Source: Methanoregulaceae archaeon (GTDB taxonomy: Archaea > Halobacteriota > Methanomicrobia > Methanomicrobiales > Methanospirillaceae). From it: 64,000 nt of DNA. The translations under genes and the position numbers were made by a program. This document shows, piece after piece, positions 1 through 64,000 of the stretch. The stretch lies in contig JACTVG010000001.1 in the NCBI GenBank assembly GCA_015660965.1, forward strand, positions 248,001 through 312,000. The letters run 5' to 3'. The number at the start of each line of letters is the position of its first letter. Position 1 is the stretch's first letter. Under the pieces are notes generated by a model, which was not told the origin of the DNA, did no database searches, and was given only the letters and a program-made list of their open reading frames with translations.

Positions 1-969
1 AATGAGCGAGGAAGTGGCCAAGGTGCGGGATATGCAGCGTATGGTATTTATCCTGACTTTCGGGACTATTACGCTTTACATGTTTTTTTTGACAATATTG
101 AGGAAAATAAAACTGCTTTTGAAGCAATCCTAGAAAAATGGGGTACCGTCGAACATCAAGAAGAGATCCCCACTCATAAATCTAATGTTAAAAAAGTCCA
201 TACCCCATGGCGTTATTTTTTTAAACCTGATCATACCCTCATGTCCGATAGTTCAAGTCCTGAAGATGATATTGTAATGCATTTGGTCATGAGTGTGAAT
301 ACTGCACACAAGGGTTCACTCATTATATCTTCAGGAAAAAACCTTGGCGTATTCAAGGCCTCGGGTTGGCCTGAGGATGTTGCTGACTTCTTCGGAATTC
401 AAGACTACAAAGGTTACATATGGCTTGCACATAACCGATATCCCACAAATAGTCCGGGTTGGTGGGGAGGCGCACACCCCTTTAATCTCTTAAATTGGAG
501 TGTAATTCACAATGGAGAGATTACATCCTATGGTACCAACCAACGATATATTGAAAGCTACGGTTACAAATGCACCATGTTCACCGATACTGAAGTTGTT
601 GCATATTTAATTGATCTATTAGTTCGAAAGCACGGTCTTTCAGAAAAAATGGCGGTACGAGCACTTGCTCCACCTTTTTGGGAGGAAATTGATGCAATGC
701 CGGAAAAAGAACGAGAACTTAATCGTGCCATTCGACTTGCATATGCACCCGCTATGATGAACGGACCATTTGCAATTGTAGTTGCAAACATTAATTCTAT
801 CGTCGGCTTTACTGACCGGATAAAACTTCGCCCACTTGTGACCGGTGAACGTGGAGATCGGCTTTTTATCTCTAGTGAAGAAGCAGCAATCCGCAGGATA
901 GAACCTAAAATTGAAGGCGTTGAGATGCCGAAAGCAGGTGAACCAGTGATTGGGACGGTGCAGTCGTGA
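1..969 (+). CDS. Glutamate synthase, glutamine amidotransferase subunit (5' partial)
   Basis: The frame is open from the first base, so the true start and the N-terminal catalytic Cys lie outside the window; 322 residues are visible. It begins with the ERGSGQGAGYAAYG-type segment typical of class II glutamine amidotransferase domains of glutamate synthase, followed by HNRYPTN and the HNGEI segment of the glutamine-binding pocket. In archaea the large glutamate synthase subunit is split into separate genes, and this would be the part that releases ammonia from glutamine. Its TGA overlaps the GTG start of the next gene, so the two are translationally coupled. Confidence is high for the family. 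Confidence 0.9.
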   Translation, partial: NERGSGQGAGYAAYGIYPDFRDYYALHVFFDNIEENKTAFEAILEKWGTVEHQEEIPTHKSNVKKVHTPWRYFFKPDHTLMSDSSSPEDDIVMHLVMSVNTAHKGSLIISSGKNLGVFKASGWPEDVADFFGIQDYKGYIWLAHNRYPTNSPGWWGGAHPFNLLNWSVIHNGEITSYGTNQRYIESYGYKCTMFTDTEVVAYLIDLLVRKHGLSEKMAVRALAPPFWEEIDAMPEKERELNRAIRLAYAPAMMNGPFAIVVANINSIVGFTDRIKLRPLVTGERGDRLFISSEEAAIRRIEPKIEGVEMPKAGEPVIGTVQS

Positions 970-2477
970 GTATTGGGAGTATCCCCCTTCGGTTCAGAGT
1001 CAGTATCGATCCCAAACGTTGTATGGAATGCGGGCGGTGCGTTGAAAATTGTTCCTATGACGTGTTTCGGAAAGAAGAGAATGGTATAAGAATTAACTCG
1101 CGAAACTGTGTTGCCTGCCACCGTTGCCTTGCATTTTGCCCCAGAGATGCTATCGAAATTAAGGAGAAACCAACCGATTATAGGAGCCATCCACTCTGGA
1201 ATAGAGAAATCCGTGAAGCAATCTTCAACCAAGCGAAATCTGGAAAGATCATTCTTTCTGGTATGGGTAATGTATTACCGTACCCAGTAATTTTCGACCG
1301 TCTTTTACTTGATGCATGCCAAGTGACTAACCCCAGTATAGATCCACTTCGCGAACCTATGGAATTGCGGACTTATATTGGCAAGAAACCTGCATCTATC
1401 AGTCTCAAGACGTCTTCTAACGGGGATGTGGAACTCCAAACAGAAATTGTACCGAACCTTCAGATTGAGACCCCTATCATGATCGGTCATATGAGTTATG
1501 GTGCAATCAGTTTGAACGCTCAACTTGCGCTCGCCAAAGCGGTGACCAGGATAGGAACGTTTATGGGTACTGGTGAGGGGGGACTTCACGAAGCACTTTA
1601 TCCCTACCAGCAGCACATAATCGTCCAAGTAGCTTCTGGGCGGTTTGGTGTAGATATTAATTATCTGGACCGTGGTGCCGCTATAGAGATCAAAATTGGA
1701 CAGGGTGCAAAACCAGGTATTGGAGGTCATTTACCGGGTGAAAAAGTTTGTGCTGATATTTCCTGCACTCGAATGATACCAGAAGGAAGCGATGCGATCA
1801 GCCCTGCACCACATCACGATATTTACAGTATCGAGGATCTCAAACAGCTCGTTCGCGGCTTAAAAGAAGCGACAGAGTGGAAGAAACCAGTATTTGTAAA
1901 AATAGCGGCAGTGCATAACTCCGCTGCCATTGCAGCTGGTATTGCTCGTTCATCTGCAGATGCAGTTGTAATCGATGGTTTCCGGGGTGGAACTGGTGCA
2001 GCTCCCCGGGTATTCCGTGATCATGTTGGAATTCCGATTGAAGCGGCAGTTGCAAGTGTTGATGCAAAACTCCGCCAACAAGGAATCAGGAATGAAGTTT
2101 CTATAATCGCTAGTGGTGGAATTCGTCAAAGCGCGGATATAGCAAAGATAATTTGCCTTGGTGCAGATGCAGTCTATATCGGAACTTCCGCCCTCGTAGC
2201 AATGGGCTGTCGCGTTTGTGGAACCTGTTACAGAGGGCAATGTGCATGGGGTATTGCTACACAGCGTCCGGAATTGGTGCAACGACTTGACCCAGATGTT
2301 GAATCTGTGCATGTCGAGAACTTGATCCGCGCATGGACACTTGAGCTAGCTGAACTTATGGGGGCGGCAGGCATCAATAGCATCGAAAGTCTTCGTGGGA
2401 ACCGCGATCGGTTAAGAGGTTATATGTTAGATGAGGGACTGATGCAAGTCCTTGACGTAAAACCTGTGGGAGCTTAA
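966..2477 (+). CDS. Glutamate synthase, ferredoxin plus FMN-binding synthase subunit
   Basis: A 503-residue protein. Two [4Fe-4S] motifs sit at the N-terminus (Cys19/22/25/29 and Cys48/51/54/58). The FMN-binding TIM-barrel synthase domain follows, with GHMSYGAIS and GTGEGG segments and a Cys cluster near residues 415-426 (CRVCGTCYRGQC). Known family role: reductive transfer of ammonia to 2-oxoglutarate, giving glutamate. The start is GTG, sharing 4 bases with the upstream stop. It is the core of a gene set with the amidotransferase upstream, the GXGXG subunit downstream and an FrhB homologue last. The N-terminal ferredoxin domain suggests electrons arrive through Fe-S clusters, not directly from NADPH. 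Confidence 0.93.
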   Translation: MSIGSIPLRFRVSIDPKRCMECGRCVENCSYDVFRKEENGIRINSRNCVACHRCLAFCPRDAIEIKEKPTDYRSHPLWNREIREAIFNQAKSGKIILSGMGNVLPYPVIFDRLLLDACQVTNPSIDPLREPMELRTYIGKKPASISLKTSSNGDVELQTEIVPNLQIETPIMIGHMSYGAISLNAQLALAKAVTRIGTFMGTGEGGLHEALYPYQQHIIVQVASGRFGVDINYLDRGAAIEIKIGQGAKPGIGGHLPGEKVCADISCTRMIPEGSDAISPAPHHDIYSIEDLKQLVRGLKEATEWKKPVFVKIAAVHNSAAIAAGIARSSADAVVIDGFRGGTGAAPRVFRDHVGIPIEAAVASVDAKLRQQGIRNEVSIIASGGIRQSADIAKIICLGADAVYIGTSALVAMGCRVCGTCYRGQCAWGIATQRPELVQRLDPDVESVHVENLIRAWTLELAELMGAAGINSIESLRGNRDRLRGYMLDEGLMQVLDVKPVGA

Positions 2478-2481
2478 CCAA

Positions 2482-3225
2482 ATGACTGCGATGCATATCG
2501 ATGCTAAAGGAGTGCACTTCACTCCACTTAACAAGATGATCCGCAAAGCGGTTTCTGAAGGCGTGAAGGAAATTATTATCGATAATGTGCTTGGACAGCG
2601 GTTTATCGCAGACGGATTGAGAGGTGATGGCGTTACTATTACACTCAACGGTGTACCTGGTGGTGACCTCTGCATGTTTATGAGTGGCCCTACCGTTATT
2701 GTCTATGGGAACGCTGATCATGCACCAGGCAACACCATGGACAAGGGAAAAGTCATCATCCATGGAAACGCTGGCGATGCCGTCGCACATAGCATGCGGG
2801 GGGGAAGGGTGTATGTCAGAGACAATATCGGATACCGCGGGGGTATTCATATGAAACAGTATAAGGAAAAACGCCCGATCCTCATTGTTGGTGGAGCAGC
2901 ACGGGCGTTTCTTGGAGAGTATATGGCAGGGGGACTCCTAATCGTGTTGGGATTAAATGGTGTTCAGCCAATCTCTGAGATCGGTATCGGGAGTGGCATT
3001 CATGGTGGAGAGATGTACATACGGGGTAAGGTAAACCAAAAGTATCTCGGTGTCGGTGCTAAACAGTTCCTTGCAACGGAAGAACAGAAAACGATGATCG
3101 CACCTATCATTAAGGATTTCGCGCAGGTTTTCGGAATTGATGCCGTTCCACTCTTGGCTTCAGATTACACACGGATTGCACCTGCAAGCGCTCGACCTTT
3201 TGCAAACAAGTACACATGGGAGTAA
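2482..3225 (+). CDS. Glutamate synthase, GXGXG (beta-helix) subunit
   Basis: A 247-residue protein made of short repeats rich in Gly (GDGVTITLNG, GNADHAPGN, GNAGDAVAHSMRGG). This is the right-handed beta-helix GXGXG domain that forms the C-terminal third of bacterial GltB. In that family it is structural, holding the amidotransferase and synthase domains in position. It starts 4 bases after the synthase-subunit stop, in the same operon. Its separate existence confirms the archaeal split-gene glutamate synthase arrangement. Confidence 0.9.
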   Translation: MTAMHIDAKGVHFTPLNKMIRKAVSEGVKEIIIDNVLGQRFIADGLRGDGVTITLNGVPGGDLCMFMSGPTVIVYGNADHAPGNTMDKGKVIIHGNAGDAVAHSMRGGRVYVRDNIGYRGGIHMKQYKEKRPILIVGGAARAFLGEYMAGGLLIVLGLNGVQPISEIGIGSGIHGGEMYIRGKVNQKYLGVGAKQFLATEEQKTMIAPIIKDFAQVFGIDAVPLLASDYTRIAPASARPFANKYTWE

Positions 3226-3229
3226 TTCA

Positions 3230-4252
3230 ATGGCAGCTAAAAGCTATCTTGAATTAAAAAATGAGGTTTGGGATACACGAAAATGTTCCGGATGCGGTGC
3301 TTGTGTGGCAGTATGTCCTGCGGATTCTCTCTCATTTGATGAGGGAGAGATGGTGGTAAGCCCGAAAAGCAATGGATATTGTAAGCAAGTAAATGATGAT
3401 GTATCTTGTGGGGCATGCTATTCGGTTTGCCCACGTGTTGGGGAACAACCAACTGAGACCCTTGGTAAATATATCGAGATTGTATCTGCCGAAGCAACTT
3501 TTAAGGTTCCTCGAAAGCAGAGTGGTGGAGCGGTTACAGCAATTCTAACTAATGCACTTGATGAAGGATTGATTGATGCCGTGGTCACCGTGACAGAGGA
3601 TAGGTGGAGTTTAAAACCGTCGTCTGTTGTTATTACTGCATCTGATGTGCTAATTCAGCAAGCAGGAAGCCGTTATAGTTGGTGGGTTCCACTCCTTGCT
3701 TCCTTGAAGTATGCAATAATAGATCGAAAGTTCAAGCGGATTGCGGTTGTTGGGGTTCCCTGTGCCGTTCAAGCTATTGCCCACATGCGTGCGAGTGACA
3801 ATGATCTTTTAAAACCCTATGCAAAAGGAATTCGGCTTGTTATAGGGTTGTTCTGCACGGAGACCTTTGATTATCAGGCACTAATCCATGGTAAATTAAA
3901 ACAGCACTATAAAATTGAACCGCACCAAATACGAAAACTCGATGTAAAAGGAAAACTTGAGATCTTAAAGCAGGATGGGACTAACTTAAAGATACCGCTT
4001 ACGGAGTTGGAAACATGTATTCGAAACGGCTGTCATTTCTGCACCGATTTAACGTCTGTATTAGCTGATATCTCTGCCGGTGCGATTGGTAGCCCATTAG
4101 GTTCAACAAGTCTGATTGTTCGCACTCTGACCGGAAAAGGATTTCTGGATAGCGCAGTGAAGAATAAGAAGCTAACAATTGCTAAAGATATCGATATTGC
4201 CGCTATAGAAAAGCTGGCAACACAGAAGATAAAAAAGAATTTTAAAAAATAA
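3230..4252 (+). CDS. FrhB-type F420-dependent iron-sulfur flavoprotein linked to glutamate synthase
   Basis: A 340-residue protein. I chose the ATG at 3230 because GGAG lies 7 bases upstream and the ferredoxin motif then sits at the N-terminus; an in-frame ATG at 3137 would lie inside the previous gene. The N-terminal Cys motif is CSGCGACVAVC (Cys19-29), followed by CGACYSVCP near residue 65. The body has the FrhB features QSGGAVTAIL and GVPCAVQAI, and a later GCHFCTD pair. FrhB proteins bind FAD and oxidise or reduce coenzyme F420. Placement 4 bases after the glutamate synthase genes suggests it delivers electrons from reduced F420 to them. That partnership is inferred from context. Confidence 0.85.
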   Translation: MAAKSYLELKNEVWDTRKCSGCGACVAVCPADSLSFDEGEMVVSPKSNGYCKQVNDDVSCGACYSVCPRVGEQPTETLGKYIEIVSAEATFKVPRKQSGGAVTAILTNALDEGLIDAVVTVTEDRWSLKPSSVVITASDVLIQQAGSRYSWWVPLLASLKYAIIDRKFKRIAVVGVPCAVQAIAHMRASDNDLLKPYAKGIRLVIGLFCTETFDYQALIHGKLKQHYKIEPHQIRKLDVKGKLEILKQDGTNLKIPLTELETCIRNGCHFCTDLTSVLADISAGAIGSPLGSTSLIVRTLTGKGFLDSAVKNKKLTIAKDIDIAAIEKLATQKIKKNFKK

Positions 4253-4267
4253 TTTTATCGTACAATT

Positions 4268-4282
4268 AAAAAAGGTTTTTTT
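4268..4282. terminator. Oligo-A/oligo-T stretch between convergent genes
   Basis: A run of six A is followed by GG and seven T, between the convergent ends of the FrhB-type gene and the CCA-adding enzyme gene. Archaeal RNA polymerase terminates at oligo-U tracts, so this short element could serve both strands. No stable hairpin is visible. Confidence 0.4.
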
Positions 4283-4321
4283 ACGCATCTTTTATTGATA
4301 TTAATATACTTTCTAGGTTCT

Positions 4322-5689
4322 CTATCTATCTCGTTTAATTCGAGACAATGGTGAGCATCTATCAAAAAACCCTGCAATGAAAGGTGCAAATGTTTTTTGC
4401 CAACACAAAGCCCCCTCGTTTATTGTCCAACCATGTTCAAATGATTGCCTCACATGTCTGCCTAGACTAACGTTGAGTAGTGAGGGTGAAGATAATAATT
4501 CTTTTACGTATGCAAATTCTCTAGGAACTTCTACTTCGTATCTACCATCCTTGATGTAAGGTCCAGATGACTTATCCGCAATATGTTTCTCAAAGAATTT
4601 GTCCGCGTTTGTTCGATTCCAGAGAGGTGGTCCGGTATGATGGCGTATTTTTGGTAGTTTATTTGTTAGGAGTTCAAAGAGGAGCATACACCGGTCTGAC
4701 TGCATAAAATAATCCGCATGGTGAACATCAAAGCCATTTCTTTCTAAGTGTTGGCGGATTGATGTAGCACTCCGTTTTAGCTGTGGGACAATAATCTCTT
4801 CGATATAAGGCGGAGTTGCAAACGTTATGGCAAATAGGTACGTTCCTCTCTTTTTGAGCAAAGACACAAGTTGATTTTTGGTAAGAGAATACTCTTTTGA
4901 GAGAATAAAAAAAGCTTCTGAAGGTTCGTTAAGATATCCCCTCGAAAGTTCAATGAATTCAACCATCCGATCAAGAGATACTGAGGCTGCAACGTTACGT
5001 TTTGGATCGACGGGATCGATTACTATTAGCGGTTCACTAAAGCTTTTTGCAGCATGTTGTTCGATATCAATTATTGTACCTGGGCGCCATTTTGTTACCG
5101 CTTCAAGAAGAGGGGCAAATCCTCCGTAATAGAGGACGAGTAGCTCACAAAGATACCCGGAAAATCCTTCTGTCATTTGGTCAGAACCGTAAATACCGCC
5201 TGCTTTTGTGAATTGTTTTAGAAGAAGAACATCATCTATCCGACCATTGATTTTATCGGCAATGTATCGCGTATGAAAAGGCGTCCTGTCAACTGAGCTC
5301 TGGATTTTTGTAGCAGTCTCAACAGCATAGCAGGGAACGAGATCTACATCAATATCGTCAATTAATGCGTTTATATATGGATGTTCAGCATATTTCTCGC
5401 AAAACTTTTCAGTGAACAATGACGCAATTGAATGAGCAAGCGATAATCCTTTTTCTTTCAACCCTTCGTGAGAGAGTGATGGGGGGAATAGGAGAAAAAT
5501 ATCGAGATCCCGATCCCCCTTTATCCATGTATTGCGAGCAATAGAACCCACGACCATACCATCCGCTTCTCCAGTGGCATTAATCGCATTCAATAGACGA
5601 TGAGCAACACCGCATATGTGGTCACGCTCAATTTTTGATGGTCTGATCCTTTTGAGTACGAGATTTTCGCACGCGAGTCTTTCTACCAT
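4322..5689 (-). CDS. cca: CCA tRNA nucleotidyltransferase, archaeal class I
   Basis: A 455-residue protein, the usual length for archaeal CCA-adding enzymes. The nucleotidyltransferase signature is GSIARNTWIKGDRDLDIF, with Gly48-Ser49 and metal-binding Asp61 and Asp63; a third acidic strand (DDIDVDLVP) follows near residue 112. It adds or repairs the 3'-terminal CCA of tRNAs in the cytoplasm. The start overlaps by 7 bases the end of the phosphodiesterase gene upstream on the same strand, so the two form an RNA-processing operon. Confidence 0.95.
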   Translation of the reverse strand: MVERLACENLVLKRIRPSKIERDHICGVAHRLLNAINATGEADGMVVGSIARNTWIKGDRDLDIFLLFPPSLSHEGLKEKGLSLAHSIASLFTEKFCEKYAEHPYINALIDDIDVDLVPCYAVETATKIQSSVDRTPFHTRYIADKINGRIDDVLLLKQFTKAGGIYGSDQMTEGFSGYLCELLVLYYGGFAPLLEAVTKWRPGTIIDIEQHAAKSFSEPLIVIDPVDPKRNVAASVSLDRMVEFIELSRGYLNEPSEAFFILSKEYSLTKNQLVSLLKKRGTYLFAITFATPPYIEEIIVPQLKRSATSIRQHLERNGFDVHHADYFMQSDRCMLLFELLTNKLPKIRHHTGPPLWNRTNADKFFEKHIADKSSGPYIKDGRYEVEVPREFAYVKELLSSPSLLNVSLGRHVRQSFEHGWTINEGALCWQKTFAPFIAGFFDRCSPLSRIKRDR

Positions 5690-6222
5690 ATAACCTCCAA
5701 CAGATCTTCGTAGATTGGCCCTTGTGGTGTTAGTGTGCTTTTTTTAAGTTTCAAACCAGTCACCATACAACTACCGTAGGTCCTAGATTCGAGAGATTTT
5801 ATAGTTTCCATTAGTGATGGCTCATATCTCTTTATTCGCGCGATAGTTGCATGAGGGTTGAATCGACGGCTCTCTGGTGTAAACCCAAGTGGTAAAAGAT
5901 CTCTCTCAATTTGCTGGTAAAGTTGCCCATTACTCCCTGCATCATTAATCGCGCACCAAATGGTAAATGGACGACGAGGATTGTTGACTGTAACCTTTTC
6001 AACATTTACAAGAAATGGTTTGCAGACAATTGATTTGAGCACAGTTGCAATATCTTGGATTTTCTTATCTTCAACGTCACCGAGAAATTTTACTGTGATA
6101 TGGATGTTTTTAGGTTCGACCAAAGTTAAGCGTGCGTTACACTTTTTAAGAATATTTTGGGCTTCGCCAAGTCGACTCTTAATTTCGTCGGATAATTCAA
6201 GTGCAACAAATGCCCTGACCAT
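5683..6222 (-). CDS. thpR: RNA 2',3'-cyclic phosphodiesterase (2H family, LigT/ThpR)
   Basis: About 179 residues from the ATG at 6222; a GTG at 6225 directly precedes it in frame, but MVRAFVALEL is the usual family N-terminus. The two HxT motifs that define the 2H phosphoesterase superfamily are present: HITVKFLG (His41, Thr43) and HATIARI (His124, Thr126). The enzyme opens 2',3'-cyclic phosphates on RNA ends. It overlaps the CCA-adding enzyme gene, and this pairing with tRNA end maturation makes functional sense. No strong ribosome-binding site is visible. Confidence 0.92.
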   Translation of the reverse strand: MVRAFVALELSDEIKSRLGEAQNILKKCNARLTLVEPKNIHITVKFLGDVEDKKIQDIATVLKSIVCKPFLVNVEKVTVNNPRRPFTIWCAINDAGSNGQLYQQIERDLLPLGFTPESRRFNPHATIARIKRYEPSLMETIKSLESRTYGSCMVTGLKLKKSTLTPQGPIYEDLLEVIW

Positions 6223-6342
6223 CACGGTACTATTTCAACATTCACCTACAAATGGTAATCGATAATTTGGAGACGGGGAGTGTCTTACAAACTGCCTAAG
6301 TTTTTTTATTCAAAACGCATAATAGTTAACAACTGAGCGAGG

Positions 6343-6621
6343 GTGTTTTTTATAACGCAAAATTCCGAACCGATCGTATATACACTTGAAAATTGCCCGC
6401 ACTGCGAAGCACTGAAGGCCTTTCTGAAATCGAATAAAAAGAAATTTGTTGAACGTGATCTTTCAACGGCAGAATCGCTTACAGAACTGCGGATAAACGG
6501 AATTTTTGTTACAGAGGCCCCCGTTCTCCAAAAAGGTGACAAATTCTATACTACCACTGAGCTCTTTTCCTCGGGGAAACTGGATGCAAAAAGGATTAAT
6601 GGCTTGTTTTCAGGTGCTTAA
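6343..6621 (+). CDS. Glutaredoxin/NrdH-like thiol-redox protein
   Basis: A 92-residue protein with the thioredoxin-fold active site CPHC (Cys18, Cys21) after a short beta strand, and a TEAPVL segment corresponding to the cis-Pro loop of glutaredoxins. The only in-frame start after the stop at 6334 is the GTG at 6343, with a purine-rich stretch directly before it. Its TAA shares one base with the ATG of the ribonucleotide reductase gene, so they are coupled. The likely job is to supply thiol reducing equivalents to NrdD, as described for NrdH-like proteins of thioredoxin-dependent class III reductases such as that of Methanosarcina barkeri. Confidence 0.85.
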   Translation: MFFITQNSEPIVYTLENCPHCEALKAFLKSNKKKFVERDLSTAESLTELRINGIFVTEAPVLQKGDKFYTTTELFSSGKLDAKRINGLFSGA

Positions 6622-8810
6622 TGGGGCTGCGCGAGACTAAACAGAAAACTCTCGATGGCGTTTATATCCCACCACTCCCACCAGTTCGAACCACCGATGG
6701 GCATATTGTCGAATATGATAGAAACAGAATTGTTCGACAGATTGTTGACGAGACTCAACTTGTTCAGACCTTTTATGGATATGAAGGGGCAAGTGAGGAG
6801 TTGGCACAACAGATAGCACGCGAAGTCGAGCAGCGAATCCAAGGAATGGGGTTAAAATCTCTATCGGGTCCCTTGATCCGTGAAATCGTAAATATGACTT
6901 TGCTTGAGAAAGGATTAGTCCAATACCGTAATGTCTGTACTCGTGTTGGTACTCCGGTGTTTGACGCTCACTTAATCGATGTGGGAAGAGGTTTTGAGGC
7001 GCATGACAACGCAAATCTGCAGGAAAATGCTGAAACCTCTCACAAGAAGAAAGCGGATAAAATCAGTAAAGAACAGTATTTACTCCAGTTACCTCCTGAC
7101 CTCGCCGATCACCACCTGTCAGGCGAATTGCATATACATGATCTCGAATACTTTGGTACCCGTCCATTCTGTCAAGATTGGGATCTCCGTTATTTTTTCT
7201 ATTACGGATTAATGCCAGATGGTAATGGAACTAAAGCGTCAGTAGCAGGACCGGCAAAACGGGCAGAAGTAGCGATTCTTCACGCGGTCAAGGCGCTTGG
7301 CTCAGCTCAAACGAATTTTGCAGGGGGGCAAGGTTACTACAACTTCCTTACTTTCCTTGCGCCTTACTTTGAAGGACTACCGTATGAAGAGATCAAACAG
7401 ATGATGCAGATGTTTGTGTACGAAATGACTCAAATGATGGTAGCCCGCGGCGGGCAGCTGGTCTTCTCTTCAATACAGCTCTCTCCGGGCGTTCCTTCTC
7501 TTTGGTTAGATAAACCCTGCGTATATAAAGGGAAAATCTGGGATGGAAAATCTGCTCCTCACCGCACCTACGGTGAGTTTGAACGCGAGGTTCGATTGCT
7601 TTTTAAAGGTCTCATAGAAGTGATGCTGGAAGGTGATTATTGGGGTAAACCGTTTAGCTTCCCCAAACCCGAGATTTCAATAGAACCAGATTTTATGAAT
7701 GAAAGAGAGGAATTCAACCTTGCAAATCCTGATCTTCCGACATATCGTGAACTCTATCTTCTTACATTCGAGCTGGCTAGTAAATTTGGCACGCCATATT
7801 ACGATAACCAACTCCCCGCTTACCGCGGTGCCGGAAAGGGTATCTCGTGTTACCAATGCTGCGCCTACCAGTTCTCAGCTGTTGCGGACAAAGATTCTGA
7901 TTTCAATAAAAAACTTTTTTTTAAAGATGGGCGGCATTTTTCCATGGGTTCCTGGCAAGTTGTCTCGGTAAATTGTCCACGGGCAGCATATAATGCGGAA
8001 CACGACGATAAACGTCTATTTGGAGAACTCAAGGCATTAATGGATGATGCCGTTGAGATCTTCAAGATTAAACGGAGATGGATGGATCTAATTCGTGCGC
8101 ATAGCAGGATGCCATTTGCAATGCAGCGTCCAAAAGATCCGAATACAGGTGAACGAGGGGCTATTGCGGTTAACCTTGAAGGACTCGTGTATACAATCGG
8201 GGTTGTCGGTGTAAATGAGATGGTTCAGCACCATACTGGCAAGCAACTTCATGAATCTAAAGATGCATTCAAACTTGCCATCCGAGCAATGACTGAAATG
8301 GAACTTTACGCAAAAAAACTTTCCCAGGAAAATGGTATGACAATTGCACTCGCTCGCACTCCTGCTGAAACAACGGGACAACGATTTGCGGTTGCTGATC
8401 TTCTCAATAAACGCTACCATGATTTTGCAGTTAAAGTCATCAAAGGCGATGTCGATTCCACACTTGGGATGTTAGGAAAGACTCGCGACCTCCCTGTTTA
8501 TTACACAAACGGTACTCATGTTGCTCCGAGCGCAAATGTTCCGCTCACAAAACGTATGGAGATTGAACATGTCTTTTTCCCGATTGTGGATGGCGGTAAT
8601 ATCTTCCACATCTGGCTAGGAGAGGCACGACCAGATCCTCGTGGGTTGTATGACATGGCAATGAAGCTTTGCAAAAATACCCAGATCGGATACTTTGCAT
8701 TTACCCGTGATCTTACAGTCTCACTCCGACAGTTCCATGAGTACCGTGCAGAAAAGAAGACGATACCGCAATGGATTTCCTCAGATACTCCCCTTGTTGG
8801 GGCTTTGTAA
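6621..8810 (+). CDS. nrdD: Class III (anaerobic) ribonucleotide reductase, NrdD-like, lacking a canonical glycyl-radical tail
   Basis: A 729-residue protein. An ATP-cone occupies roughly residues 22-108. The NrdD barrel follows, with HIHDLEYFG, a candidate active-site Cys in TRPFCQDW, GQLVFSSIQLSPG, and a Cys cluster GISCYQCCAY. The late barrel segment GGNIFHIWL is also typical. The family normally continues into a four-Cys zinc site and a glycyl-radical motif (RVxGY). Here the protein stops about 30 residues after IGYFAF, with no Cys pair and only VGAL at the end. Neither other frame downstream restores the missing domain. The role is NTP to dNTP reduction; how it carries its radical is unclear. 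No NrdG activase gene is in the window. Confidence 0.85.
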   Translation: MGLRETKQKTLDGVYIPPLPPVRTTDGHIVEYDRNRIVRQIVDETQLVQTFYGYEGASEELAQQIAREVEQRIQGMGLKSLSGPLIREIVNMTLLEKGLVQYRNVCTRVGTPVFDAHLIDVGRGFEAHDNANLQENAETSHKKKADKISKEQYLLQLPPDLADHHLSGELHIHDLEYFGTRPFCQDWDLRYFFYYGLMPDGNGTKASVAGPAKRAEVAILHAVKALGSAQTNFAGGQGYYNFLTFLAPYFEGLPYEEIKQMMQMFVYEMTQMMVARGGQLVFSSIQLSPGVPSLWLDKPCVYKGKIWDGKSAPHRTYGEFEREVRLLFKGLIEVMLEGDYWGKPFSFPKPEISIEPDFMNEREEFNLANPDLPTYRELYLLTFELASKFGTPYYDNQLPAYRGAGKGISCYQCCAYQFSAVADKDSDFNKKLFFKDGRHFSMGSWQVVSVNCPRAAYNAEHDDKRLFGELKALMDDAVEIFKIKRRWMDLIRAHSRMPFAMQRPKDPNTGERGAIAVNLEGLVYTIGVVGVNEMVQHHTGKQLHESKDAFKLAIRAMTEMELYAKKLSQENGMTIALARTPAETTGQRFAVADLLNKRYHDFAVKVIKGDVDSTLGMLGKTRDLPVYYTNGTHVAPSANVPLTKRMEIEHVFFPIVDGGNIFHIWLGEARPDPRGLYDMAMKLCKNTQIGYFAFTRDLTVSLRQFHEYRAEKKTIPQWISSDTPLVGAL

Positions 8811-8878
8811 TCACGGTTTTCGATTTTTTAATTATTCTCGATCAGTAGTTTTTTACGTATAAATTGAGAGAATGAAGT

Positions 8879-9622
8879 ATGCAACGCTATTGCGTACTCT
8901 CATTTTTAATCATCATTACTCTTGTTTTAAGCTGTGGTTGTTTTGATTCTCAGTCAAAATCCCCAGACAAAGCGGTTGTGACAACACCCCAACCAACTTT
9001 GACAACGATCTCCTTACCAACGACATTAATTACTACCATTGTTACTACAGTAATCCCAACACCAACTCCTGAAATTTTCCCAAATGCGCTGAAGTTAAAA
9101 CAATTTTTCAACTTTAGTAGCGGAAAGTCTACAAGCCAAGGTACAGTGTATCGGTTTTGGATAAACGATTCATACCAAGTATTTAACCCACAAGTGGCGC
9201 ATTATGTAACAAAATCTCCCGCTCTAGGTAACAAATATCTAATAATTTTCGTAAATATTGTCGATCGTGGGACGACCCGTTTGTTTCCTCCAAAATCATC
9301 AAATATTGCGGTCTATTATGACGGGTCTATCTTTTTTCCAGATCCGACTCATGACCTACCGCAGTCAGCAAAGAATATTGATAGCCCACCTATAATCTTG
9401 AGAATTGGAGAGATCGAGTTCTTTCACAATCTGGATGAATCTGAGTATGTAGAGGACTTTGGGTATTCTCATGGAATGGAACAGGCGTACCTATTACCAG
9501 GTGAAAGTAATGCAATTGATGGCTATATTATCTATGAAGTTCCTGCCTCATTAAGTCCAGACAAAACTTTTGTTAAAATTATTTTCAATTCTCAAGATAG
9601 CGCAGTTTGGAGACTTGCATAA
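8879..9622 (+). CDS. Predicted secreted lipoprotein
   Basis: A 247-residue protein. The N-terminus has one hydrophobic helix (about residues 5-18) ending in LSCGC, a plausible lipobox, with Cys19 or Cys21 as lipidation site. A Thr/Pro-rich linker (about residues 35-65) follows, typical of archaeal surface proteins and probably O-glycosylated. The rest looks like a compact beta-rich extracellular domain, resembling DUF4352-type domains, but I cannot assign a function. It is a separate transcription unit 68 bases after nrdD. It sits outside the membrane, facing the pseudo-periplasm. Confidence 0.7.
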   Translation: MQRYCVLSFLIIITLVLSCGCFDSQSKSPDKAVVTTPQPTLTTISLPTTLITTIVTTVIPTPTPEIFPNALKLKQFFNFSSGKSTSQGTVYRFWINDSYQVFNPQVAHYVTKSPALGNKYLIIFVNIVDRGTTRLFPPKSSNIAVYYDGSIFFPDPTHDLPQSAKNIDSPPIILRIGEIEFFHNLDESEYVEDFGYSHGMEQAYLLPGESNAIDGYIIYEVPASLSPDKTFVKIIFNSQDSAVWRLA

Positions 9623-9648
9623 TCCAGAAAAATAATCATTTTAAAATA

Positions 9649-10062
9649 TTATGGGTTTTTGATTTTTAACAAAGTAATATCGAGAATATCCCGATGCACA
9701 CGGTAGTAGCTGTGGATTACATCAACCGGGTGATTTAGGACAATCGTGGTTTCACAATCATCAACACAGATACGAACAGAATTTGATTGGATATCAGCAA
9801 ACGGGGCAGTCTTCGCATCAATTGGTAATTCAGCGGTAATGTAAATTTTCTCGTTAGATTCAACTACCTCGTAGGGGATTTCATCATCATCGTCTTGGTC
9901 AATTCGGAATACAGCTGGGGGTTCATCTGAACCACGGGTAATAATAGTGTAACCTACGATGTGAGCATGCTGGTGCTCAGGCATATTCTTTACGATTTCT
10001 TCTACAATTTTTGAAATATTTGAGAAGATATCATCATACGGATTGTTTGGATTATTCTGCAT
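9649..10062 (-). CDS. Hsp20/alpha-crystallin-like protein
   Basis: A 137-residue protein. After an N-terminal segment rich in Asn and Glu comes a likely beta-sandwich with EKIYITAELP, a hallmark of Hsp20-type cores, and a closing strand region ending in LDITLLK. A stretch of five acidic residues lies near position 57. Small heat-shock proteins bind unfolded proteins in the cytoplasm, but this member is divergent and lacks an obvious C-terminal IxI motif. It overlaps the upstream HTH regulator gene by 11 bases, so the regulator probably controls the pair. Confidence 0.65.
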   Translation of the reverse strand: MQNNPNNPYDDIFSNISKIVEEIVKNMPEHQHAHIVGYTIITRGSDEPPAVFRIDQDDDDEIPYEVVESNEKIYITAELPIDAKTAPFADIQSNSVRICVDDCETTIVLNHPVDVIHSYYRVHRDILDITLLKIKNP

Positions 10063-10687
10063 TCACACCTCGTAGCATATAATGCCCTTTTGACCGCTCA
10101 ACAATTCCACGTCGTTCGAGCCTCTTTATAAGTGAAGCAATCTCATCACCATTTAATCCAGTGACACTCGTGATTTCGTCTGTAGTGAGAGTGTCGTGCG
10201 ACAGTGCGATAATTACACTCAGCTCTCTCTCATTCTGGAATATATCACTATGGTTATGAGCAATATCGGTAAATTTTGTCTCGATATCGTGATTAATCTG
10301 TTCGAGACTATTGAGAAGTTGATCATGTGAACGAATCATCCGAGCGATCATTAGGACGGAATTTCTCAATCGTTCGTCTTTTCCGTCTTGAATTTCTTTT
10401 ACCTGTTGAACTACCACTTCATGGGCAAGCCCTTTGAGGCTCACTTCTATTGATATATCGTTTGCGAGATAGTAGTACTTGCGACGTCTATCATCAGTTT
10501 GACATGAAAGAATTGCTTCGCGCTCCATCATCTGAAGGTGCTCAATTACTGCTTTAGGTGAGAGCATCAGCGTTTCGGAAATCTCAGTTACAAAACAAGG
10601 CTTCTGCCGTAAGAGCGCAATAATTCGCCGTCGATTCCGGTTCCCAAGAATATCGAGTAAACGGGCAACCTCAACAGCGTCGTTCAT
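10052..10687 (-). CDS. ArsR-like winged-helix transcription regulator
   Basis: A 211-residue protein. The N-terminal winged helix (about residues 8-70) reads LLDILGNRNRRRIIALL, then LSPKAVIEHLQMME as recognition helix, with a wing DDRRRKYYYL. A second putative HTH lies at the C-terminus (about residues 165-205: TTDEITSVTGLNGDEIASLIKR, interrupted here only for description). The middle is helical and probably dimerises. The gene overlaps the Hsp20-like gene. A TATA box at 10,713-10,721 lies about 30 bases ahead of the ATG, implying a leaderless or nearly leaderless mRNA, and two identical 9-bp repeats lie further upstream. Autoregulation is likely but inferred. Confidence 0.75.
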   Translation of the reverse strand: MNDAVEVARLLDILGNRNRRRIIALLRQKPCFVTEISETLMLSPKAVIEHLQMMEREAILSCQTDDRRRKYYYLANDISIEVSLKGLAHEVVVQQVKEIQDGKDERLRNSVLMIARMIRSHDQLLNSLEQINHDIETKFTDIAHNHSDIFQNERELSVIIALSHDTLTTDEITSVTGLNGDEIASLIKRLERRGIVERSKGHYMLRGVNAE

Positions 10688-10712
10688 GATTTACATAATG
10701 TTAGTGTTTGTT

Positions 10713-10721
10713 GTATTTAAG
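10713..10721 (-). promoter_or_regulatory. Archaeal TATA box of the regulator/Hsp20-like operon
   Basis: On the minus strand this reads CTTAAATAC, centred about 30 bases before the ATG at 10,687. That spacing puts transcription start at or next to the start codon. Confidence 0.5.
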
Positions 10722-10750
10722 AACATACCTACAGGGTTCTGATACGTTAA

Positions 10751-10796
10751 CGGGACTTTTAAGTTCCCAAAAGAGGGTGATAAGTCGCGGGACTTT
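10751..10796. promoter_or_regulatory. Direct-repeat candidate operator
   Basis: CGGGACTTT occurs at 10,751-10,759 and again at 10,788-10,796, 37 bases apart, just upstream of the regulator's TATA box as read on the minus strand. The first copy is also part of an imperfect palindrome (GGGACTTTTAAGTTCCC). These could bind the winged-helix regulator or an activator. No functional evidence exists in the sequence. Confidence 0.3.
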
Positions 10797-10840
10797 CAAA
10801 AAATATTTTTTTAAACTCTGATCTGTGATGTGATTGGTCA

Positions 10841-11002
10841 TTAATACGCGTGCGCATTTTCCAAGATTAATTGTCTACTATGAATTACACAAGCCATGAT
10901 CTGGTACTGAATTTTATTTTCGTATTGTCGTTGCCAAAATTCTTTTGGGATTACATCCATTCCATCGTCCCAAAAGAAATTACCGAGTTTAAAAGGTAAC
11001 AT
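10841..11002 (-). CDS. Small protein of unknown function (53 residues)
   Basis: An ATG at 11,002 is preceded on the minus strand by AAGGAGA (GGAG 6 bases before the start), one of the best ribosome-binding sites in this part of the window. The 53-residue product begins MLPFKLGNFFWDDG and is rich in aromatic residues, with three Trp/Phe clusters in the first half and a likely amphipathic helix in the second. I do not recognise it. It fills most of the otherwise empty 490-base gap between the winged-helix regulator gene and the MazF-like gene, all on the same strand. It could be a real small protein or the start of a decayed longer one. Confidence 0.45.
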   Translation of the reverse strand: MLPFKLGNFFWDDGMDVIPKEFWQRQYENKIQYQIMACVIHSRQLILENAHAY

Positions 11003-11177
11003 CAATTTCTCCTTCTTTTTTCTTACATATTCCTTAGTCCAAATTGTTATGACCGTTTTGATTTAAAAAAGGAATTTCTGATGCATTAACAGTTGATTGC
11101 GCTTGCTTACGGTTGGTGACACGTGGCGTTTGATCTGAAATAACTAGACAAATAATTTAGTTATCAATATCGAACGA

Positions 11178-11513
11178 CTAATCAAGAATATCGAACAAAA
11201 TTGATTTCCTCATCAATTCCATAAATTCTACTGTAACACTTCCTTTTTTTGCGATTATAGAACCACTTTTAACCTTACGAACTGTATCGATTTGCACATA
11301 GCTTTCAGAAAAGAGATCAAGTCCTCCTTCTTTAAAATCGTCAATAGAAATCGGAATAAATAAAATGCCTGGACGAGGATTGCCACGGATAGGACATAAA
11401 CAAATGTCACCATTAGATTTGGTACCAAGTACGATTGCAGGGCGGACTTTTTTTACTTCGTTCTCATGGGGAAACGGAACGAGAACAACATCACCAGAGA
11501 TGTAATGACTCAT
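11178..11513 (-). CDS. MazF/PemK-like endoribonuclease toxin homologue
   Basis: A 111-residue protein, the normal MazF length. It has the family signature GDVVLVPFP near residue 8, then KKVRPAIVLG (the conserved Arg-Pro-Ala strand), and a later SYVQIDTVRKV segment in the position of the family's conserved strand. MazF proteins are sequence-specific RNases held in check by an antitoxin encoded directly upstream. Here the 93 bases between guaB and this gene hold no convincing antitoxin; the only overlapping frame encodes a short tail-like peptide starting MIEISQNE that ends in an ATGA overlap with this start. It is therefore an orphan or its antitoxin has decayed. Confidence 0.8.
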   Translation of the reverse strand: MSHYISGDVVLVPFPHENEVKKVRPAIVLGTKSNGDICLCPIRGNPRPGILFIPISIDDFKEGGLDLFSESYVQIDTVRKVKSGSIIAKKGSVTVEFMELMRKSILFDILD

Positions 11514-11606
11514 GTCGTGACCTGTTCATTTTGGGAGATTTCTATCATGAAATCGGCTACAATAAGTAATGTAGTTTTGAAAATAAACAAATAAATGGTA
11601 TATAAT

Positions 11607-13076
11607 TTATTCAAATAAACGATAATTCGGTGCTTCATCCGTAATCAGAATATTATGCGGATGGCTTTCAGTCATACCGGCGTTTGTGATTCTAACAAAA
11701 CGGGCTTTTGTGTGCATTTCTGAGAGAGTTCGTGAGCCTGTATACCCCATCGCAGATTTCAACCCCCCCACGAGTTGGTAAATCACGTCACTCACATGAC
11801 CTACATATGGGGTAACACCTTCCACACCTTCGGGTACGAATTTGGTACTTCCGATATCCTTACGTTGGAAGTATCGATCGCTTGATTGACCACTGCTCAT
11901 AACACCTAGTGACCCCATACCGCGATATTGTTTATACAATCTCCCCTTTATTGTGATTACCTTACCGGGGGCCTCATCTGTACCCGCGAACATACTACCC
12001 ATCATCACGGAGTCCGCACCAGCAGCGATTGCCTTTGCGACATCACCTGAATATCTTACACCCCCATCCGCGATAATCGGTACATCCGCATCTGATGCGA
12101 TATCAGCCACTTGCGCCACTGCAGTGATCTGGGGAACGCCGACACCAGCTACAATTCGGGTTGTGCATATTGATCCAGGACCAATCCCCACTTTCAGACC
12201 ATCAACGTCGCCACTAAGTAATGCTTCAGCTGCAGCAACCGTCGCAATATTTCCCGCAACTACATCAGCTCGGGCGCTAGCTTTGATCTCTTTCACTGCC
12301 TTTACCACTTTCAGGTTATGACCGTGGGCGCAGTCAACAACTAGCACATCAACCCCCTTCTCATCTAATAGCATTGCACGTGAGAAATCAAAAGGACCAA
12401 CCGCTGCCGCCACGCGCAAGTTACCCCTCGAATCACGGGTTGCGATTGGGTATTGACGCTTCTCTAAAATATCTTGCATTGTGATAATCCCGACCAATTT
12501 CCCCTTCTTATCTACTACTGGTAGGCGTTCTACCTTATTTGTGTACATAATTTCTAGCGCCTTTTCTGAAGTGATGGTCTCGTCAGCGGTGATTGGTTTT
12601 CTCGTCATTATCGCAGTGATTTTTTCATCACCGCGTTTTGAGCTGATGGTTCGTATATCTCTCCGGCTCACAATCCCGATGATTTTCCCCTTATCAACAA
12701 CAGGGACACCGCCGATACTATACTGGTTCATTAACTGTTCAGCATCTGCTACCGTTGCAGTTCCCTCAACAAATAGCACTTCACGCTCTATAAGCTCCTC
12801 TGCCTGTTTTACAGCATTCACTTCTTGTAATTGACGCTCTGGCGTCATGTTACGATGAATGACGCCAATCCCACCTTCACGAGCAAGAGCAATTGCCATT
12901 GTCGATTCAGTTACTGTATCCATCGCTGCACTCACAAGTGGAATATTAAGACCGATTTGTTTGGAAAATCGCGATTTAATATCGGCATCTACTGGTTCAA
13001 GTTCAGAGGCTGCCGGTTCTAAGAGCACATCATCAAATGTGAGTGATAAGGGGATTTCCAGTTTTTCAATATACAT
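11607..13076 (-). CDS. guaB: IMP dehydrogenase
   Basis: A 489-residue protein of usual length. The N-terminus LTFDDVLLEP is typical. Two CBS domains occupy roughly residues 90-205 (VERLPVVDKKGKLVGI). The catalytic loop is GIGPGSICTTRIVAGVG, with the Cys that attacks IMP, and a C-terminal flap region RYFQ follows. It catalyses the NAD-dependent step from IMP to XMP in guanine nucleotide synthesis. It lies 3 bases downstream of mfnB on the same strand, so the two are co-transcribed. Confidence 0.97.
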   Translation of the reverse strand: MYIEKLEIPLSLTFDDVLLEPAASELEPVDADIKSRFSKQIGLNIPLVSAAMDTVTESTMAIALAREGGIGVIHRNMTPERQLQEVNAVKQAEELIEREVLFVEGTATVADAEQLMNQYSIGGVPVVDKGKIIGIVSRRDIRTISSKRGDEKITAIMTRKPITADETITSEKALEIMYTNKVERLPVVDKKGKLVGIITMQDILEKRQYPIATRDSRGNLRVAAAVGPFDFSRAMLLDEKGVDVLVVDCAHGHNLKVVKAVKEIKASARADVVAGNIATVAAAEALLSGDVDGLKVGIGPGSICTTRIVAGVGVPQITAVAQVADIASDADVPIIADGGVRYSGDVAKAIAAGADSVMMGSMFAGTDEAPGKVITIKGRLYKQYRGMGSLGVMSSGQSSDRYFQRKDIGSTKFVPEGVEGVTPYVGHVSDVIYQLVGGLKSAMGYTGSRTLSEMHTKARFVRITNAGMTESHPHNILITDEAPNYRLFE

Positions 13077-13079
13077 AGG

Positions 13080-13766
13080 TCACCTAATCATGGCGAGTGC
13101 GGTTGCAATCAAATCTTCTTGGATCGTGGCATTTCTGTCACCACCACAGACCATCCCCCGCACTCCAATAATATCCGGATTTATCCGTTTCAATGTTACA
13201 ATATCCGCAAACCCTAGCGATCCAGCGAGAGCTGTTTTCAATCCGAGGTCTGCGTTCTTTGAGGTAAATAATTTTAGGTCTTTTTCATTCATAAATTCAA
13301 ACGTGCTTTTACTATCCTTAATTCCCGTGTCGACCATAACAACATCAGCTCCTAGATCCGCGGCAATAGGTGCCATCTCAAACGGTGAAATAGTTCCCAT
13401 ACGTTTATAATCAGAATATGCGGCTATTACAACATACTTTTTGGGGAATTCATCTTTCACAGCCTTTACCACTGCTGAAATTACATCACTTGCTCGATTT
13501 GCGCCATCAAATGCAAGACCAATTTTGATATAGTCAGCTCCAGCGTGAGCAGCGCCATAGGCAGCAAGAGAAGCACCGCCCGGTTTATACGTAAAATCCC
13601 CAATAGCTGCACTTACCGGTTTTTCTGTAAAGGATTTGATTTCCTTGATGACCCAAGGAAAATTGGCACCGAGCGATCCTTCTGACGGTTTTTTAACATC
13701 TATAATATCAGCTGCGATAGATCGTCTCGCTTCGTCGATATTGCTGGGGCTGACCAACAATTGCAT
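13080..13766 (-). CDS. mfnB: (5-formylfuran-3-yl)methyl phosphate synthase
   Basis: A 228-residue TIM-barrel protein of the former DUF556 family. The N-terminal DIIDVKKPSEGSLGANFPW segment carries the Lys residues characteristic of the family active site, with ADYIKIGL and VMVDTGIKDSKS later. MfnB condenses two glyceraldehyde 3-phosphates to the furan precursor of methanofuran, the C1 carrier of the first methanogenesis step. This is one of the clearest signs that the host is a methanogen or a relative. It is divergent from the HisA-like gene 42 bases away. Confidence 0.93.
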   Translation of the reverse strand: MQLLVSPSNIDEARRSIAADIIDVKKPSEGSLGANFPWVIKEIKSFTEKPVSAAIGDFTYKPGGASLAAYGAAHAGADYIKIGLAFDGANRASDVISAVVKAVKDEFPKKYVVIAAYSDYKRMGTISPFEMAPIAADLGADVVMVDTGIKDSKSTFEFMNEKDLKLFTSKNADLGLKTALAGSLGFADIVTLKRINPDIIGVRGMVCGGDRNATIQEDLIATALAMIR

Positions 13767-13808
13767 AAACTTTAATGATCGTTTTGGCTAATAGTGATTG
13801 CGTTAGTC

Positions 13809-14480
13809 ATGGATCTTATTTTGGCAATGGATTTGCGACGAGGTAAGGTTGTGCATGGAAAACAAGGGAATAGAACCGAATATCGGCCTCTAAATTGGGG
13901 ATATACCCAATCCGCAGATCCTATTCTTTTTATTTCAGCACTACATCCAAAATACCTCTATATCGCAGATCTCGATCGAATTGAAGGGACAGGATCCCAT
14001 GACACAGTTATCCAAAAGTGCGCAACATTTGTGCAATCCTGTTACATAGACAGAGGTATCAGGACTCCAAATGAATATCTCACAGGTAACCATATCATCA
14101 ATGTGATTGGAACGGAAACGTGCGGTGAAGATCTATCTCGATATCATAGCGGTTACCTCTCCATTGATATCAAACATGGAAAGGTGATACCGTCAGGTCG
14201 TAAACCGATCGATTTGCTTGTAGAAGCAGAGCGGTTGGGATTTGAGGGTTGTATTATATTAAATCTCAGCGCTGTAGGGACTCAGAGCGGTATTGATCCA
14301 ATGATACTAAAATCGTTGAGATCTGCATATTCGGGTAAGTTGCTTTATGGGGGTGGTGTTGCAACAATTGATGATCTCCACTATATTGCTGATACAGGAT
14401 TTGATGGCGCGATTGTGGCTACCGCTGTCCATAATGGCATAATCCCGTTAACATGGATCCAGGAAGGTTGTTTGTGTTAG
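13809..14480 (+). CDS. HisA/HisF-like TIM-barrel protein, function unknown
   Basis: About 223 residues from the ATG at 13,809; a GTG at 13,794 is an alternative, but MDLILAMDLRRGKVVHG matches the usual HisA N-terminus. The core follows HisA order: LYIADLDRIEG in the middle, SIDIKHGKVIPSG, and the C-terminal phosphate-binding strands LLYGGGVATIDD and GAIVATAVHNG. HisA isomerises ProFAR in histidine synthesis. This divergent form is unlikely to be the main HisA, since the first barrel half lacks the second phosphate-binding loop I would expect. Its position facing mfnB and before tmk suggests, without proving, a cofactor role. Confidence 0.7.
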   Translation: MDLILAMDLRRGKVVHGKQGNRTEYRPLNWGYTQSADPILFISALHPKYLYIADLDRIEGTGSHDTVIQKCATFVQSCYIDRGIRTPNEYLTGNHIINVIGTETCGEDLSRYHSGYLSIDIKHGKVIPSGRKPIDLLVEAERLGFEGCIILNLSAVGTQSGIDPMILKSLRSAYSGKLLYGGGVATIDDLHYIADTGFDGAIVATAVHNGIIPLTWIQEGCLC

Positions 14481-15091
14481 TTACTCTCGAAGGTATAGAC
14501 GGTACAGGTAAAAGCACACTCCATAAGGCGCTTGCGAAATCACTTGAAGATTTTCATCCAATATTTACACGGGAACCTAGTGAGACTTGGGTGGGTGAAG
14601 CAGTTCGACGTGCTATTGCTGAACAGAAAAATCCTATTGTAGAAGCGCTTCTTTTCGTTGCTGACCATGCAGAGCATATCAATTCTATTATCCGGCCCGC
14701 TCTAGCAGAAGGTAAGCTCGTTATATCAGACAGGTACACAGATAGCCGTTATGCATATCAATCGGTGACACTTGATGGGGTTATCCCAAAACCACTTAAA
14801 TGGCTTCAATCATTGCATAATGGATGGACAATTGTCCCAGACCGAACTTTTCTTTTGGTTATGCCTATTGATGAGGCTCTTGAACGATTGAAGGTAAAAA
14901 CAGGACGCGAACACTTCGAGCGAAAGGAAGTGCTAGAAAAAGTTCAGACGAATTATCTGGAACTTGCTCAAGCCGATCCATCAAGATTCGTTATCATTGA
15001 TGCGACAAAAGAGAAAGAAGAAATTGTCCAATTTGTTAGCGGTGCGATCAGGCAGGGTTTTCAATCGTCACGATCACGTCGCCGACGGTGA
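14474..15091 (+). CDS. tmk: Thymidylate kinase
   Basis: About 205 residues. I prefer the GTG at 14,474 since GGAAGG lies 6 bases upstream and the P-loop strand [14 protein letters not shown] then follows at once; an in-frame ATG at 14,453 would overlap the HisA-like gene. The DR motif is [13 protein letters not shown], and the lid region is [11 protein letters not shown]. It phosphorylates dTMP to dTDP. The last 44 bases overlap the convergent valS gene, and the tail is an Arg-rich extension that may be partly a result of this overlap. Confidence 0.9.
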
Positions 15092-17669
15092 TTACTTCCA
15101 CTTTTTTCCCTTCCTCTATGTAGGAAAACTTTGGGGCGAATGAGTTTTCTGGAATAGTGACATCTTTTCCATCAAGTTTTATTGTCTTTGGTGGGTTTTC
15201 AAGTTCTTTTTGAGAAAGAGCACAAATAGCCTTCATAAATGCGTCTGCTTGCTTGCGGAATGTGGGGCCGACAATTGCACGGTTAAACTCGATATCAGTA
15301 ATTACACGATCCAATTTTGCTGTATCAGTCCGCCAATGTAGATCGGCATTTAAAGTGCGAGCACTATCCCCATCATCCTGGATCTTATATGATGTATATA
15401 TTGCCACTTTACCGAGTGGTGCATTTAGAGCAAGTCCAGTGTCGTGCTTGAATTTACGCACTTCAGATACAACCTTTACAAGCATTTCACCCTCTGAACG
15501 TGCCTGGGGGTCATCATACGTAAATGTAACCCATGGCTGTTTATGGACACTCCCTTTGTTTAAATATGAGAAGCACTCTTCGGCAAAGTATGGTGTGAAT
15601 GGTGCGAGCATTCTGCAGAGAGCGTCATATACGGTATACAATACTAGGCGAGCACTCTCTCGTGAGGCATTTTTTGCATAGAGACGCCCTTTTACAAGCT
15701 CAATATAGTTATCGGCAAGCACATCCCAAGCAAACTCTCGGATAGTTTTTAATGCAATGTCAAACTGGTACTGTTCCATTGCCTCCGTAACCTTCCAAAT
15801 TGCGTCTGAAAGCTTGACAAGCAACCAGCGGTCAACAAGAGCTGTCACCGGAATCTTCTCATCTACTTCATTCTTTTCCAGTTGAAGAAGCACAAATCGC
15901 GCAATATTCCATATTTTTGTTTGGAATCGGGAGGCTGCAACCACGTCGTTCCAATTGAACATGATATCCGATCCAGTGGCAGCTCCAGCCGCTGCCCATT
16001 GCCGAAGGGCATCAGCACCATATTTCCCAAGAATGTCTTCCGGAACGATTATATTGCCACGGCTCTTGCTCATCTTGAAACCATCTTCTCCGAGAACCAT
16101 ACCGTTAACAAGTATCTGGTCCCAAGGTCGCATACCCGTAAGTGCTACCGAACGAAGTATTGTATAGAAAGCCCATGTTCGGATTATGTCGTGTCCTTGA
16201 GGTCGAATTTGTGCTGGAAAAATTGCAGGTTTATCGTTTCCATCCCACTTAGTAACATTAAGTACTGAAATCGACGAATCCATCCACGTGTCTAGAACAT
16301 CTTCTTCTGGAATAAAATCACTACTTCCGCACTTCTGGCAAGGATACTGGGGTTTCGTTAGCGTAGGGTCAACTGGGAGATCCTTTTCGCCAGGTACAAT
16401 TATTTCACCACATTTCTTACAGAACCAGATTGGAATTGGGGTCGCAAAGATCCGCTGTCGAGAGATACACCAGTCCCATTCCATTTGTTCGACCCAGTTT
16501 TCCATTCTTAGTAGCATATATTCGGGATACCAAGCGATCTGATGTGCTGAATTAAGGATCTCATCGGGTTTGATCTTTACAAACCATTGTCTCTCTGAAA
16601 GGATCTCGATTGGTGTCTTACAGCGCCAACAGGTACCGACTCGTTGACCAAGATTTTCCTCTTTTATCAGGATTTTTTTATCCTTCATATCTATCAAGAT
16701 CGCCATACGGCATTCAGCAGCTGTCAACCCTTGATATTTCTGGGCGAGTGTAGTCATTCTACCACGTCGGTCAATTGCTTTACGAAGTTCAAGGTTATGC
16801 TGTTTCCACCAATGGACATCCTGCTTATCACCAAATGTACAGATCATAACTGCACCAGAACCAAAAGTTGGATCAACTGCAGTATCTTGAATCACCGGAA
16901 TCAAATGGCCAAAAATTGGTACTTTGAGCTTCTTCCCATTCAAATTATGGTAACGGTTGTCATTTGGGTGAACGGCCACTGCGACACAAGCGGCAAGTAG
17001 TTCAGGGCGTGTCGTTGCAATCTCTAGGCCATCGAAATCGAAATAAATAAGCCGGGTATTACGCTCGTCATAAGCAACCTCAGCAAATGCTATTGCGGTC
17101 TCACATCTGGTACAGAAATTAACTGGGTGCTCGCTCTGATAGATATAACCCGATTTTAGCATCCTCAAAAAAGATAGCTGGGTCTTTGTATAGTATTCCG
17201 GGAGCATTGTGATGTACTCATTACTCCAATCGACTGAGAATGCCATTCTTCGTAAAGTTGAACGCATCTGTTCGATATTCTTCCCTGTGAGATCCCGGCA
17301 CATTTTCCTGAACTCTTCACGTGAAACGTCATTTTTTGTTATTTTATTAATTTCTTCGACTTTGACTTCGGTTGGAAGTCCATGGCAGTCCCAACCTTGA
17401 GGGAACATTACATTGAACCCTCGCATCCTCTTGTATCGAGCTAAAAAATCGATATAACACCAATTCAATGCATTGCCTATATGGAAGTTCCCCGTGGGAT
17501 ATGGAGGCGGAGTGTCAATAACGAATTGCGGTTTTTTTGATTTCCAATCAAAATAATTATCATCGTCACGCCAACGGTCTTGCCACCGCTCTTCAACCTC
17601 TGCAAAATCATAATTTTTTGGTATTTTATCAGATGATACCATTTCGCAGGTGATTGGTCGTGAAATCAC
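15048..17669 (-). CDS. valS: Valyl-tRNA synthetase
   Basis: An 873-residue class Ia synthetase. The HIGH motif occurs in [15 protein letters not shown], the KMSKS motif in [10 protein letters not shown]. Between them lies the CP1 editing domain and two Cys pairs typical of zinc knuckles ([15 protein letters not shown] then CQKCGSSD). The anticodon-binding domain follows. It charges tRNA-Val and edits misactivated threonine. It is transcribed alone and is convergent with tmk. Confidence 0.96.
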
Positions 17670-17779
17670 ATATACTAATCGAAAATTTTACAGTGTTTTT
17701 TGTACCCCTCGGTGTGTCCTCAAATAGATGTGGGTTTGGATAAACAAATTCTTGTTATCTGAGTACCCATACTACGACA

Positions 17780-18982
17780 ATGGAACGGCACCACGGATTG
17801 TTGCTCGCAGGTATTCTCGCATTTTTCAGTATTATAATTGCCCCTCTTTTGCAACCTGCATGGCTCATGGCGCTTGTTGTAATCTTTTTTTCACTTGTTC
17901 TCTACCGTTTCTTTGAAACAAAATACATTTCATATTCTTTTTTTGTTCTTGCTGCACTCTACGGTCTTGGACTTCTTCCTCTTTTTTTCTTCTCCTGTAC
18001 TCTGGCTATATTGGTTGTCGGTGAAATTGTTTTTGGCACTGGTGCGGATGATCTGAACACTTACCTCTATTACATCATTTCTACCGCTTGGGCCGCAGTG
18101 CTACTGATGGTATACCTCCACAAATTCGTACCACTTACGATCATTTTTGGGCTTGTGGTAGCGGTATTACTCAAAGTAATCTTGTTAAAATATGAGGATT
18201 CGTTAGTCATCGAGGCTCTCGGCATAGCCATGACGATGTACTTGATTGATGAACTGAACTATAAGGCCGATTTACAGATGGTGGTCATCGCAGTTATTGT
18301 CGCCTTTGCTTTTGGATATTTTGCATTTCGATTCAAAACTGCTGACCTCTCTGGACTTTTTTCCGCTGCGCTCATCGGTATTATCCTTATCGTCTTTGCT
18401 GATGCTCGCTGGTTTTTTATAATGCTTGCATTTTTCATCCTCGGATCAATTTCAACAAGATACAAGTACGATTTCAAGAGGAAACTAGGTATTGAGCAAG
18501 GACATAGTGGGGCGCGAGGTTACCGCAATGTCTTTGCAAACGGGATTGTAGCCGCAGCGGCAGCAGTTTTATATGGAGTTTTCGTTAGACCAGAGTTTAT
18601 TATCCTTTACATTGGATGTGTTGCGACCGCTACAGCAGATACAATGGCAAGCGAGATCGGTGTTACTGGAGGAACCCCCCACATGATCACAACGATGAAG
18701 AAAGTTCCAATTGGGACAAATGGGGGTATCACAATAACAGGAGAACTTATCGCATTCGTTGGTGCGTCTATTGTCTGCCTTGTTGCACTTCTTCTGAATG
18801 TAATAACACCAGAGATGGTGCTTGTTTGTACAATTGCTGGTATAGTTGGGACAAATATCGATAGTATTGTTGGTGCAACACTTGAGAACCACGGATTTGT
18901 GGGTAATGCAGGGACGAACCTGTTAGCAACTATCGGTGGTGGGATATTTGCAGTTTGGTTATTTTTATTTTTAAAAATTTAA
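17780..18982 (+). CDS. DUF92 (TMEM19/VTE6-like) integral membrane protein with extended N-terminus
   Basis: A 400-residue protein with about ten predicted membrane segments. The C-terminal half (from about residue 185) is the DUF92 domain, with GARGYRNVFANG, ATATADTMASEIG and VPIGTNGGITITGE, and the final NHGFVGNAGTNLLAT. The first 180 residues add four or five hydrophobic helices. Arabidopsis VTE6, a DUF92 member, is a phytyl-phosphate kinase, so an isoprenyl-phosphate kinase role in archaeal lipid metabolism is possible but not shown. It is divergent from valS with a 110-base gap. Confidence 0.85.
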   Translation: MERHHGLLLAGILAFFSIIIAPLLQPAWLMALVVIFFSLVLYRFFETKYISYSFFVLAALYGLGLLPLFFFSCTLAILVVGEIVFGTGADDLNTYLYYIISTAWAAVLLMVYLHKFVPLTIIFGLVVAVLLKVILLKYEDSLVIEALGIAMTMYLIDELNYKADLQMVVIAVIVAFAFGYFAFRFKTADLSGLFSAALIGIILIVFADARWFFIMLAFFILGSISTRYKYDFKRKLGIEQGHSGARGYRNVFANGIVAAAAAVLYGVFVRPEFIILYIGCVATATADTMASEIGVTGGTPHMITTMKKVPIGTNGGITITGELIAFVGASIVCLVALLLNVITPEMVLVCTIAGIVGTNIDSIVGATLENHGFVGNAGTNLLATIGGGIFAVWLFLFLKI

Positions 18983-19002
18983 TTTAGGATTTTGTATTTT
19001 GT

Positions 19003-19842
19003 TCAATACTTATACCAACGTCCCTTGCTGTCAAACTCTCCCATTTGTTGTTGGATTGGAGTGGTTCCGCCAACAATCAAACGGTAAAAACATGCCTTAT
19101 ATGTGTAAATAAAGGGGATAAGTATGGTCACCCAGCAAAATATGAGAACTGTTGTAATCCAAATACCATCTGTTCCAATCATCATGGTGAGTTGATTCGG
19201 ACTCAACGATTGTAACTGGGTTTCGTTAAACTTTGTAATCGGTTCGAGTCGGTCAGCAAGAAATGCAGACCAAATTACAAGAAACGCGAAGCTTATAGAA
19301 AGTATAATTACTATACATCCGATAAAAAAGAGAATTACTTCTGTTAGATTAGCGGTTACAACCTCGATGCTTCGATGTAGAGATTCGAATACTTTTTTCC
19401 CTTCAAAGACAGCAGCAGTATCATAAAAAAAAGTAAGAATATAAGTCGGTAATATGACCGCAATAACTAAAAAGGAGAGAAGTGCAGCAGCTGGTGTTGC
19501 ACCTATAAGTGTGAGTGTAAGAACAACCATGATGAATATGAGAAGGATACCGAATACGATCACAAGTGTGGGTACGAGTACTTTGAAATAGTAAGAGATA
19601 CCGTCAGAGAATAGCCCCTCAAGGGTTACTACATTCTTTTTTATTGCTACAAGTAAGCCGATGATGAAAAACAGTGCAACTAATAAAAATAGAATCAAAA
19701 GCCGGCTTGTAAAAAAGGTGCCGGCTTGGATCAAAACAAGCCATACAATCACTGCAAGAACTCCAGTTATGGCACCTGGTATAAATAGCAGCGGTGATCG
19801 CATGAGGAGATTAATGGTTTCTTTGAGCGCTAATAAAGACAT
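19003..19842 (-). CDS. Multi-pass membrane protein of unknown function
   Basis: A 279-residue protein with six or so hydrophobic helices (near residues 15-40, 45-65, 90-115, 120-140, 170-200, 230-250). It resembles the archaeal multi-pass families with repeated long hydrophobic stretches separated by short loops, but I see no catalytic motif. It begins 2 bases after the stop of the pyruvate-kinase C-terminal-like gene, so the two are co-transcribed. Function cannot be assigned. Confidence 0.7.
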   Translation of the reverse strand: MSLLALKETINLLMRSPLLFIPGAITGVLAVIVWLVLIQAGTFFTSRLLILFLLVALFFIIGLLVAIKKNVVTLEGLFSDGISYYFKVLVPTLVIVFGILLIFIMVVLTLTLIGATPAAALLSFLVIAVILPTYILTFFYDTAAVFEGKKVFESLHRSIEVVTANLTEVILFFIGCIVIILSISFAFLVIWSAFLADRLEPITKFNETQLQSLSPNQLTMMIGTDGIWITTVLIFCWVTILIPFIYTYKACFYRLIVGGTTPIQQQMGEFDSKGRWYKY

Positions 19843-19844
19843 GA

Positions 19845-20435
19845 TTAGCGAACCCTCGGCATGGCGACGATCTCACGTACTTGTAGATCAAAAAAGTTCG
19901 CTGTGTATGCGGGGCGGATCACGCACACAGTATCCGCACCGCTCATTGTACCGCCGATCCCGATAACCTCTTCATTTACCCCAATCGCCCCTTGATCTGC
20001 AGCGATCAATACACATTCCACTGCTACCTTGAGCCCTACTGCGACAACGCGCCGCAATCCCTCAGCTATCGCTTCGGTACGTGAACCACCGCCTATCTTA
20101 GGAGATCGAGAAATCGCTCGTTCGAGTCCTGAAAGAGCATGAGTACCTGTGACAATTATGACCCCTTGTTTTTTAAGATCTTCAGCAATTTTTGTATCAA
20201 ATTCCCATTCTCCAGGTTTTGAAAAACCAAAAACATGGGTAACGACAATCAAGGACAAACCTTCCTTACTAGTCTCTTTGAAGCATTTACGTGCCGTTTC
20301 ACCAGATGTACTTGCCACTAATATCTTGGTTATATTGAGTTCTTTTGCCCGCTCAACCGCAAACCGGATTGCATTCTCTGTATTTCCTTTACCCGGGGCA
20401 TCAAAATAATAGATATTTTTGCGAACAAATGCCAT
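19845..20435 (-). CDS. Stand-alone pyruvate kinase C-terminal-like domain protein
   Basis: A 196-residue protein. It matches the alpha/beta domain found at the C-terminus of pyruvate kinases: YFDAPGKGNTENAIRFAVERA, then KILVASTSGETARK, LIVVTHVFGF, VIIVTGTHALSG and GGTMSGADTVCVI. The catalytic barrel of pyruvate kinase is absent, so it is not an enzyme of glycolysis. Such free domains are widespread in archaea and may bind a nucleotide or small phosphorylated ligand. It is followed directly by a membrane protein gene and faces the YchF-like GTPase gene. Confidence 0.8.
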   Translation of the reverse strand: MAFVRKNIYYFDAPGKGNTENAIRFAVERAKELNITKILVASTSGETARKCFKETSKEGLSLIVVTHVFGFSKPGEWEFDTKIAEDLKKQGVIIVTGTHALSGLERAISRSPKIGGGSRTEAIAEGLRRVVAVGLKVAVECVLIAADQGAIGVNEEVIGIGGTMSGADTVCVIRPAYTANFFDLQVREIVAMPRVR

Positions 20436-20528
20436 ACTTACATTTTAATAAACAGGCAAGAAAAGCTTTGTCAGGTTCTGTTACTTACACAAATAATTAC
20501 TTGGTTCAGATTAATGGGGTGGGATACA

Positions 20529-21698
20529 ATGATTACACTGGCGCTTGCAGGAAAACCCAATTGTGGAAAATCGACCTTTTTTAAAGCAGCTACTATGGCG
20601 AACGCTGAGATTGCCAACTATCCATTTACGACTATCAACCCGAACTTCGGCGTTGCATACGTTCGGTCCAAATGTCCCTGTAGAGAATTAAACCTCGTAT
20701 GCGGAAAATGTGTTGATGGGAACCGCTTCGTTCCAGTAAACCTAATTGATGTAGCAGGACTCGTTCCTGATGCACATAAGGGCAAGGGATTGGGAAACCA
20801 ATTTCTCGATCACTTGAGACAGGCAAATGCAATCCTACACATTGTGGATGCGAGTGGGGGAACTGATAGCGAAGGTAATCCTGTTGGTGTTGGAAACCAC
20901 GATCCTTCTGAAGATATCAAATTCCTCGGTTTTGAGATGACTATGTGGGTCTATGGAATACTTGACAAGCATTGGGCTAAACTGAATCGTCAAGCGCAAG
21001 TCAAGGGATTCTCCATCTACGAGGCAATCGCTGAGGTCTTTACAGGACTTGGCATCACTCCTGAAGACGTTCGAGATGCAGAACATCTTCATAAGATCGA
21101 CCTGGTACACGCAAAAATGGAGGATCTCATACCTTTTTGTGCGGAGTTCGTAAAAGTATCAAAGCCAATGCTTGTGGTTGGGAACAAGGTCGATGAAGTT
21201 CCAGAATTGTTACATAGAAAATTGAGTGCACAAAATGTAGTTTTTGTCAGTGCAGTATCTGAACTCGCCCTCAGAAACGCAGCAGCTGCTCATATTATTA
21301 GTTATCTTCCCGGTGATTTGGTGTTTAAGGTTGTGAATGAAAGTGCATTGTCTAATGTTCAAAAGGCGGGTCTCGCAAAGATAGCTGATATAATAAAGAA
21401 ATATGGTGGGACGGGTGTTCAACAAGCGATCAATCGTGCGGTTTTTGAGTTGCTAAATATGATTGTTGTATATCCGGTAGAGGATGAGAATCATTATTGT
21501 GACAAAAAGGGGCAGATACTGCCAGACGCATTTCTGATGCGTAAAGGATCGACACCTCATGATCTGGCATTCATGGTGCATACCGATATTGGAAAAAGTT
21601 TTTTATATGCAATCGATGCCAGAACTAAAATGCGGATCAAAGAAAGCCATCAATTGAAAGATGGGGATATTATCCGCATTGTTAGCACGGCAAAGTAA
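20529..21698 (+). CDS. YchF/OLA1-related TGS-domain GTPase
   Basis: About 389 residues from the ATG at 20,529, preceded by GGTGGG; an ATG at 20,514 is an upstream alternative. The G1 motif is GKPNCGKST, G3 is DVAGLVPDAHKGKG, G4 is NKVD. An inserted Cys set (CPCREL...CGKC) lies between G1 and G3, as in archaeal members. A helical domain follows and the C-terminus is a TGS-type fold (about residues 310-389). The family binds GTP or ATP and associates with ribosomes. It is a single-gene unit. Confidence 0.92.
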   Translation: MITLALAGKPNCGKSTFFKAATMANAEIANYPFTTINPNFGVAYVRSKCPCRELNLVCGKCVDGNRFVPVNLIDVAGLVPDAHKGKGLGNQFLDHLRQANAILHIVDASGGTDSEGNPVGVGNHDPSEDIKFLGFEMTMWVYGILDKHWAKLNRQAQVKGFSIYEAIAEVFTGLGITPEDVRDAEHLHKIDLVHAKMEDLIPFCAEFVKVSKPMLVVGNKVDEVPELLHRKLSAQNVVFVSAVSELALRNAAAAHIISYLPGDLVFKVVNESALSNVQKAGLAKIADIIKKYGGTGVQQAINRAVFELLNMIVVYPVEDENHYCDKKGQILPDAFLMRKGSTPHDLAFMVHTDIGKSFLYAIDARTKMRIKESHQLKDGDIIRIVSTAK

Positions 21699-21855
21699 GA
21701 CAAAAAGCATCTCTTCGTCAGACAATCCTGCCGCTCTATTCAAAAATCTCGCTTAAAATTGATTATTTTCCTGTTAAAACCCCCATTTCTCCACAAAGTT
21801 TTTAAAGAGATGTGTTAAATAGGAGATTTACCTCAAAAAGGCAGGGGGTGAAGTA

Positions 21856-22176
21856 ATGGGAGCAGAAATCTACCAGGCGCAAGTAATAAAGAATTTTTTT
21901 GACACTATTACCGGAACTGATCGTAACCTATCACGAATCTACATGTGTGTTATAAGCGTAGCAAAACTCCGAATGGAGTCTCCAGATAAGATGACGCATC
22001 TTGTTGATCAACTACGCAAGAGTAAACAAAACAAAGAACTCTCTGTAGATATTCTTGACTACATGTGCGATGTGGCTCTCCAAATTGAACTGACTGCTAT
22101 CCAGACTGCGTTTGGTGTCAAACAAGTGAAGGAGCTCTCGCAGGACTTCACTGGAATAAGTGTCGATTCGCTTTAA
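21856..22176 (+). CDS. Small helical protein, unknown
   Basis: A 106-residue protein with a strong ribosome-binding site (GGGGGTGA about 5 bases before the ATG). It is almost entirely helical by composition, with no Cys pairs except two single Cys residues and no transmembrane helix. The motif NFFDTITGTDRNLSRIYMC opens it. I do not recognise the family. It stands alone between the GTPase and an unrelated minus-strand gene. The good start signal makes it very likely a real gene. Confidence 0.65.
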   Translation: MGAEIYQAQVIKNFFDTITGTDRNLSRIYMCVISVAKLRMESPDKMTHLVDQLRKSKQNKELSVDILDYMCDVALQIELTAIQTAFGVKQVKELSQDFTGISVDSL

Positions 22177-22382
22177 TCTCAAACTTCTCATTTTTAAAAA
22201 ATTTTTGGCAGTTGCATTTTTCCATCATTGCCAAAATATTTTCACTTAAACACACGGTGTCGGTGTTTTAAATTATAATACATTTAGATTTAGGAATTTT
22301 CAGCACTCCTTGTATGATGTATTGAAAGTTCAGTTATAGAAAAAATTGACATGATGTATATGCCTTTTTTAATACCTTATCC

Positions 22383-23234
22383 TCAAAATATTCCAAGTGC
22401 CATTTTGTAAGAGGAGAGGATCTTAATCGCAAAATTTTGATGCTCATCCAGTGCCTGATCATCATCTTGTGATGTATTTTTTGCAACTGCATAGAGTAAT
22501 ATAAGTGCGTTATCGAGGTCTAGTGAACCTGCGTCTTCAATTTTTTCCGGTGGGAGGTTAATAGCAATAAAGGGGCGTTCACTTTCAGAAAACGATAAGC
22601 TTGTATTAGGCCTTACTTGTGCGTTTTCAAGGTCTTCTGAATTTAATTGGACAATCTTAAGAGCTTTTTTGAGTACATTGTACGTTTCTCCATCTGGTAA
22701 TTGTGAACGTGCAAGTCTACATTCTTCAATAGTATTCTGATAGAGTCCAAATTTGAAGCTTAGAAATGCAGAAGCTATCTTATGGGCAGTTTTTCTCTGA
22801 ATATTTTTGAATTCCGGTTTTATTTTCTCGATATAATCATGCAGAAATTTTTCCATAGAATTAGATCCTCCTTTGGCATCCTCCGATGAACCGAATCTTA
22901 TGTTCAGCCGGACCAATACGATGGTAATGCTAATGGCGAACAGAAATTGCAACAATAAAGTTGGGGTAAACTCCACTGATGCAAGAAAGATGAGTATTGC
23001 ATAGAGCGGGGCACAGAGCGCCACAATGTCCTTTTTAGGAGTTTTATAAGCAAGGTAACCAAGTAAAAACGCACCTGCAACGCACCCCCATGCAAACGAG
23101 CCAGCATCGTTAATAACTCCAACTCGTTGGAGTAAGACGGCAATAAGAATACCTCCAAATGAAACAATAGGAATTGCATATGTCAGAATGCGTTTGTTTC
23201 GTTCTGAAGGGATTATTGCCGTCTTAATATCCAT
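22383..23234 (-). CDS. Membrane protein with cytosolic helical tail, unknown
   Basis: About 283 residues from the ATG at 23,234, chosen because AAGGA lies 7 bases upstream; the reading frame extends 12 codons further to a TTG. Four hydrophobic helices occupy roughly residues 15-115, followed by a charged, helical cytosolic region to the C-terminus that resembles a tetratricopeptide-like helix array (AHKIASAFLSFKFGLYQNTIEECRL, described only in part). No enzyme motif is visible. Monocistronic. Function unknown. Confidence 0.65.
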   Translation of the reverse strand: MDIKTAIIPSERNKRILTYAIPIVSFGGILIAVLLQRVGVINDAGSFAWGCVAGAFLLGYLAYKTPKKDIVALCAPLYAILIFLASVEFTPTLLLQFLFAISITIVLVRLNIRFGSSEDAKGGSNSMEKFLHDYIEKIKPEFKNIQRKTAHKIASAFLSFKFGLYQNTIEECRLARSQLPDGETYNVLKKALKIVQLNSEDLENAQVRPNTSLSFSESERPFIAINLPPEKIEDAGSLDLDNALILLYAVAKNTSQDDDQALDEHQNFAIKILSSYKMALGIF

Positions 23235-23384
23235 CGGGAGTTCCTTGGAAATATTAGCACGCTTATGCAATGAACATAACCTAAGTTTGCAAATTTTTTA
23301 GCGACATTTTTTGAATCTAGGGAATACCCATGTTCTGATCCCGTGTTTATAAGAAGAGGCAATACCAAATAGCTATCAACTGCT

Positions 23385-24134
23385 ATGGGTGCCGTTATCT
23401 TTTCCGATGTGCACGCCGATGCTTATGCTATTGCCGCACTTACTTCCTGCATAAAAAAACCGGCTTTTCGAGATTATTTTGGACCTATTGACGTAGTAGT
23501 TAATCTGGGGGATGTCCTTCATCGTGGTAATCAACCGAAAGAAGCCCTCGAAAACGTAATTGCACTCGGAAAAGAATACCGTTTAATTTCAGTGCTTGGA
23601 AATCATGACCATGCCTTTCTAAATGGGCTTCTTGTTAGCGGAAGCGATAGCGAAAGTTTGTATCGACATGAAGAGCTACGAGGATCACCGTTACTATCTA
23701 TATTTACAGGAATGCCGATGGAATGGGTCCATGATTCCATGCTCTTTGTGCATGGTGGACCATTAGAGATAGGGACATCCACTCTCAATCTCAAATGTTG
23801 GCAGCGTTTAGGAAGAGAATCTGGTGAATTTTTTACCGGATATCATTATACACCTGATATGGCGTTTGCTGCCTTACGTTCTCGGAATCTAAGTCATCTC
23901 TGTTGCGGACACCAACATACTTCGATTTGTTGCCAGAGCACTCCTCAAGGAATAAAAAACTACAAACTGGAATTTTCCCCGATTGAAGGATCTTTTAAAA
24001 GACTTGATGCGTTGTATATATCGCGGGTGCTTCTTGATGTACCAACAATCTTTCGTATAGGTGAGTGTCATGGTGAACGACCTGAATTTGCATACACTGA
24101 TTTTAAAACATTTACTTTCATTAGACTTGAATGA
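23385..24134 (+). CDS. Calcineurin-like metallophosphoesterase
   Basis: A 249-residue protein with the classical metal-binding motifs in order: FSDVHAD near residue 7, NLGDVLHRG near residue 46, GNHDH near residue 76, a late FVHGGP near residue 125 and CCGHQHTS near residue 178. These coordinate two metal ions for phosphoester hydrolysis. The substrate is unknown; the length fits YfcE/MJ0936-like phosphodiesterases. A TATA-like TTTATAAG lies at 23,345-23,352, giving a short leader. Confidence 0.88.
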   Translation: MGAVIFSDVHADAYAIAALTSCIKKPAFRDYFGPIDVVVNLGDVLHRGNQPKEALENVIALGKEYRLISVLGNHDHAFLNGLLVSGSDSESLYRHEELRGSPLLSIFTGMPMEWVHDSMLFVHGGPLEIGTSTLNLKCWQRLGRESGEFFTGYHYTPDMAFAALRSRNLSHLCCGHQHTSICCQSTPQGIKNYKLEFSPIEGSFKRLDALYISRVLLDVPTIFRIGECHGERPEFAYTDFKTFTFIRLE

Positions 24135-24210
24135 AATGGGATTTCCAAACGGAATTGATAATTAATTTTTTAGTTCAAAATCGGCCAGTTTTGACGTATT
24201 TTCACAGAAA

Positions 24211-24219
24211 ATTTATATA
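24211..24219 (+). promoter_or_regulatory. TATA box of the antitoxin-like gene
   Basis: ATTTATATA, 23-31 bases before the ATG at 24,242. At the usual archaeal spacing transcription would begin at or within a few bases of the start codon, giving a leaderless mRNA. Confidence 0.65.
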
Positions 24220-24222
24220 CCC

Positions 24223-24239
24223 TTACCACCCAGTGGTAA
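24223..24239. promoter_or_regulatory. Perfect palindromic operator between TATA box and start codon
   Basis: TTACCAC-CCA-GTGGTAA: two perfect 7-base arms with a 3-base spacer, filling the space between the TATA box and the ATG. A protein bound here would block transcription initiation. The gene it controls encodes a small DNA-binding-like protein, so the simplest reading is autorepression. Confidence 0.6.
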
Positions 24240-24241
24240 TT

Positions 24242-24421
24242 ATGCCTCGTGCAGGTGAGGGGCGATCTATAAAGATCGACCCCGAAGTGTATGAGGCGTT
24301 GGTTGCGCTGAAACATGGTAAAATGACCATCAGCGACGTTATCGCACAAATGCTGCGTGATTGCTATGGTTGGCATTTGGAATATCCAGATGAACAACTC
24401 GAGCTTGAAGATTTCACGTAG
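24242..24421 (+). CDS. Antitoxin-like small DNA-binding protein
   Basis: A 59-residue protein. The frame extends upstream to 24,131, but that segment covers the promoter; the ATG at 24,242 fits the TATA box and gives a compact product. It begins MPRAGEGRSIKIDPEVYEAL and continues KMTISDVIAQML, the strand-helix-helix pattern of ribbon-helix-helix/VapB-type antitoxins common in methanogens. No VapC or MazF gene follows: the next 200 bases hold only a short unrecognised frame. It is either a solitary regulator or the surviving half of a toxin-antitoxin pair. The palindromic operator in front supports self-repression. Confidence 0.7.
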   Translation: MPRAGEGRSIKIDPEVYEALVALKHGKMTISDVIAQMLRDCYGWHLEYPDEQLELEDFT

Positions 24422-24486
24422 ATAAAGTGGAACCCTCTCTCCCATGTTGCTGCGATTAAAATCAAAAAAAAATCTAGAAACACGCC

Positions 24487-24618
24487 TTGCCTAGGTGGTA
24501 TAGTATAAAAGCCCAAAACCTTGAGGAAGACCTGACACGGGATACAATAAATCGGCTAATCCAACGAATAGATGAGGAACTCTCCATGCCAGATGAGACC
24601 GGGCATGAAGAGTATTAA
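24487..24618 (+). other. Possible small frame or gene remnant after the antitoxin-like gene
   Basis: A frame of 43 residues from a TTG, ending at 24,618, with protein-like composition in its second half (NLEEDLTRDTINRLIQRI, amphipathic helix, then acidic tail). No ribosome-binding site or recognised family. It could be a leftover C-terminus of a lost partner gene. The rest of the 24,422-24,639 gap shows nothing else. Confidence 0.2.
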
Positions 24619-24639
24619 TGCTCTTTCCAGGTATGACCC

Positions 24640-25935
24640 TCACTGTGAAGGAGTGAAATAATCGGGATATTGAATCTGCACGTCATTCCCTGATATTTCC
24701 CCAAATGTTTTTTCAAGTTTCTGTTTTAATGAAGGTATATTTTGTTTTAATTCGTTGCACCACTCATTTAACTCGATTTGAGACTGCTGCTCTTTGAGGA
24801 GGAGCGCTTCAAGATGATTTTTTTCTTTTGAAAAATTTTCACTGCGGGAAATGACAGGATGTGAGCAAAGTGCTTGTTTGATAGACTCACATTGTGTCTT
24901 TTGATTGGCATGTGTGGTTAGAAGGGTTGTAATCTCATCGATAATTTTGTTTGGACCCGAAAATAGAGTGCGCTCTTCTTTATTCTTGAGGATGATCTCC
25001 CCGCGTTCAATCATTCGCAATACTAATGGTAAAGATAATTTGAGGGACTCGTCGAGATCTACAACGATAGGAACATCATGGTCTGATAGAAGGTCCATTG
25101 CATGCTTGAGAGTTCTTTCTTCAGAATTCTTATGTTGTTTATGGGCAACGTTCTCTGCTTTTCGGAGTACATGGGATGCAGTCATCGAAAGTACTGAATA
25201 TCGACGAATCGTTCCTTCACATTCTTCGGTCAATTTCTGAAGTGTTTTTCGTTGTTCAGATAAAGTATGATGAGCAACATCATGCTCGAGTATTTGAAGT
25301 TCTTTTTCAATTACATCAATCTTTATTCTGTTCTCGTGCATTCGTTGCTCGATCCTAATGAGCTTCTCTTGAGCTTTAAGAGTATCATTTTCTATATCAA
25401 TAAGTGCCCCAAAAGTCTTTTTAGCATCAGAAATCTGTGAAGTCTCTCTGCGATATTGAGCAAGACCGCCAGTCATTTCGTTAATCTCATGACCAATTGC
25501 ATCAATACCAGTTTTGACGGATTTCATCTCATCAGGAAATACCGTTTGAAGGTATTTTCCCTGTCCTTTCGAACTATTAATGCAATTTTTAAGGATTTCA
25601 GCAGCAGCAGAATAGAATCTCTCAATATCCTTAGGTAGTGGTTTTGAAAGTGCCGTTTCCATTGATTTTATAAATTGTGGTAGTGTGTTCTTCGCGATGC
25701 GTTTCAATTTAGGATGAATTTCTTTATTGTATTGTGCTGCACGAAATATCTGGATAGTCTGTTTGAGGTTATTGATTGATAATTGAATGTTGTTCATATG
25801 CGTGTTGGTTTGTTTTGCCAGCGTCTCTGTTACAGTAATTTCACGATTATCAAGCCAACTTGGAATCTCATCAAATCCGATCTGAAATGATGCAGGTTTT
25901 TCAGATTTAATGAGATTTTTTAATCGTTCAAACAT
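24640..25935 (-). CDS. Long coiled-coil protein, unknown
   Basis: About 431 residues from the ATG at 25,935 (a TTG four codons upstream is possible). It is cytosolic and almost entirely helical, with strong coiled-coil character around residues 45-130 and 180-270, and again at 335-410. A short segment near residue 285 (HDVPIVVDLDESLKLSLPLVLR) looks globular. No enzymatic motif, Cys cluster or membrane helix is visible. A structural or scaffolding role is conceivable but I do not assign one. Confidence 0.7.
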   Translation of the reverse strand: MFERLKNLIKSEKPASFQIGFDEIPSWLDNREITVTETLAKQTNTHMNNIQLSINNLKQTIQIFRAAQYNKEIHPKLKRIAKNTLPQFIKSMETALSKPLPKDIERFYSAAAEILKNCINSSKGQGKYLQTVFPDEMKSVKTGIDAIGHEINEMTGGLAQYRRETSQISDAKKTFGALIDIENDTLKAQEKLIRIEQRMHENRIKIDVIEKELQILEHDVAHHTLSEQRKTLQKLTEECEGTIRRYSVLSMTASHVLRKAENVAHKQHKNSEERTLKHAMDLLSDHDVPIVVDLDESLKLSLPLVLRMIERGEIILKNKEERTLFSGPNKIIDEITTLLTTHANQKTQCESIKQALCSHPVISRSENFSKEKNHLEALLLKEQQSQIELNEWCNELKQNIPSLKQKLEKTFGEISGNDVQIQYPDYFTPSQ

Positions 25936-25988
25936 GGATAAAGTCAAAACTCCGATTTGTGAAGGTCACATGCCCAAAGTATACAATT

Positions 25989-27268
<1,280 letters not shown>

Positions 27269-27318
27269 GATTGTGCTAATACAGATATGGAAAGGCGTAT
27301 AATAATACGTTCATTCTC

Positions 27319-27633
27319 ATGAGTTACCTGATTTATGTCGCAATCTTTGGTGAAGTAGCAGTTATATTTCTTTGGGTACGTGATGCGCGAATCTTCTTTC
27401 TCACTGGTTTTCAAGGTTATCGGAAGGCTGCATACAGGGGTATTGCATATGGTGCTCTTGCAACATTTGGCGTTGCGTGTGCAATGTTCTTCTTGGAGTT
27501 ATTAGGGCTAGGACTTATACTTGCGGCTCTTTATATGCAGGGTCGTATTGAACGCGAGAAGGTCTGGAGCAATGAAGGAACCATCGGACGGTTCCTTGGC
27601 AGTGTGAAAAGACAAAAGGCGAATATGAAATAA
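27319..27633 (+). CDS. Small membrane protein, unknown
   Basis: A 104-residue protein with a hydrophobic N-terminal helix (residues 3-20), then a second hydrophobic region (about 45-75) and a basic, soluble C-terminus (SVKRQKANMK). No motif identifies it. It lies 34 bases before hisS on the same strand and may be co-transcribed with hisS-top6B-top6A. It is likely to be a true gene, on codon usage and context, but of unknown function. Confidence 0.6.
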   Translation: MSYLIYVAIFGEVAVIFLWVRDARIFFLTGFQGYRKAAYRGIAYGALATFGVACAMFFLELLGLGLILAALYMQGRIEREKVWSNEGTIGRFLGSVKRQKANMK

Positions 27634-27667
27634 TGGAGCGGGGATTAATACTCTTAGGGATTTTTAG

Positions 27668-28900
27668 ATGATCCAGAAACCAAGAGGAACAAGGGATTTT
27701 TTACCGGAAGATATGGAGTCGCGCCGCAACGTTGAAGGAACAATGCGCGAAGTGGCGCGACGCTGGGGATATCAAGAGGTTTGTACTCCGGAATTCGAGG
27801 ACCTTGACCTTTTCACCATGCGATCTGGCGATGGGATCATCGAGGAAATGTACATCTTTGAAGACAAAGGAGGACGCAAGCTGGCATTACGCCCAGAGAT
27901 TACAGCCTCCATTATTCGGATGTATATTAATGAGGCAAAGGTAACACCAAAACCCATCCGGTGGTGTTATTTTGCCGATTGTTTCCGATACGAACGTCCG
28001 CAAAAAGGAAGGTACCGCCAGTTCTGGCAATTTGGTGTCGAACTAATTGGTGCTGATACCGCCCTTGGTGATGCTGAAGTGGTCATGCTTGCAGATGACA
28101 TGCTCAATTCGACTGGTGTAACTTATGAACTTAAGATTGGGCACCTCACATTTATGAAGAAACTTCTCAAAGACGTTGAACCAAAAATTCAGCGAAAAGT
28201 AATGGGGCATCTCGATAAAAAGGACTTTGACGGGCTTAAGACGACCATCGAAAATATTGGAAATACTGATCTCTATAATTCATTGATTGCATTAGTTAAT
28301 TGCCAAGATCTCAAGGAAGCATTTGAAATTGCAGGACCGATACCAGAAAAAGACCGAATTGAGCAGACAATCAATTTGTTAAACGTATCTGGAATAAAAT
28401 ATGGTTTTAATTTTGGTATCGCTCGCGGTTTAGACTATTATACCGGTCTGGTTTTTGAAAGTTTCGCTCAAAATCTTGGTTCAGAGAATCAGATCCTTGG
28501 GGGTGGGGCATACCGTCTCGCCCACCTATTTGGTGGTGACGATATTGCATCTTGTGGATTTGCAATAGGATTTGACCGTGTAATGGTATCACTTGGTGAG
28601 ATTAAGCGTATAAAAGAAACGGTCGTTGGGGTAGTCTCCACAAATGAGGGACGGCAGCGAGCAATCGAAGTTGCACGTGAATTCCGCAATGCTGGTATCA
28701 GAACAGAAATGAATATCATGGACCGAGGAATAGGTGCTCAGATCTCTCATGCATCAAAGTCCGCAGATTACGTGGTTGTGATTGGGCAGCGTGAAGTAGA
28801 ATCAGGGAATGTGACACTTAAAAACCTGCATACTGGGAAACAAAAGACTGTAGATCTTCCTGAGGCGATTGCCGAGGTGGGAGCCTATGGCGCTCGCTGA
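27668..28900 (+). CDS. hisS: Histidyl-tRNA synthetase
   Basis: A 410-residue class II synthetase. Motif 1 region is RGTRDFLPEDM, motif 2 is CFRYERPQKGRYRQFWQFGVE, quoted here in part. The histidine-specific signature is RGLDYYTGLVFE. The C-terminal anticodon-binding domain starts near residue 320. Its last 14 bases overlap the start of top6B, so the genes are coupled. It charges tRNA-His. Confidence 0.96.
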   Translation: MIQKPRGTRDFLPEDMESRRNVEGTMREVARRWGYQEVCTPEFEDLDLFTMRSGDGIIEEMYIFEDKGGRKLALRPEITASIIRMYINEAKVTPKPIRWCYFADCFRYERPQKGRYRQFWQFGVELIGADTALGDAEVVMLADDMLNSTGVTYELKIGHLTFMKKLLKDVEPKIQRKVMGHLDKKDFDGLKTTIENIGNTDLYNSLIALVNCQDLKEAFEIAGPIPEKDRIEQTINLLNVSGIKYGFNFGIARGLDYYTGLVFESFAQNLGSENQILGGGAYRLAHLFGGDDIASCGFAIGFDRVMVSLGEIKRIKETVVGVVSTNEGRQRAIEVAREFRNAGIRTEMNIMDRGIGAQISHASKSADYVVVIGQREVESGNVTLKNLHTGKQKTVDLPEAIAEVGAYGAR

Positions 28901-30689
28901 TGAGCTCGCTAAACAACAGCGAAGTATTAGCGTTGCAGAATTTTTTGAGAAAAACAAACACTTACTCGGTTTCGATTCGCCCACTCGCGGTGTCATTACC
29001 ACTATAAAAGAAGCAGTTGATAATGCACTAGATGCCTGTGAAGAAGCACAGGTTCTTCCTGATATCTATATTAGTATTAAAAAAGTCGGTGATGACATTT
29101 TCCGGATCATTGTCGAGGACAATGGTCCCGGAATCGTCCCTGCTCAAGTTCCATTTGTGTTCGGTAAACTTCTCTATGGGTCACGGTTCCACCAGATCCG
29201 CCAAACACGCGGACAGCAAGGTATTGGTATCTCGGCTGCAGTACTCTATGCCCAGCTCACCACGGGTATACCTACAGTTATAATTTCCCGTACAAGTGCA
29301 AAAGAATCCGCATATCGTTTTGAAATTCAAATAAAAATCGAAACGAACGAACCGGATATCATTTCACAACAATCGTTTGAATGGGATCGAGTCCACGGGA
29401 CAAGAGTTCAAATCGAGTTTAAGAGCACGATGTCGGCAAAAAAGAAACTCCTTGAATATCTCAAATATACCTCAATTGTTAACCCACATGCAAGAATTCG
29501 GGTGGAGCTCGATGACGAATCTTTCACATTCGAACGAGTGAGTCAAGAAGTTATTGTGTGTCCTGTTGCAATTCAACCTCATCCCCACGGCATTGAATTT
29601 GGGCAGCTTAAACGAATGACCGCAGCAAGCGAACATAAGCTATCCGACTTTCTTGCGGAGAGTTTCAGTCGTGTTGGGAAAAAAATTGCTCAAGAAATGT
29701 GCGAGAAAGCGGGTCTTAAAGGCACAGTGAACGTAAAAGGGCTATCTTCTGACGAACTTAAGGCACTTCTCAACGCAATGCAAGCGGTAGCAGTACCAGC
29801 ACCGCCCACAACACAGTGTCTCTCCCCAATCGGTGAAGAGTTGATCCGACGGGGACTTGACAAGGAATTTCAAATGGATTTTGTCGCAGCACGGACCCGT
29901 CCAAGTTCGGTTTTTTCCGGGCACTCCTTTGTTGTTGAGGCGGCAATAGGTTATGGCGGAAAATTGCCCGTTGAGGGGAACGCAACAATCTTGAGGTTTG
30001 CAAATCGCGTCCCTCTCATGTATCAGCAAGGTGCGTGTGCGATTACACAATGTATCACAGATGTGAATTGGAAGGCCTACAATCTTCAACAACAGGGATT
30101 ACCGATGGGTCCCATTCTAATTCTCGTCCATGTAGCATCCACAAACGTTCCATTTACCAGTGAGAGCAAAGATGCTATTGCAAACATTTCGGAGATCGAA
30201 AAGGAAATTGTTCTTGCCCTGCAGGATCTTGGAAGAGAACTCAAGTTCTTCCTCTCCCGAAGGGACAAAAGTAAACTTGCTGAAGACCGAGCACGAGCAG
30301 TTTGTGCAATAATTCCAGAACTCGCAATTAAAGTGAGTGAAATTGTTGAAAAACCATTAGTTGACACTTCTCCAATTGAAGGAAAACTGATGCACAAACT
30401 TATTGCAAAGAAATGGACACGAGATGGCAGAATATCAATCGAAGTTAGTAATTTCGCGGGAAATGAGAGTGAAATTGCTATCTATGACATTTCTGGAGAT
30501 AATGCCGCTGATGCAAAGCCGAAACCAGATTTCATCAGCGATGTGGATGGACAGTTTACCAAAGTCTGGAAGACAACAGTTACTCCACAGAAGGTTTGGC
30601 GCGTTTCATATTCCGGGAAAGGTGGAGGAACGCTGGATATCAGGGGTGTCGAGGACTCGAAAAAGATGGTGGTAGATCTCGATGTCTAA
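28887..30689 (+). CDS. top6B: DNA topoisomerase VI subunit B
   Basis: About 600 residues from the ATG at 28,887, with GGTGGGAG 5 bases upstream; an in-frame upstream ATG at 28,869 is less likely. The GHKL ATPase motifs are EAVDNALDACEEA, DNGPGI and GQQGIGIS. A transducer domain follows, and the C-terminus carries a small beta domain (about 510-600). Subunit B binds ATP and drives strand passage with subunit A. The start overlaps hisS and the end overlaps top6A by 8 bases. Confidence 0.96.
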   Translation: MALADELAKQQRSISVAEFFEKNKHLLGFDSPTRGVITTIKEAVDNALDACEEAQVLPDIYISIKKVGDDIFRIIVEDNGPGIVPAQVPFVFGKLLYGSRFHQIRQTRGQQGIGISAAVLYAQLTTGIPTVIISRTSAKESAYRFEIQIKIETNEPDIISQQSFEWDRVHGTRVQIEFKSTMSAKKKLLEYLKYTSIVNPHARIRVELDDESFTFERVSQEVIVCPVAIQPHPHGIEFGQLKRMTAASEHKLSDFLAESFSRVGKKIAQEMCEKAGLKGTVNVKGLSSDELKALLNAMQAVAVPAPPTTQCLSPIGEELIRRGLDKEFQMDFVAARTRPSSVFSGHSFVVEAAIGYGGKLPVEGNATILRFANRVPLMYQQGACAITQCITDVNWKAYNLQQQGLPMGPILILVHVASTNVPFTSESKDAIANISEIEKEIVLALQDLGRELKFFLSRRDKSKLAEDRARAVCAIIPELAIKVSEIVEKPLVDTSPIEGKLMHKLIAKKWTRDGRISIEVSNFAGNESEIAIYDISGDNAADAKPKPDFISDVDGQFTKVWKTTVTPQKVWRVSYSGKGGGTLDIRGVEDSKKMVVDLDV

Positions 30690-31770
30690 AGAAGAGCTTG
30701 ACAAACAATCTATGAAAGCGCTTCTCGCTATTGCAACGTCGTGGTACGACCAGATGAAAGCAGGAGAAATCCCCTCTATCTCACTTCCCACCCGAACGAA
30801 ATACAATATTGCATATGATGATGCCACTGAGGTCTGGAAATATGGTGACAAAGAAAGCCTTCGTACAGCAGCAACTGCGAAAAGCGCGACCCACTTGCTC
30901 AAGATGGCATATGTAATAGGGTTCGTAAAGCAGCAGCTGATTGAGAATCGTTCCTCAACTTTAAGGGAAATGTACTATATTTCCGAAGGCTGGAAACGGG
31001 CGAAATTTGGGGCTCAAGATGAAAGCAATTTCCTTGTCGAAGACCTTGAAATCCTTACTGAAGTCCCTAGAGAGGGTTTTCACCTTCGACCCGAAGAAGA
31101 TGGCGCAAGCATTTATGGACCGATGAGGATTAAGGAAATGACTCGGCGCGGTTTGAAGACAATCCATTGTCAGGATGATGTAGGCGCAGCCGGATATTCT
31201 ATACCAAACAATGTGGAAACTATTGAGTTTGTTGATCATAACGCTAAGTTTGTGATTGCCCTTGAGACTGGTGGTATGTACGACCGTTTAATTGAAAACG
31301 GATTTGATGAGGAATATGGAGCAATTCTTGTTCATCTTAAAGGACAGCCAGCGAGATCAACACGACGGATGCTGAATAAAATCAACTCCAGCTGGGGAAT
31401 CCCGGTTCTCGTCTTTACGGATGGTGATCCGTGGTCATACCGTATTTACGCTTCTGTTGCGTACGGTGCGATTAAGAGCGCCCATATGTCAGAATTACTC
31501 GCTACACCAAAAGCACAGTTTCTGGGATTGCAACCAAGTGATATTCGTGACTACAATCTGCCATCTGATAAACTATCTGAGAAAGATGTGGAAGCACTCA
31601 ATGCTGAACTTACAGATCCCCGGTTCGCTACGGATTACTGGAAAAAACAAATCAGTTTACAACTGGAAATGAACCTAAAGTCAGAACAGCAAGCATTTGC
31701 TGCACGAGGATTGGACTTTGTAACAAAGAAGTATTTACCGTCACGTTTGTCAGAGATGGGAGTGATATAA
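30682..31770 (+). CDS. top6A: DNA topoisomerase VI subunit A (Spo11-related)
   Basis: A 362-residue protein. The CAP domain carries the catalytic Tyr in TLREMYYISEGW; by comparison with Spo11 (RDIFY) the active residue should be Tyr99. The Toprim domain follows, with a conserved acidic ALETGGMYDRL and the DGDPWS motif for metal ions. It makes the double-strand break that relaxes supercoils and decatenates DNA. It closes the housekeeping part of the window; the next gene begins a glycan-biosynthesis island on the opposite strand. Confidence 0.96.
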   Translation: MSKEELDKQSMKALLAIATSWYDQMKAGEIPSISLPTRTKYNIAYDDATEVWKYGDKESLRTAATAKSATHLLKMAYVIGFVKQQLIENRSSTLREMYYISEGWKRAKFGAQDESNFLVEDLEILTEVPREGFHLRPEEDGASIYGPMRIKEMTRRGLKTIHCQDDVGAAGYSIPNNVETIEFVDHNAKFVIALETGGMYDRLIENGFDEEYGAILVHLKGQPARSTRRMLNKINSSWGIPVLVFTDGDPWSYRIYASVAYGAIKSAHMSELLATPKAQFLGLQPSDIRDYNLPSDKLSEKDVEALNAELTDPRFATDYWKKQISLQLEMNLKSEQQAFAARGLDFVTKKYLPSRLSEMGVI

Positions 31771-31797
31771 CCCTATAACTTATTTTTACGTTTAATT

Positions 31798-32718
31798 TCA
31801 AGCTGCATCAAGCATATCAGTAAGTGTCTGCTTAAAGGAAATCTTCGGAGCCCAACCGGTAGTTTTATGGAGCCTTGAATAGTTGCATTCCTGATATGGT
31901 ATCCGAATCTCTGGGGATTTTTTAGGGAGGTTAATTTTGTATTTTTTACCAGTAATACTTTCAATTTCAGTGATTAATTCAGATATACAACGAGCAATCC
32001 CGAAACCAACATTAAAAGCTTTTCCGGCACACTGCTTTTCGAATTTTGGATGAGATAGGATAGCCCAGTAAGCCTCAACAGCATCACGGACATCAATAAA
32101 ATCTCGATAGGATTTTGTTTCGAGGAGGTCGATGTTCTTTCTCCGGCCGTATTTTATATCTTTCACTTGCTTCACAATATGTCCACATACAAAAGAGTTC
32201 GGTTGGTAAGGGCCAAAAAGATTGAACGGGCGTACAACTGCAACTCCCATATCATACAATGTGTGGTACATCAGAGCAAGAGACTCCTGTGCTGTTTTGC
32301 TGACTCCATAATCACTTAGTGGACGGAACGGAGTATCTTCAGCGATTGTGGTCCTTCCGGCATACCCATAAATAGCCGATGAACTTACGACCAGGATACG
32401 ACATTTCTTATTAATCTTGAATGTTGCATCAAGAAGATTTTTTGTACCGATTGCATTAGTTTCGAGTAATTCTTTAATTGAACCGCGATTCAATCCTGCA
32501 AGGTGGACGATTGCATCAGGTCTGGTTTGAGACATGATATTAAAAAGCCGGTCTCTATCGAGGAGATCACAATTTACCCATAAGATCTTTCTTGCATCAG
32601 TGTTAAGAGGCAATACTTTTCTTGAAAGACCGGTGAGAGTGACCCTTTTCTGCAAAGATAGGCAGCGGGTCATTTGTACGCCAGTAAATCCAGAGGCACC
32701 AGTTACAAGGACCTTCAT
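31798..32718 (-). CDS. NAD-dependent sugar epimerase/dehydratase (GDP-deoxyhexose reductase-like)
   Basis: A 306-residue extended SDR protein. Glycine motif TGASGFTGVQM at the N-terminus; catalytic SSS at SSSAIYGY and the YxxSK variant as YGVSK near residue 147. The sequence RPFNLFGPYQP is typical of GDP-mannose 4,6-dehydratase and GDP-4-keto-6-deoxymannose reductase relatives. It probably modifies an NDP-sugar. It overlaps the nucleotidyltransferase gene upstream by 4 bases, so the pair likely acts on one nucleotide sugar. Confidence 0.82.
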   Translation of the reverse strand: MKVLVTGASGFTGVQMTRCLSLQKRVTLTGLSRKVLPLNTDARKILWVNCDLLDRDRLFNIMSQTRPDAIVHLAGLNRGSIKELLETNAIGTKNLLDATFKINKKCRILVVSSSAIYGYAGRTTIAEDTPFRPLSDYGVSKTAQESLALMYHTLYDMGVAVVRPFNLFGPYQPNSFVCGHIVKQVKDIKYGRRKNIDLLETKSYRDFIDVRDAVEAYWAILSHPKFEKQCAGKAFNVGFGIARCISELITEIESITGKKYKINLPKKSPEIRIPYQECNYSRLHKTTGWAPKISFKQTLTDMLDAA

Positions 32719-33419
32719 GGAAGGAACCGATCTTTATTCCGTTCGAACTCCTCGATTGACCTTGCATAGTCATCGGGGCGCCCAATGTCGAGCCAATATC
32801 CATCATGGGGGTAGCTATATACTTTCTCCTTTTTTTCTGTAAGAGTATACATCAATTGATCGAATCCGAACGGTTTACCTTTAGGCACATAATCAAGGAT
32901 CTTTTTTGAGAACGCATAGATCCCCATGCTAACATCAAAGTGATATGTGGGCTTCTCACAAAACGCAAAGATTTTATTGCTTTTGTCTTTTTCAAGGACA
33001 CCGAAATCAATATTGACATCACGTTGGTATGTAGCGATTGTTGCAATTGCATGGCGCTTTTTGTGATCACGGATTAGGGCTCGATAATCAATGTCTGTAA
33101 GGATATCGCCATTCATAACGAGAAAATTCTCGTCCAAGTCATCGATAAGATGGAGTGGACCAATCGTGCCAAGCGGCTCTTTTTCATGGGTATAATTGAT
33201 CTTGAGATCTAGTTCTCGGTTGCTTTCGAGATACGCATAGATTAACTCATGGAGATAGCCTGTACAGATTGTGATCTGATCAAATCCATAATTTTGTAAT
33301 TGGCGGAGAATAATGTCAAGGATTGAGTAATCGCCAATTGGCATCAAGGGTTTTGGTAGTACTGTTGTGTAGGGAAGAAGACGCCGCCCTTTCCCCCCTG
33401 CGAGAATTATCGCTTGCAA
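32715..33419 (-). CDS. Sugar-1-phosphate nucleotidyltransferase
   Basis: A 234-residue protein with the NTP-transferase signature LAGGKGRRLLPYT and the LPKPLMPIG motif, then NGDILTDIDY containing the metal-binding Asp, and a FCEKP segment. It couples an NTP to a sugar 1-phosphate. The length (no left-handed helix) fits mannose-1-phosphate guanylyltransferase-type or related enzymes. The nucleotide cannot be told from sequence alone. Operon with the epimerase below and LegB-like gene above. Confidence 0.85.
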   Translation of the reverse strand: MQAIILAGGKGRRLLPYTTVLPKPLMPIGDYSILDIILRQLQNYGFDQITICTGYLHELIYAYLESNRELDLKINYTHEKEPLGTIGPLHLIDDLDENFLVMNGDILTDIDYRALIRDHKKRHAIATIATYQRDVNIDFGVLEKDKSNKIFAFCEKPTYHFDVSMGIYAFSKKILDYVPKGKPFGFDQLMYTLTEKKEKVYSYPHDGYWLDIGRPDDYARSIEEFERNKDRFLP

Positions 33420-33429
33420 AATGTTTCAC

Positions 33430-34425
33430 CTAAACCGTGTAGAGTCCAGATTTATACGCATTGATATGTTCTTTCATCCATTCGCAGGTGATAGAAAGAC
33501 CCTCTTCTAACGTATGTTTCGGCTCCCAACCGATAAGCTCCCGTGCGAGTGTATTGTCGCATACTAGTTTCATAACTTCGCTTTTTTCTGGGCGTATGCG
33601 ATCCTTCTCGCATATAATTTTCGCTATCGGGTTTGTAATTGCTATGATTCTATTTGCAAGCTCACCAATCGATACACCAATTCCTGTACCAATATTAATA
33701 GTCATCCCTATTGCTTTTTTATTGCTAGCAAACTGAAGAAACCCTTGGACTGTGTCAGCGACAAATGTGAGATCGCGGATAGGCGAAAGCGAGCCAAGTT
33801 TAACGACATTTGACGTTAGTGCTTGGGTTACAATGGTAGGAATAACAGCTCGGTTAGATTGGCGAGGACCGAATGTGTTAAAGGGACGTATGGTCACAAC
33901 CGGAAGATCAAATGAACAGTAATATGACTCTGCAATCTTATCGGCCCCGATTTTGCTTGCAGAGTAGGGTGACTGCCCTTGTAATGGGTGTTTTTCATCA
34001 ATTGGTGTATACTGTGCTGTCCCGTAAACTTCACTTGTTGAAGTGTGTATAACGCGATTCACACCAGAATCAAGGCAGGCCTGCATAACGTTGAGAGTGC
34101 CTTTGATATTCGTGTTAACATAGGATTCAGGAGCAGCATAGGAATATGGAATACCGATCAGAGCAGCGAGATGGAAAACTATTTCCTGATTCTCAATAGC
34201 TTTTTGAACGAATGCTGCATCTGTCACATCGCCAGAGATAACTTTGAGATGTAATGAATTCGAATTGTATTGACCGTCAAGCCAACCCCAGTTGTTTCTT
34301 GCGTTATAGTGGACGAATGCAGTAACCTCTGCGCCTTTATTGAGAAGCAAGTCTACTAAATGACTACCAATGAATCCCCCAGCTCCAGTTACCAGCACAC
34401 GCTTGCCGTCCCACTTCATATTCAC
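33430..34425 (-). CDS. LegB-like NDP-sugar 4,6-dehydratase
   Basis: A 331-residue extended SDR. Glycine motif TGAGGFIGSHL, then an AFVHYNARNNWGWLD segment that closely resembles the signature of LegB-type dehydratases, and catalytic YSASK near residue 155 with STSEVYGT before it. LegB removes water from GDP- or UDP-N-acetylglucosamine to a 4-keto-6-deoxy sugar in legionaminic-type pathways. No LegC aminotransferase accompanies it, so the final sugar is unknown. The ATG overlaps the glycosyltransferase stop by 4 bases. Confidence 0.82.
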   Translation of the reverse strand: MNMKWDGKRVLVTGAGGFIGSHLVDLLLNKGAEVTAFVHYNARNNWGWLDGQYNSNSLHLKVISGDVTDAAFVQKAIENQEIVFHLAALIGIPYSYAAPESYVNTNIKGTLNVMQACLDSGVNRVIHTSTSEVYGTAQYTPIDEKHPLQGQSPYSASKIGADKIAESYYCSFDLPVVTIRPFNTFGPRQSNRAVIPTIVTQALTSNVVKLGSLSPIRDLTFVADTVQGFLQFASNKKAIGMTINIGTGIGVSIGELANRIIAITNPIAKIICEKDRIRPEKSEVMKLVCDNTLARELIGWEPKHTLEEGLSITCEWMKEHINAYKSGLYTV

Positions 34426-35510
34426 TTCTCTCTGTACGTATTCACGAGATCTTCATAATCTTTCTCTACTTGTACCATTAATTTGGTCCATTCGCCTCGA
34501 GCGATGATGACTGCTCTCGCCGCTGATCCAAGTTTGTTTCGTAGCGCGGGATCATTAGCCAAGTTTAGGATTGCATCGGCAACCATTTCTGGTGATCTTG
34601 GAGGGATAAGAATCCCCGTATTCTGATGGTCGATCCATTCGGGAATTCCTCCAACATTGGTCGCGATGCAGGGAAGACCGCTTGACATTGCTTCAAGGAT
34701 GGAAACGGGCGTTCCATCAGATAATGAAGTTGTGATAAAGATGTCCACATTACGGTAATCATTTGGGACATCTCGGTAATCCGTTTTCTCTCTAAATGTG
34801 ACTTTATCAGAAATTCCTAATGATACAACGAGATTCCGGATCTTTTGTTCTTCTGCCCCCTCCCCTTTGAGGATGAGATGAAGTCTGCGGTCATTCTGAT
34901 ATGCAAGTGCAAAACCCCTTACCAATGTTTCCGAATCGTACACCGGAAAAAAACCACGGTTAGAAAAAATCTCAACAGATGTTCTATTAAGTTGTTTTTT
35001 ATCTAAGGCTGGTGAGAATAGACTGGTATCTATACCAAAAGGGAAGTATTTTACTTTCTCTTTTGGAATCCTAAAATCATCAATAATGCGATTCTTTATA
35101 TCTTGGGAGACTGTGTAGATTAGATCAACTGAATCGAGAACCTTTTTTGTGTAATACCAGATAAACAGATTGTTTTTTGGTAAAATGAGGATATCATCCC
35201 CCCATGCGGACACAATTGCTGGTTTGAATAGTAGGGAAGGAAGGTGAAATCCGTACTTCGCGATGAAATGTGCATGGATCAGATCCGGTCGAATGTCATT
35301 CACTAGTTTTTTTATTGCAAGATGCCGCGGGAGGAAAGAGAGATACAGGTTCTTCCATCTGGATGTTATGACATGCTCAATAACACCCTCTATTACTATT
35401 CCCATTGGATCGTATGTAATCAGGTGGACCGTGTACCCTCTCTGTGCAAAAAATTCCACCCATCGCCGGGTATGGATACTCCGTCCATCTGCGATAAAAC
35501 AGAGGATCAC
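34422..35510 (-). CDS. GT4-type glycosyltransferase
   Basis: About 362 residues. The GTG at 35,510 is chosen because GGGAGG lies 6 bases upstream and it overlaps the cyclase stop by 4 bases (GTGA); the frame runs on to a TTG at 35,525. GT-B fold: the N-terminal domain has RSIHTRRWVEFF and HAHFIAKYG; the C-terminal donor domain has LKGEGAEEQKI and the E-x7-E region SDGTPVSILEAMSSGLP. It transfers a sugar from a nucleotide donor at the cytoplasmic membrane face. Confidence 0.88.
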   Translation of the reverse strand: MILCFIADGRSIHTRRWVEFFAQRGYTVHLITYDPMGIVIEGVIEHVITSRWKNLYLSFLPRHLAIKKLVNDIRPDLIHAHFIAKYGFHLPSLLFKPAIVSAWGDDILILPKNNLFIWYYTKKVLDSVDLIYTVSQDIKNRIIDDFRIPKEKVKYFPFGIDTSLFSPALDKKQLNRTSVEIFSNRGFFPVYDSETLVRGFALAYQNDRRLHLILKGEGAEEQKIRNLVVSLGISDKVTFREKTDYRDVPNDYRNVDIFITTSLSDGTPVSILEAMSSGLPCIATNVGGIPEWIDHQNTGILIPPRSPEMVADAILNLANDPALRNKLGSAARAVIIARGEWTKLMVQVEKDYEDLVNTYREK

Positions 35511-36214
35511 AACAATTCCTCCCAATCTTGGATATGAGGAGATAATCTGTATAATTCTGCAAAAATGAGAGCTGGTACTCCATCAAGATGATCGATAATC
35601 CAAGGATAAATCAGAATTCTGAGTGCCCCGGAAATCAGATCGGGGTCAGAGAGATCGAGATCTTCAGCAATCAAAACTGGTTTTTCCCCGCACAGAATTG
35701 CACGGTGACAGTCATGTCCCTCAATCCTATGAGAGGGGTTGGAAATTGATAAGGTGTCAGTACCAAACAACTGGAGAGAAGGACACATCCCTTTCAGAAA
35801 TGATGGCAATTCAGAATCGATCCATGGATAATCAGAACAATATCTCATCGCATCGGATGCCCGGAACTGAAACATTCCCGTCCGGATTAAGATTCCTGTA
35901 GCGTCCGTGCATTTTTCGAGAACAGATGCCACATCGGATATGCTGACAGGATTTTTCGGCTTAACATTGACATCAATGCAATACACCGGTGAAATAATGA
36001 TACAATCTCCAAGGAGCTCTGAGACAGATTTTCCTCCTGGACAAAAATGTAAAGGGACATCGATATGTGTCCCTGCGTGGCTTGACACCGTGATGAGAGA
36101 GGTGTTGGCACTATCTCCTCGTTCAATGGATTTGATGCTCTGGAATATGGTTTGTGGTGTACCTGGATAAAGGGGTGATCCCGATGACAATGTATAGGAT
36201 ATTTTTTTCAGCAT
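35507..36214 (-). CDS. Cyclase family metal-dependent hydrolase
   Basis: A 235-residue protein with the family motif SSHAGTHIDVPLHF, in which His and Asp bind a metal ion. The family includes kynurenine formamidases and other amide or lactone hydrolases, and related proteins in polyketide pathways. Its reason for sitting in a glycan island is not obvious; deformylation of an N-formyl sugar is one guess. It overlaps the HAD gene by 7 bases and the glycosyltransferase by 4, so it is firmly within the operon. Confidence 0.85.
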   Translation of the reverse strand: MLKKISYTLSSGSPLYPGTPQTIFQSIKSIERGDSANTSLITVSSHAGTHIDVPLHFCPGGKSVSELLGDCIIISPVYCIDVNVKPKNPVSISDVASVLEKCTDATGILIRTGMFQFRASDAMRYCSDYPWIDSELPSFLKGMCPSLQLFGTDTLSISNPSHRIEGHDCHRAILCGEKPVLIAEDLDLSDPDLISGALRILIYPWIIDHLDGVPALIFAELYRLSPHIQDWEELL

Positions 36215-36861
36215 TTTTTTTCATCCAGATACTTTATCAGATCATGCATATCCGTAATGGTGTATTCGACATCCTGCAATTGTGAAAATCTGTCTGGTTC
36301 ACCCTGTTTTAACCTTGCAATGAATTTGACGCCGCAATCCCGTGCTGCCTTCCAGTCGTTGATCGCATCGCCAATAAAAATAATTTTATTGGAAGGAAGA
36401 TTGTTGGTTTTGATGATCCGTTGGATTTGTGCGGTCTTTGTTTCAGGCGATCCCAGGATCTCTCTGAAATACCGGAAAATCCCTCTGGCATTTATTATGC
36501 GTATAAGCTCTTCCTGGGGGGTTGCGGATACAATATACATCGGATAATCAGGATAAAATTTTTCCAGTAACTTGGGAACGCCGGTCACAAATGGAGCCTG
36601 AATAACTTTTTCTTCTACAATCTCTGAGAATCGTGCCGAGAGGGTTTCAAAACGATCCTGTGAAAGTTCTTCATGGAGGATATTGCGATAGATATACCGG
36701 AATTTTTCGAACCTCGACATGCCCCCATTATCAATATGAAACTTGATTATTTGATCAACATGTTCAGGAGAAAAGGAAAAAAGTGATCTGAAGGCGTCAG
36801 TTTTCACTTCAACCGATTCAAGAATTACACCGTCAAAATCAAAAATGAGAAGACAATTCAT
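36208..36861 (-). CDS. HAD-superfamily phosphatase
   Basis: A 217-residue protein with the HAD motif DFDGVILES near residue 8 (nucleophile Asp), SATPQEE for motif II and IGDAINDWKAA for motifs III/IV. The cap is helical, as in phosphoglycolate-phosphatase relatives. It likely removes phosphate from a sugar phosphate. The overlap with the cyclase gene suggests successive steps in one pathway. Confidence 0.88.
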   Translation of the reverse strand: MNCLLIFDFDGVILESVEVKTDAFRSLFSFSPEHVDQIIKFHIDNGGMSRFEKFRYIYRNILHEELSQDRFETLSARFSEIVEEKVIQAPFVTGVPKLLEKFYPDYPMYIVSATPQEELIRIINARGIFRYFREILGSPETKTAQIQRIIKTNNLPSNKIIFIGDAINDWKAARDCGVKFIARLKQGEPDRFSQLQDVEYTITDMHDLIKYLDEKKC

Positions 36862-36991
36862 AGCCTTTTAAAAAATTGGTTTTCCTTGTTTATCATCTTT
36901 ATGAGGATGAATATTGCCCAAAAAAGTCCCTCTCACGACGGGGAACCTTATATCGATATTCATCTTTCAGGTTATGTTCTCTCACCTTGAA

Positions 36992-38500
36992 TTACCCTAT
37001 CAACTGCGTCAACTTCTTTAACATTGCGTTGCCTTCATCTGTCAATTGTTCTGCGATTTTTATCTGGTCATTGTATTCTTCCGGCAGTTTGACATACAAA
37101 TTGAATGTCCTGATCAGTCCTGACAGATCTCTCTGGAATTCTTCAGAAAAATTCAGTACGGATCTTTCGTTCATATTTGACGAATTGGTAAAGGGGATAT
37201 CATTCAGTAATCCTTGTTCCCTACAAATTGAGTACAATTCACATCCGCGATAGGGTGTGAACAGGAAAACGTTTATTTCCAGTTTATTATTTTTCTCCCA
37301 CAGAATTTTATTCATTTTTATTGTTTCAAAGATTAGATCCCGTGTCTCGAAAGGAAAACCAATCACATTGTTTATTGATGCACCCATACCTGCATCCTTT
37401 ACGGTGTCCATTTTTTTGATGAATTTTATATTCGTGTAATACCTTTTGAGCACTTTTTTTCTGAACTCTTCATTTCCATGTTCGAGACCTATGGTGAGCC
37501 AGTGCATGCCCACTTTTTTGAGTGCCAGCAGTCTTTCGGTTGTGAGGGTTTCGATTCTGGTCTGGATCCAGAAAGGAAGTTTGATCTTTTCATATTCTGT
37601 AATAAAAGTCTGAAAATTTTCTTCACTCATAAGTAAAAAGTTTTCACTGGAAAAATAGATGAATTCCGGAGAATACCGCTGCACCTGAAGATGGATCTGT
37701 TCAATGATATTTTTCATGTCCATATTTCTGTTATACCGCCCGCATCCGTTTTCTTTGTAGAATTTCCTTAGTTGTGGTGCAGCACAGTAAGTGCAATCAT
37801 TATTGCATCCCCGTGAAGTCTCGATATTCACCATCTTGTACATTTTTCCCTGCATGGGTTTGTAGAAAAGACGGGGATCAAACTCGGAAAAATCGGGAAA
37901 GGGGATTGTATTAATATCGTGAAGTTTAGAGGGAGGGTTTTTGATAACTCGATTATCTTTTTTTACCCAAAGTCCTTCAATGGTATCGTAAAAAAGTCCC
38001 TGAGATATGCGATCCGCAAGTTCACCAACTGCAGATTCGCCCTCCCCAATGCAGACGATATCAAAAACCGGTTCACGTGTCACGACTTCAGGTGACAGTG
38101 TCGGAAAGACACCTCCGGCCATGAGGGGAATATCCTGGAATTCTTTTTTTACCACCTTACAGAGGTTAACGCTGGTATCGTACATTATTTCCAGAATGGA
38201 TAACCCAATAATATCCGGTTTGAACGAGGTAACCACATCGAGAAGATCGGTCTCCATGGAGGATTTGTTTTCAGGCAGATAAACATCCTCGTTCATCACC
38301 GTTTTTGAGATTTTTCTTTCCGACCGGATTTCTGTCTGGCTCTTATCGGAATCTGTATGATAAAATGCTGTATCAAAGACTTTTACCAAATGCCCTTTAT
38401 CTTTGAGTATTGCAATCAGGGATGCCAATCCAATAGGCAAACCGGTTATCCTGAACGGTGTCGGATAAATAAAAAGAATTTTAGCTTTCACAGGGAACAC
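36992..38500 (-). CDS. B12-binding-domain radical SAM protein
   Basis: A 502-residue protein from a GTG (a second GTG lies three codons in). The N-terminal Rossmann-like cobalamin-binding domain has GLPIGLASL and a GGVFPT segment with FDIVCIGEGE; the radical SAM cluster is SRGCNNDCTYC near residue 235 (three Cys, CxxxCxxC). C-terminally it has a SPASM-less tail. B12-type radical SAM enzymes methylate unreactive carbons or rearrange substrates. It shares domain order with the 42,155-43,714 gene. In a glycan island, C-methylation of a sugar or lipid is a reasonable guess. Confidence 0.85.
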   Translation of the reverse strand: MFPVKAKILFIYPTPFRITGLPIGLASLIAILKDKGHLVKVFDTAFYHTDSDKSQTEIRSERKISKTVMNEDVYLPENKSSMETDLLDVVTSFKPDIIGLSILEIMYDTSVNLCKVVKKEFQDIPLMAGGVFPTLSPEVVTREPVFDIVCIGEGESAVGELADRISQGLFYDTIEGLWVKKDNRVIKNPPSKLHDINTIPFPDFSEFDPRLFYKPMQGKMYKMVNIETSRGCNNDCTYCAAPQLRKFYKENGCGRYNRNMDMKNIIEQIHLQVQRYSPEFIYFSSENFLLMSEENFQTFITEYEKIKLPFWIQTRIETLTTERLLALKKVGMHWLTIGLEHGNEEFRKKVLKRYYTNIKFIKKMDTVKDAGMGASINNVIGFPFETRDLIFETIKMNKILWEKNNKLEINVFLFTPYRGCELYSICREQGLLNDIPFTNSSNMNERSVLNFSEEFQRDLSGLIRTFNLYVKLPEEYNDQIKIAEQLTDEGNAMLKKLTQLIG

Positions 38501-38615
38501 GTTTCTTATTTATCTCATTAATATTCTTTTATCTTCGTAACGGTAAATTTCTCGGAAAAAAACATGGATACTTCCACATTTTTATCGGAAAAACCGCTGA
38601 TCCGGTTTGTATTCA

Positions 38616-40190
38616 TTACGACCACCATCGGATTTTTGTAATCATGAGTGCATCATTCCTTAACTGGTGATCAATCAGTAAAAGTACGACAAAATAAATC
38701 ACTGCTCCTCCAAGGACCATCATGGCAGTCTGGAAGAGGTTATGACTGACGGTAATAAGGTTGATAAGGAAAAGGGGTATCATCATCACTCCTGTTGCCA
38801 GGGCGATATGTTTCAATGGTTTTGTCTCGATAGATATGGGAATCACGCCGCCGAGATATTTATAGGCCACTGCTGTATTGATAATGATATTAGCCAGAGA
38901 TGCAACAGCCGCTCCAGATAGCCCGATTAGAGGCACAAGAGTAATGGTGAGCATGATGTTAACAACAATCCCTGATGCAACACCGTATACTGCCTGCCTG
39001 GCATGATCTGTTGCGAGAAGAAAATTTGAATATAATTGTAAAACTGACTGAACAACCCTCATCCCTATGATAATCACGAGCGCAGTCGCCCCTATCATGA
39101 AAGATGCACCATACAAGTAATAAAGAAGTTGGGATCCCAAAAACAGGGACCCGACAAGAATGGGAATTGCGAAAATCATGGAATAGGTAGTGGCACGCGA
39201 AAGTGAGAGGGCGATCGCGTTCCTATCCCCTGAAGAATGCCATCTGCTCACCTTCACATAGAGGGAGTTGCATAGAGCGGTACTGACAAAAAGGGCAAAA
39301 AACGAAAAGGTCCAGCAGACCCCAAAAACCCCTACATCGGAAAATGACATAAAATATCCAATAATAAGGGGATTTAAATTATCGAAGAGAACTGTCCCTG
39401 TCGTTGCCAGAAAGGCCCAGTTGGAATATGAAAAAATCTGCTTGACCTGTGAGAAGTCGAACTTTCTTACATGATAATCAATATATTTCAGCTCAATCAG
39501 GGCTTGTAACAACAAACCGGCGATGAGTCCCCCGATTAATCCATAAACCTGGAATCCCAAAAAAACTGCAACTACCTGAAAACCAATCCTTGTAACGTTG
39601 TTCAGGAATGTTAAAGATGCTGCAAGTCCGAGTCGGTTGCTCGCGGATATTGCAACACTCGTAATGGAAAGCAGTGTCATCAGTCCTGCGGCAATGATGA
39701 GGAGCAGAAGTAAATCGGTAGTTTGTATTACAGAAAAATATTCGTGGAATAACAATAATCCCGCTACAGTAATCCCGAACAATACCAGGTGAATTACCAA
39801 GTTTGCTGAAAAATAGCTGTCGGTATCTTTTCCCCGACACATTAGGTTTATAGATGCATAATTGACACCAAGATCCATAAAAACGCATAAAATGTTAAAA
39901 ACTGACAGGAACAGAAAATAAATACCGAGCACCTTAGCTCCAACCCAGTGGGCATAAAACATGGTTGCAAAAAAACCAACCATGGTAATACCCATTGATG
40001 AAAAGAGATACATCAACCCGTGACGCTGGATTTCTGCCTTTAAATCACTCACATCCCATATCTTCGCATTCCATGGATTAATATATGATTTCTTGATCCA
40101 AAGCTCGGGAATGACTTTCCAAAACGATTGCCGGAAAATTTTTAGAGATGAGTAGAAATTTTCTATGAATTTAATATTATCCCGATGCAT
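38616..40190 (-). CDS. Wzx-like polysaccharide flippase
   Basis: A 524-residue protein with about 12-14 hydrophobic helices. The first begins after residue 55 with MYLFSSMGITMVGFF; the loop GLSGAAVASLANII near the end is typical of MATE/Wzx-type flippases. The role would be export of lipid-linked oligosaccharide across the membrane. The long charged N-terminus (about 50 residues) is unusual. Just upstream lies the truncated acyltransferase/IS segment. Confidence 0.85.
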   Translation of the reverse strand: MHRDNIKFIENFYSSLKIFRQSFWKVIPELWIKKSYINPWNAKIWDVSDLKAEIQRHGLMYLFSSMGITMVGFFATMFYAHWVGAKVLGIYFLFLSVFNILCVFMDLGVNYASINLMCRGKDTDSYFSANLVIHLVLFGITVAGLLLFHEYFSVIQTTDLLLLLIIAAGLMTLLSITSVAISASNRLGLAASLTFLNNVTRIGFQVVAVFLGFQVYGLIGGLIAGLLLQALIELKYIDYHVRKFDFSQVKQIFSYSNWAFLATTGTVLFDNLNPLIIGYFMSFSDVGVFGVCWTFSFFALFVSTALCNSLYVKVSRWHSSGDRNAIALSLSRATTYSMIFAIPILVGSLFLGSQLLYYLYGASFMIGATALVIIIGMRVVQSVLQLYSNFLLATDHARQAVYGVASGIVVNIMLTITLVPLIGLSGAAVASLANIIINTAVAYKYLGGVIPISIETKPLKHIALATGVMMIPLFLINLITVSHNLFQTAMMVLGGAVIYFVVLLLIDHQLRNDALMITKIRWWS

Positions 40191-40207
40191 TTTTCATTAT
40201 TTTCTTA

Positions 40208-40340
40208 TCAGTTTCGCGATCGAATAACACGTGCCGGATTTTCTGCTGCAACTCGATTGGGTAGAATAATGTGTGTCACTATACTGTTTGCACCGATGAT
40301 GTATCCCTTTCCAATAGTGACATTTCTTGTGATGGTAACA
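40208..40340 (-). pseudogene. Truncated hexapeptide-repeat acyltransferase (C-terminal fragment)
   Basis: About 44 codons remain: HVTITRNVTIGKG, then IIGANSIVTHIILPNRV and ENPARVIRSRN, the end of a left-handed beta-helix sugar O-acetyltransferase. Upstream the frame runs into insertion-sequence DNA near 40,340, so the catalytic part is gone. A nominal frame from 40,591 spans the junction but its first 80 residues are a shadow of transposase DNA. Confidence 0.75.
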
Positions 40341-40344
40341 TGAC

Positions 40345-40659
40345 TTGCAGGTACGATTCGATGATCGCATTGACTAGAGCTTTCTCGGTCCGGGAGTACT
40401 GGTCGAAAATTTTGGTTTCGAAAGGAAATTCTCTTAGTTGGGGTTTCAGGAGTGTGACTTCTCCGTACCGGGTCTTTAGGGACTGGGGCCGGTACCCGTT
40501 CCGGTGCGCTCTCCTTGTATTGGATCTCACGGATCTCGGTACTCCGGCCTGTTGAGCTACTTCTTTTTTCATCACATCGTTCAGAAACCATGTGATGAGC
40601 TGTTGCATTCCCTTCTCATTATCTGTAAGGTAATTTAGTACGATGTCACTTAGATTCAT
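40345..40659 (-). pseudogene. IS256-family transposase, N-terminal fragment
   Basis: About 105 codons starting MNLSDIVLNYLTDNEKG and including NGYRPQSLKTRYGEV and FPFETKIFDQYSRTEKAL...ESYLQ, which match the N-terminus of IS256/mutator transposases. The frame leaves the IS family at the junction near 40,345 and continues into acyltransferase DNA out of frame. The catalytic DDE domain is missing, so the element cannot move by itself. Confidence 0.85.
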
Positions 40660-40736
40660 TGCCCTGTTCCTCTTTGTTTCCAATTCACTGTTGATACAGG
40701 GCATCTTACATTTTACAGCACTTCGTGTACGCTACC
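40629..40736. repeat. Direct repeat copy 1 (IS end)
   Basis: Similar over about 108 bases to 43,851-43,964 in the same orientation, judged by eye at roughly 85 percent identity. It spans the first codons of the transposase and the outer end of the element, stopping at GTGTACGCTAC. Confidence 0.8.
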
Positions 40737-40786
40737 TACAACGATAAGGATGTACTATGAAAATGGTCTTTTTTTTGTAATGTTTT

Positions 40787-41989
40787 TTATATTCTTTCGT
40801 AAAGGTATTCCCAGCTGGAGTATTCCGGGATTAAAAAGCCATCATTTCTGATAAGTTCAGGTAAACGATAGATCTGTTTAAATTCGGTTTTTGGAAGTTC
40901 ATACTCCGGATTATTCAGATTAAGATATTTTAATCCCGGCGTTAACGAATTATTCTCATTCTCATTATTCGCATGTAAAAAGTATTTTTTACATATCCTG
41001 TTTATCTGCCGCAGGTATTCTTTGAGAGTATCTGGATCCATCTGAGTCATGCTGTGTGAATTGAAAACCAGGTCAACCGATCGTTCTGGCAGATCTGGAA
41101 GGCAGTAATTGGGCAGGATTATAATATCGTACTCTGAAAAATCAGAAATCTGGTTCTCACTTTCCTTGTAAAGTAAAATTTTTTTGTCAGGAAAATGGTT
41201 CATGAGGAAATATGTGGCTAATGTGCACATCTCTGGCAAATCAACATAGATATATCTGCACTTGAGTGAGGTATGTTTGAATAAATGATATGGTAATGAT
41301 CCATAACCTCCTCCGATTTCCAGAATAGTAATCTTCTTAAGAGAACCTGTGAACAGTCTGTCGATCTTTTGCGCGAAATAGGACTGGTTGAACGAGGGCA
41401 GCATGATTGATTTACCATCAATATCTATACCATGCATATTACCGATTTCCTTTGAATATTCAAGCACTTCATCCGGGAGAAATGTCATTTTTTTCCAGAT
41501 GAAATAACTTTTATTATAGCAGTTGAGGAGCAGTAATTTATGAAAAAAGGAATGTGGGATCGTGTCAAAGAGATGCAAGCCCCTGCTGACCTTATCCCTT
41601 GCAAAATTTGACAAAATGGCGTTTACACCCTCCCTATCCCCCTGCTTCAACTTTTGTATTAATTCTTGTTGATCGTTTCCAAAAATGATTGCCCAATCAC
41701 CAGAAATTTTATAAACCTCTTGCTGTATCTTTTGGTCTTTTATTGCGAGGTTGTATGAATTTATGATTCTGGAAATGGAATTTTCAATAGAATTGATAGT
41801 ATTAACGGTCCTCTTTTTTTGCCCTTCATTGATATCCTTCAGTTGAAATCGCGACTGGTGAGATATTGCCATCATTACCCACATCAATAGGTAATAAAAA
41901 TTTCCTTGTCCCCTTTTTATGAGTCTTACACAATACTGAATTAGTCCTTCAGTTTTGATAATTTTTATCGAGTCACTAATTATATTCAT
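40787..41989 (-). CDS. Putative sugar O-methyltransferase (NanM-like family)
   Basis: About 400 residues from the ATG at 41,989; the ATG at 42,004 is an upstream option, but the decayed paralogue at 53,314-54,460 also starts with the corresponding residue. The SAM-binding motif is ILEIGGGYGSLPY near residue 225, followed by YIYVDLPEM and DLVFNSHSMTQMD. The N-terminal half is helical and family-specific. It likely methylates a glycan sugar. The gene is AT-rich relative to the housekeeping region and lies between two IS ends. Confidence 0.82.
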   Translation of the reverse strand: MNIISDSIKIIKTEGLIQYCVRLIKRGQGNFYYLLMWVMMAISHQSRFQLKDINEGQKKRTVNTINSIENSISRIINSYNLAIKDQKIQQEVYKISGDWAIIFGNDQQELIQKLKQGDREGVNAILSNFARDKVSRGLHLFDTIPHSFFHKLLLLNCYNKSYFIWKKMTFLPDEVLEYSKEIGNMHGIDIDGKSIMLPSFNQSYFAQKIDRLFTGSLKKITILEIGGGYGSLPYHLFKHTSLKCRYIYVDLPEMCTLATYFLMNHFPDKKILLYKESENQISDFSEYDIIILPNYCLPDLPERSVDLVFNSHSMTQMDPDTLKEYLRQINRICKKYFLHANNENENNSLTPGLKYLNLNNPEYELPKTEFKQIYRLPELIRNDGFLIPEYSSWEYLYERI

Positions 41990-42154
41990 CTCTTCAGATC
42001 TCATGTGGGAGTTCTTATTATTACTAAGTTTTCAATAATTTATAGCAGTCAGTTTATCCGGGCATTATTACGGTTTTTAACATTCTCCGTTTAAATATCT
42101 GAGAAAAAAGGAAAAACAGGTTACAATAGGAGAATGCATTTAGTAGAATCTCTG

Positions 42155-43714
42155 TTAAAAATAGTGTTCTTTAATTTTTACATAAAGTGTATTAAGATCT
42201 CCGGTCTTCAAATAATGTAGTGCACTTATTGCATACAATGTAATTTGGGGTCTACCATCCCCGTAAAATTTCGATAGGACTATCGATTTTATATGTAAAT
42301 AATTTAAAAGTAAAGTTGATAGGAATGTATCGAAAAATACCGCCTTTTTAACGGTATTTACACTGGCCTTGTTCAAAGTAATTAGCCAAATAATATTTTT
42401 TAATTTTTGTTCTTTTGTATTGGGGAAAAATTTTGGAACATATGCAAAATTTTTCATTGTTTTTTCTATCAAAGCTTCCCATCCTGCATCTTCTTTGTTT
42501 AAATATCCATCTTCAATGGCTTTTTTAGTTAATGGATAATTTGGGAAAAACTGGAGTGTGTATAAGGAAAAAGTCAATGGTTTTGGCAATTGGAACAGGA
42601 GATTTATTGTTTCTTTTAACTCTTTCTCTTTTACGTAGGGGCTATCTAAAATCAGGTCATAGGATATTTTTATTCCCCGCTTAGAAATTTCTTTTGCAAG
42701 ACGAACAATCTCTTCATTGGTCCCGGGCCTTTCGTATATCTGATTTCTCACATAGTCAGAACCGGATTGAATTCCCATAACTATTGTATCCAGACCTGCC
42801 TCTTTCAATCTCTCAATAATGTTGATATTCAGCAGTTTTGGATGATATTCAACTAAAAATGGTAATTTAATTTCTTTCTTATATTGACAAACAAAATCTT
42901 CCAGCCATCGTTTTTCGATAGCAAATACTTCATCGATAAACATGATAAATCGGGTATTTTTTTCTGTGATGCTCAGGAATTGTTTAATTTCCGAAATTAC
43001 TGTTTTGACAGATTTTCTTCTCGTGTATGGGCCAAGTTCACGATAAATCTGTTTTAATGCACTATTCCCACAATAGGAACAATTCCATGGGCAGCCTCTC
43101 GACGTTTGAATTAAATAATAAGGATCTTGAAGTAAAGGATCAACTTGTGTAATTTTATTATTGTTGATGAAGTAGTAAGATTTACTCCCATATAATGGAA
43201 AAGGCAAAGAATCTAAATCCTGAATTAACTGACGAAGAGAATTATTAATAATTTTATTTTCATGGCGAATCCATAGATTGCTGATCGTATCATATGTTTT
43301 CCCATCTCGGATATTTGTTAAGAGATCAACCAGTGCCCCTTCGCCCTCCCCGACACAGATAATATCTACATCATTGATACAGCCATCCGGATAAATAGTC
43401 GGGTGAATGCCACCCCAGATAATTATCGTATTGGGATTCTGTTGTTTAACCAATTTTGTAATTTTCTTAGCGGTTTGAGCATATGGCGACATAACCGTGA
43501 AAGAAATTATTTTGGGATTCATGTCCCTTATTTTGGTAAGAAATAATTCCAGTTCCGTATCAGTGGGATAGTCAAAAACATTCACTTCGCAATTTTTTAA
43601 AAAAATTGAGTAGGGTTTTACCCCCCTTATTGATTCTGCTAATGGGTGTAGTATCCTGACATTGTAATTTCGATTCATATAAAGCGATACAAAAACAATT
43701 ACCAAATCATCCAT
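42155..43714 (-). CDS. B12-binding-domain radical SAM protein
   Basis: A 519-residue protein. An N-terminal cobalamin-binding-like domain ends with NTIIIWGGIHPT and DIICVGEGE. The radical SAM motif is SRGCPWNCSYC near residue 210, followed by GNSALKQIYRELG. A helical C-terminal region of about 100 residues ends the protein. It shares domain order with the 36,992-38,500 protein but is clearly divergent. The gene is AT-rich and lies inside the IS-bounded segment with the O-methyltransferase. Its substrate is unknown; a C-methyltransferase or lipid-modifying role is possible. Confidence 0.85.
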   Translation of the reverse strand: MDDLVIVFVSLYMNRNYNVRILHPLAESIRGVKPYSIFLKNCEVNVFDYPTDTELELFLTKIRDMNPKIISFTVMSPYAQTAKKITKLVKQQNPNTIIIWGGIHPTIYPDGCINDVDIICVGEGEGALVDLLTNIRDGKTYDTISNLWIRHENKIINNSLRQLIQDLDSLPFPLYGSKSYYFINNNKITQVDPLLQDPYYLIQTSRGCPWNCSYCGNSALKQIYRELGPYTRRKSVKTVISEIKQFLSITEKNTRFIMFIDEVFAIEKRWLEDFVCQYKKEIKLPFLVEYHPKLLNINIIERLKEAGLDTIVMGIQSGSDYVRNQIYERPGTNEEIVRLAKEISKRGIKISYDLILDSPYVKEKELKETINLLFQLPKPLTFSLYTLQFFPNYPLTKKAIEDGYLNKEDAGWEALIEKTMKNFAYVPKFFPNTKEQKLKNIIWLITLNKASVNTVKKAVFFDTFLSTLLLNYLHIKSIVLSKFYGDGRPQITLYAISALHYLKTGDLNTLYVKIKEHYF

Positions 43715-43850
43715 TATTAGTAAGTTTTGAGGTTCAAAGGCTTAATTTTATGCAATATTCAAATATACTTTTACTATCCAAAGACAATATATTGAGGAAT
43801 ACGCTACAAGCGTGCATTTCTAACTCGTTTTCATGCAACATTTTGGAGGG

Positions 43851-43964
43851 GGTTAAATTTAGTACGTTATCTCTTAGATTTATTGCCCTATATTCTCCTT
43901 TGTTTCCAATTCACTGTTGGATAGAGGGCATCTTTACATCTTACAGCACATCGTGTACGCCACA
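43851..43964. repeat. Direct repeat copy 2 (IS256-type end remnant)
   Basis: Matches 40,629-40,736 in the same orientation with scattered substitutions and single-base indels. Only the first 40 or so coding bases of a transposase are left. The remainder of the 43,715-44,079 gap is AT-rich and shows no gene. Confidence 0.75.
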
Positions 43965-44079
43965 TTTTTTGCCATAAATTTAGTTAAACGTTACCTTCTC
44001 ATGCTTGTTCTGGAGAAGTCAGGATAAGATATTGAAAAAGATTTAAAGAATAAAGGTAGAGCACAAAAAATTTTTGGGA

Positions 44080-44898
44080 TTAATTTTTTACAAGCTGACA
44101 AATGTAAAACTGCTTGAAACAGCTGCAAAATGAATCTTTTTCCATAAAAAAATCCCATAATGTAAATATGATAAAATGAAAAATGGAAACTCTAGGATTA
44201 AGCACTGTTGAGATCTTTTCTTTTCCAACAGAAAATTTTGTTAGTTTTATCACATTTTTAAAATCTTTTGTATTGAATTCAAAAATATGGTATTGATATA
44301 GGGGTCTGTTATCTGTATAATTATAGCGGTTGATGTGTGTTTCTTTAACGTATGGAATAGAAAGAATTAATGATTTTTTACTGACTCTTTCTATTTCCCA
44401 TAAAAGTAAGACAGGATTTGGAACATGTTCAAGAGTTTCGAATAAAAGAACTAGATCAATACTATTATTCTTGAACGGTAAAAACTCTATGTTTGCTTTA
44501 ACTACATCTAGTTTTTTATTTTTCAGACACTTAACTGTTTGATCGCTAATATTTACACTTATACCGGTTTTCCCCATCAAACGAATAAAAATCCCGTTTG
44601 AATCACCTAAATCTGCGACAGAAAAATTATCATTTTCTTCCATGCATTTGCGAATGAATTTTATTCGGTCTATCGTAAAACTGCGGCAAACGTATTGCGA
44701 AGCAATTTCGTTTAATTCACAATCACCATAATGAAATCTTTCATCATCTTCTAGCAGAAAATTTTGTTCATCTGGCAAAAGTGTTTTCATTTTTTTATCA
44801 AGTAAATATTTTGCATTTTTTTCAAATATTCCAAATAAAAATTTGTGCGTATCTATTCCGAAAAAACTAAAAATTTTTTTAGAGAAAGCAAGGTCCAT
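44080..44898 (-). CDS. SAM-dependent methyltransferase (class I)
   Basis: A 272-residue protein. The SAM motif reads FSVADLGDSNGIFIRLMG near residue 98, followed by ANIEFLPFKNNSIDLV and LLFETLEHVPNP, typical of class I methyltransferases that act on small molecules. The C-terminus is aromatic-rich (CSCFKQFYICQLV). The gene is among the most AT-rich in the window. A sugar or lipid-linked intermediate is the likely substrate, by context only. Confidence 0.8.
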   Translation of the reverse strand: MDLAFSKKIFSFFGIDTHKFLFGIFEKNAKYLLDKKMKTLLPDEQNFLLEDDERFHYGDCELNEIASQYVCRSFTIDRIKFIRKCMEENDNFSVADLGDSNGIFIRLMGKTGISVNISDQTVKCLKNKKLDVVKANIEFLPFKNNSIDLVLLFETLEHVPNPVLLLWEIERVSKKSLILSIPYVKETHINRYNYTDNRPLYQYHIFEFNTKDFKNVIKLTKFSVGKEKISTVLNPRVSIFHFIIFTLWDFFMEKDSFCSCFKQFYICQLVKN

Positions 44899-44941
44899 AT
44901 TTTTTTACCTCATTTGTTTCATGCAATAAAAACTATTTTGA

Positions 44942-45691
44942 TTAATCCCCACCAGTGACTCCGATGATCTGGCCTGTAATGTAGTCTCCTGCTTCTGAAC
45001 CTAAAAACACACACAGTTGTGCAACATCACGTGGTGTGCCCGCCCGTTTCAGCGGGATCTTTTTTATCCGGTCATCGAGGGAAAGACGTCCAATCTTACG
45101 GTGTGCGTCGGTCTGAATAACTCCGGGCTGGATGGAATTGACAAGGATATTGAAAGGAGCACCTGCTCTCGATAGTGTCCGGGTTATTGCATCGAGACCG
45201 GCTTTTGCTGCTCCATAATGGATACTTTTTTCAGACCCGCCGTATTTGGCAGATATTGAACTGATGTTGATGATCTTTCCACCGCCGTATTTCATCATAT
45301 ATTCAAAGGATTGTTTTGCAAGGAAATAGGGGGCTGTGAGATTGAGATCAATGGTGTCCCGCCATTCGTCATCTTTCATTACAAGAAAATGTTCATTTCC
45401 GAATATAGTGCCGGCATTATTTATCAGGACATCAATCCCGCCAGAATCTCGGATAAATAAGTCTATTACACGGTTCCGTTCCTTTTTTTTAAGCAGATCT
45501 GCGTGGATCAGGTATGCTTCGCCTCCCGCAAGCATAATCTGGTTCAACACTGCTTCAGCACCGTGCCTGTTTGCATTATAATGGATACCAACGATCGAAC
45601 CATAATGGGCAAACAGCCGTGCTGTGCATGCACCAATACCGGAACTCGCACCGGTTACGAGAACTTTTTTATCCTTGAGATTGTTAAACAT
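44942..45691 (-). CDS. Short-chain dehydrogenase/reductase
   Basis: A 249-residue classical SDR. The cofactor motif is TGASSGIGACTARLF, then NNAGT; the catalytic residues are in SSISAKYGG and YGAAKAG. FabG-like length, but the setting next to a CMP-sugar synthetase gene suggests oxidation or reduction of a sugar derivative and not fatty-acid synthesis. It starts 10 bases after the cytidylyltransferase gene. Confidence 0.88.
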   Translation of the reverse strand: MFNNLKDKKVLVTGASSGIGACTARLFAHYGSIVGIHYNANRHGAEAVLNQIMLAGGEAYLIHADLLKKKERNRVIDLFIRDSGGIDVLINNAGTIFGNEHFLVMKDDEWRDTIDLNLTAPYFLAKQSFEYMMKYGGGKIINISSISAKYGGSEKSIHYGAAKAGLDAITRTLSRAGAPFNILVNSIQPGVIQTDAHRKIGRLSLDDRIKKIPLKRAGTPRDVAQLCVFLGSEAGDYITGQIIGVTGGD

Positions 45692-45701
45692 AATAATTTC
45701 T

Positions 45702-46430
45702 TCAGGTAAATCCGTGTTTTGTCAGCCAGAACTCGACCAGGGGAATCTGCCATTCATAATCAACGTCACACCCCCCCCATTGTTTAAGGGGATAGATATG
45801 CTGCCCCATCCATTTTTGGGGTAGAAGCCCATCGTCGAGATGTTCGAGACAATAGGGTCTGACGATGGACACGCTCATATCTGCAAACCACGCATCGCCC
45901 TGGGAATCGCGATCGCAGTTCAGTGTTTTTGGATCGCCAAACACCTCAAACGGAACAAACGGGTGAAGCAGACCATCCTGCCCAATCTTCCGGGCCCTGA
46001 GCGGACTCCACATATTGTAACGGGACACTGTGACAGCAGAATCGTAATGTGGATTGTTTTTTAAGGCATCTATACCGGCATCAATCGTTTCAGGCAGAAT
46101 TGTTGCGGAGTTGCAGAACAGAAGGACGATGAGTTCAGGGTCTTTTCCTGTCCGCTCCTTAATAGTACGGTATCCATGGACAAATGCGTGTTCTCCAAGA
46201 GCCTCTTTTGTGCAGAGCTCCTGAGGGCGATCAATAATTTCAGCCCCATATTCTCTTCCGATTGTTTTGATTTTTTCAGAATCTGTTGAAGTGTAGATCT
46301 TATCCACCAGTTTCGCATTTTTCGCTGCGAGAAGAGGGTATACCATCAATGGTTTTCCAAGAACCGGATAGACGTTTTTCCCGGGAAAACCAACACTCCC
46401 TTCCCGGCCGATTAATAGTGCGGCAATCAT
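45702..46430 (-). CDS. CMP-sugar (acylneuraminate-type) cytidylyltransferase
   Basis: A 242-residue protein with the NeuA-type start LLIGREGSVGFPGKN (P-loop-like CTP site) and YTSTDSEKI. A central AVTVSRYNMWSPLRA segment follows. Such enzymes activate sialic, legionaminic, pseudaminic or KDO-like acids as CMP esters. Here the neighbours are an SDR, an epimerase, a Gfo/Idh oxidoreductase and a hydroxyacid dehydrogenase, with no sialic-acid-type synthase in the window, so the acid is unknown. Confidence 0.82.
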   Translation of the reverse strand: MIAALLIGREGSVGFPGKNVYPVLGKPLMVYPLLAAKNAKLVDKIYTSTDSEKIKTIGREYGAEIIDRPQELCTKEALGEHAFVHGYRTIKERTGKDPELIVLLFCNSATILPETIDAGIDALKNNPHYDSAVTVSRYNMWSPLRARKIGQDGLLHPFVPFEVFGDPKTLNCDRDSQGDAWFADMSVSIVRPYCLEHLDDGLLPQKWMGQHIYPLKQWGGCDVDYEWQIPLVEFWLTKHGFT

Positions 46431-46458
46431 ATCAACACCTGTTTTCGATAATCGTTGT

Positions 46459-47406
46459 TTATGTTATATGATATTCTTTTTTTATCCATGAAATCATCAT
46501 CTTCAGCCCTTCGTCCAGCGATACTTTGGGTTTCCATTTGAGATCGCGCCGTATGAGTGAGATATCTGCATAAAGCCCAAACTGGTCAGCCGGTGTTGAC
46601 CCTTCAAATTTCACCGGATATGTTTTCGGGTTATGTCCATACAATGCAATTTCCTTTCTTACCAGATCCCCTACATATGTTTTCTGGCCTGCCGCCAGAT
46701 TGTATGTTTTCCCAAATGTGTTCTCATCCTCAAGAGAAGAACACCACACATCAACGACATCATCGATATAGATAAAATCCCTGAAGCGGTCTTTGCTGCC
46801 CTTCACCCAGATTGTCTCATTCTTCATAAGATAGGCAAGAAAGATACTGACCATGCCCTGCTTCATATTTGTCATATTCTGTCCCGGCCCGTAAACACTG
46901 AACATCCTGAAGCAGGTCGATGATAATCCATCCTTGGAGAAATTCCGGATATACTGCTCACTGGAAAATTTGGAAATCCCGTAAAATGATAGGGGGTTGC
47001 AGACTTCATTTTCTGAGACCGGATTATGCGGTACATCCCCGTAAATTGCCATTGAACTGGCGTACATGAAGCGGGGGATCTTGTTTTTCATGCACCATTT
47101 CAGGAGAAGCAGTGTTCCCAGCGTATTGACTTTCAAGTCAAGTTCCGGTTTGGCGTGAGATATCTCTCCTGATGACTGGGCAGCGAGATGGAGTACTGCT
47201 TGATAGCTCTTACCAGAGATAGAAGAAATGCACTTTTGTTTCGAGATATCGCCCTTGATGAAATCAACATTATCGGGAATGTTCTTTCCATTTCCCGTTG
47301 TAAGATTGTCAATAATGGTGACATCATAACCCGTTTCTTCGAGCCGTCTGGCAATGTGGGAGCCGATAAATCCGGCTCCCCCGGTTATCAGGATTTTGTT
47401 TTTCAT
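46459..47406 (-). CDS. NAD-dependent epimerase (UDP-glucose/GlcNAc 4-epimerase-like)
   Basis: A 315-residue extended SDR. Glycine motif TGGAGFIGSHIARRL; IDNLTTGNGKN is the adenosine-binding loop found in GalE-type enzymes; catalytic SSMAIYGDVPH and YGISK. It is likely a UDP-sugar 4-epimerase. Its stop lies 28 bases before the start of the cytidylyltransferase gene. Confidence 0.87.
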   Translation of the reverse strand: MKNKILITGGAGFIGSHIARRLEETGYDVTIIDNLTTGNGKNIPDNVDFIKGDISKQKCISSISGKSYQAVLHLAAQSSGEISHAKPELDLKVNTLGTLLLLKWCMKNKIPRFMYASSMAIYGDVPHNPVSENEVCNPLSFYGISKFSSEQYIRNFSKDGLSSTCFRMFSVYGPGQNMTNMKQGMVSIFLAYLMKNETIWVKGSKDRFRDFIYIDDVVDVWCSSLEDENTFGKTYNLAAGQKTYVGDLVRKEIALYGHNPKTYPVKFEGSTPADQFGLYADISLIRRDLKWKPKVSLDEGLKMMISWIKKEYHIT

Positions 47407-47425
47407 AATTTTATGAATATTATGT

Positions 47426-48460
47426 TCATGCGATCTGAACGTCCTTCTGGTAATTCTGTTCCGTTAAGGGTAAGCATACTTTCGTGTTCATGTGCTCATC
47501 AGAGACGTGGAGTCCGAGGACCAGTTCAAGGGATTTCTGGCCATCTTCTCCTGTACTGCTGACTGGATTGCCGGAAAGGAGTTCTTCCATTGCTCTTGAA
47601 GTTAAAGTAACAATATCAAATTTTTCTGTACTATGGAATGGTATGATCTCCATATTTGTACCGTATCTTGTACAGGGAATTTCCCGGTTAGGGCCTGTTC
47701 TTGCCCATATCTGCCAGGTGTCGTTCAGTTCGTCAATGATGATACGGCCTAAGGCACCAACGATCTGGAAACTGTACTGGACCCCTGTGTCCTCAGAGGT
47801 ATCAAGGAAGAAACGGCACCCGTTTTTAAACTTGACGATACCATAACCACCAGGATCGACAAAAGCAATACCCCTCGGATTGGGTGTTCCGGTTTTATCG
47901 AGAAATCCTACGATCCATTCTGGCTCGCTTGCCGTAAGAAAGCGTGCTGTATCAAAGAAGTGGATAGCAAAATTTCCGATGCCGGTTGATCCGCAACTGA
48001 AATACAAGTGCCTGATTTCACCGATAATATTTTCTGAGATCAGTTTTTTCAGGTTTAAATAATTTTTGTTCCATCTCCGTATATGGTTGACTGCAAGACG
48101 GGTCTCATTCTTTTTACATACCTCGATAACCCTCCGGGCATCGGATAGATTTGTTGCCATTGGTTTCTCGCATAAAATGTTTTTAATTCCCGCTTCGGAA
48201 CCATCAATAGTGACTTTGGCGTGAGTGGGTCCATTTGTTACAACACTCAAAATATCGATGTTGTTTTTTTCATTTTTTAGTAGATTCAGGTGATTATTGT
48301 ATATATGATCGGGATTGAATGCAGGCAGGTTTTTTTTAACTTTATTCGGCTCCCAGTCAGAAATTGCTACAATATCGACACCAATTTTTGAATATGCTGT
48401 GTAGTGTCTCTGGCCCATTCCTCCAAAACCAATTATTGCCGCTTTCTTTCTGTTGGTCAT
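47426..48460 (-). CDS. Gfo/Idh/MocA-family sugar oxidoreductase
   Basis: A 344-residue protein. Nucleotide-binding start AIIGFGGMGQRHYTA; SVVTNGPTHAKVTI; and the family catalytic Lys in ILCEKPMATNLSDARR. The C-terminal beta-sheet domain has FAIHFFDTARFL. The family oxidises or reduces sugar hydroxyls, for example WlbA/WbpB making 3-keto sugar acids. It lies with epimerases and a cytidylyltransferase. Confidence 0.88.
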   Translation of the reverse strand: MTNRKKAAIIGFGGMGQRHYTAYSKIGVDIVAISDWEPNKVKKNLPAFNPDHIYNNHLNLLKNEKNNIDILSVVTNGPTHAKVTIDGSEAGIKNILCEKPMATNLSDARRVIEVCKKNETRLAVNHIRRWNKNYLNLKKLISENIIGEIRHLYFSCGSTGIGNFAIHFFDTARFLTASEPEWIVGFLDKTGTPNPRGIAFVDPGGYGIVKFKNGCRFFLDTSEDTGVQYSFQIVGALGRIIIDELNDTWQIWARTGPNREIPCTRYGTNMEIIPFHSTEKFDIVTLTSRAMEELLSGNPVSSTGEDGQKSLELVLGLHVSDEHMNTKVCLPLTEQNYQKDVQIA

Positions 48461-48499
48461 CTGGTAATCATTCCGTCATAATTTTTGATAATTTTACTA

Positions 48500-49381
48500 T
48501 CATTTTTTTGTTATAACAGCATACAATGTATCACAGAGGAACTGTTTCTCAAGACATTGTGCATATTCACTGAGCAGGACTTGGGAGAAAACATCATTAT
48601 AGCGTCCTGCGCCACCAGGTTTTTCATACATCATCCAGTGCATGTGGTTTGAAAGATCATATCTCTGTCGGGGATGAATCATGAATTCAGAGATGCCGGC
48701 AGTCCGAAATGTTCGGGATAGCGTATCCTTGGAATAGTAAAACTGGTGAGCAGGGGTAAAATAAAATGACTTGAACCCGGGGATATCATATAACTTCAGG
48801 AGAGCATCGTCGACGTTCGGGACGATAATGAAGAGTTTTCCACTTTTTTTTAAAATTCTCATTACGCCCTTCAGATAATTGACAGGATCTCCGATATGTT
48901 CCAACAGGAAAAACATGAAAATACGATCAAATTGTTCATTCTTGCATTCATTTACTGATTCGTATATGTGAATCCCGATATTTTCACAATACTCCTTCAG
49001 TAGCAGATGTGTCTCTATCCCGGAGACTCCAGACACATGGTCTCGGATTGTTGCAAGGAAATAGCCGGAAGCACAACCCAGTTCCAGACATTCGTGGTTT
49101 TTCTTAAGATCCGTCCTGGTCCATTCGAAATACAAACGTGCATCCGGTAATCGTGATTCAAAAAGTTTGGCAGGTGTTGTCCCTTTTTCGCTACTGTATA
49201 TTTCCCCATACTCCTTTTCATAAAATAACCGCTCTTCATCTGCGGTCATCTGCGGGTAAAGATATAAGAGACCACAATCTTGGCACTTGTATACTTTCCG
49301 TGGGGACTCGTATCTCAGTTTTTCAGACATGATATCCGAGTGAATGTGGTGACACAGGGGGCAAACTACTGATGAGCTCAT
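48500..49381 (-). CDS. Zinc-ribbon SAM-dependent methyltransferase
   Basis: About 293 residues from the ATG at 49,381, with GAGG 7 bases upstream; a preceding ATG at 49,411 is less likely. N-terminal Cys pairs (CPLCHHIH and CQDCGLLYL) form a zinc ribbon. The SAM motif is CLELGCASGYFLA. This arrangement is common in sugar C-methyltransferase-like and related proteins of glycan clusters. It likely methylates a nucleotide sugar. Confidence 0.83.
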   Translation of the reverse strand: MSSSVVCPLCHHIHSDIMSEKLRYESPRKVYKCQDCGLLYLYPQMTADEERLFYEKEYGEIYSSEKGTTPAKLFESRLPDARLYFEWTRTDLKKNHECLELGCASGYFLATIRDHVSGVSGIETHLLLKEYCENIGIHIYESVNECKNEQFDRIFMFFLLEHIGDPVNYLKGVMRILKKSGKLFIIVPNVDDALLKLYDIPGFKSFYFTPAHQFYYSKDTLSRTFRTAGISEFMIHPRQRYDLSNHMHWMMYEKPGGAGRYNDVFSQVLLSEYAQCLEKQFLCDTLYAVITKK

Positions 49382-49432
49382 TGTTATTCCTCTTGGGTGC
49401 TTAAGGTTCATTAATTACAGGCAGGGTTCAAG

Positions 49433-50344
49433 TCACGGTTTCTTATGTTGGGCATCCTGATCCAGTTCTTTCTGGACTTCCCGCAGACAATCCAGAATTC
49501 CTTCACTGATATCCACATACGTGGATAGATTTACGCGTATAGGCACATCCTTTTCAAATGAATATGGGGAAATGATGTAATGTTTGTGCTGTTCTGCCGG
49601 AGTATAATAGATTGTGACATCTTTTCCGATAATTTCCTTGAGCATAGAAAAAAATTCTTCAATCTTCATCCTCTGGTGGCCGGTAATCAGGACGGATTTG
49701 TTGGAGAAAGTCGGATCCTCGGCAATCCGAACGGTTTCCCGTGCGGCATCAAAAATATGAATATATTCACGGACAGCGTCCTTTGAACTGATATAGGTAA
49801 ATTCTCCGGTTGTAAGGAGCGCCTTGCACGCGATATAGATGAAATTCCAGTGGTTTGCGTCGCGCCCATAAAGACTTCCATATTTGAGAATGGTATAATT
49901 CAGTCCAAATTCATTATGATATGTTTTGCATAGAGATTCCCCGGCTTGTTTTGATACTCGGTAAAATGATCCCCACTTTCCAGCGGTATAAACAGAACTC
50001 GCAAAAAGGAATCGCTTTACTCCGGCATGCCTTGCCGCCTCAAGACAGTTAGCAGTACCTACAACATTGATTTGCATGGTCTGCTGGGGCATCGTACGCG
50101 TTATGTCGATGTCAGCGATAGCTGCCGTATGGAATACAATGTCGCAATCTTTCATAGCGGCACATAATGCCGGGTAATTGAGAATATCCCCCTGAATATA
50201 TTCAACCTGGGAACTGTCAGCCGAGTTCTTAAATTCATCTGGTATGGCAAGGTCGTATATGACTGCTTCGTGATTGCCTTTGACAAGTTCTTTGACAAGG
50301 TAACTTCCGAGAAATCCGGAACCGCCCGTAACTAATGCTCTCAT
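49433..50344 (-). CDS. NAD-dependent epimerase/dehydratase
   Basis: A 303-residue extended SDR with TGGSGFLGSYLVKEL, FHTAAIADIDIT, catalytic ASSVYTAGK and YRVSKQAGE. Substrate not assignable. It shares 4 bases (ATGA) with the hydroxyacid dehydrogenase gene upstream, so both are translated together. Confidence 0.85.
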   Translation of the reverse strand: MRALVTGGSGFLGSYLVKELVKGNHEAVIYDLAIPDEFKNSADSSQVEYIQGDILNYPALCAAMKDCDIVFHTAAIADIDITRTMPQQTMQINVVGTANCLEAARHAGVKRFLFASSVYTAGKWGSFYRVSKQAGESLCKTYHNEFGLNYTILKYGSLYGRDANHWNFIYIACKALLTTGEFTYISSKDAVREYIHIFDAARETVRIAEDPTFSNKSVLITGHQRMKIEEFFSMLKEIIGKDVTIYYTPAEQHKHYIISPYSFEKDVPIRVNLSTYVDISEGILDCLREVQKELDQDAQHKKP

Positions 50345-51273
50345 TTCACCAGTCCCTTTTTAATTTCAATTATATGTTCTACCGCTTCCATTTCCATATC
50401 CTGACGTGATTCAATCGTGTTGGATGCTACATGGGGTGTTACTATCACTTGTGGATATATGAGTAATGTTCCTGAATATGGTTCGTTAGAGAAGACATCC
50501 AACCCCGCAGCATATACGATCCCCTCATTCAGTGCATGCTCGAGGGCAATTTCATCGATTAGCGAACCTCGTGACGTATTGATAATTATGCATCCTCTTT
50601 TGCAGTGTTTAAAGATATGTTCATCGAAAAGGGCGGAACCGTTCTGCTGGGGTACAGCATGGATTGTTATGATATCCGCTCCGGCTGCCAGATCTTTTAG
50701 TGACGTAAAAGCCGTCCAGGTTGAAGATGACGGTTCGGGCAGATAGGGATCAAAATAGGTAATTTTGCATCCTAATGCCTGAAGCATTGATGCTACTGTC
50801 GAACCGATCCTTCCCATACCAACAATACCAATCGTTTTTCCCATCAATAGAGTTCCGGGCTGAATAGAAAAATCTCTCCGGCGGATTTGGGAATTATAGT
50901 CTGGTATGTGTTTGAGTATGGTGAGAATAAGAGCAAGTGTATGTTCTGCCACAGAAAGTGCAGGTGCTTGCGGAGTGTTGAGTATACAAAGACTTCTATT
51001 CTCTGCTGCTTTAAGATCGATATTATCAATGCCGACACCCACACGGGATAATACCTTCAGCCTTGGAGATGACTCGATCACGTTCTTGGTGAATCGTTCC
51101 GTTCCGGCAATAACGTATTCCGCCTGGTGAATTGCACTGATCAAGGCGTCTTCTGATAAACGCGAGCCCGTTGAATTAATGTATACAATCTCAAATTCAT
51201 TGCGTAGTAATCCCATTGCAGGACCATTTTGATTGAAAGATCGTATTGTAACCGCGACGGGGGGTTTTATCAT
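50341..51273 (-). CDS. D-isomer 2-hydroxyacid dehydrogenase
   Basis: A 310-residue protein. NAD-binding motif GIVGMGRIGSTVASML, catalytic Arg in NTSRGSLIDEIAL, then a late Glu and His (VTPHVASNTIES). SerA/GyaR-like length without the regulatory domain. In this place it may reduce a keto-acid sugar precursor, or simply be recruited to that role. First gene of the minus-strand run that extends to 31,798. Confidence 0.88.
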   Translation of the reverse strand: MIKPPVAVTIRSFNQNGPAMGLLRNEFEIVYINSTGSRLSEDALISAIHQAEYVIAGTERFTKNVIESSPRLKVLSRVGVGIDNIDLKAAENRSLCILNTPQAPALSVAEHTLALILTILKHIPDYNSQIRRRDFSIQPGTLLMGKTIGIVGMGRIGSTVASMLQALGCKITYFDPYLPEPSSSTWTAFTSLKDLAAGADIITIHAVPQQNGSALFDEHIFKHCKRGCIIINTSRGSLIDEIALEHALNEGIVYAAGLDVFSNEPYSGTLLIYPQVIVTPHVASNTIESRQDMEMEAVEHIIEIKKGLVK

Positions 51274-51386
51274 GATGATTCACGCTAATATCGCTTTTAT
51301 AACATATGTATCAATTGTAAAAAACCTTTATTCGCCTGTTCATCCAACAACAATTTATTGGTCTTAAGAGAAAACGTTATAAAGTA

Positions 51387-53227
51387 ATGAAAAAAGGAAA
51401 AGTTCTGATTATTTCCCTTTCTCATATATCCGAATACAGGAAAATAATTAAAAAAAAAAGATCCAGGAACCCTTCCACTGGATTTATTTCGGAAAAAATT
51501 ATCCTAGGCTCCGCGAACTGGAAAGAAATTTCGGAGTTACCAATACCCGCATTTCTATAGGTAAACGGCTCCAGGATATTGCAAGGGAATACCGGAAAAG
51601 CTATATCGACTATATCGGATCCCTTATCCCTACAGATAATCATGTTCTCTGGTGGGCGTCATCTGTTTCCGAAAAAAGCCCGCTCATATCGAATGTGCTG
51701 CTCTATTTTTGTTACATAAAAATTTTTCAGGAAACTGTAAATGGCGATCACGGCAATCTCGTCTTTATCTGTGAAAACCGTGCCCTATCGGAAGCTTTGG
51801 TAAAAAATTGTCCCCCTGAATGTAACATGGATATATTGACCTATGAATCACCGATCAGCAGATTCAGAGAAAAGATCTCTTATTCCATTTCCGTTATCCT
51901 GCGGAAATCCTGGTTTTTTTCGAGATATATTTCGCGTATTGTTATGGCAGGGATCTTTCGCAGGGTGAAACATTTTATAAGGAGATCCCACAAACTGCAA
52001 CAATCTCACGGATATGTGGCAATGCACTCATGGGCTGATGACCGGTCTTTTCTAAAAAACCAGAAATTTGAAAATATTTTTTTCATGGGGATTGCGGACC
52101 GGTTTATGGAAAAAAAGATCCCCTTTTTTTATCTTATCGATGTTCTTCCGACATATTTTTACCCGCAAGCTCTTTTGAAATTAATCCGGAATGATGAAGA
52201 ATTTATACTGCTCGAAGAACTTATCAGTCCGTCTGATGTATGGAAATCTCTCAATTATATGAGGTCTACCCCTCTGACGAAAAGACCACTTCCTTCATGG
52301 GAAAGAATTGATATGACGGATATCGTTTTTGAGGAATTTCGAAGGGATAACCTGAATATCCGCCGTGAAGAATCGTATCTTCGTTACTGCTCTACACGAT
52401 CGCTGAAGCAAAACTACCGTACAGATATTTTTTTGTATCTTTTTGAAAACCAGATCTGGGAAAAATTATTTTGTGCCGGAATTCGTGAATTCGAAAAGGA
52501 GACCAAACTTGTGGGATATGCACATACCCTTGTGAGATCGATGTATACGTGTTATTCCATGTCCCGGCATGAGAGGAACATCATGCCGCTCCCAGATATC
52601 ATAATTGCAAGCGGGGAACTGGGAAAAACTACTCTAGAACAATCCGGGTTTACCGATGAAACAATCCTTGTTGGTGGTGCTTTACGGTACCCCCATATTA
52701 ACCAGAGAATTTCTGGTGTTCAGCCAAAAAAGCCATTAAATAAAAAGAAAGTCTTGATCGCATTATCAGGAGGCCTGGATGAATCCTTGGAACTTATCAG
52801 TAAGGTCGTAAAATCGCTGAATGGGCTTGATGTCGACATCATTGTCAAATGCCATCCGGTGTTACCATACATTCAAATATCCCGATATATAGGCGAATTT
52901 TCGGAAAAATTGATTGTGTCTGATAAATCCATTGATTCTCTCCTTGCTGACACAGATCTCGTTTTTTATACTGAAACAACTGTTAGTGTTGAAGCGCTGG
53001 CTCAGGGGATTCCGATTATCCATGTCAAATCCGATTGCCGAATTGACATGAATATTTTTGAGGATCTTCCTTCGGTACCAAGCGAGAGTGACAGTACCTC
53101 CTTACAAAAGGCAGCAATGAATGCATTAACCGTATCGCGACCCATAATCTCAGAAGAAAATCAGCGATTTATCAAATGTTTGTTTTTACCGGTAAGAGAT
53201 GATATCGTTGAAATGTTTACGACATAA
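51387..53227 (+). pseudogene. Surface carbohydrate biosynthesis protein, frameshifted at an A10 tract
   Basis: Two frames make one protein. Frame A begins ATG at 51,387 (KKGKVLIISLSHISEYRK) and reads into ten A at 51,450-51,459. In frame B coding resumes directly after this run (IQEPFHWIYFGKNYP, LRELERNFGV, WWASSVSEKSPL) and continues without a stop to 53,227. One additional A, or a -1 slip, joins them to about 613 residues. The whole resembles proteins of the surface-carbohydrate family TIGR04326, with a GT-B-like C-terminus (IALSGGLDESL, VKCHPVLPY). The only obvious start inside frame B is far downstream (about 51,695). It is marked pseudogene, but could be phase-variable, a programmed frameshift, or a sequencing error. 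Confidence 0.7.
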
Positions 53228-53313
53228 CTTAATAGTGTGATACGAGGTAACTGACTGATTTTATAGTCCTGAGAAAATGATCAACCCCGTTCGTTGATGA
53301 CGATTGAAACTAA

Positions 53314-54460
53314 TTAATTCGAGATCCTTTCGTAAAGATACCCCCATGTTGAAAATTCGGAGACAATATAACCATCATTGCGAATCAATCCCGGGAACCG
53401 GTAGATATGTTTGAAAAATTCAGAGGGTAATTCAAATCTCGGATCACTGAGATCGATATATTGAGAATTCCCAGCTATTGATTGCGGGGATCCCTCAACA
53501 TTTGCATGGAGGAAGAATGATGTGCATATCCTGTTTATCTGGTGTAAATATTCAGTCACGGTTTCTGCACTCATCTGGCTCATGCTGTGGGAATTAAAGA
53601 CCAGGCAGCAACACCAGTTAGGAAGTTTTTGAGCTGGTAATTGGGCAGGATGATGATATTATAGTGCCTGAAGTTAATCATTTCACCGGGATTTTCCCCG
53701 TATAATAATGTCTTTTTTTCGGGAAAATTACTCATTAAGAAATATGCCGCAATAATGCACATTTCACGAATGTCGAGATAAACATAAATGCACTTGGTTT
53801 TCAGGTGCTTAAAGAGATGGAATGGGAGTTACCAGTACCCGCCTCCAATTTCGATCACCACCGGCTTCTCATCGGTTGCCGAGATAAGACGAGAGATTCT
53901 CTGCGCATAATATGACTGGTGGAATGCAGGGAGCATCATGAATAACCGTTGTGGTCCACTCCGTGCATGTTTCCGATCTCTTTTGTATAATCGAGTACTT
54001 CATCAGGAAAGCCGGTCATCAGTTTCCAGACAGTATAATTACGTTTTATCGTGAGGAGGAGCCGGATCTTTTCCATGTATGTAACAGGAAAATTTCCTGA
54101 ACGGCTCAACCCCCTGTTGATTTTCTCAACGATCTCATCATAGTTTTCCTGTATTATTATCTCCCAGTCGCCGCTGATCTGATAGGGTTTTTCCTGCTCC
54201 CTTTGATCAGTCTCAGTCTTTTTATATGCCTGGACAATTCTCGCTATTGCCTCTTGGGTTATTGCAGTGTTTTTCCTTTCTGCACTTTTTATCCCGGGTT
54301 TAAGATCTTTCATATGAAATTTTGTATGTGGGTTAAATTCCACCCTGATGTACGCAAAAAAAATTCTCAAATCTCTCCCAACGCAATTAATGAGTCTAGA
54401 TAAAAAGCTCATTAATCCCTCATTTTTGATAATTTTAATGGATTCATGAATTAGATGCAT
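53314..54460 (-). pseudogene. Decayed paralogue of the sugar O-methyltransferase
   Basis: The fragments align end to end with the intact protein at 40,787-41,989: residues MHLIHESIKIIKNEGL match its MNIISDSIKIIKTEGL. Three breaks are visible. First, a frameshift near 53,936 after GNMHGVDHNGYS. Second, a stop in the SAM motif, where GGGYGSLP has become GGGYW-stop. Third, a frameshift near 53,600 before FNSHSMSQM. The coding frame resumes each time, so decay is recent. The two copies lie about 12 kb apart in the same orientation. Confidence 0.85.
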
Positions 54461-54614
54461 TAAGGCTTCCCCAACTGTTTATTGATATCAGGTTCTTAAT
54501 TCACGAAGACAATCACGGGTAATCATTCAGGACTACGAATACCTAATAATGTATATGCCGGAAGAATCAGGGAACTGCAGGCATTCATACTTATTCTCAT
54601 TTTCGACTATTAAA

Positions 54615-54623
54615 AATTTATAC
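54615..54623 (+). promoter_or_regulatory. TATA box of the CDP-sugar operon
   Basis: AATTTATAC, about 25 bases before the ATG at 54,646. The 54,461-54,645 gap contains no other feature I can support. Confidence 0.5.
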
Positions 54624-54645
54624 CACAAAAATCAACATAGGATTA

Positions 54646-55455
54646 ATGCAAAAAAAATTATTGAAAAAAAAAATACACCAACCTCTCGATGTAGTTATTT
54701 TTTGTGGAGGTCGCGGTACCCGGTTAAGCGAAAAAACCCGGGAGATGCCAAAACCTCTTGTAGAACTCGGGGAATATCCGGTTCTCTGGCATATCATGAA
54801 AATATATTCTGCATATAATCACCGGAAATTCATTCTTACCCTGGGTTATAAAGGTGAAATGATCATCGACTATTTCCTCAACCAGTATCCGGTTCTGCAG
54901 AATTTTAGTATAAATCTTCGCGACACTATTCCACCCAAAGCGAAGGATCCTTGGGAAATATCATTCGTCCATACAGGTCTTGAATCAAAAACTGCCAAGA
55001 GATTGTTACTGTGTAAAGATGCAATAAAAACCGGGACGTTTCTGGCAACATATGGAGATGGGGTCGCCGATATCAACCTTGCCAAACTCATTGAGCATCA
55101 TGAAAAAATAAAAAAACAGGAAAATATTATCGCAACGATCACCATAACCCGACCTTACTCGAAATATGGAATTGTCCGACTCAAGGGTAATATCGTCAAG
55201 GAGTTCAGCGAGAAACCCCAGATGAATGAATATGTCAATGTCGGATTCATGGTTCTTGAAAAGGAAATATTTGATTATATCGATCCTTCGACTGACGTAA
55301 TGTTCGAAGATACCCTGGAAGCAGTGGCTGAAAATAATAGACTCGGTTATTATATTCATGACGGGTTCTGGCATGCCATGGATACCTACAAAGATTATGC
55401 GGATATGAATGCTATGTGGAAGGAGGATCCAAAATGGAAAATATGGCAAGACTGA
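54646..55455 (+). CDS. rfbF: Glucose-1-phosphate cytidylyltransferase
   Basis: A 269-residue protein with the RfbF start FCGGRGTRLSEKTREMPKPL and the YGDGVADINL metal site, YVNVGFMVLE. It makes CDP-glucose from CTP and glucose 1-phosphate. The N-terminus is lysine-rich and encoded by runs of eight and ten A (54,650-54,657 and 54,664-54,673). It leads a plus-strand operon with a CDP-glucose dehydratase-like gene, a cupin epimerase, a reductase-like SDR and a glycosyltransferase. Confidence 0.92.
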   Translation: MQKKLLKKKIHQPLDVVIFCGGRGTRLSEKTREMPKPLVELGEYPVLWHIMKIYSAYNHRKFILTLGYKGEMIIDYFLNQYPVLQNFSINLRDTIPPKAKDPWEISFVHTGLESKTAKRLLLCKDAIKTGTFLATYGDGVADINLAKLIEHHEKIKKQENIIATITITRPYSKYGIVRLKGNIVKEFSEKPQMNEYVNVGFMVLEKEIFDYIDPSTDVMFEDTLEAVAENNRLGYYIHDGFWHAMDTYKDYADMNAMWKEDPKWKIWQD

Positions 55456-56438
55456 ATTTCTGGAGAGAAAAACGGGTTTTTGTAACCGGGGGAACTGGGA
55501 TCGTTGGTCTCAACCTGATAAACCAGCTGATAAATCTTGAAGCAGAAGTTGTTGCTCTCGTCAGGGACTGGGTTCCCCGCTCACGAATTCTTGGGTCGTG
55601 GCTGCAGGATATACAGAATGTCACCGTTGTAAGGGGAGAACTTGAAGATTTTGACTGTATCGAACGGACCATTGCTGAGTATGAAATCGAATGTATCTAT
55701 CATCTTGGCGCACAGACTATTGTTAATATCGGTAATCGCTCCCCGGTAACAACCTTCAAAGCAAATATCCAGGGAACCTGGAACCTGCTCGAAGCAGTCA
55801 GGAATCTTAACTCGTATTCAGAAGGCGTAAAGAGCGTGTGTGTAGCATCATCAGATAAGGCATATGGTACCAGTCACGTACTGCCATATACGGAAAATAT
55901 GCCTCTGAAAGGTGAACATCCCTATGATGCATCCAAGAGCTGTACTGATCTCTTATCCCAATGCTATGCCACTAGTTACCAGTTGCCGATCGGTGTGGCG
56001 AGGATGGGAAATATCTATGGCCCTGGTGACCTTAATTTCAACAGGATTATACCGGGAACGATTAAAGCACTTATTGAAAAGAAAAGGCCGGTTATTCGGA
56101 GCGATGGCAGGCCAGTACGTGAATACTTTTTTGTCAGTGACGCGGTTGATGCTTATCTGGTCATGGCAGAATCTCTGGAGAAGAAGAAAAATTATGGTCA
56201 GGCATTCAATTTCAGCAGTGGAGAGAAAATCAATGTACTGGATCTTGTAAACAAAATTATCTCTTTATTTGGACAGGATACGACCCCTGTTATCCTAAAC
56301 GAAAGTAAAAATGAGATCCTCAACCAGTACCTCTCAATAGATAAAGCCAGTCAATTGCTGAACTGGTCTCCGAAATACAGTCTGGATAGGGGTTTGCAGT
56401 TGACTATTCCCTGGTACCGGGACAAGGTGTTTGTATGA
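55434..56438 (+). CDS. rfbG: CDP-glucose 4,6-dehydratase-like protein
   Basis: About 334 residues from the ATG at 55,434, with GGAGG 8 bases upstream; the ATG at 55,416 overlaps more of rfbF. Glycine motif TGGTGIVGLNL; catalytic SSDKAYGT and YDASKSCTDL; RMGNIYGPGDLN. It overlaps rfbF by 22 bases. The reaction removes water from CDP-glucose to CDP-4-keto-6-deoxyglucose, precursor of 3,6-dideoxy and related sugars. Confidence 0.9.
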   Translation: MENMARLNFWREKRVFVTGGTGIVGLNLINQLINLEAEVVALVRDWVPRSRILGSWLQDIQNVTVVRGELEDFDCIERTIAEYEIECIYHLGAQTIVNIGNRSPVTTFKANIQGTWNLLEAVRNLNSYSEGVKSVCVASSDKAYGTSHVLPYTENMPLKGEHPYDASKSCTDLLSQCYATSYQLPIGVARMGNIYGPGDLNFNRIIPGTIKALIEKKRPVIRSDGRPVREYFFVSDAVDAYLVMAESLEKKKNYGQAFNFSSGEKINVLDLVNKIISLFGQDTTPVILNESKNEILNQYLSIDKASQLLNWSPKYSLDRGLQLTIPWYRDKVFV

Positions 56439-56884
56439 TAGAGGGAGTCGAGATAATTCCTTTGAGAACGATTATGGATGACCGGGGAATGGTCAGACAT
56501 ATGATGAAGTGTACGGATCCACATTTCAGTAAATTCGGGGAGATCTATTTCTCCGTTATTTTTCCCCAAGTAATAAAGGCCTGGCATGTCCATAGGAAAA
56601 TGGAACTCAATTATGCCGTAATTTCAGGAAATATCAAACTCGTCCTTTACGATGCCCGCAAAGGCTCCCCGACAAGTGGCCAGATACAGGAAATCTGCAT
56701 GGGGGAGGATAATTATGTCCTTGTAAAAATTCCCCCGCATATCGTTAATGGGTTCAAGGCAATTGGAAATGAAAAAGCGATTGTGGCTAATTGTTCAGAT
56801 ATACCTCACGATCCAGATGAGATAGAACGATTCGATCCGTTTGATCCCAAAATAGGGTACAACTGGGAAATCCGACACGGGTAA
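56435..56884 (+). CDS. RmlC-like cupin sugar 3,5-epimerase
   Basis: A 149-residue protein of the dTDP-4-dehydrorhamnose 3,5-epimerase fold. The cupin segment WHVHRKMELNYAVISG carries the candidate catalytic His, and PPHIVNGFKAIG follows. It is shorter than classical RmlC (about 180), as in RmlC-like relatives of CDP-sugar clusters. It overlaps the dehydratase gene by 4 bases and would act on the 4-keto sugar. Confidence 0.85.
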   Translation: MIEGVEIIPLRTIMDDRGMVRHMMKCTDPHFSKFGEIYFSVIFPQVIKAWHVHRKMELNYAVISGNIKLVLYDARKGSPTSGQIQEICMGEDNYVLVKIPPHIVNGFKAIGNEKAIVANCSDIPHDPDEIERFDPFDPKIGYNWEIRHG

Positions 56885-56911
56885 ATACCTACGTGTATGC
56901 AAGAAACGATC

Positions 56912-57850
56912 ATGAAACGAATTCTCATAACCGGAGCAAATGGATTTATTGGTTCCCGTCTCGTGAAAAAATTATTGGACCGTGGTCATGAAGTAGGAAT
57001 AATCGTACGTGAATCCTCTGATCTCAGACGCATTGACACGATTCTTGATCGCATTACGGTATTCAAGGGAGATATCCGGAATTGTGACGATGTATCCGAA
57101 ATAGTAGCGAAATTCACCCCGGATGCTATCTTACACCTCGTGACATACTATGCTGTAGAACATACCTCTTCTGAAGTGAACGTCATGATGGAAACCAATG
57201 TCATGGGGACGATCAACCTGCTGGAATCTGCACGGGTGAATAAGGTAAAACTTTTTGTAAATACCAGTACCTGTGCCGTTTATGAACAGAAAGATCGAGC
57301 ATTATCTGAAAATGATCCGGTCAGTCCTCAGAATCTCTATGCTTTGACAAAACTCCACGCTGAGGAGGCATGCAAGTTTTATGCACTTAACTATGGTGTT
57401 GATGGCATCTCGTTGAGGCTTTTCCCTCCTTATGGGCCGGGAGATCATGAACGACGACTTATTCCCTATCTCATTCACTCATTTTCCATGAATCAAATTC
57501 CCCAGATGACCACCGGTGAACAAAAATGGGATTTTGTTTTTGTCGATGACATCATTGATGCATATATCGCAGTTATATCCGTATATCCCCTCAAAGAGCA
57601 CTATGAAGTGATCAATATCGGGACCGGAAACCCCTGGAGCGTCAAACAGATGGTACAAATCATCATGCATATGATGAATAAAAATATTGGATTATCGTGG
57701 GGGGCACTCCCCCATCGAAAAAACGAGGTGTGGTTTAACTCAGCCGATATCAGAAAAGCTGCAGCTCTTCTTGGCTGGAAACCTGTCACAGATATTCATG
57801 ACGGCATCCGCATGACGATAGAGTATTTTACACAGCAGAGGGCTGCATAG
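56912..57850 (+). CDS. NDP-sugar epimerase/reductase (extended SDR)
   Basis: About 312 residues from the ATG at 56,912; an in-frame ATG at 56,897 is equally possible and no strong ribosome-binding site decides. TGANGFIGSRLVKKL; catalytic NTSTCAVYEQ and YALTK near residue 143; RLFPPYGPGDHE. It could reduce the 4-keto group of the CDP-sugar made upstream, as CDP-abequose or CDP-tyvelose synthases do. Confidence 0.82.
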   Translation: MKRILITGANGFIGSRLVKKLLDRGHEVGIIVRESSDLRRIDTILDRITVFKGDIRNCDDVSEIVAKFTPDAILHLVTYYAVEHTSSEVNVMMETNVMGTINLLESARVNKVKLFVNTSTCAVYEQKDRALSENDPVSPQNLYALTKLHAEEACKFYALNYGVDGISLRLFPPYGPGDHERRLIPYLIHSFSMNQIPQMTTGEQKWDFVFVDDIIDAYIAVISVYPLKEHYEVINIGTGNPWSVKQMVQIIMHMMNKNIGLSWGALPHRKNEVWFNSADIRKAAALLGWKPVTDIHDGIRMTIEYFTQQRAA

Positions 57851-57852
57851 TC

Positions 57853-58908
57853 GTGGCAGAAGTACCGGAAATAACAGACAATCAAAATTTCCATCGCGCT
57901 GGTGACCCCCTCGTCTCCATATGTATTCCTACATATAACCGTGCGGATATGATTGGGATGGCTGTTGAGAGTGCATTAAACCAATCATACCGAAATATCG
58001 AGGTTATCGTCGTGGATAATGCATCGTCAGATTCAACAGATGACGTAATCTCCTGTTATAAGGATGAACGGCTTCGTTATGAAAAAAACCCGGAAAACCT
58101 GGGACTTTTTGGAAATTTTAACCGTTGTATTGAACTTGCCCGTGGAAGGTATATTCATATTCTCCATTCGGATGATTATATCGATCCGGAATTTACTCGG
58201 ACCTGCATTCAGTTTCTTGAATCCCATCAGAATGTAGCGATGACATTCAGTTCAATAATCATTTTATGCAAAGATGTGCAGAAACGGATTGAACTCTCCG
58301 AAGAAAATATAATTTTCCCGGCTCCTGAAGGGTTTAATGAGATCCTTACCAGAAGGAATTTTATCAATTGTCCAACGGTTATGATGCGACGGGAAGTGTA
58401 TGACAATGTCGGGCGATATTCATGCGAATACCCTTATGCAGCTGATCTACTCATGTGGTTGAAAATTTCAAAACGCTATGATATAGCCTATATCCATGAT
58501 GCTGCGCTTTATTACCGGCAAGGAGAACATTCGGAGTCTTTTCATCAGTTATTCAGAAGTCCCTCTGGGTATCTTGATGCGTTGAGAATTTTCATTAATC
58601 TAATCGATACATCCGAAAAAGATATCCAGCATCATCGTCATAAACTGAATATTGCACTCAGGAGGCATATGGGAGATTGCCTGTATGCCGGTATTACCCG
58701 GGCTGATGGCATGCACGGATACATGCCATCAGTTTTTTTCAGTTTTGCATGTACCTCCTGGAGCCTGATACAACCCGATTCCCTGGTTTCTTTCTTGAGA
58801 AAAGGTATCGATTTATTTCTTATTTTTTGCCTGTGGTTATGTGCCTCTTTACCTGGTATACGATATTGCCTGAAAAAAATTGTGCAATCGGATAAAACCT
58901 CTTATTAA
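57853..58908 (+). CDS. GT2-family glycosyltransferase
   Basis: A 351-residue protein starting at GTG, two bases after the previous stop. GT-A fold: VSICIPTYNRADMIG; VVDNASSDSTDD; HSDDYIDPEF as the DxD-like metal site. The C-terminus has one hydrophobic stretch (about residues 315-335) that may anchor it in the membrane. It probably adds the CDP-derived deoxysugar to a growing lipid-linked glycan. Confidence 0.88.
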   Translation: MAEVPEITDNQNFHRAGDPLVSICIPTYNRADMIGMAVESALNQSYRNIEVIVVDNASSDSTDDVISCYKDERLRYEKNPENLGLFGNFNRCIELARGRYIHILHSDDYIDPEFTRTCIQFLESHQNVAMTFSSIIILCKDVQKRIELSEENIIFPAPEGFNEILTRRNFINCPTVMMRREVYDNVGRYSCEYPYAADLLMWLKISKRYDIAYIHDAALYYRQGEHSESFHQLFRSPSGYLDALRIFINLIDTSEKDIQHHRHKLNIALRRHMGDCLYAGITRADGMHGYMPSVFFSFACTSWSLIQPDSLVSFLRKGIDLFLIFCLWLCASLPGIRYCLKKIVQSDKTSY

Positions 58909-59195
58909 TTCACCAATCCTGTTTTATGCTCCTCTCTCAACTGCGTTGAAATTTCTCCCGCACCTTGCTCTTATTCAATGCTTTCTGATATAGCCTGCCT
59001 TTGCGGGATAGTCTTTCGTGGTGCCAGACCGGGGAAAAAACGGTAGGGTTCAGCTCCGCTTTTTATCAGGTTAAAATTTCTCATCAGAAAAACCAATCTC
59101 GGAGGATGGCCGCTCTTCCTGCAACAGATTAAATATTTGATCGAAATACCTTTTTCAAGGGTCATCCTTTTGATACTATTGGGTTTTGGGTTTGC

Positions 59196-61124
59196 TTAAT
59201 CTCGGATGATTCGACGAATTGCGTCTGCTGCTCTTATGGCAGAATTCCCATCATCGAGATATGTGCAGAATGTTTTTAGGAAACTGCGGTCCGGGTCGGT
59301 TATCGGGTGAAGTGATCCTCCTTCGAGAATACAATCAACGGTCTGAACAAATTCCGAACCAGAATCGCACAAAGTCACACGCTTTTTCAATAGATTCTTT
59401 ACGGAATCCGGCATAGTAATCAGATCACGATCTGTAAGGGCAATAAGGGGCTTGTCTGTCAACATACCCTCATAGAGTCCAGTACTCGGCATCTCGTAGA
59501 CCAGCATATCAGCAGACCACTGCAATTCGCTGAGTGGGACAGAATCGATTATCTCGCATTCGGGACATACTGCAGAAAGCATGTCGATCGTTGGGTCATT
59601 CCCTCGTGAGAGGAATGCTTTATAGCCAAAACGATAACCAGGATATTTTTTAAAGGTCTTCGCAATTTTTGTCCGGATATCAAAAATATAACAATTGCGG
59701 AAATAATTGAAATCATAGAGGTAAAAGTTATTGGACATTGCCCCCGGGATGTATACAACAAAGGGCCAATGTTTTCTCCCGGTCATTTTTTTCAGGAAAT
59801 CGAAGGTTCGGGGTTCATCATGGTTTTTACTTAAATAATCCAGCCGTGCCGATCCCACAGGAATTCCTGTGGATAATGAATCCATATGCAGCGACCTTTT
59901 CTCAATATAATCCCTCTCTCCCTCCCCATAAACAAGCTGATAATCGGAATAGTACAAATCCATTAGATCCCACATCGTGTTTTGAATATCCCCCATGCTT
60001 GAACCGTGCTGGTAAAAAATTACCGGGACCTTGGAAGCCCGTGCAGCCATAATAAAACCTGTCTCGCGGGGTCCCCAGATTCCTCCGCACACGATCCCGC
60101 ATGGATTTTTTTGCGCGATCAATGCATTTCCCTCAAGCATGCTTTTCCAGAGAACCGGAATTGTCTTAAACCAAAAATGCTGGAATAGTGAGACTAAAAC
60201 ACCTTTAAGCTGCCAATCCTGCCAGCCACCCGGTTGCCAGAACCAGTCTTCTTTACTGATCTCAGACCAGAGTGATGTCATCTTTTGGGCATCAAGCAAT
60301 TGATCCGGACGGGATACATTCTTGCCGGGATTGATGAAATCGTTGAATAAAACGATTTCTACGCCGGACATTTCAAGATAATGAACAACCTCGTCCGTAA
60401 TATCATAATGATCCCTGAGAACCAGTTTTGGCCGGGGATGGTTAATTCTGTCTGGCGTATGAGATCCCGCGTGGTTTTTTTCAGATTTTAAATGCTTCCT
60501 TATCTGACGGCTTGTCTTTTTTAAAAGCGATTTGAATGATGCCACAAAAGCGTACGCCCAGTTTCTTTTCATATACACTTGGGTTATCCAGAACTTATCA
60601 GACGCAAGGGCCGGGATTTTTATCTGTTCAATCTGGTGATAAGGTGCCCATTCCGGAATACAGTGGGATAATGCAGAGGATTGAATCATCAGATCTGTGT
60701 CATAAGAAATTGGTTCGGGGCTGGAAAAGAAAACAACTTTTTCTGGAGACAGCGCTGTCTTAATATTTTCGAGAACATCTGCAATTTGAATAAAGGTATC
60801 CCAGTAGTTCTTAAGATATAAAATATAATTCCGTGCGGGGCAAAAATTCGTTTCTTTTAATGAAGGGATATTATTTTGTAGAATCTCATCCACGTGTCGT
60901 GCCCAAGTAACCTGATCTGATTGAAGTTTTTCTACCAGCTCTGCGTTTTTATTACACTGAAATGCATCAAAGGTGAGATATGAGATATCATGGTTTTGAA
61001 AAGTCCATGCAGCATCCGGAGTTACCGCAATAAACCGGGAAATTTTTTCTGAATACCCGGGTGAATTTATCAGCCATTCAACCTGACTTCCCGATTCACA
61101 AAAGGCGATTATTTCATTCTTCAA
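59196..61124 (-). CDS. Surface polysaccharide biosynthesis protein (GT-B-like)
   Basis: A 642-residue soluble protein. The C-terminal half resembles the CDP-glycerol/KpsS-like or TIGR04326-type GT-B fold: GIVCGGIWGPRETGF, IFYQHGSSMGD, FVVYIPGAMS, and VYEMPSTGLYEGML. The N-terminal half is family-specific. It is likely a glycosyl or phosphoglycosyl transferase or a capsule assembly factor. It stands alone on the minus strand between two plus-strand operons. The 287-base gap before it (58,909-59,195) shows no feature. Confidence 0.75.
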   Translation of the reverse strand: MKNEIIAFCESGSQVEWLINSPGYSEKISRFIAVTPDAAWTFQNHDISYLTFDAFQCNKNAELVEKLQSDQVTWARHVDEILQNNIPSLKETNFCPARNYILYLKNYWDTFIQIADVLENIKTALSPEKVVFFSSPEPISYDTDLMIQSSALSHCIPEWAPYHQIEQIKIPALASDKFWITQVYMKRNWAYAFVASFKSLLKKTSRQIRKHLKSEKNHAGSHTPDRINHPRPKLVLRDHYDITDEVVHYLEMSGVEIVLFNDFINPGKNVSRPDQLLDAQKMTSLWSEISKEDWFWQPGGWQDWQLKGVLVSLFQHFWFKTIPVLWKSMLEGNALIAQKNPCGIVCGGIWGPRETGFIMAARASKVPVIFYQHGSSMGDIQNTMWDLMDLYYSDYQLVYGEGERDYIEKRSLHMDSLSTGIPVGSARLDYLSKNHDEPRTFDFLKKMTGRKHWPFVVYIPGAMSNNFYLYDFNYFRNCYIFDIRTKIAKTFKKYPGYRFGYKAFLSRGNDPTIDMLSAVCPECEIIDSVPLSELQWSADMLVYEMPSTGLYEGMLTDKPLIALTDRDLITMPDSVKNLLKKRVTLCDSGSEFVQTVDCILEGGSLHPITDPDRSFLKTFCTYLDDGNSAIRAADAIRRIIRD

Positions 61125-61270
61125 ACTGATAACTCCGTAACAACGACGACCTGTTGTTCTGGTTAAATCGTCAGTTTATACGTTTACACCCCCGGGATAA
61201 AAAAGCTCATCCGCAGACTCTCGCATTGTTTCCCATAACTATAATGTAAAAAGAACAGTAATGAATATAC

Positions 61271-62245
61271 ATGGTTTATAACCTCAACGATAAGACCATC
61301 CTACTCACGGGAGGAACCGGGTCATTTGGTCAGAAATTTTCTGAGGTTGTCCTTAAAGAACACGCCCCGAAGAGTATCCGTATCTACTCACGGGGAGAAT
61401 TAATGCAGCTCCAGATGGATCAAAAATTCAAAAATGAAAATCTAAGGTTTTTCATTGGCGACGTCCGAGATAAAAATCGCCTGAAGCGTGCGATGAATGA
61501 TGTCGACCTCGTCATCCATGCCGCGGCACTCAAGCAGGTACCTGCATGTGAATATAATCCGATCGAAGCGGTGAAAACGAATATTGACGGGACCGTGAAT
61601 ATCATCGATGCGGCAATTGACAATGATGTTGATCGCGTGATGCTCATCAGTACGGACAAGGCCGTTCATCCGGTCAATTTGTACGGCGCTACCAAGATGG
61701 TGGCTGAAAAATTAATTGTCCAGGCAAATTCTTATTCAGGTGGAAAAAAGACCCGGTTCAGTTGTGTAAGGTATGGCAATGTAATAGGTAGCCGGGGGAG
61801 TGTGATTCCATTATTTTTGGAACAACGAAAGTCCGGGACAATTACGGTAACAAGTGAGAGAATGACGCGTTTCTGGCTTACGCTGGAACAGGGTGTTCAG
61901 TTTGTCATCAATTGTATGCACGAGATGGAAGGCGGGGAAACATTTATTCCCAAAATCCCCAGTATGTCACTCCTTGAACTTGCAAAGGCAATTGCCCCTG
62001 ATGCAAAGATCAAAAATATCGGTATCCGCCCCGGGGAAAAATTGCATGAAATTCTCCTTACCGAAGATGAATCCCGCCATACAACAGAATATGAAAAATA
62101 TTTTGTCATTGAGCCGGAATATGTCTCGTGGCAGAAAAAATCACTTCCCGGGGGTAAAAAACCGGCTGATGATTTTAGTTATACCAGTGATACGAACTCG
62201 TCGTGGCTTACAAGAGATGATCTTATCAGACTGGTGGGACTCTGA
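61271..62245 (+). CDS. pseB: UDP-N-acetylglucosamine 4,6-dehydratase (PseB-like)
   Basis: A 324-residue protein. TGGTGSFGQKF, then RIYSRGELMQLQM, catalytic STDKAVHPVNLYGATK, and the C-terminal RPGEKLHEIL motif. PseB starts pseudaminic acid synthesis by dehydration with C5 inversion; the related FlaA1-type enzymes act in other amino-sugar pathways. It leads an operon with a methylase and a PseA/WbpG-type amidotransferase. Confidence 0.9.
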   Translation: MVYNLNDKTILLTGGTGSFGQKFSEVVLKEHAPKSIRIYSRGELMQLQMDQKFKNENLRFFIGDVRDKNRLKRAMNDVDLVIHAAALKQVPACEYNPIEAVKTNIDGTVNIIDAAIDNDVDRVMLISTDKAVHPVNLYGATKMVAEKLIVQANSYSGGKKTRFSCVRYGNVIGSRGSVIPLFLEQRKSGTITVTSERMTRFWLTLEQGVQFVINCMHEMEGGETFIPKIPSMSLLELAKAIAPDAKIKNIGIRPGEKLHEILLTEDESRHTTEYEKYFVIEPEYVSWQKKSLPGGKKPADDFSYTSDTNSSWLTRDDLIRLVGL

Positions 62246-62291
62246 ACCAGTCCTGCATCAGAGGATTGCTAATACGTAAGGGAGGTCAACC

Positions 62292-62921
62292 ATGAAGTTC
62301 CGGACATCACAAGAAGAATTCTGGGCTGGATCCTTTGGTGATTCATACATCGATCGTAACAAAACTATTGATATTATCGCATCAAATACCGCATTTTTTT
62401 CAAGAATTCTCACGCATGTTTCAGATATCCATTCAGCGATTGAGTTTGGTTCAAATATTGGACTTAACCTAGTTGCATTACGACAACTTCTACCATCAGC
62501 TGATCTTTCAGCTATTGAAATCAATGAAAAAGCTGCTGCGACTCTGAAAGAATTAGGTTATGTAAAAGTCTATCAGGAATCAATTCTCGATTTCGTTGTG
62601 GACTTCCAGAGAGATTTTGTTTTTACCAAGGGAGTACTCATTCATATAAATCCTGATATGTTATCTCTGGTTTATGAAAAACTGCATCAGGCAAGTAGAA
62701 AATATATCTGTGTGGCAGAATATTATAACCCGGTACATCAGGAAATTAATTACCGGGGGCATACAGACCGGCTTTTCAAACGGGATTTCGCAGGAGACAT
62801 GCTGGGACGGTATCCGGATCTGCATTTGCTGGATTATGGGTTTGTGTACCGGCGTGACAACAATTTCCCCCAGGATGATATCACGTGGTTCCTGATGGAA
62901 AAAAAATCTCATAAGGAGTAA
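62292..62921 (+). CDS. Pseudaminic-acid-biosynthesis-associated methylase
   Basis: A 209-residue SAM methyltransferase of the family linked to pseudaminic-type clusters (TIGR03587-like). FWAGSFGDSYIDRN near the start is typical; the SAM motif is AIEFGSNIGLNLVAL; FTKGVLIHINPD follows. A ribosome-binding site GGGAGG lies 7 bases before the ATG. It may methylate the nucleotide sugar or its acyl group. Confidence 0.85.
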   Translation: MKFRTSQEEFWAGSFGDSYIDRNKTIDIIASNTAFFSRILTHVSDIHSAIEFGSNIGLNLVALRQLLPSADLSAIEINEKAAATLKELGYVKVYQESILDFVVDFQRDFVFTKGVLIHINPDMLSLVYEKLHQASRKYICVAEYYNPVHQEINYRGHTDRLFKRDFAGDMLGRYPDLHLLDYGFVYRRDNNFPQDDITWFLMEKKSHKE

Positions 62922-62925
62922 TCTT

Positions 62926-64000
62926 ATGGATACTTCACACCATTCAACGAAAGATACAACAATACACTATTGCAAGCGATGTGTCATGCCTGACACAAAA
63001 CCAGATCTCCATTTTGACGAATCTGGTGTCTGCAATGCCTGCAGAAATTACGATAAGCGGAAAAATATCGATTGGGTACAACGAAAAAAAGAATTTGATG
63101 CAATCCTTGATCGCTATCGATCGAAAGATGGAAAAAACTGGGATTGTATTATCCCAGTAAGCGGTGGGAAAGATAGTACATATCAGGTCGTCCGAATGCT
63201 TGAATTCGGGATGAATCCTTTATGTGTAACTGCAACAACCTGCGATCTCTCCAATATCGGCAGAAAAAATATTGAAAACATCAAAAGCCTCGGCGTGGAT
63301 TATATAGAATTCTCCCCTAATAAAAAAGTCCGGCGAAAACTGAACCGCATCGGACTTAAGGAAGTGGGTGATATTTCATGGCCAGAACACGTCAGCATCT
63401 TCACTATCCCGATAAAAGTCGCTGTCGAATATAATGTCCCCCTTATTATCTGGGGAGAAAATGCACAAAATGAATATGGTGGACCTGCATCAGCGACAGA
63501 AAATAATGTCCTGAACCGGAGATGGCTCGAAGAATTCGGGGGACTTCTTGGAATGAGAGTATCTGATCTTATCGGTATAGACGGCCTTCGTGAGCGGGAC
63601 CTGATACCTTATACCTATCCTACCGATGAGGAATTGAAAAATGTTGGTGCTACAGGATTATATCTGGGACATTATACGCCATGGGATGGCTATACGAATG
63701 CACTTGTCTCCCAGGCGTACGGATTCACCACGTACCCATCTACTGTTGAGGGATCCTGCGTTAATTACGAAAATCTGGATAATTATCAGACCGGTATCCA
63801 TGATTACTTCAAATTCTTAAAATTCGGCTTTTCTAGGACTTCCGATATTGCCTCATTACATGTACGACGAGGGCGACTCTCCCGTCAGGACGCTTGTAAT
63901 CTCGTTCAGATGCATGATGGTAAATTTCCCTGGTCTTATTTAGGCAAACCCGTTGATGAGATTTTGAGTCTCTTGGATATCTCGGTAGATGAATTCATCC
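62926..64000 (+). CDS. N-acetyl sugar amidotransferase (PseA/WbpG-type), 3' partial
   Basis: Open to the window's end; 358 residues visible. Start ATG at 62,926 with AAGGAG 7 bases upstream and a 4-base gap from the methylase stop. N-terminal Cys motif CKRCVMPDT and CNACRNY (zinc), then the PP-loop PVSGGKDST near residue 80 that binds ATP, and IIWGENAQNEYGG. WbpG converts an N-acetyl group to acetamidino using ammonia from a HisH/HisF-like pair, which would be expected downstream, outside the window. Confidence 0.92.
   Translation, partial: MDTSHHSTKDTTIHYCKRCVMPDTKPDLHFDESGVCNACRNYDKRKNIDWVQRKKEFDAILDRYRSKDGKNWDCIIPVSGGKDSTYQVVRMLEFGMNPLCVTATTCDLSNIGRKNIENIKSLGVDYIEFSPNKKVRRKLNRIGLKEVGDISWPEHVSIFTIPIKVAVEYNVPLIIWGENAQNEYGGPASATENNVLNRRWLEEFGGLLGMRVSDLIGIDGLRERDLIPYTYPTDEELKNVGATGLYLGHYTPWDGYTNALVSQAYGFTTYPSTVEGSCVNYENLDNYQTGIHDYFKFLKFGFSRTSDIASLHVRRGRLSRQDACNLVQMHDGKFPWSYLGKPVDEILSLLDISVDEFI

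Follow-up and report, generated by a model that had tools for sequence, protein, structure and literature searches.

A one-base frame break at an A10 tract in a putative glycosyltransferase gene of a methanogen glycan locus, most likely a recent slippage null allele

The window (the whole stretch of DNA analysed, 64,000 nucleotides, 248001-312000 of contig C4) contains a putative surface-glycan gene on its forward strand that is broken in frame at a run of ten A (A10, 51450-51459). The run occupies codons 22-25, 63 bases into the gene, and is read AAA AAA AAA A in the frame of the start codon (frame 0); it is thus an in-frame homopolymer whose length sets the reading frame, as expected of a phase-variable site. 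The frame-0 ORF (51387-51560, + strand) opens with ATG at 51387 and closes with the stop codon at 51558-51560; its 57 aa are the genuine N-terminus as far as A10 and out-of-frame residues beyond it. Right behind a TAA at 51449-51451, the -1 frame opens at 51452 and stays open to 53227 (+ strand); it encodes residues ~23-613 of the protein. Its first ATG, GTG or TTG is the GTG at 51695, with none earlier from 51452. The longest ORF that has a start codon (51695-53227, + strand, 510 aa) begins at this GTG; its product would start ~100 residues late and lose invariant positions that lie between W32 and P99. The two frames would be joined if the tract had 8, 11 or 14 A. The preliminary description of this DNA had stated that an N-terminus ends and its continuation begins at the A10 tract, and that one extra A would give a single protein. 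Both statements hold: the first agrees with the ORF frames and with a profile alignment, and for the second, 11 A yields a protein of ~613 aa that is colinear with its relatives.

At 35-37% identity, the relatives each have one uninterrupted reading frame, 610-636 aa long, with no internal stop. A profile built from 11 of them, excluding the window sequence, aligned to the joined protein over residues 7-612, scoring 546 bits, and was ungapped at the joint. The N-terminus had been called convincing, and here some reserve is due, as it comprises only ~22 residues whose individual similarity is weak; the case for it is carried by colinearity and by the relatives-only profile alignment, which covers residues 7-27. 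The conserved Trp32 and Tyr34 (in FHWIYFG) are read in the -1 frame from ~51479, so that homology confines the shift to ~51452-51478, 27 bases with the tract included. Codon usage modestly favours frame 0 before A10 and frame -1 after it (+4.6, versus -6.2 for the continuing frame).

A syntenic orthologue is intact in a relative of the same genus, Methanoregula sp. PtaU1.Bin051 (genome G003, MVRE01000019.1). It lies in the same place, with a dehydrogenase gene upstream and a glucose-1-phosphate cytidylyltransferase gene downstream, and the shared block runs from the upstream epimerase genes through a downstream GT2 gene. The A tract is absent from every one of the aligned relatives, all of which are distant. 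A pattern scan of genome contigs with the single joined protein found no close relative, a scan of genome contigs with the alignment found four distant ones, and a tract-spanning pattern had no match in viral contigs.

The product is best read, with the help of a predicted structure, as a divergent glycosyltransferase that belongs to a surface-glycan locus. A Pfam search with the gene gave no match. In NCBIfam, TIGR04326 (O_ant_LIC13510, 'surface carbohydrate biosynthesis protein') matched the C-terminal half, ~243 residues, at 7e-31; the score of 107 bits falls below the curated cut-off of 250 bits, which makes the protein a distant relative of that family rather than a member, although the glycan-locus setting is a further point of likeness. 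An AlphaFold2 model of the part encoded after A10 had a pLDDT of 79.8 and a pTM of 0.82, and its top Foldseek matches in the PDB were GT-B glycosyltransferases and UDP-GlcNAc 2-epimerases (E ~1e-8, TM-scores of 0.35-0.43 by query length), as a GT-B fold would predict. The earlier assignment as a surface-carbohydrate gene is backed by this fold, by the sub-threshold TIGR04326 match and by the syntenic deoxysugar/glycan locus.

The genes that follow look like those of a CDP-deoxysugar pathway, judging from TIGR02623-like and TIGR02622-like products that both score below cut-off. The glucose-1-phosphate cytidylyltransferase-like gene (54646-55455, + strand) is intact and has an A10 of its own at 54664-54673, at codon 7. 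This second tract is in frame, lies after the start codon and ahead of the GGRGTR motif, and is 3.2 kb downstream of the first.

Beyond its A10 the glycosyltransferase gene is otherwise intact, which is a second property expected of a phase-variable gene. After the tract 588 codons are open, with no second stop or frameshift in 1.77 kb. The window copy retains 73 of the 91 residues that are invariant in its four closest relatives (0.80, where intact copies retain 0.78-0.86), and relative-rate counts gave no significant excess of changes in it. The absence of a second lesion, the retention of conserved residues and the lack of acceleration together imply that the break is recent or that the product is still made. 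The break looks recent on these comparisons, which were made with relatives distant enough (35-37% identity) to be too far apart for dN/dS on recent constraint.

We propose that a GT-B-fold glycosyltransferase gene of a glycan locus here carries a null allele that arose recently by slippage and could in principle revert, and we give this reading a probability of roughly 0.55. Slipped-strand replication would have left ten A where 8, 11 or 14 keep the frame; this change of one base in the length of the tract would stop translation after 57 codons, leaving most of the enzyme unmade, including the nucleotide-sugar-binding C-terminal half, with a glycan as the presumed target of the lost activity. 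The null should be reversible in principle because the lesion sits in a homopolymer, where the same slippage could restore the frame, so that the gene would now be switched OFF by what is in effect a reversible null. Slippage in 5' poly(A) tracts is a described route of reversible inactivation in prokaryotes (PMC2831843). The allele is possibly leaky through slippage of RNA polymerase or of the ribosome, in which case the gene would not be fully off.

The break may instead mark the beginning of a plain and irreversible loss of the gene, in a locus that is shedding genes already; this account overlaps with the slippage null and differs from it in later fate only. A putative sugar O-methyltransferase, now a pseudogene, lies next door (53314-54460, - strand). 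It is a decayed paralogue of 40787-42004 with at least three lesions, comprising frameshifts near 53937 and 53620 and an in-frame TAA at 53829-53831, and none of these sits at a long homopolymer. Death of this neighbour by three ordinary lesions indicates that the glycan island also sheds genes in the ordinary way. Further disabling mutations had been named in advance as a sign of plain decay, and this expectation was answered in two ways: the adjacent gene has three, and the glycosyltransferase gene itself has none. The fragment of an IS256-family transposase within the same island (40279-40704, - strand, 141 aa, matched by the N-terminal part of the model alone) is a further point in favour of plain loss. 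Against it stands the lesion-free 1.77 kb with its conserved residues and unaccelerated change, and we regard it as possible but doubtful.

A possible objection to any biological interpretation is that the true chromosome has 11 (or 8) A and an intact gene, the ten A being a sequencing or assembly error or the consensus of a mixed population. Among singleton frameshifts validated by homology, sequencing errors should outnumber true mutations (PMC3711429), and the genome is a 2.43-Mb draft of 170 contigs with 3.6% contamination. We set the tract against a census of in-gene homopolymers (A/T of at least 8 or G/C of at least 7) covering ~698 kb of the 2.43 Mb, together with an exact A10 search of the whole genome. 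The census found 109 in-gene homopolymers, and once tracts near gene 3' ends were set aside the A10 at 51450-51459 was the only clear frame switch among them; other in-gene tracts of A9, G8 and G9 and two other A10 read in frame. A general error at homopolymers is thus unlikely. It remains that only three in-gene tracts reach A10 or more, so that accuracy at this length is barely probed, and that the related MAG G003 also seems to carry a frameshift, in trpE (contig C3, around 144106), which is apparently split near an in-frame A10 with the shift seemingly downstream of the tract. On balance we consider an error at this particular tract unlikely. The top matches of an ab initio frameshift screen were for the most part weak overlapping ORFs or ordinary overlaps between genes; the first fragment of the present gene is below the length that such a screen can call.

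The A10 tract is in itself not beyond chance, since synonymous shuffling of in-gene codons, with amino acids fixed, expects ~10 runs of A10 or more where three were found. What is beyond chance is that the sole clear frame switch coincides with one of the longest in-gene homopolymers of the genome. The whole genome has ten distinct runs of at least 10 A/T; three are in called genes, and two of these three are in this locus.

The preliminary description had taken the tract for a phase-variation switch. The one-base break at an A tract of a surface gene stands; that it is a reversible switch in use is made doubtful by the absence of the tract in relatives, the depletion of long A tracts, the ordinary pseudogene next door and the lack of a second length variant. 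As true phase variation, the A10 would be a maintained contingency site that toggles the glycosyltransferase, varying for example a virus receptor or surface antigen. Its 5' position in a surface-glycan gene fits, as does an OFF state that would be recent and free of decay. So does the spacing of the two in-gene A10 tracts found here, both close to the start of a gene: a separation of 3.2 kb has a chance of ~0.8% under uniform placement, a simple estimate made post hoc. Orsi et al. found A/T tracts of 8-9 bases over-represented in the genes of Methanoregula alone among 18 archaea (PMC2831843). Against phase variation, in-gene A9 numbered 7 against 23 expected from the synonymous shuffles, so that A9, like A10 and longer, is depleted, and runs of A6-A7 exceed that expectation (C4, C5 and part of C42). 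Enrichment of the genome in long coding homopolymers would have supported a switch, though it is not strictly required, and we see the opposite of a switch-rich genome. Differing expectations and another species may explain the mismatch with Orsi et al. The orthologues have no tract, and the tracts of A10 or more sampled in three related genomes (part of those in G003, and those in G004 and G011) gave no convincing tract-split gene, although the automatic frame calls were noisy; the clearest candidate among them was the G003 trpE described above. Nor did the assembly hold a second copy or length variant of the gene, which is present once in the single genome per species compared.

Bacterial homopolymer phase variation, as in the poly(A) tract of Bacillus subtilis swrA or the surface genes of Campylobacter and Neisseria, likewise involves a long homopolymer close to the start of a surface-related gene, where a change of one base breaks the frame. 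Here, in contrast, the tract is absent in orthologues, the genome avoids such tracts, the host is an archaeon and the case is known from one assembled sequence. We consider toggling of the glycosyltransferase by a maintained contingency site quite unlikely. We likewise hold out little likelihood for a wider scheme, in which selection would maintain poly(A) contingency switching within the surface-glycan cluster of an archaeon, with the cytidylyltransferase A10 perhaps also switched and the surface varied, possibly against viruses. A recent slippage null allele is the most likely explanation, and a selected switch is no more than a possibility.

The absence of decay would also fit continued function through recoding, in which a -1 ribosomal slip on A-AAA-AAA, or an A inserted by RNA polymerase, would yield some full-length enzyme, constitutively or under regulation. 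The -1 slip had been offered earlier as the alternative to phase variation, and the slippery heptamer of the form X-XXY-YYZ is indeed present in frame 0 at 51452-51458. The rest of the arrangement does not follow: a stimulatory structure should lie 5-9 nt downstream, whereas the stem here starts ~1 nt after the heptamer and folds no better than shuffled sequences (z -0.74), and the frame transition is conserved in no relative, all being single open frames. Programmed frameshifting is unlikely on these three counts. The nearest precedent is fucA1 of Saccharolobus solfataricus, an archaeal gene whose two ORFs meet at an A-rich heptamer, with the downstream one in the -1 frame; slippage by -1 on A-AAA-AAT has been proven there, with ~10% efficiency in vitro, and relatives have the frame closed by a single-base difference in the run of A (PMC8211752). 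Close relatives of fucA1 keep the slippery region, whereas the known relatives here, all distant, are without it, and the locus also lacks a well-placed stem-loop. Slippage of RNA polymerase on the A10 is plausible, and transcriptional slippage on long A/T runs is described for bacteria (PMC1088944). Taken together we rate recoding of either kind as improbable.

How widely phase-variable loci occur across archaea is described as an open question in a 2025 review (PMC11868660), and a phrase search of a library of papers for archaeal phase variation gave no match. If the tract lengths vary in reads, the locus would offer a simple test of phase variation in a methanogen; if they do not, a fast-evolving glycosyltransferase gene would have been lost recently in a routine way. 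Slippage at the second A10 (54664-54673) would likewise cut off the cytidylyltransferase-like gene.
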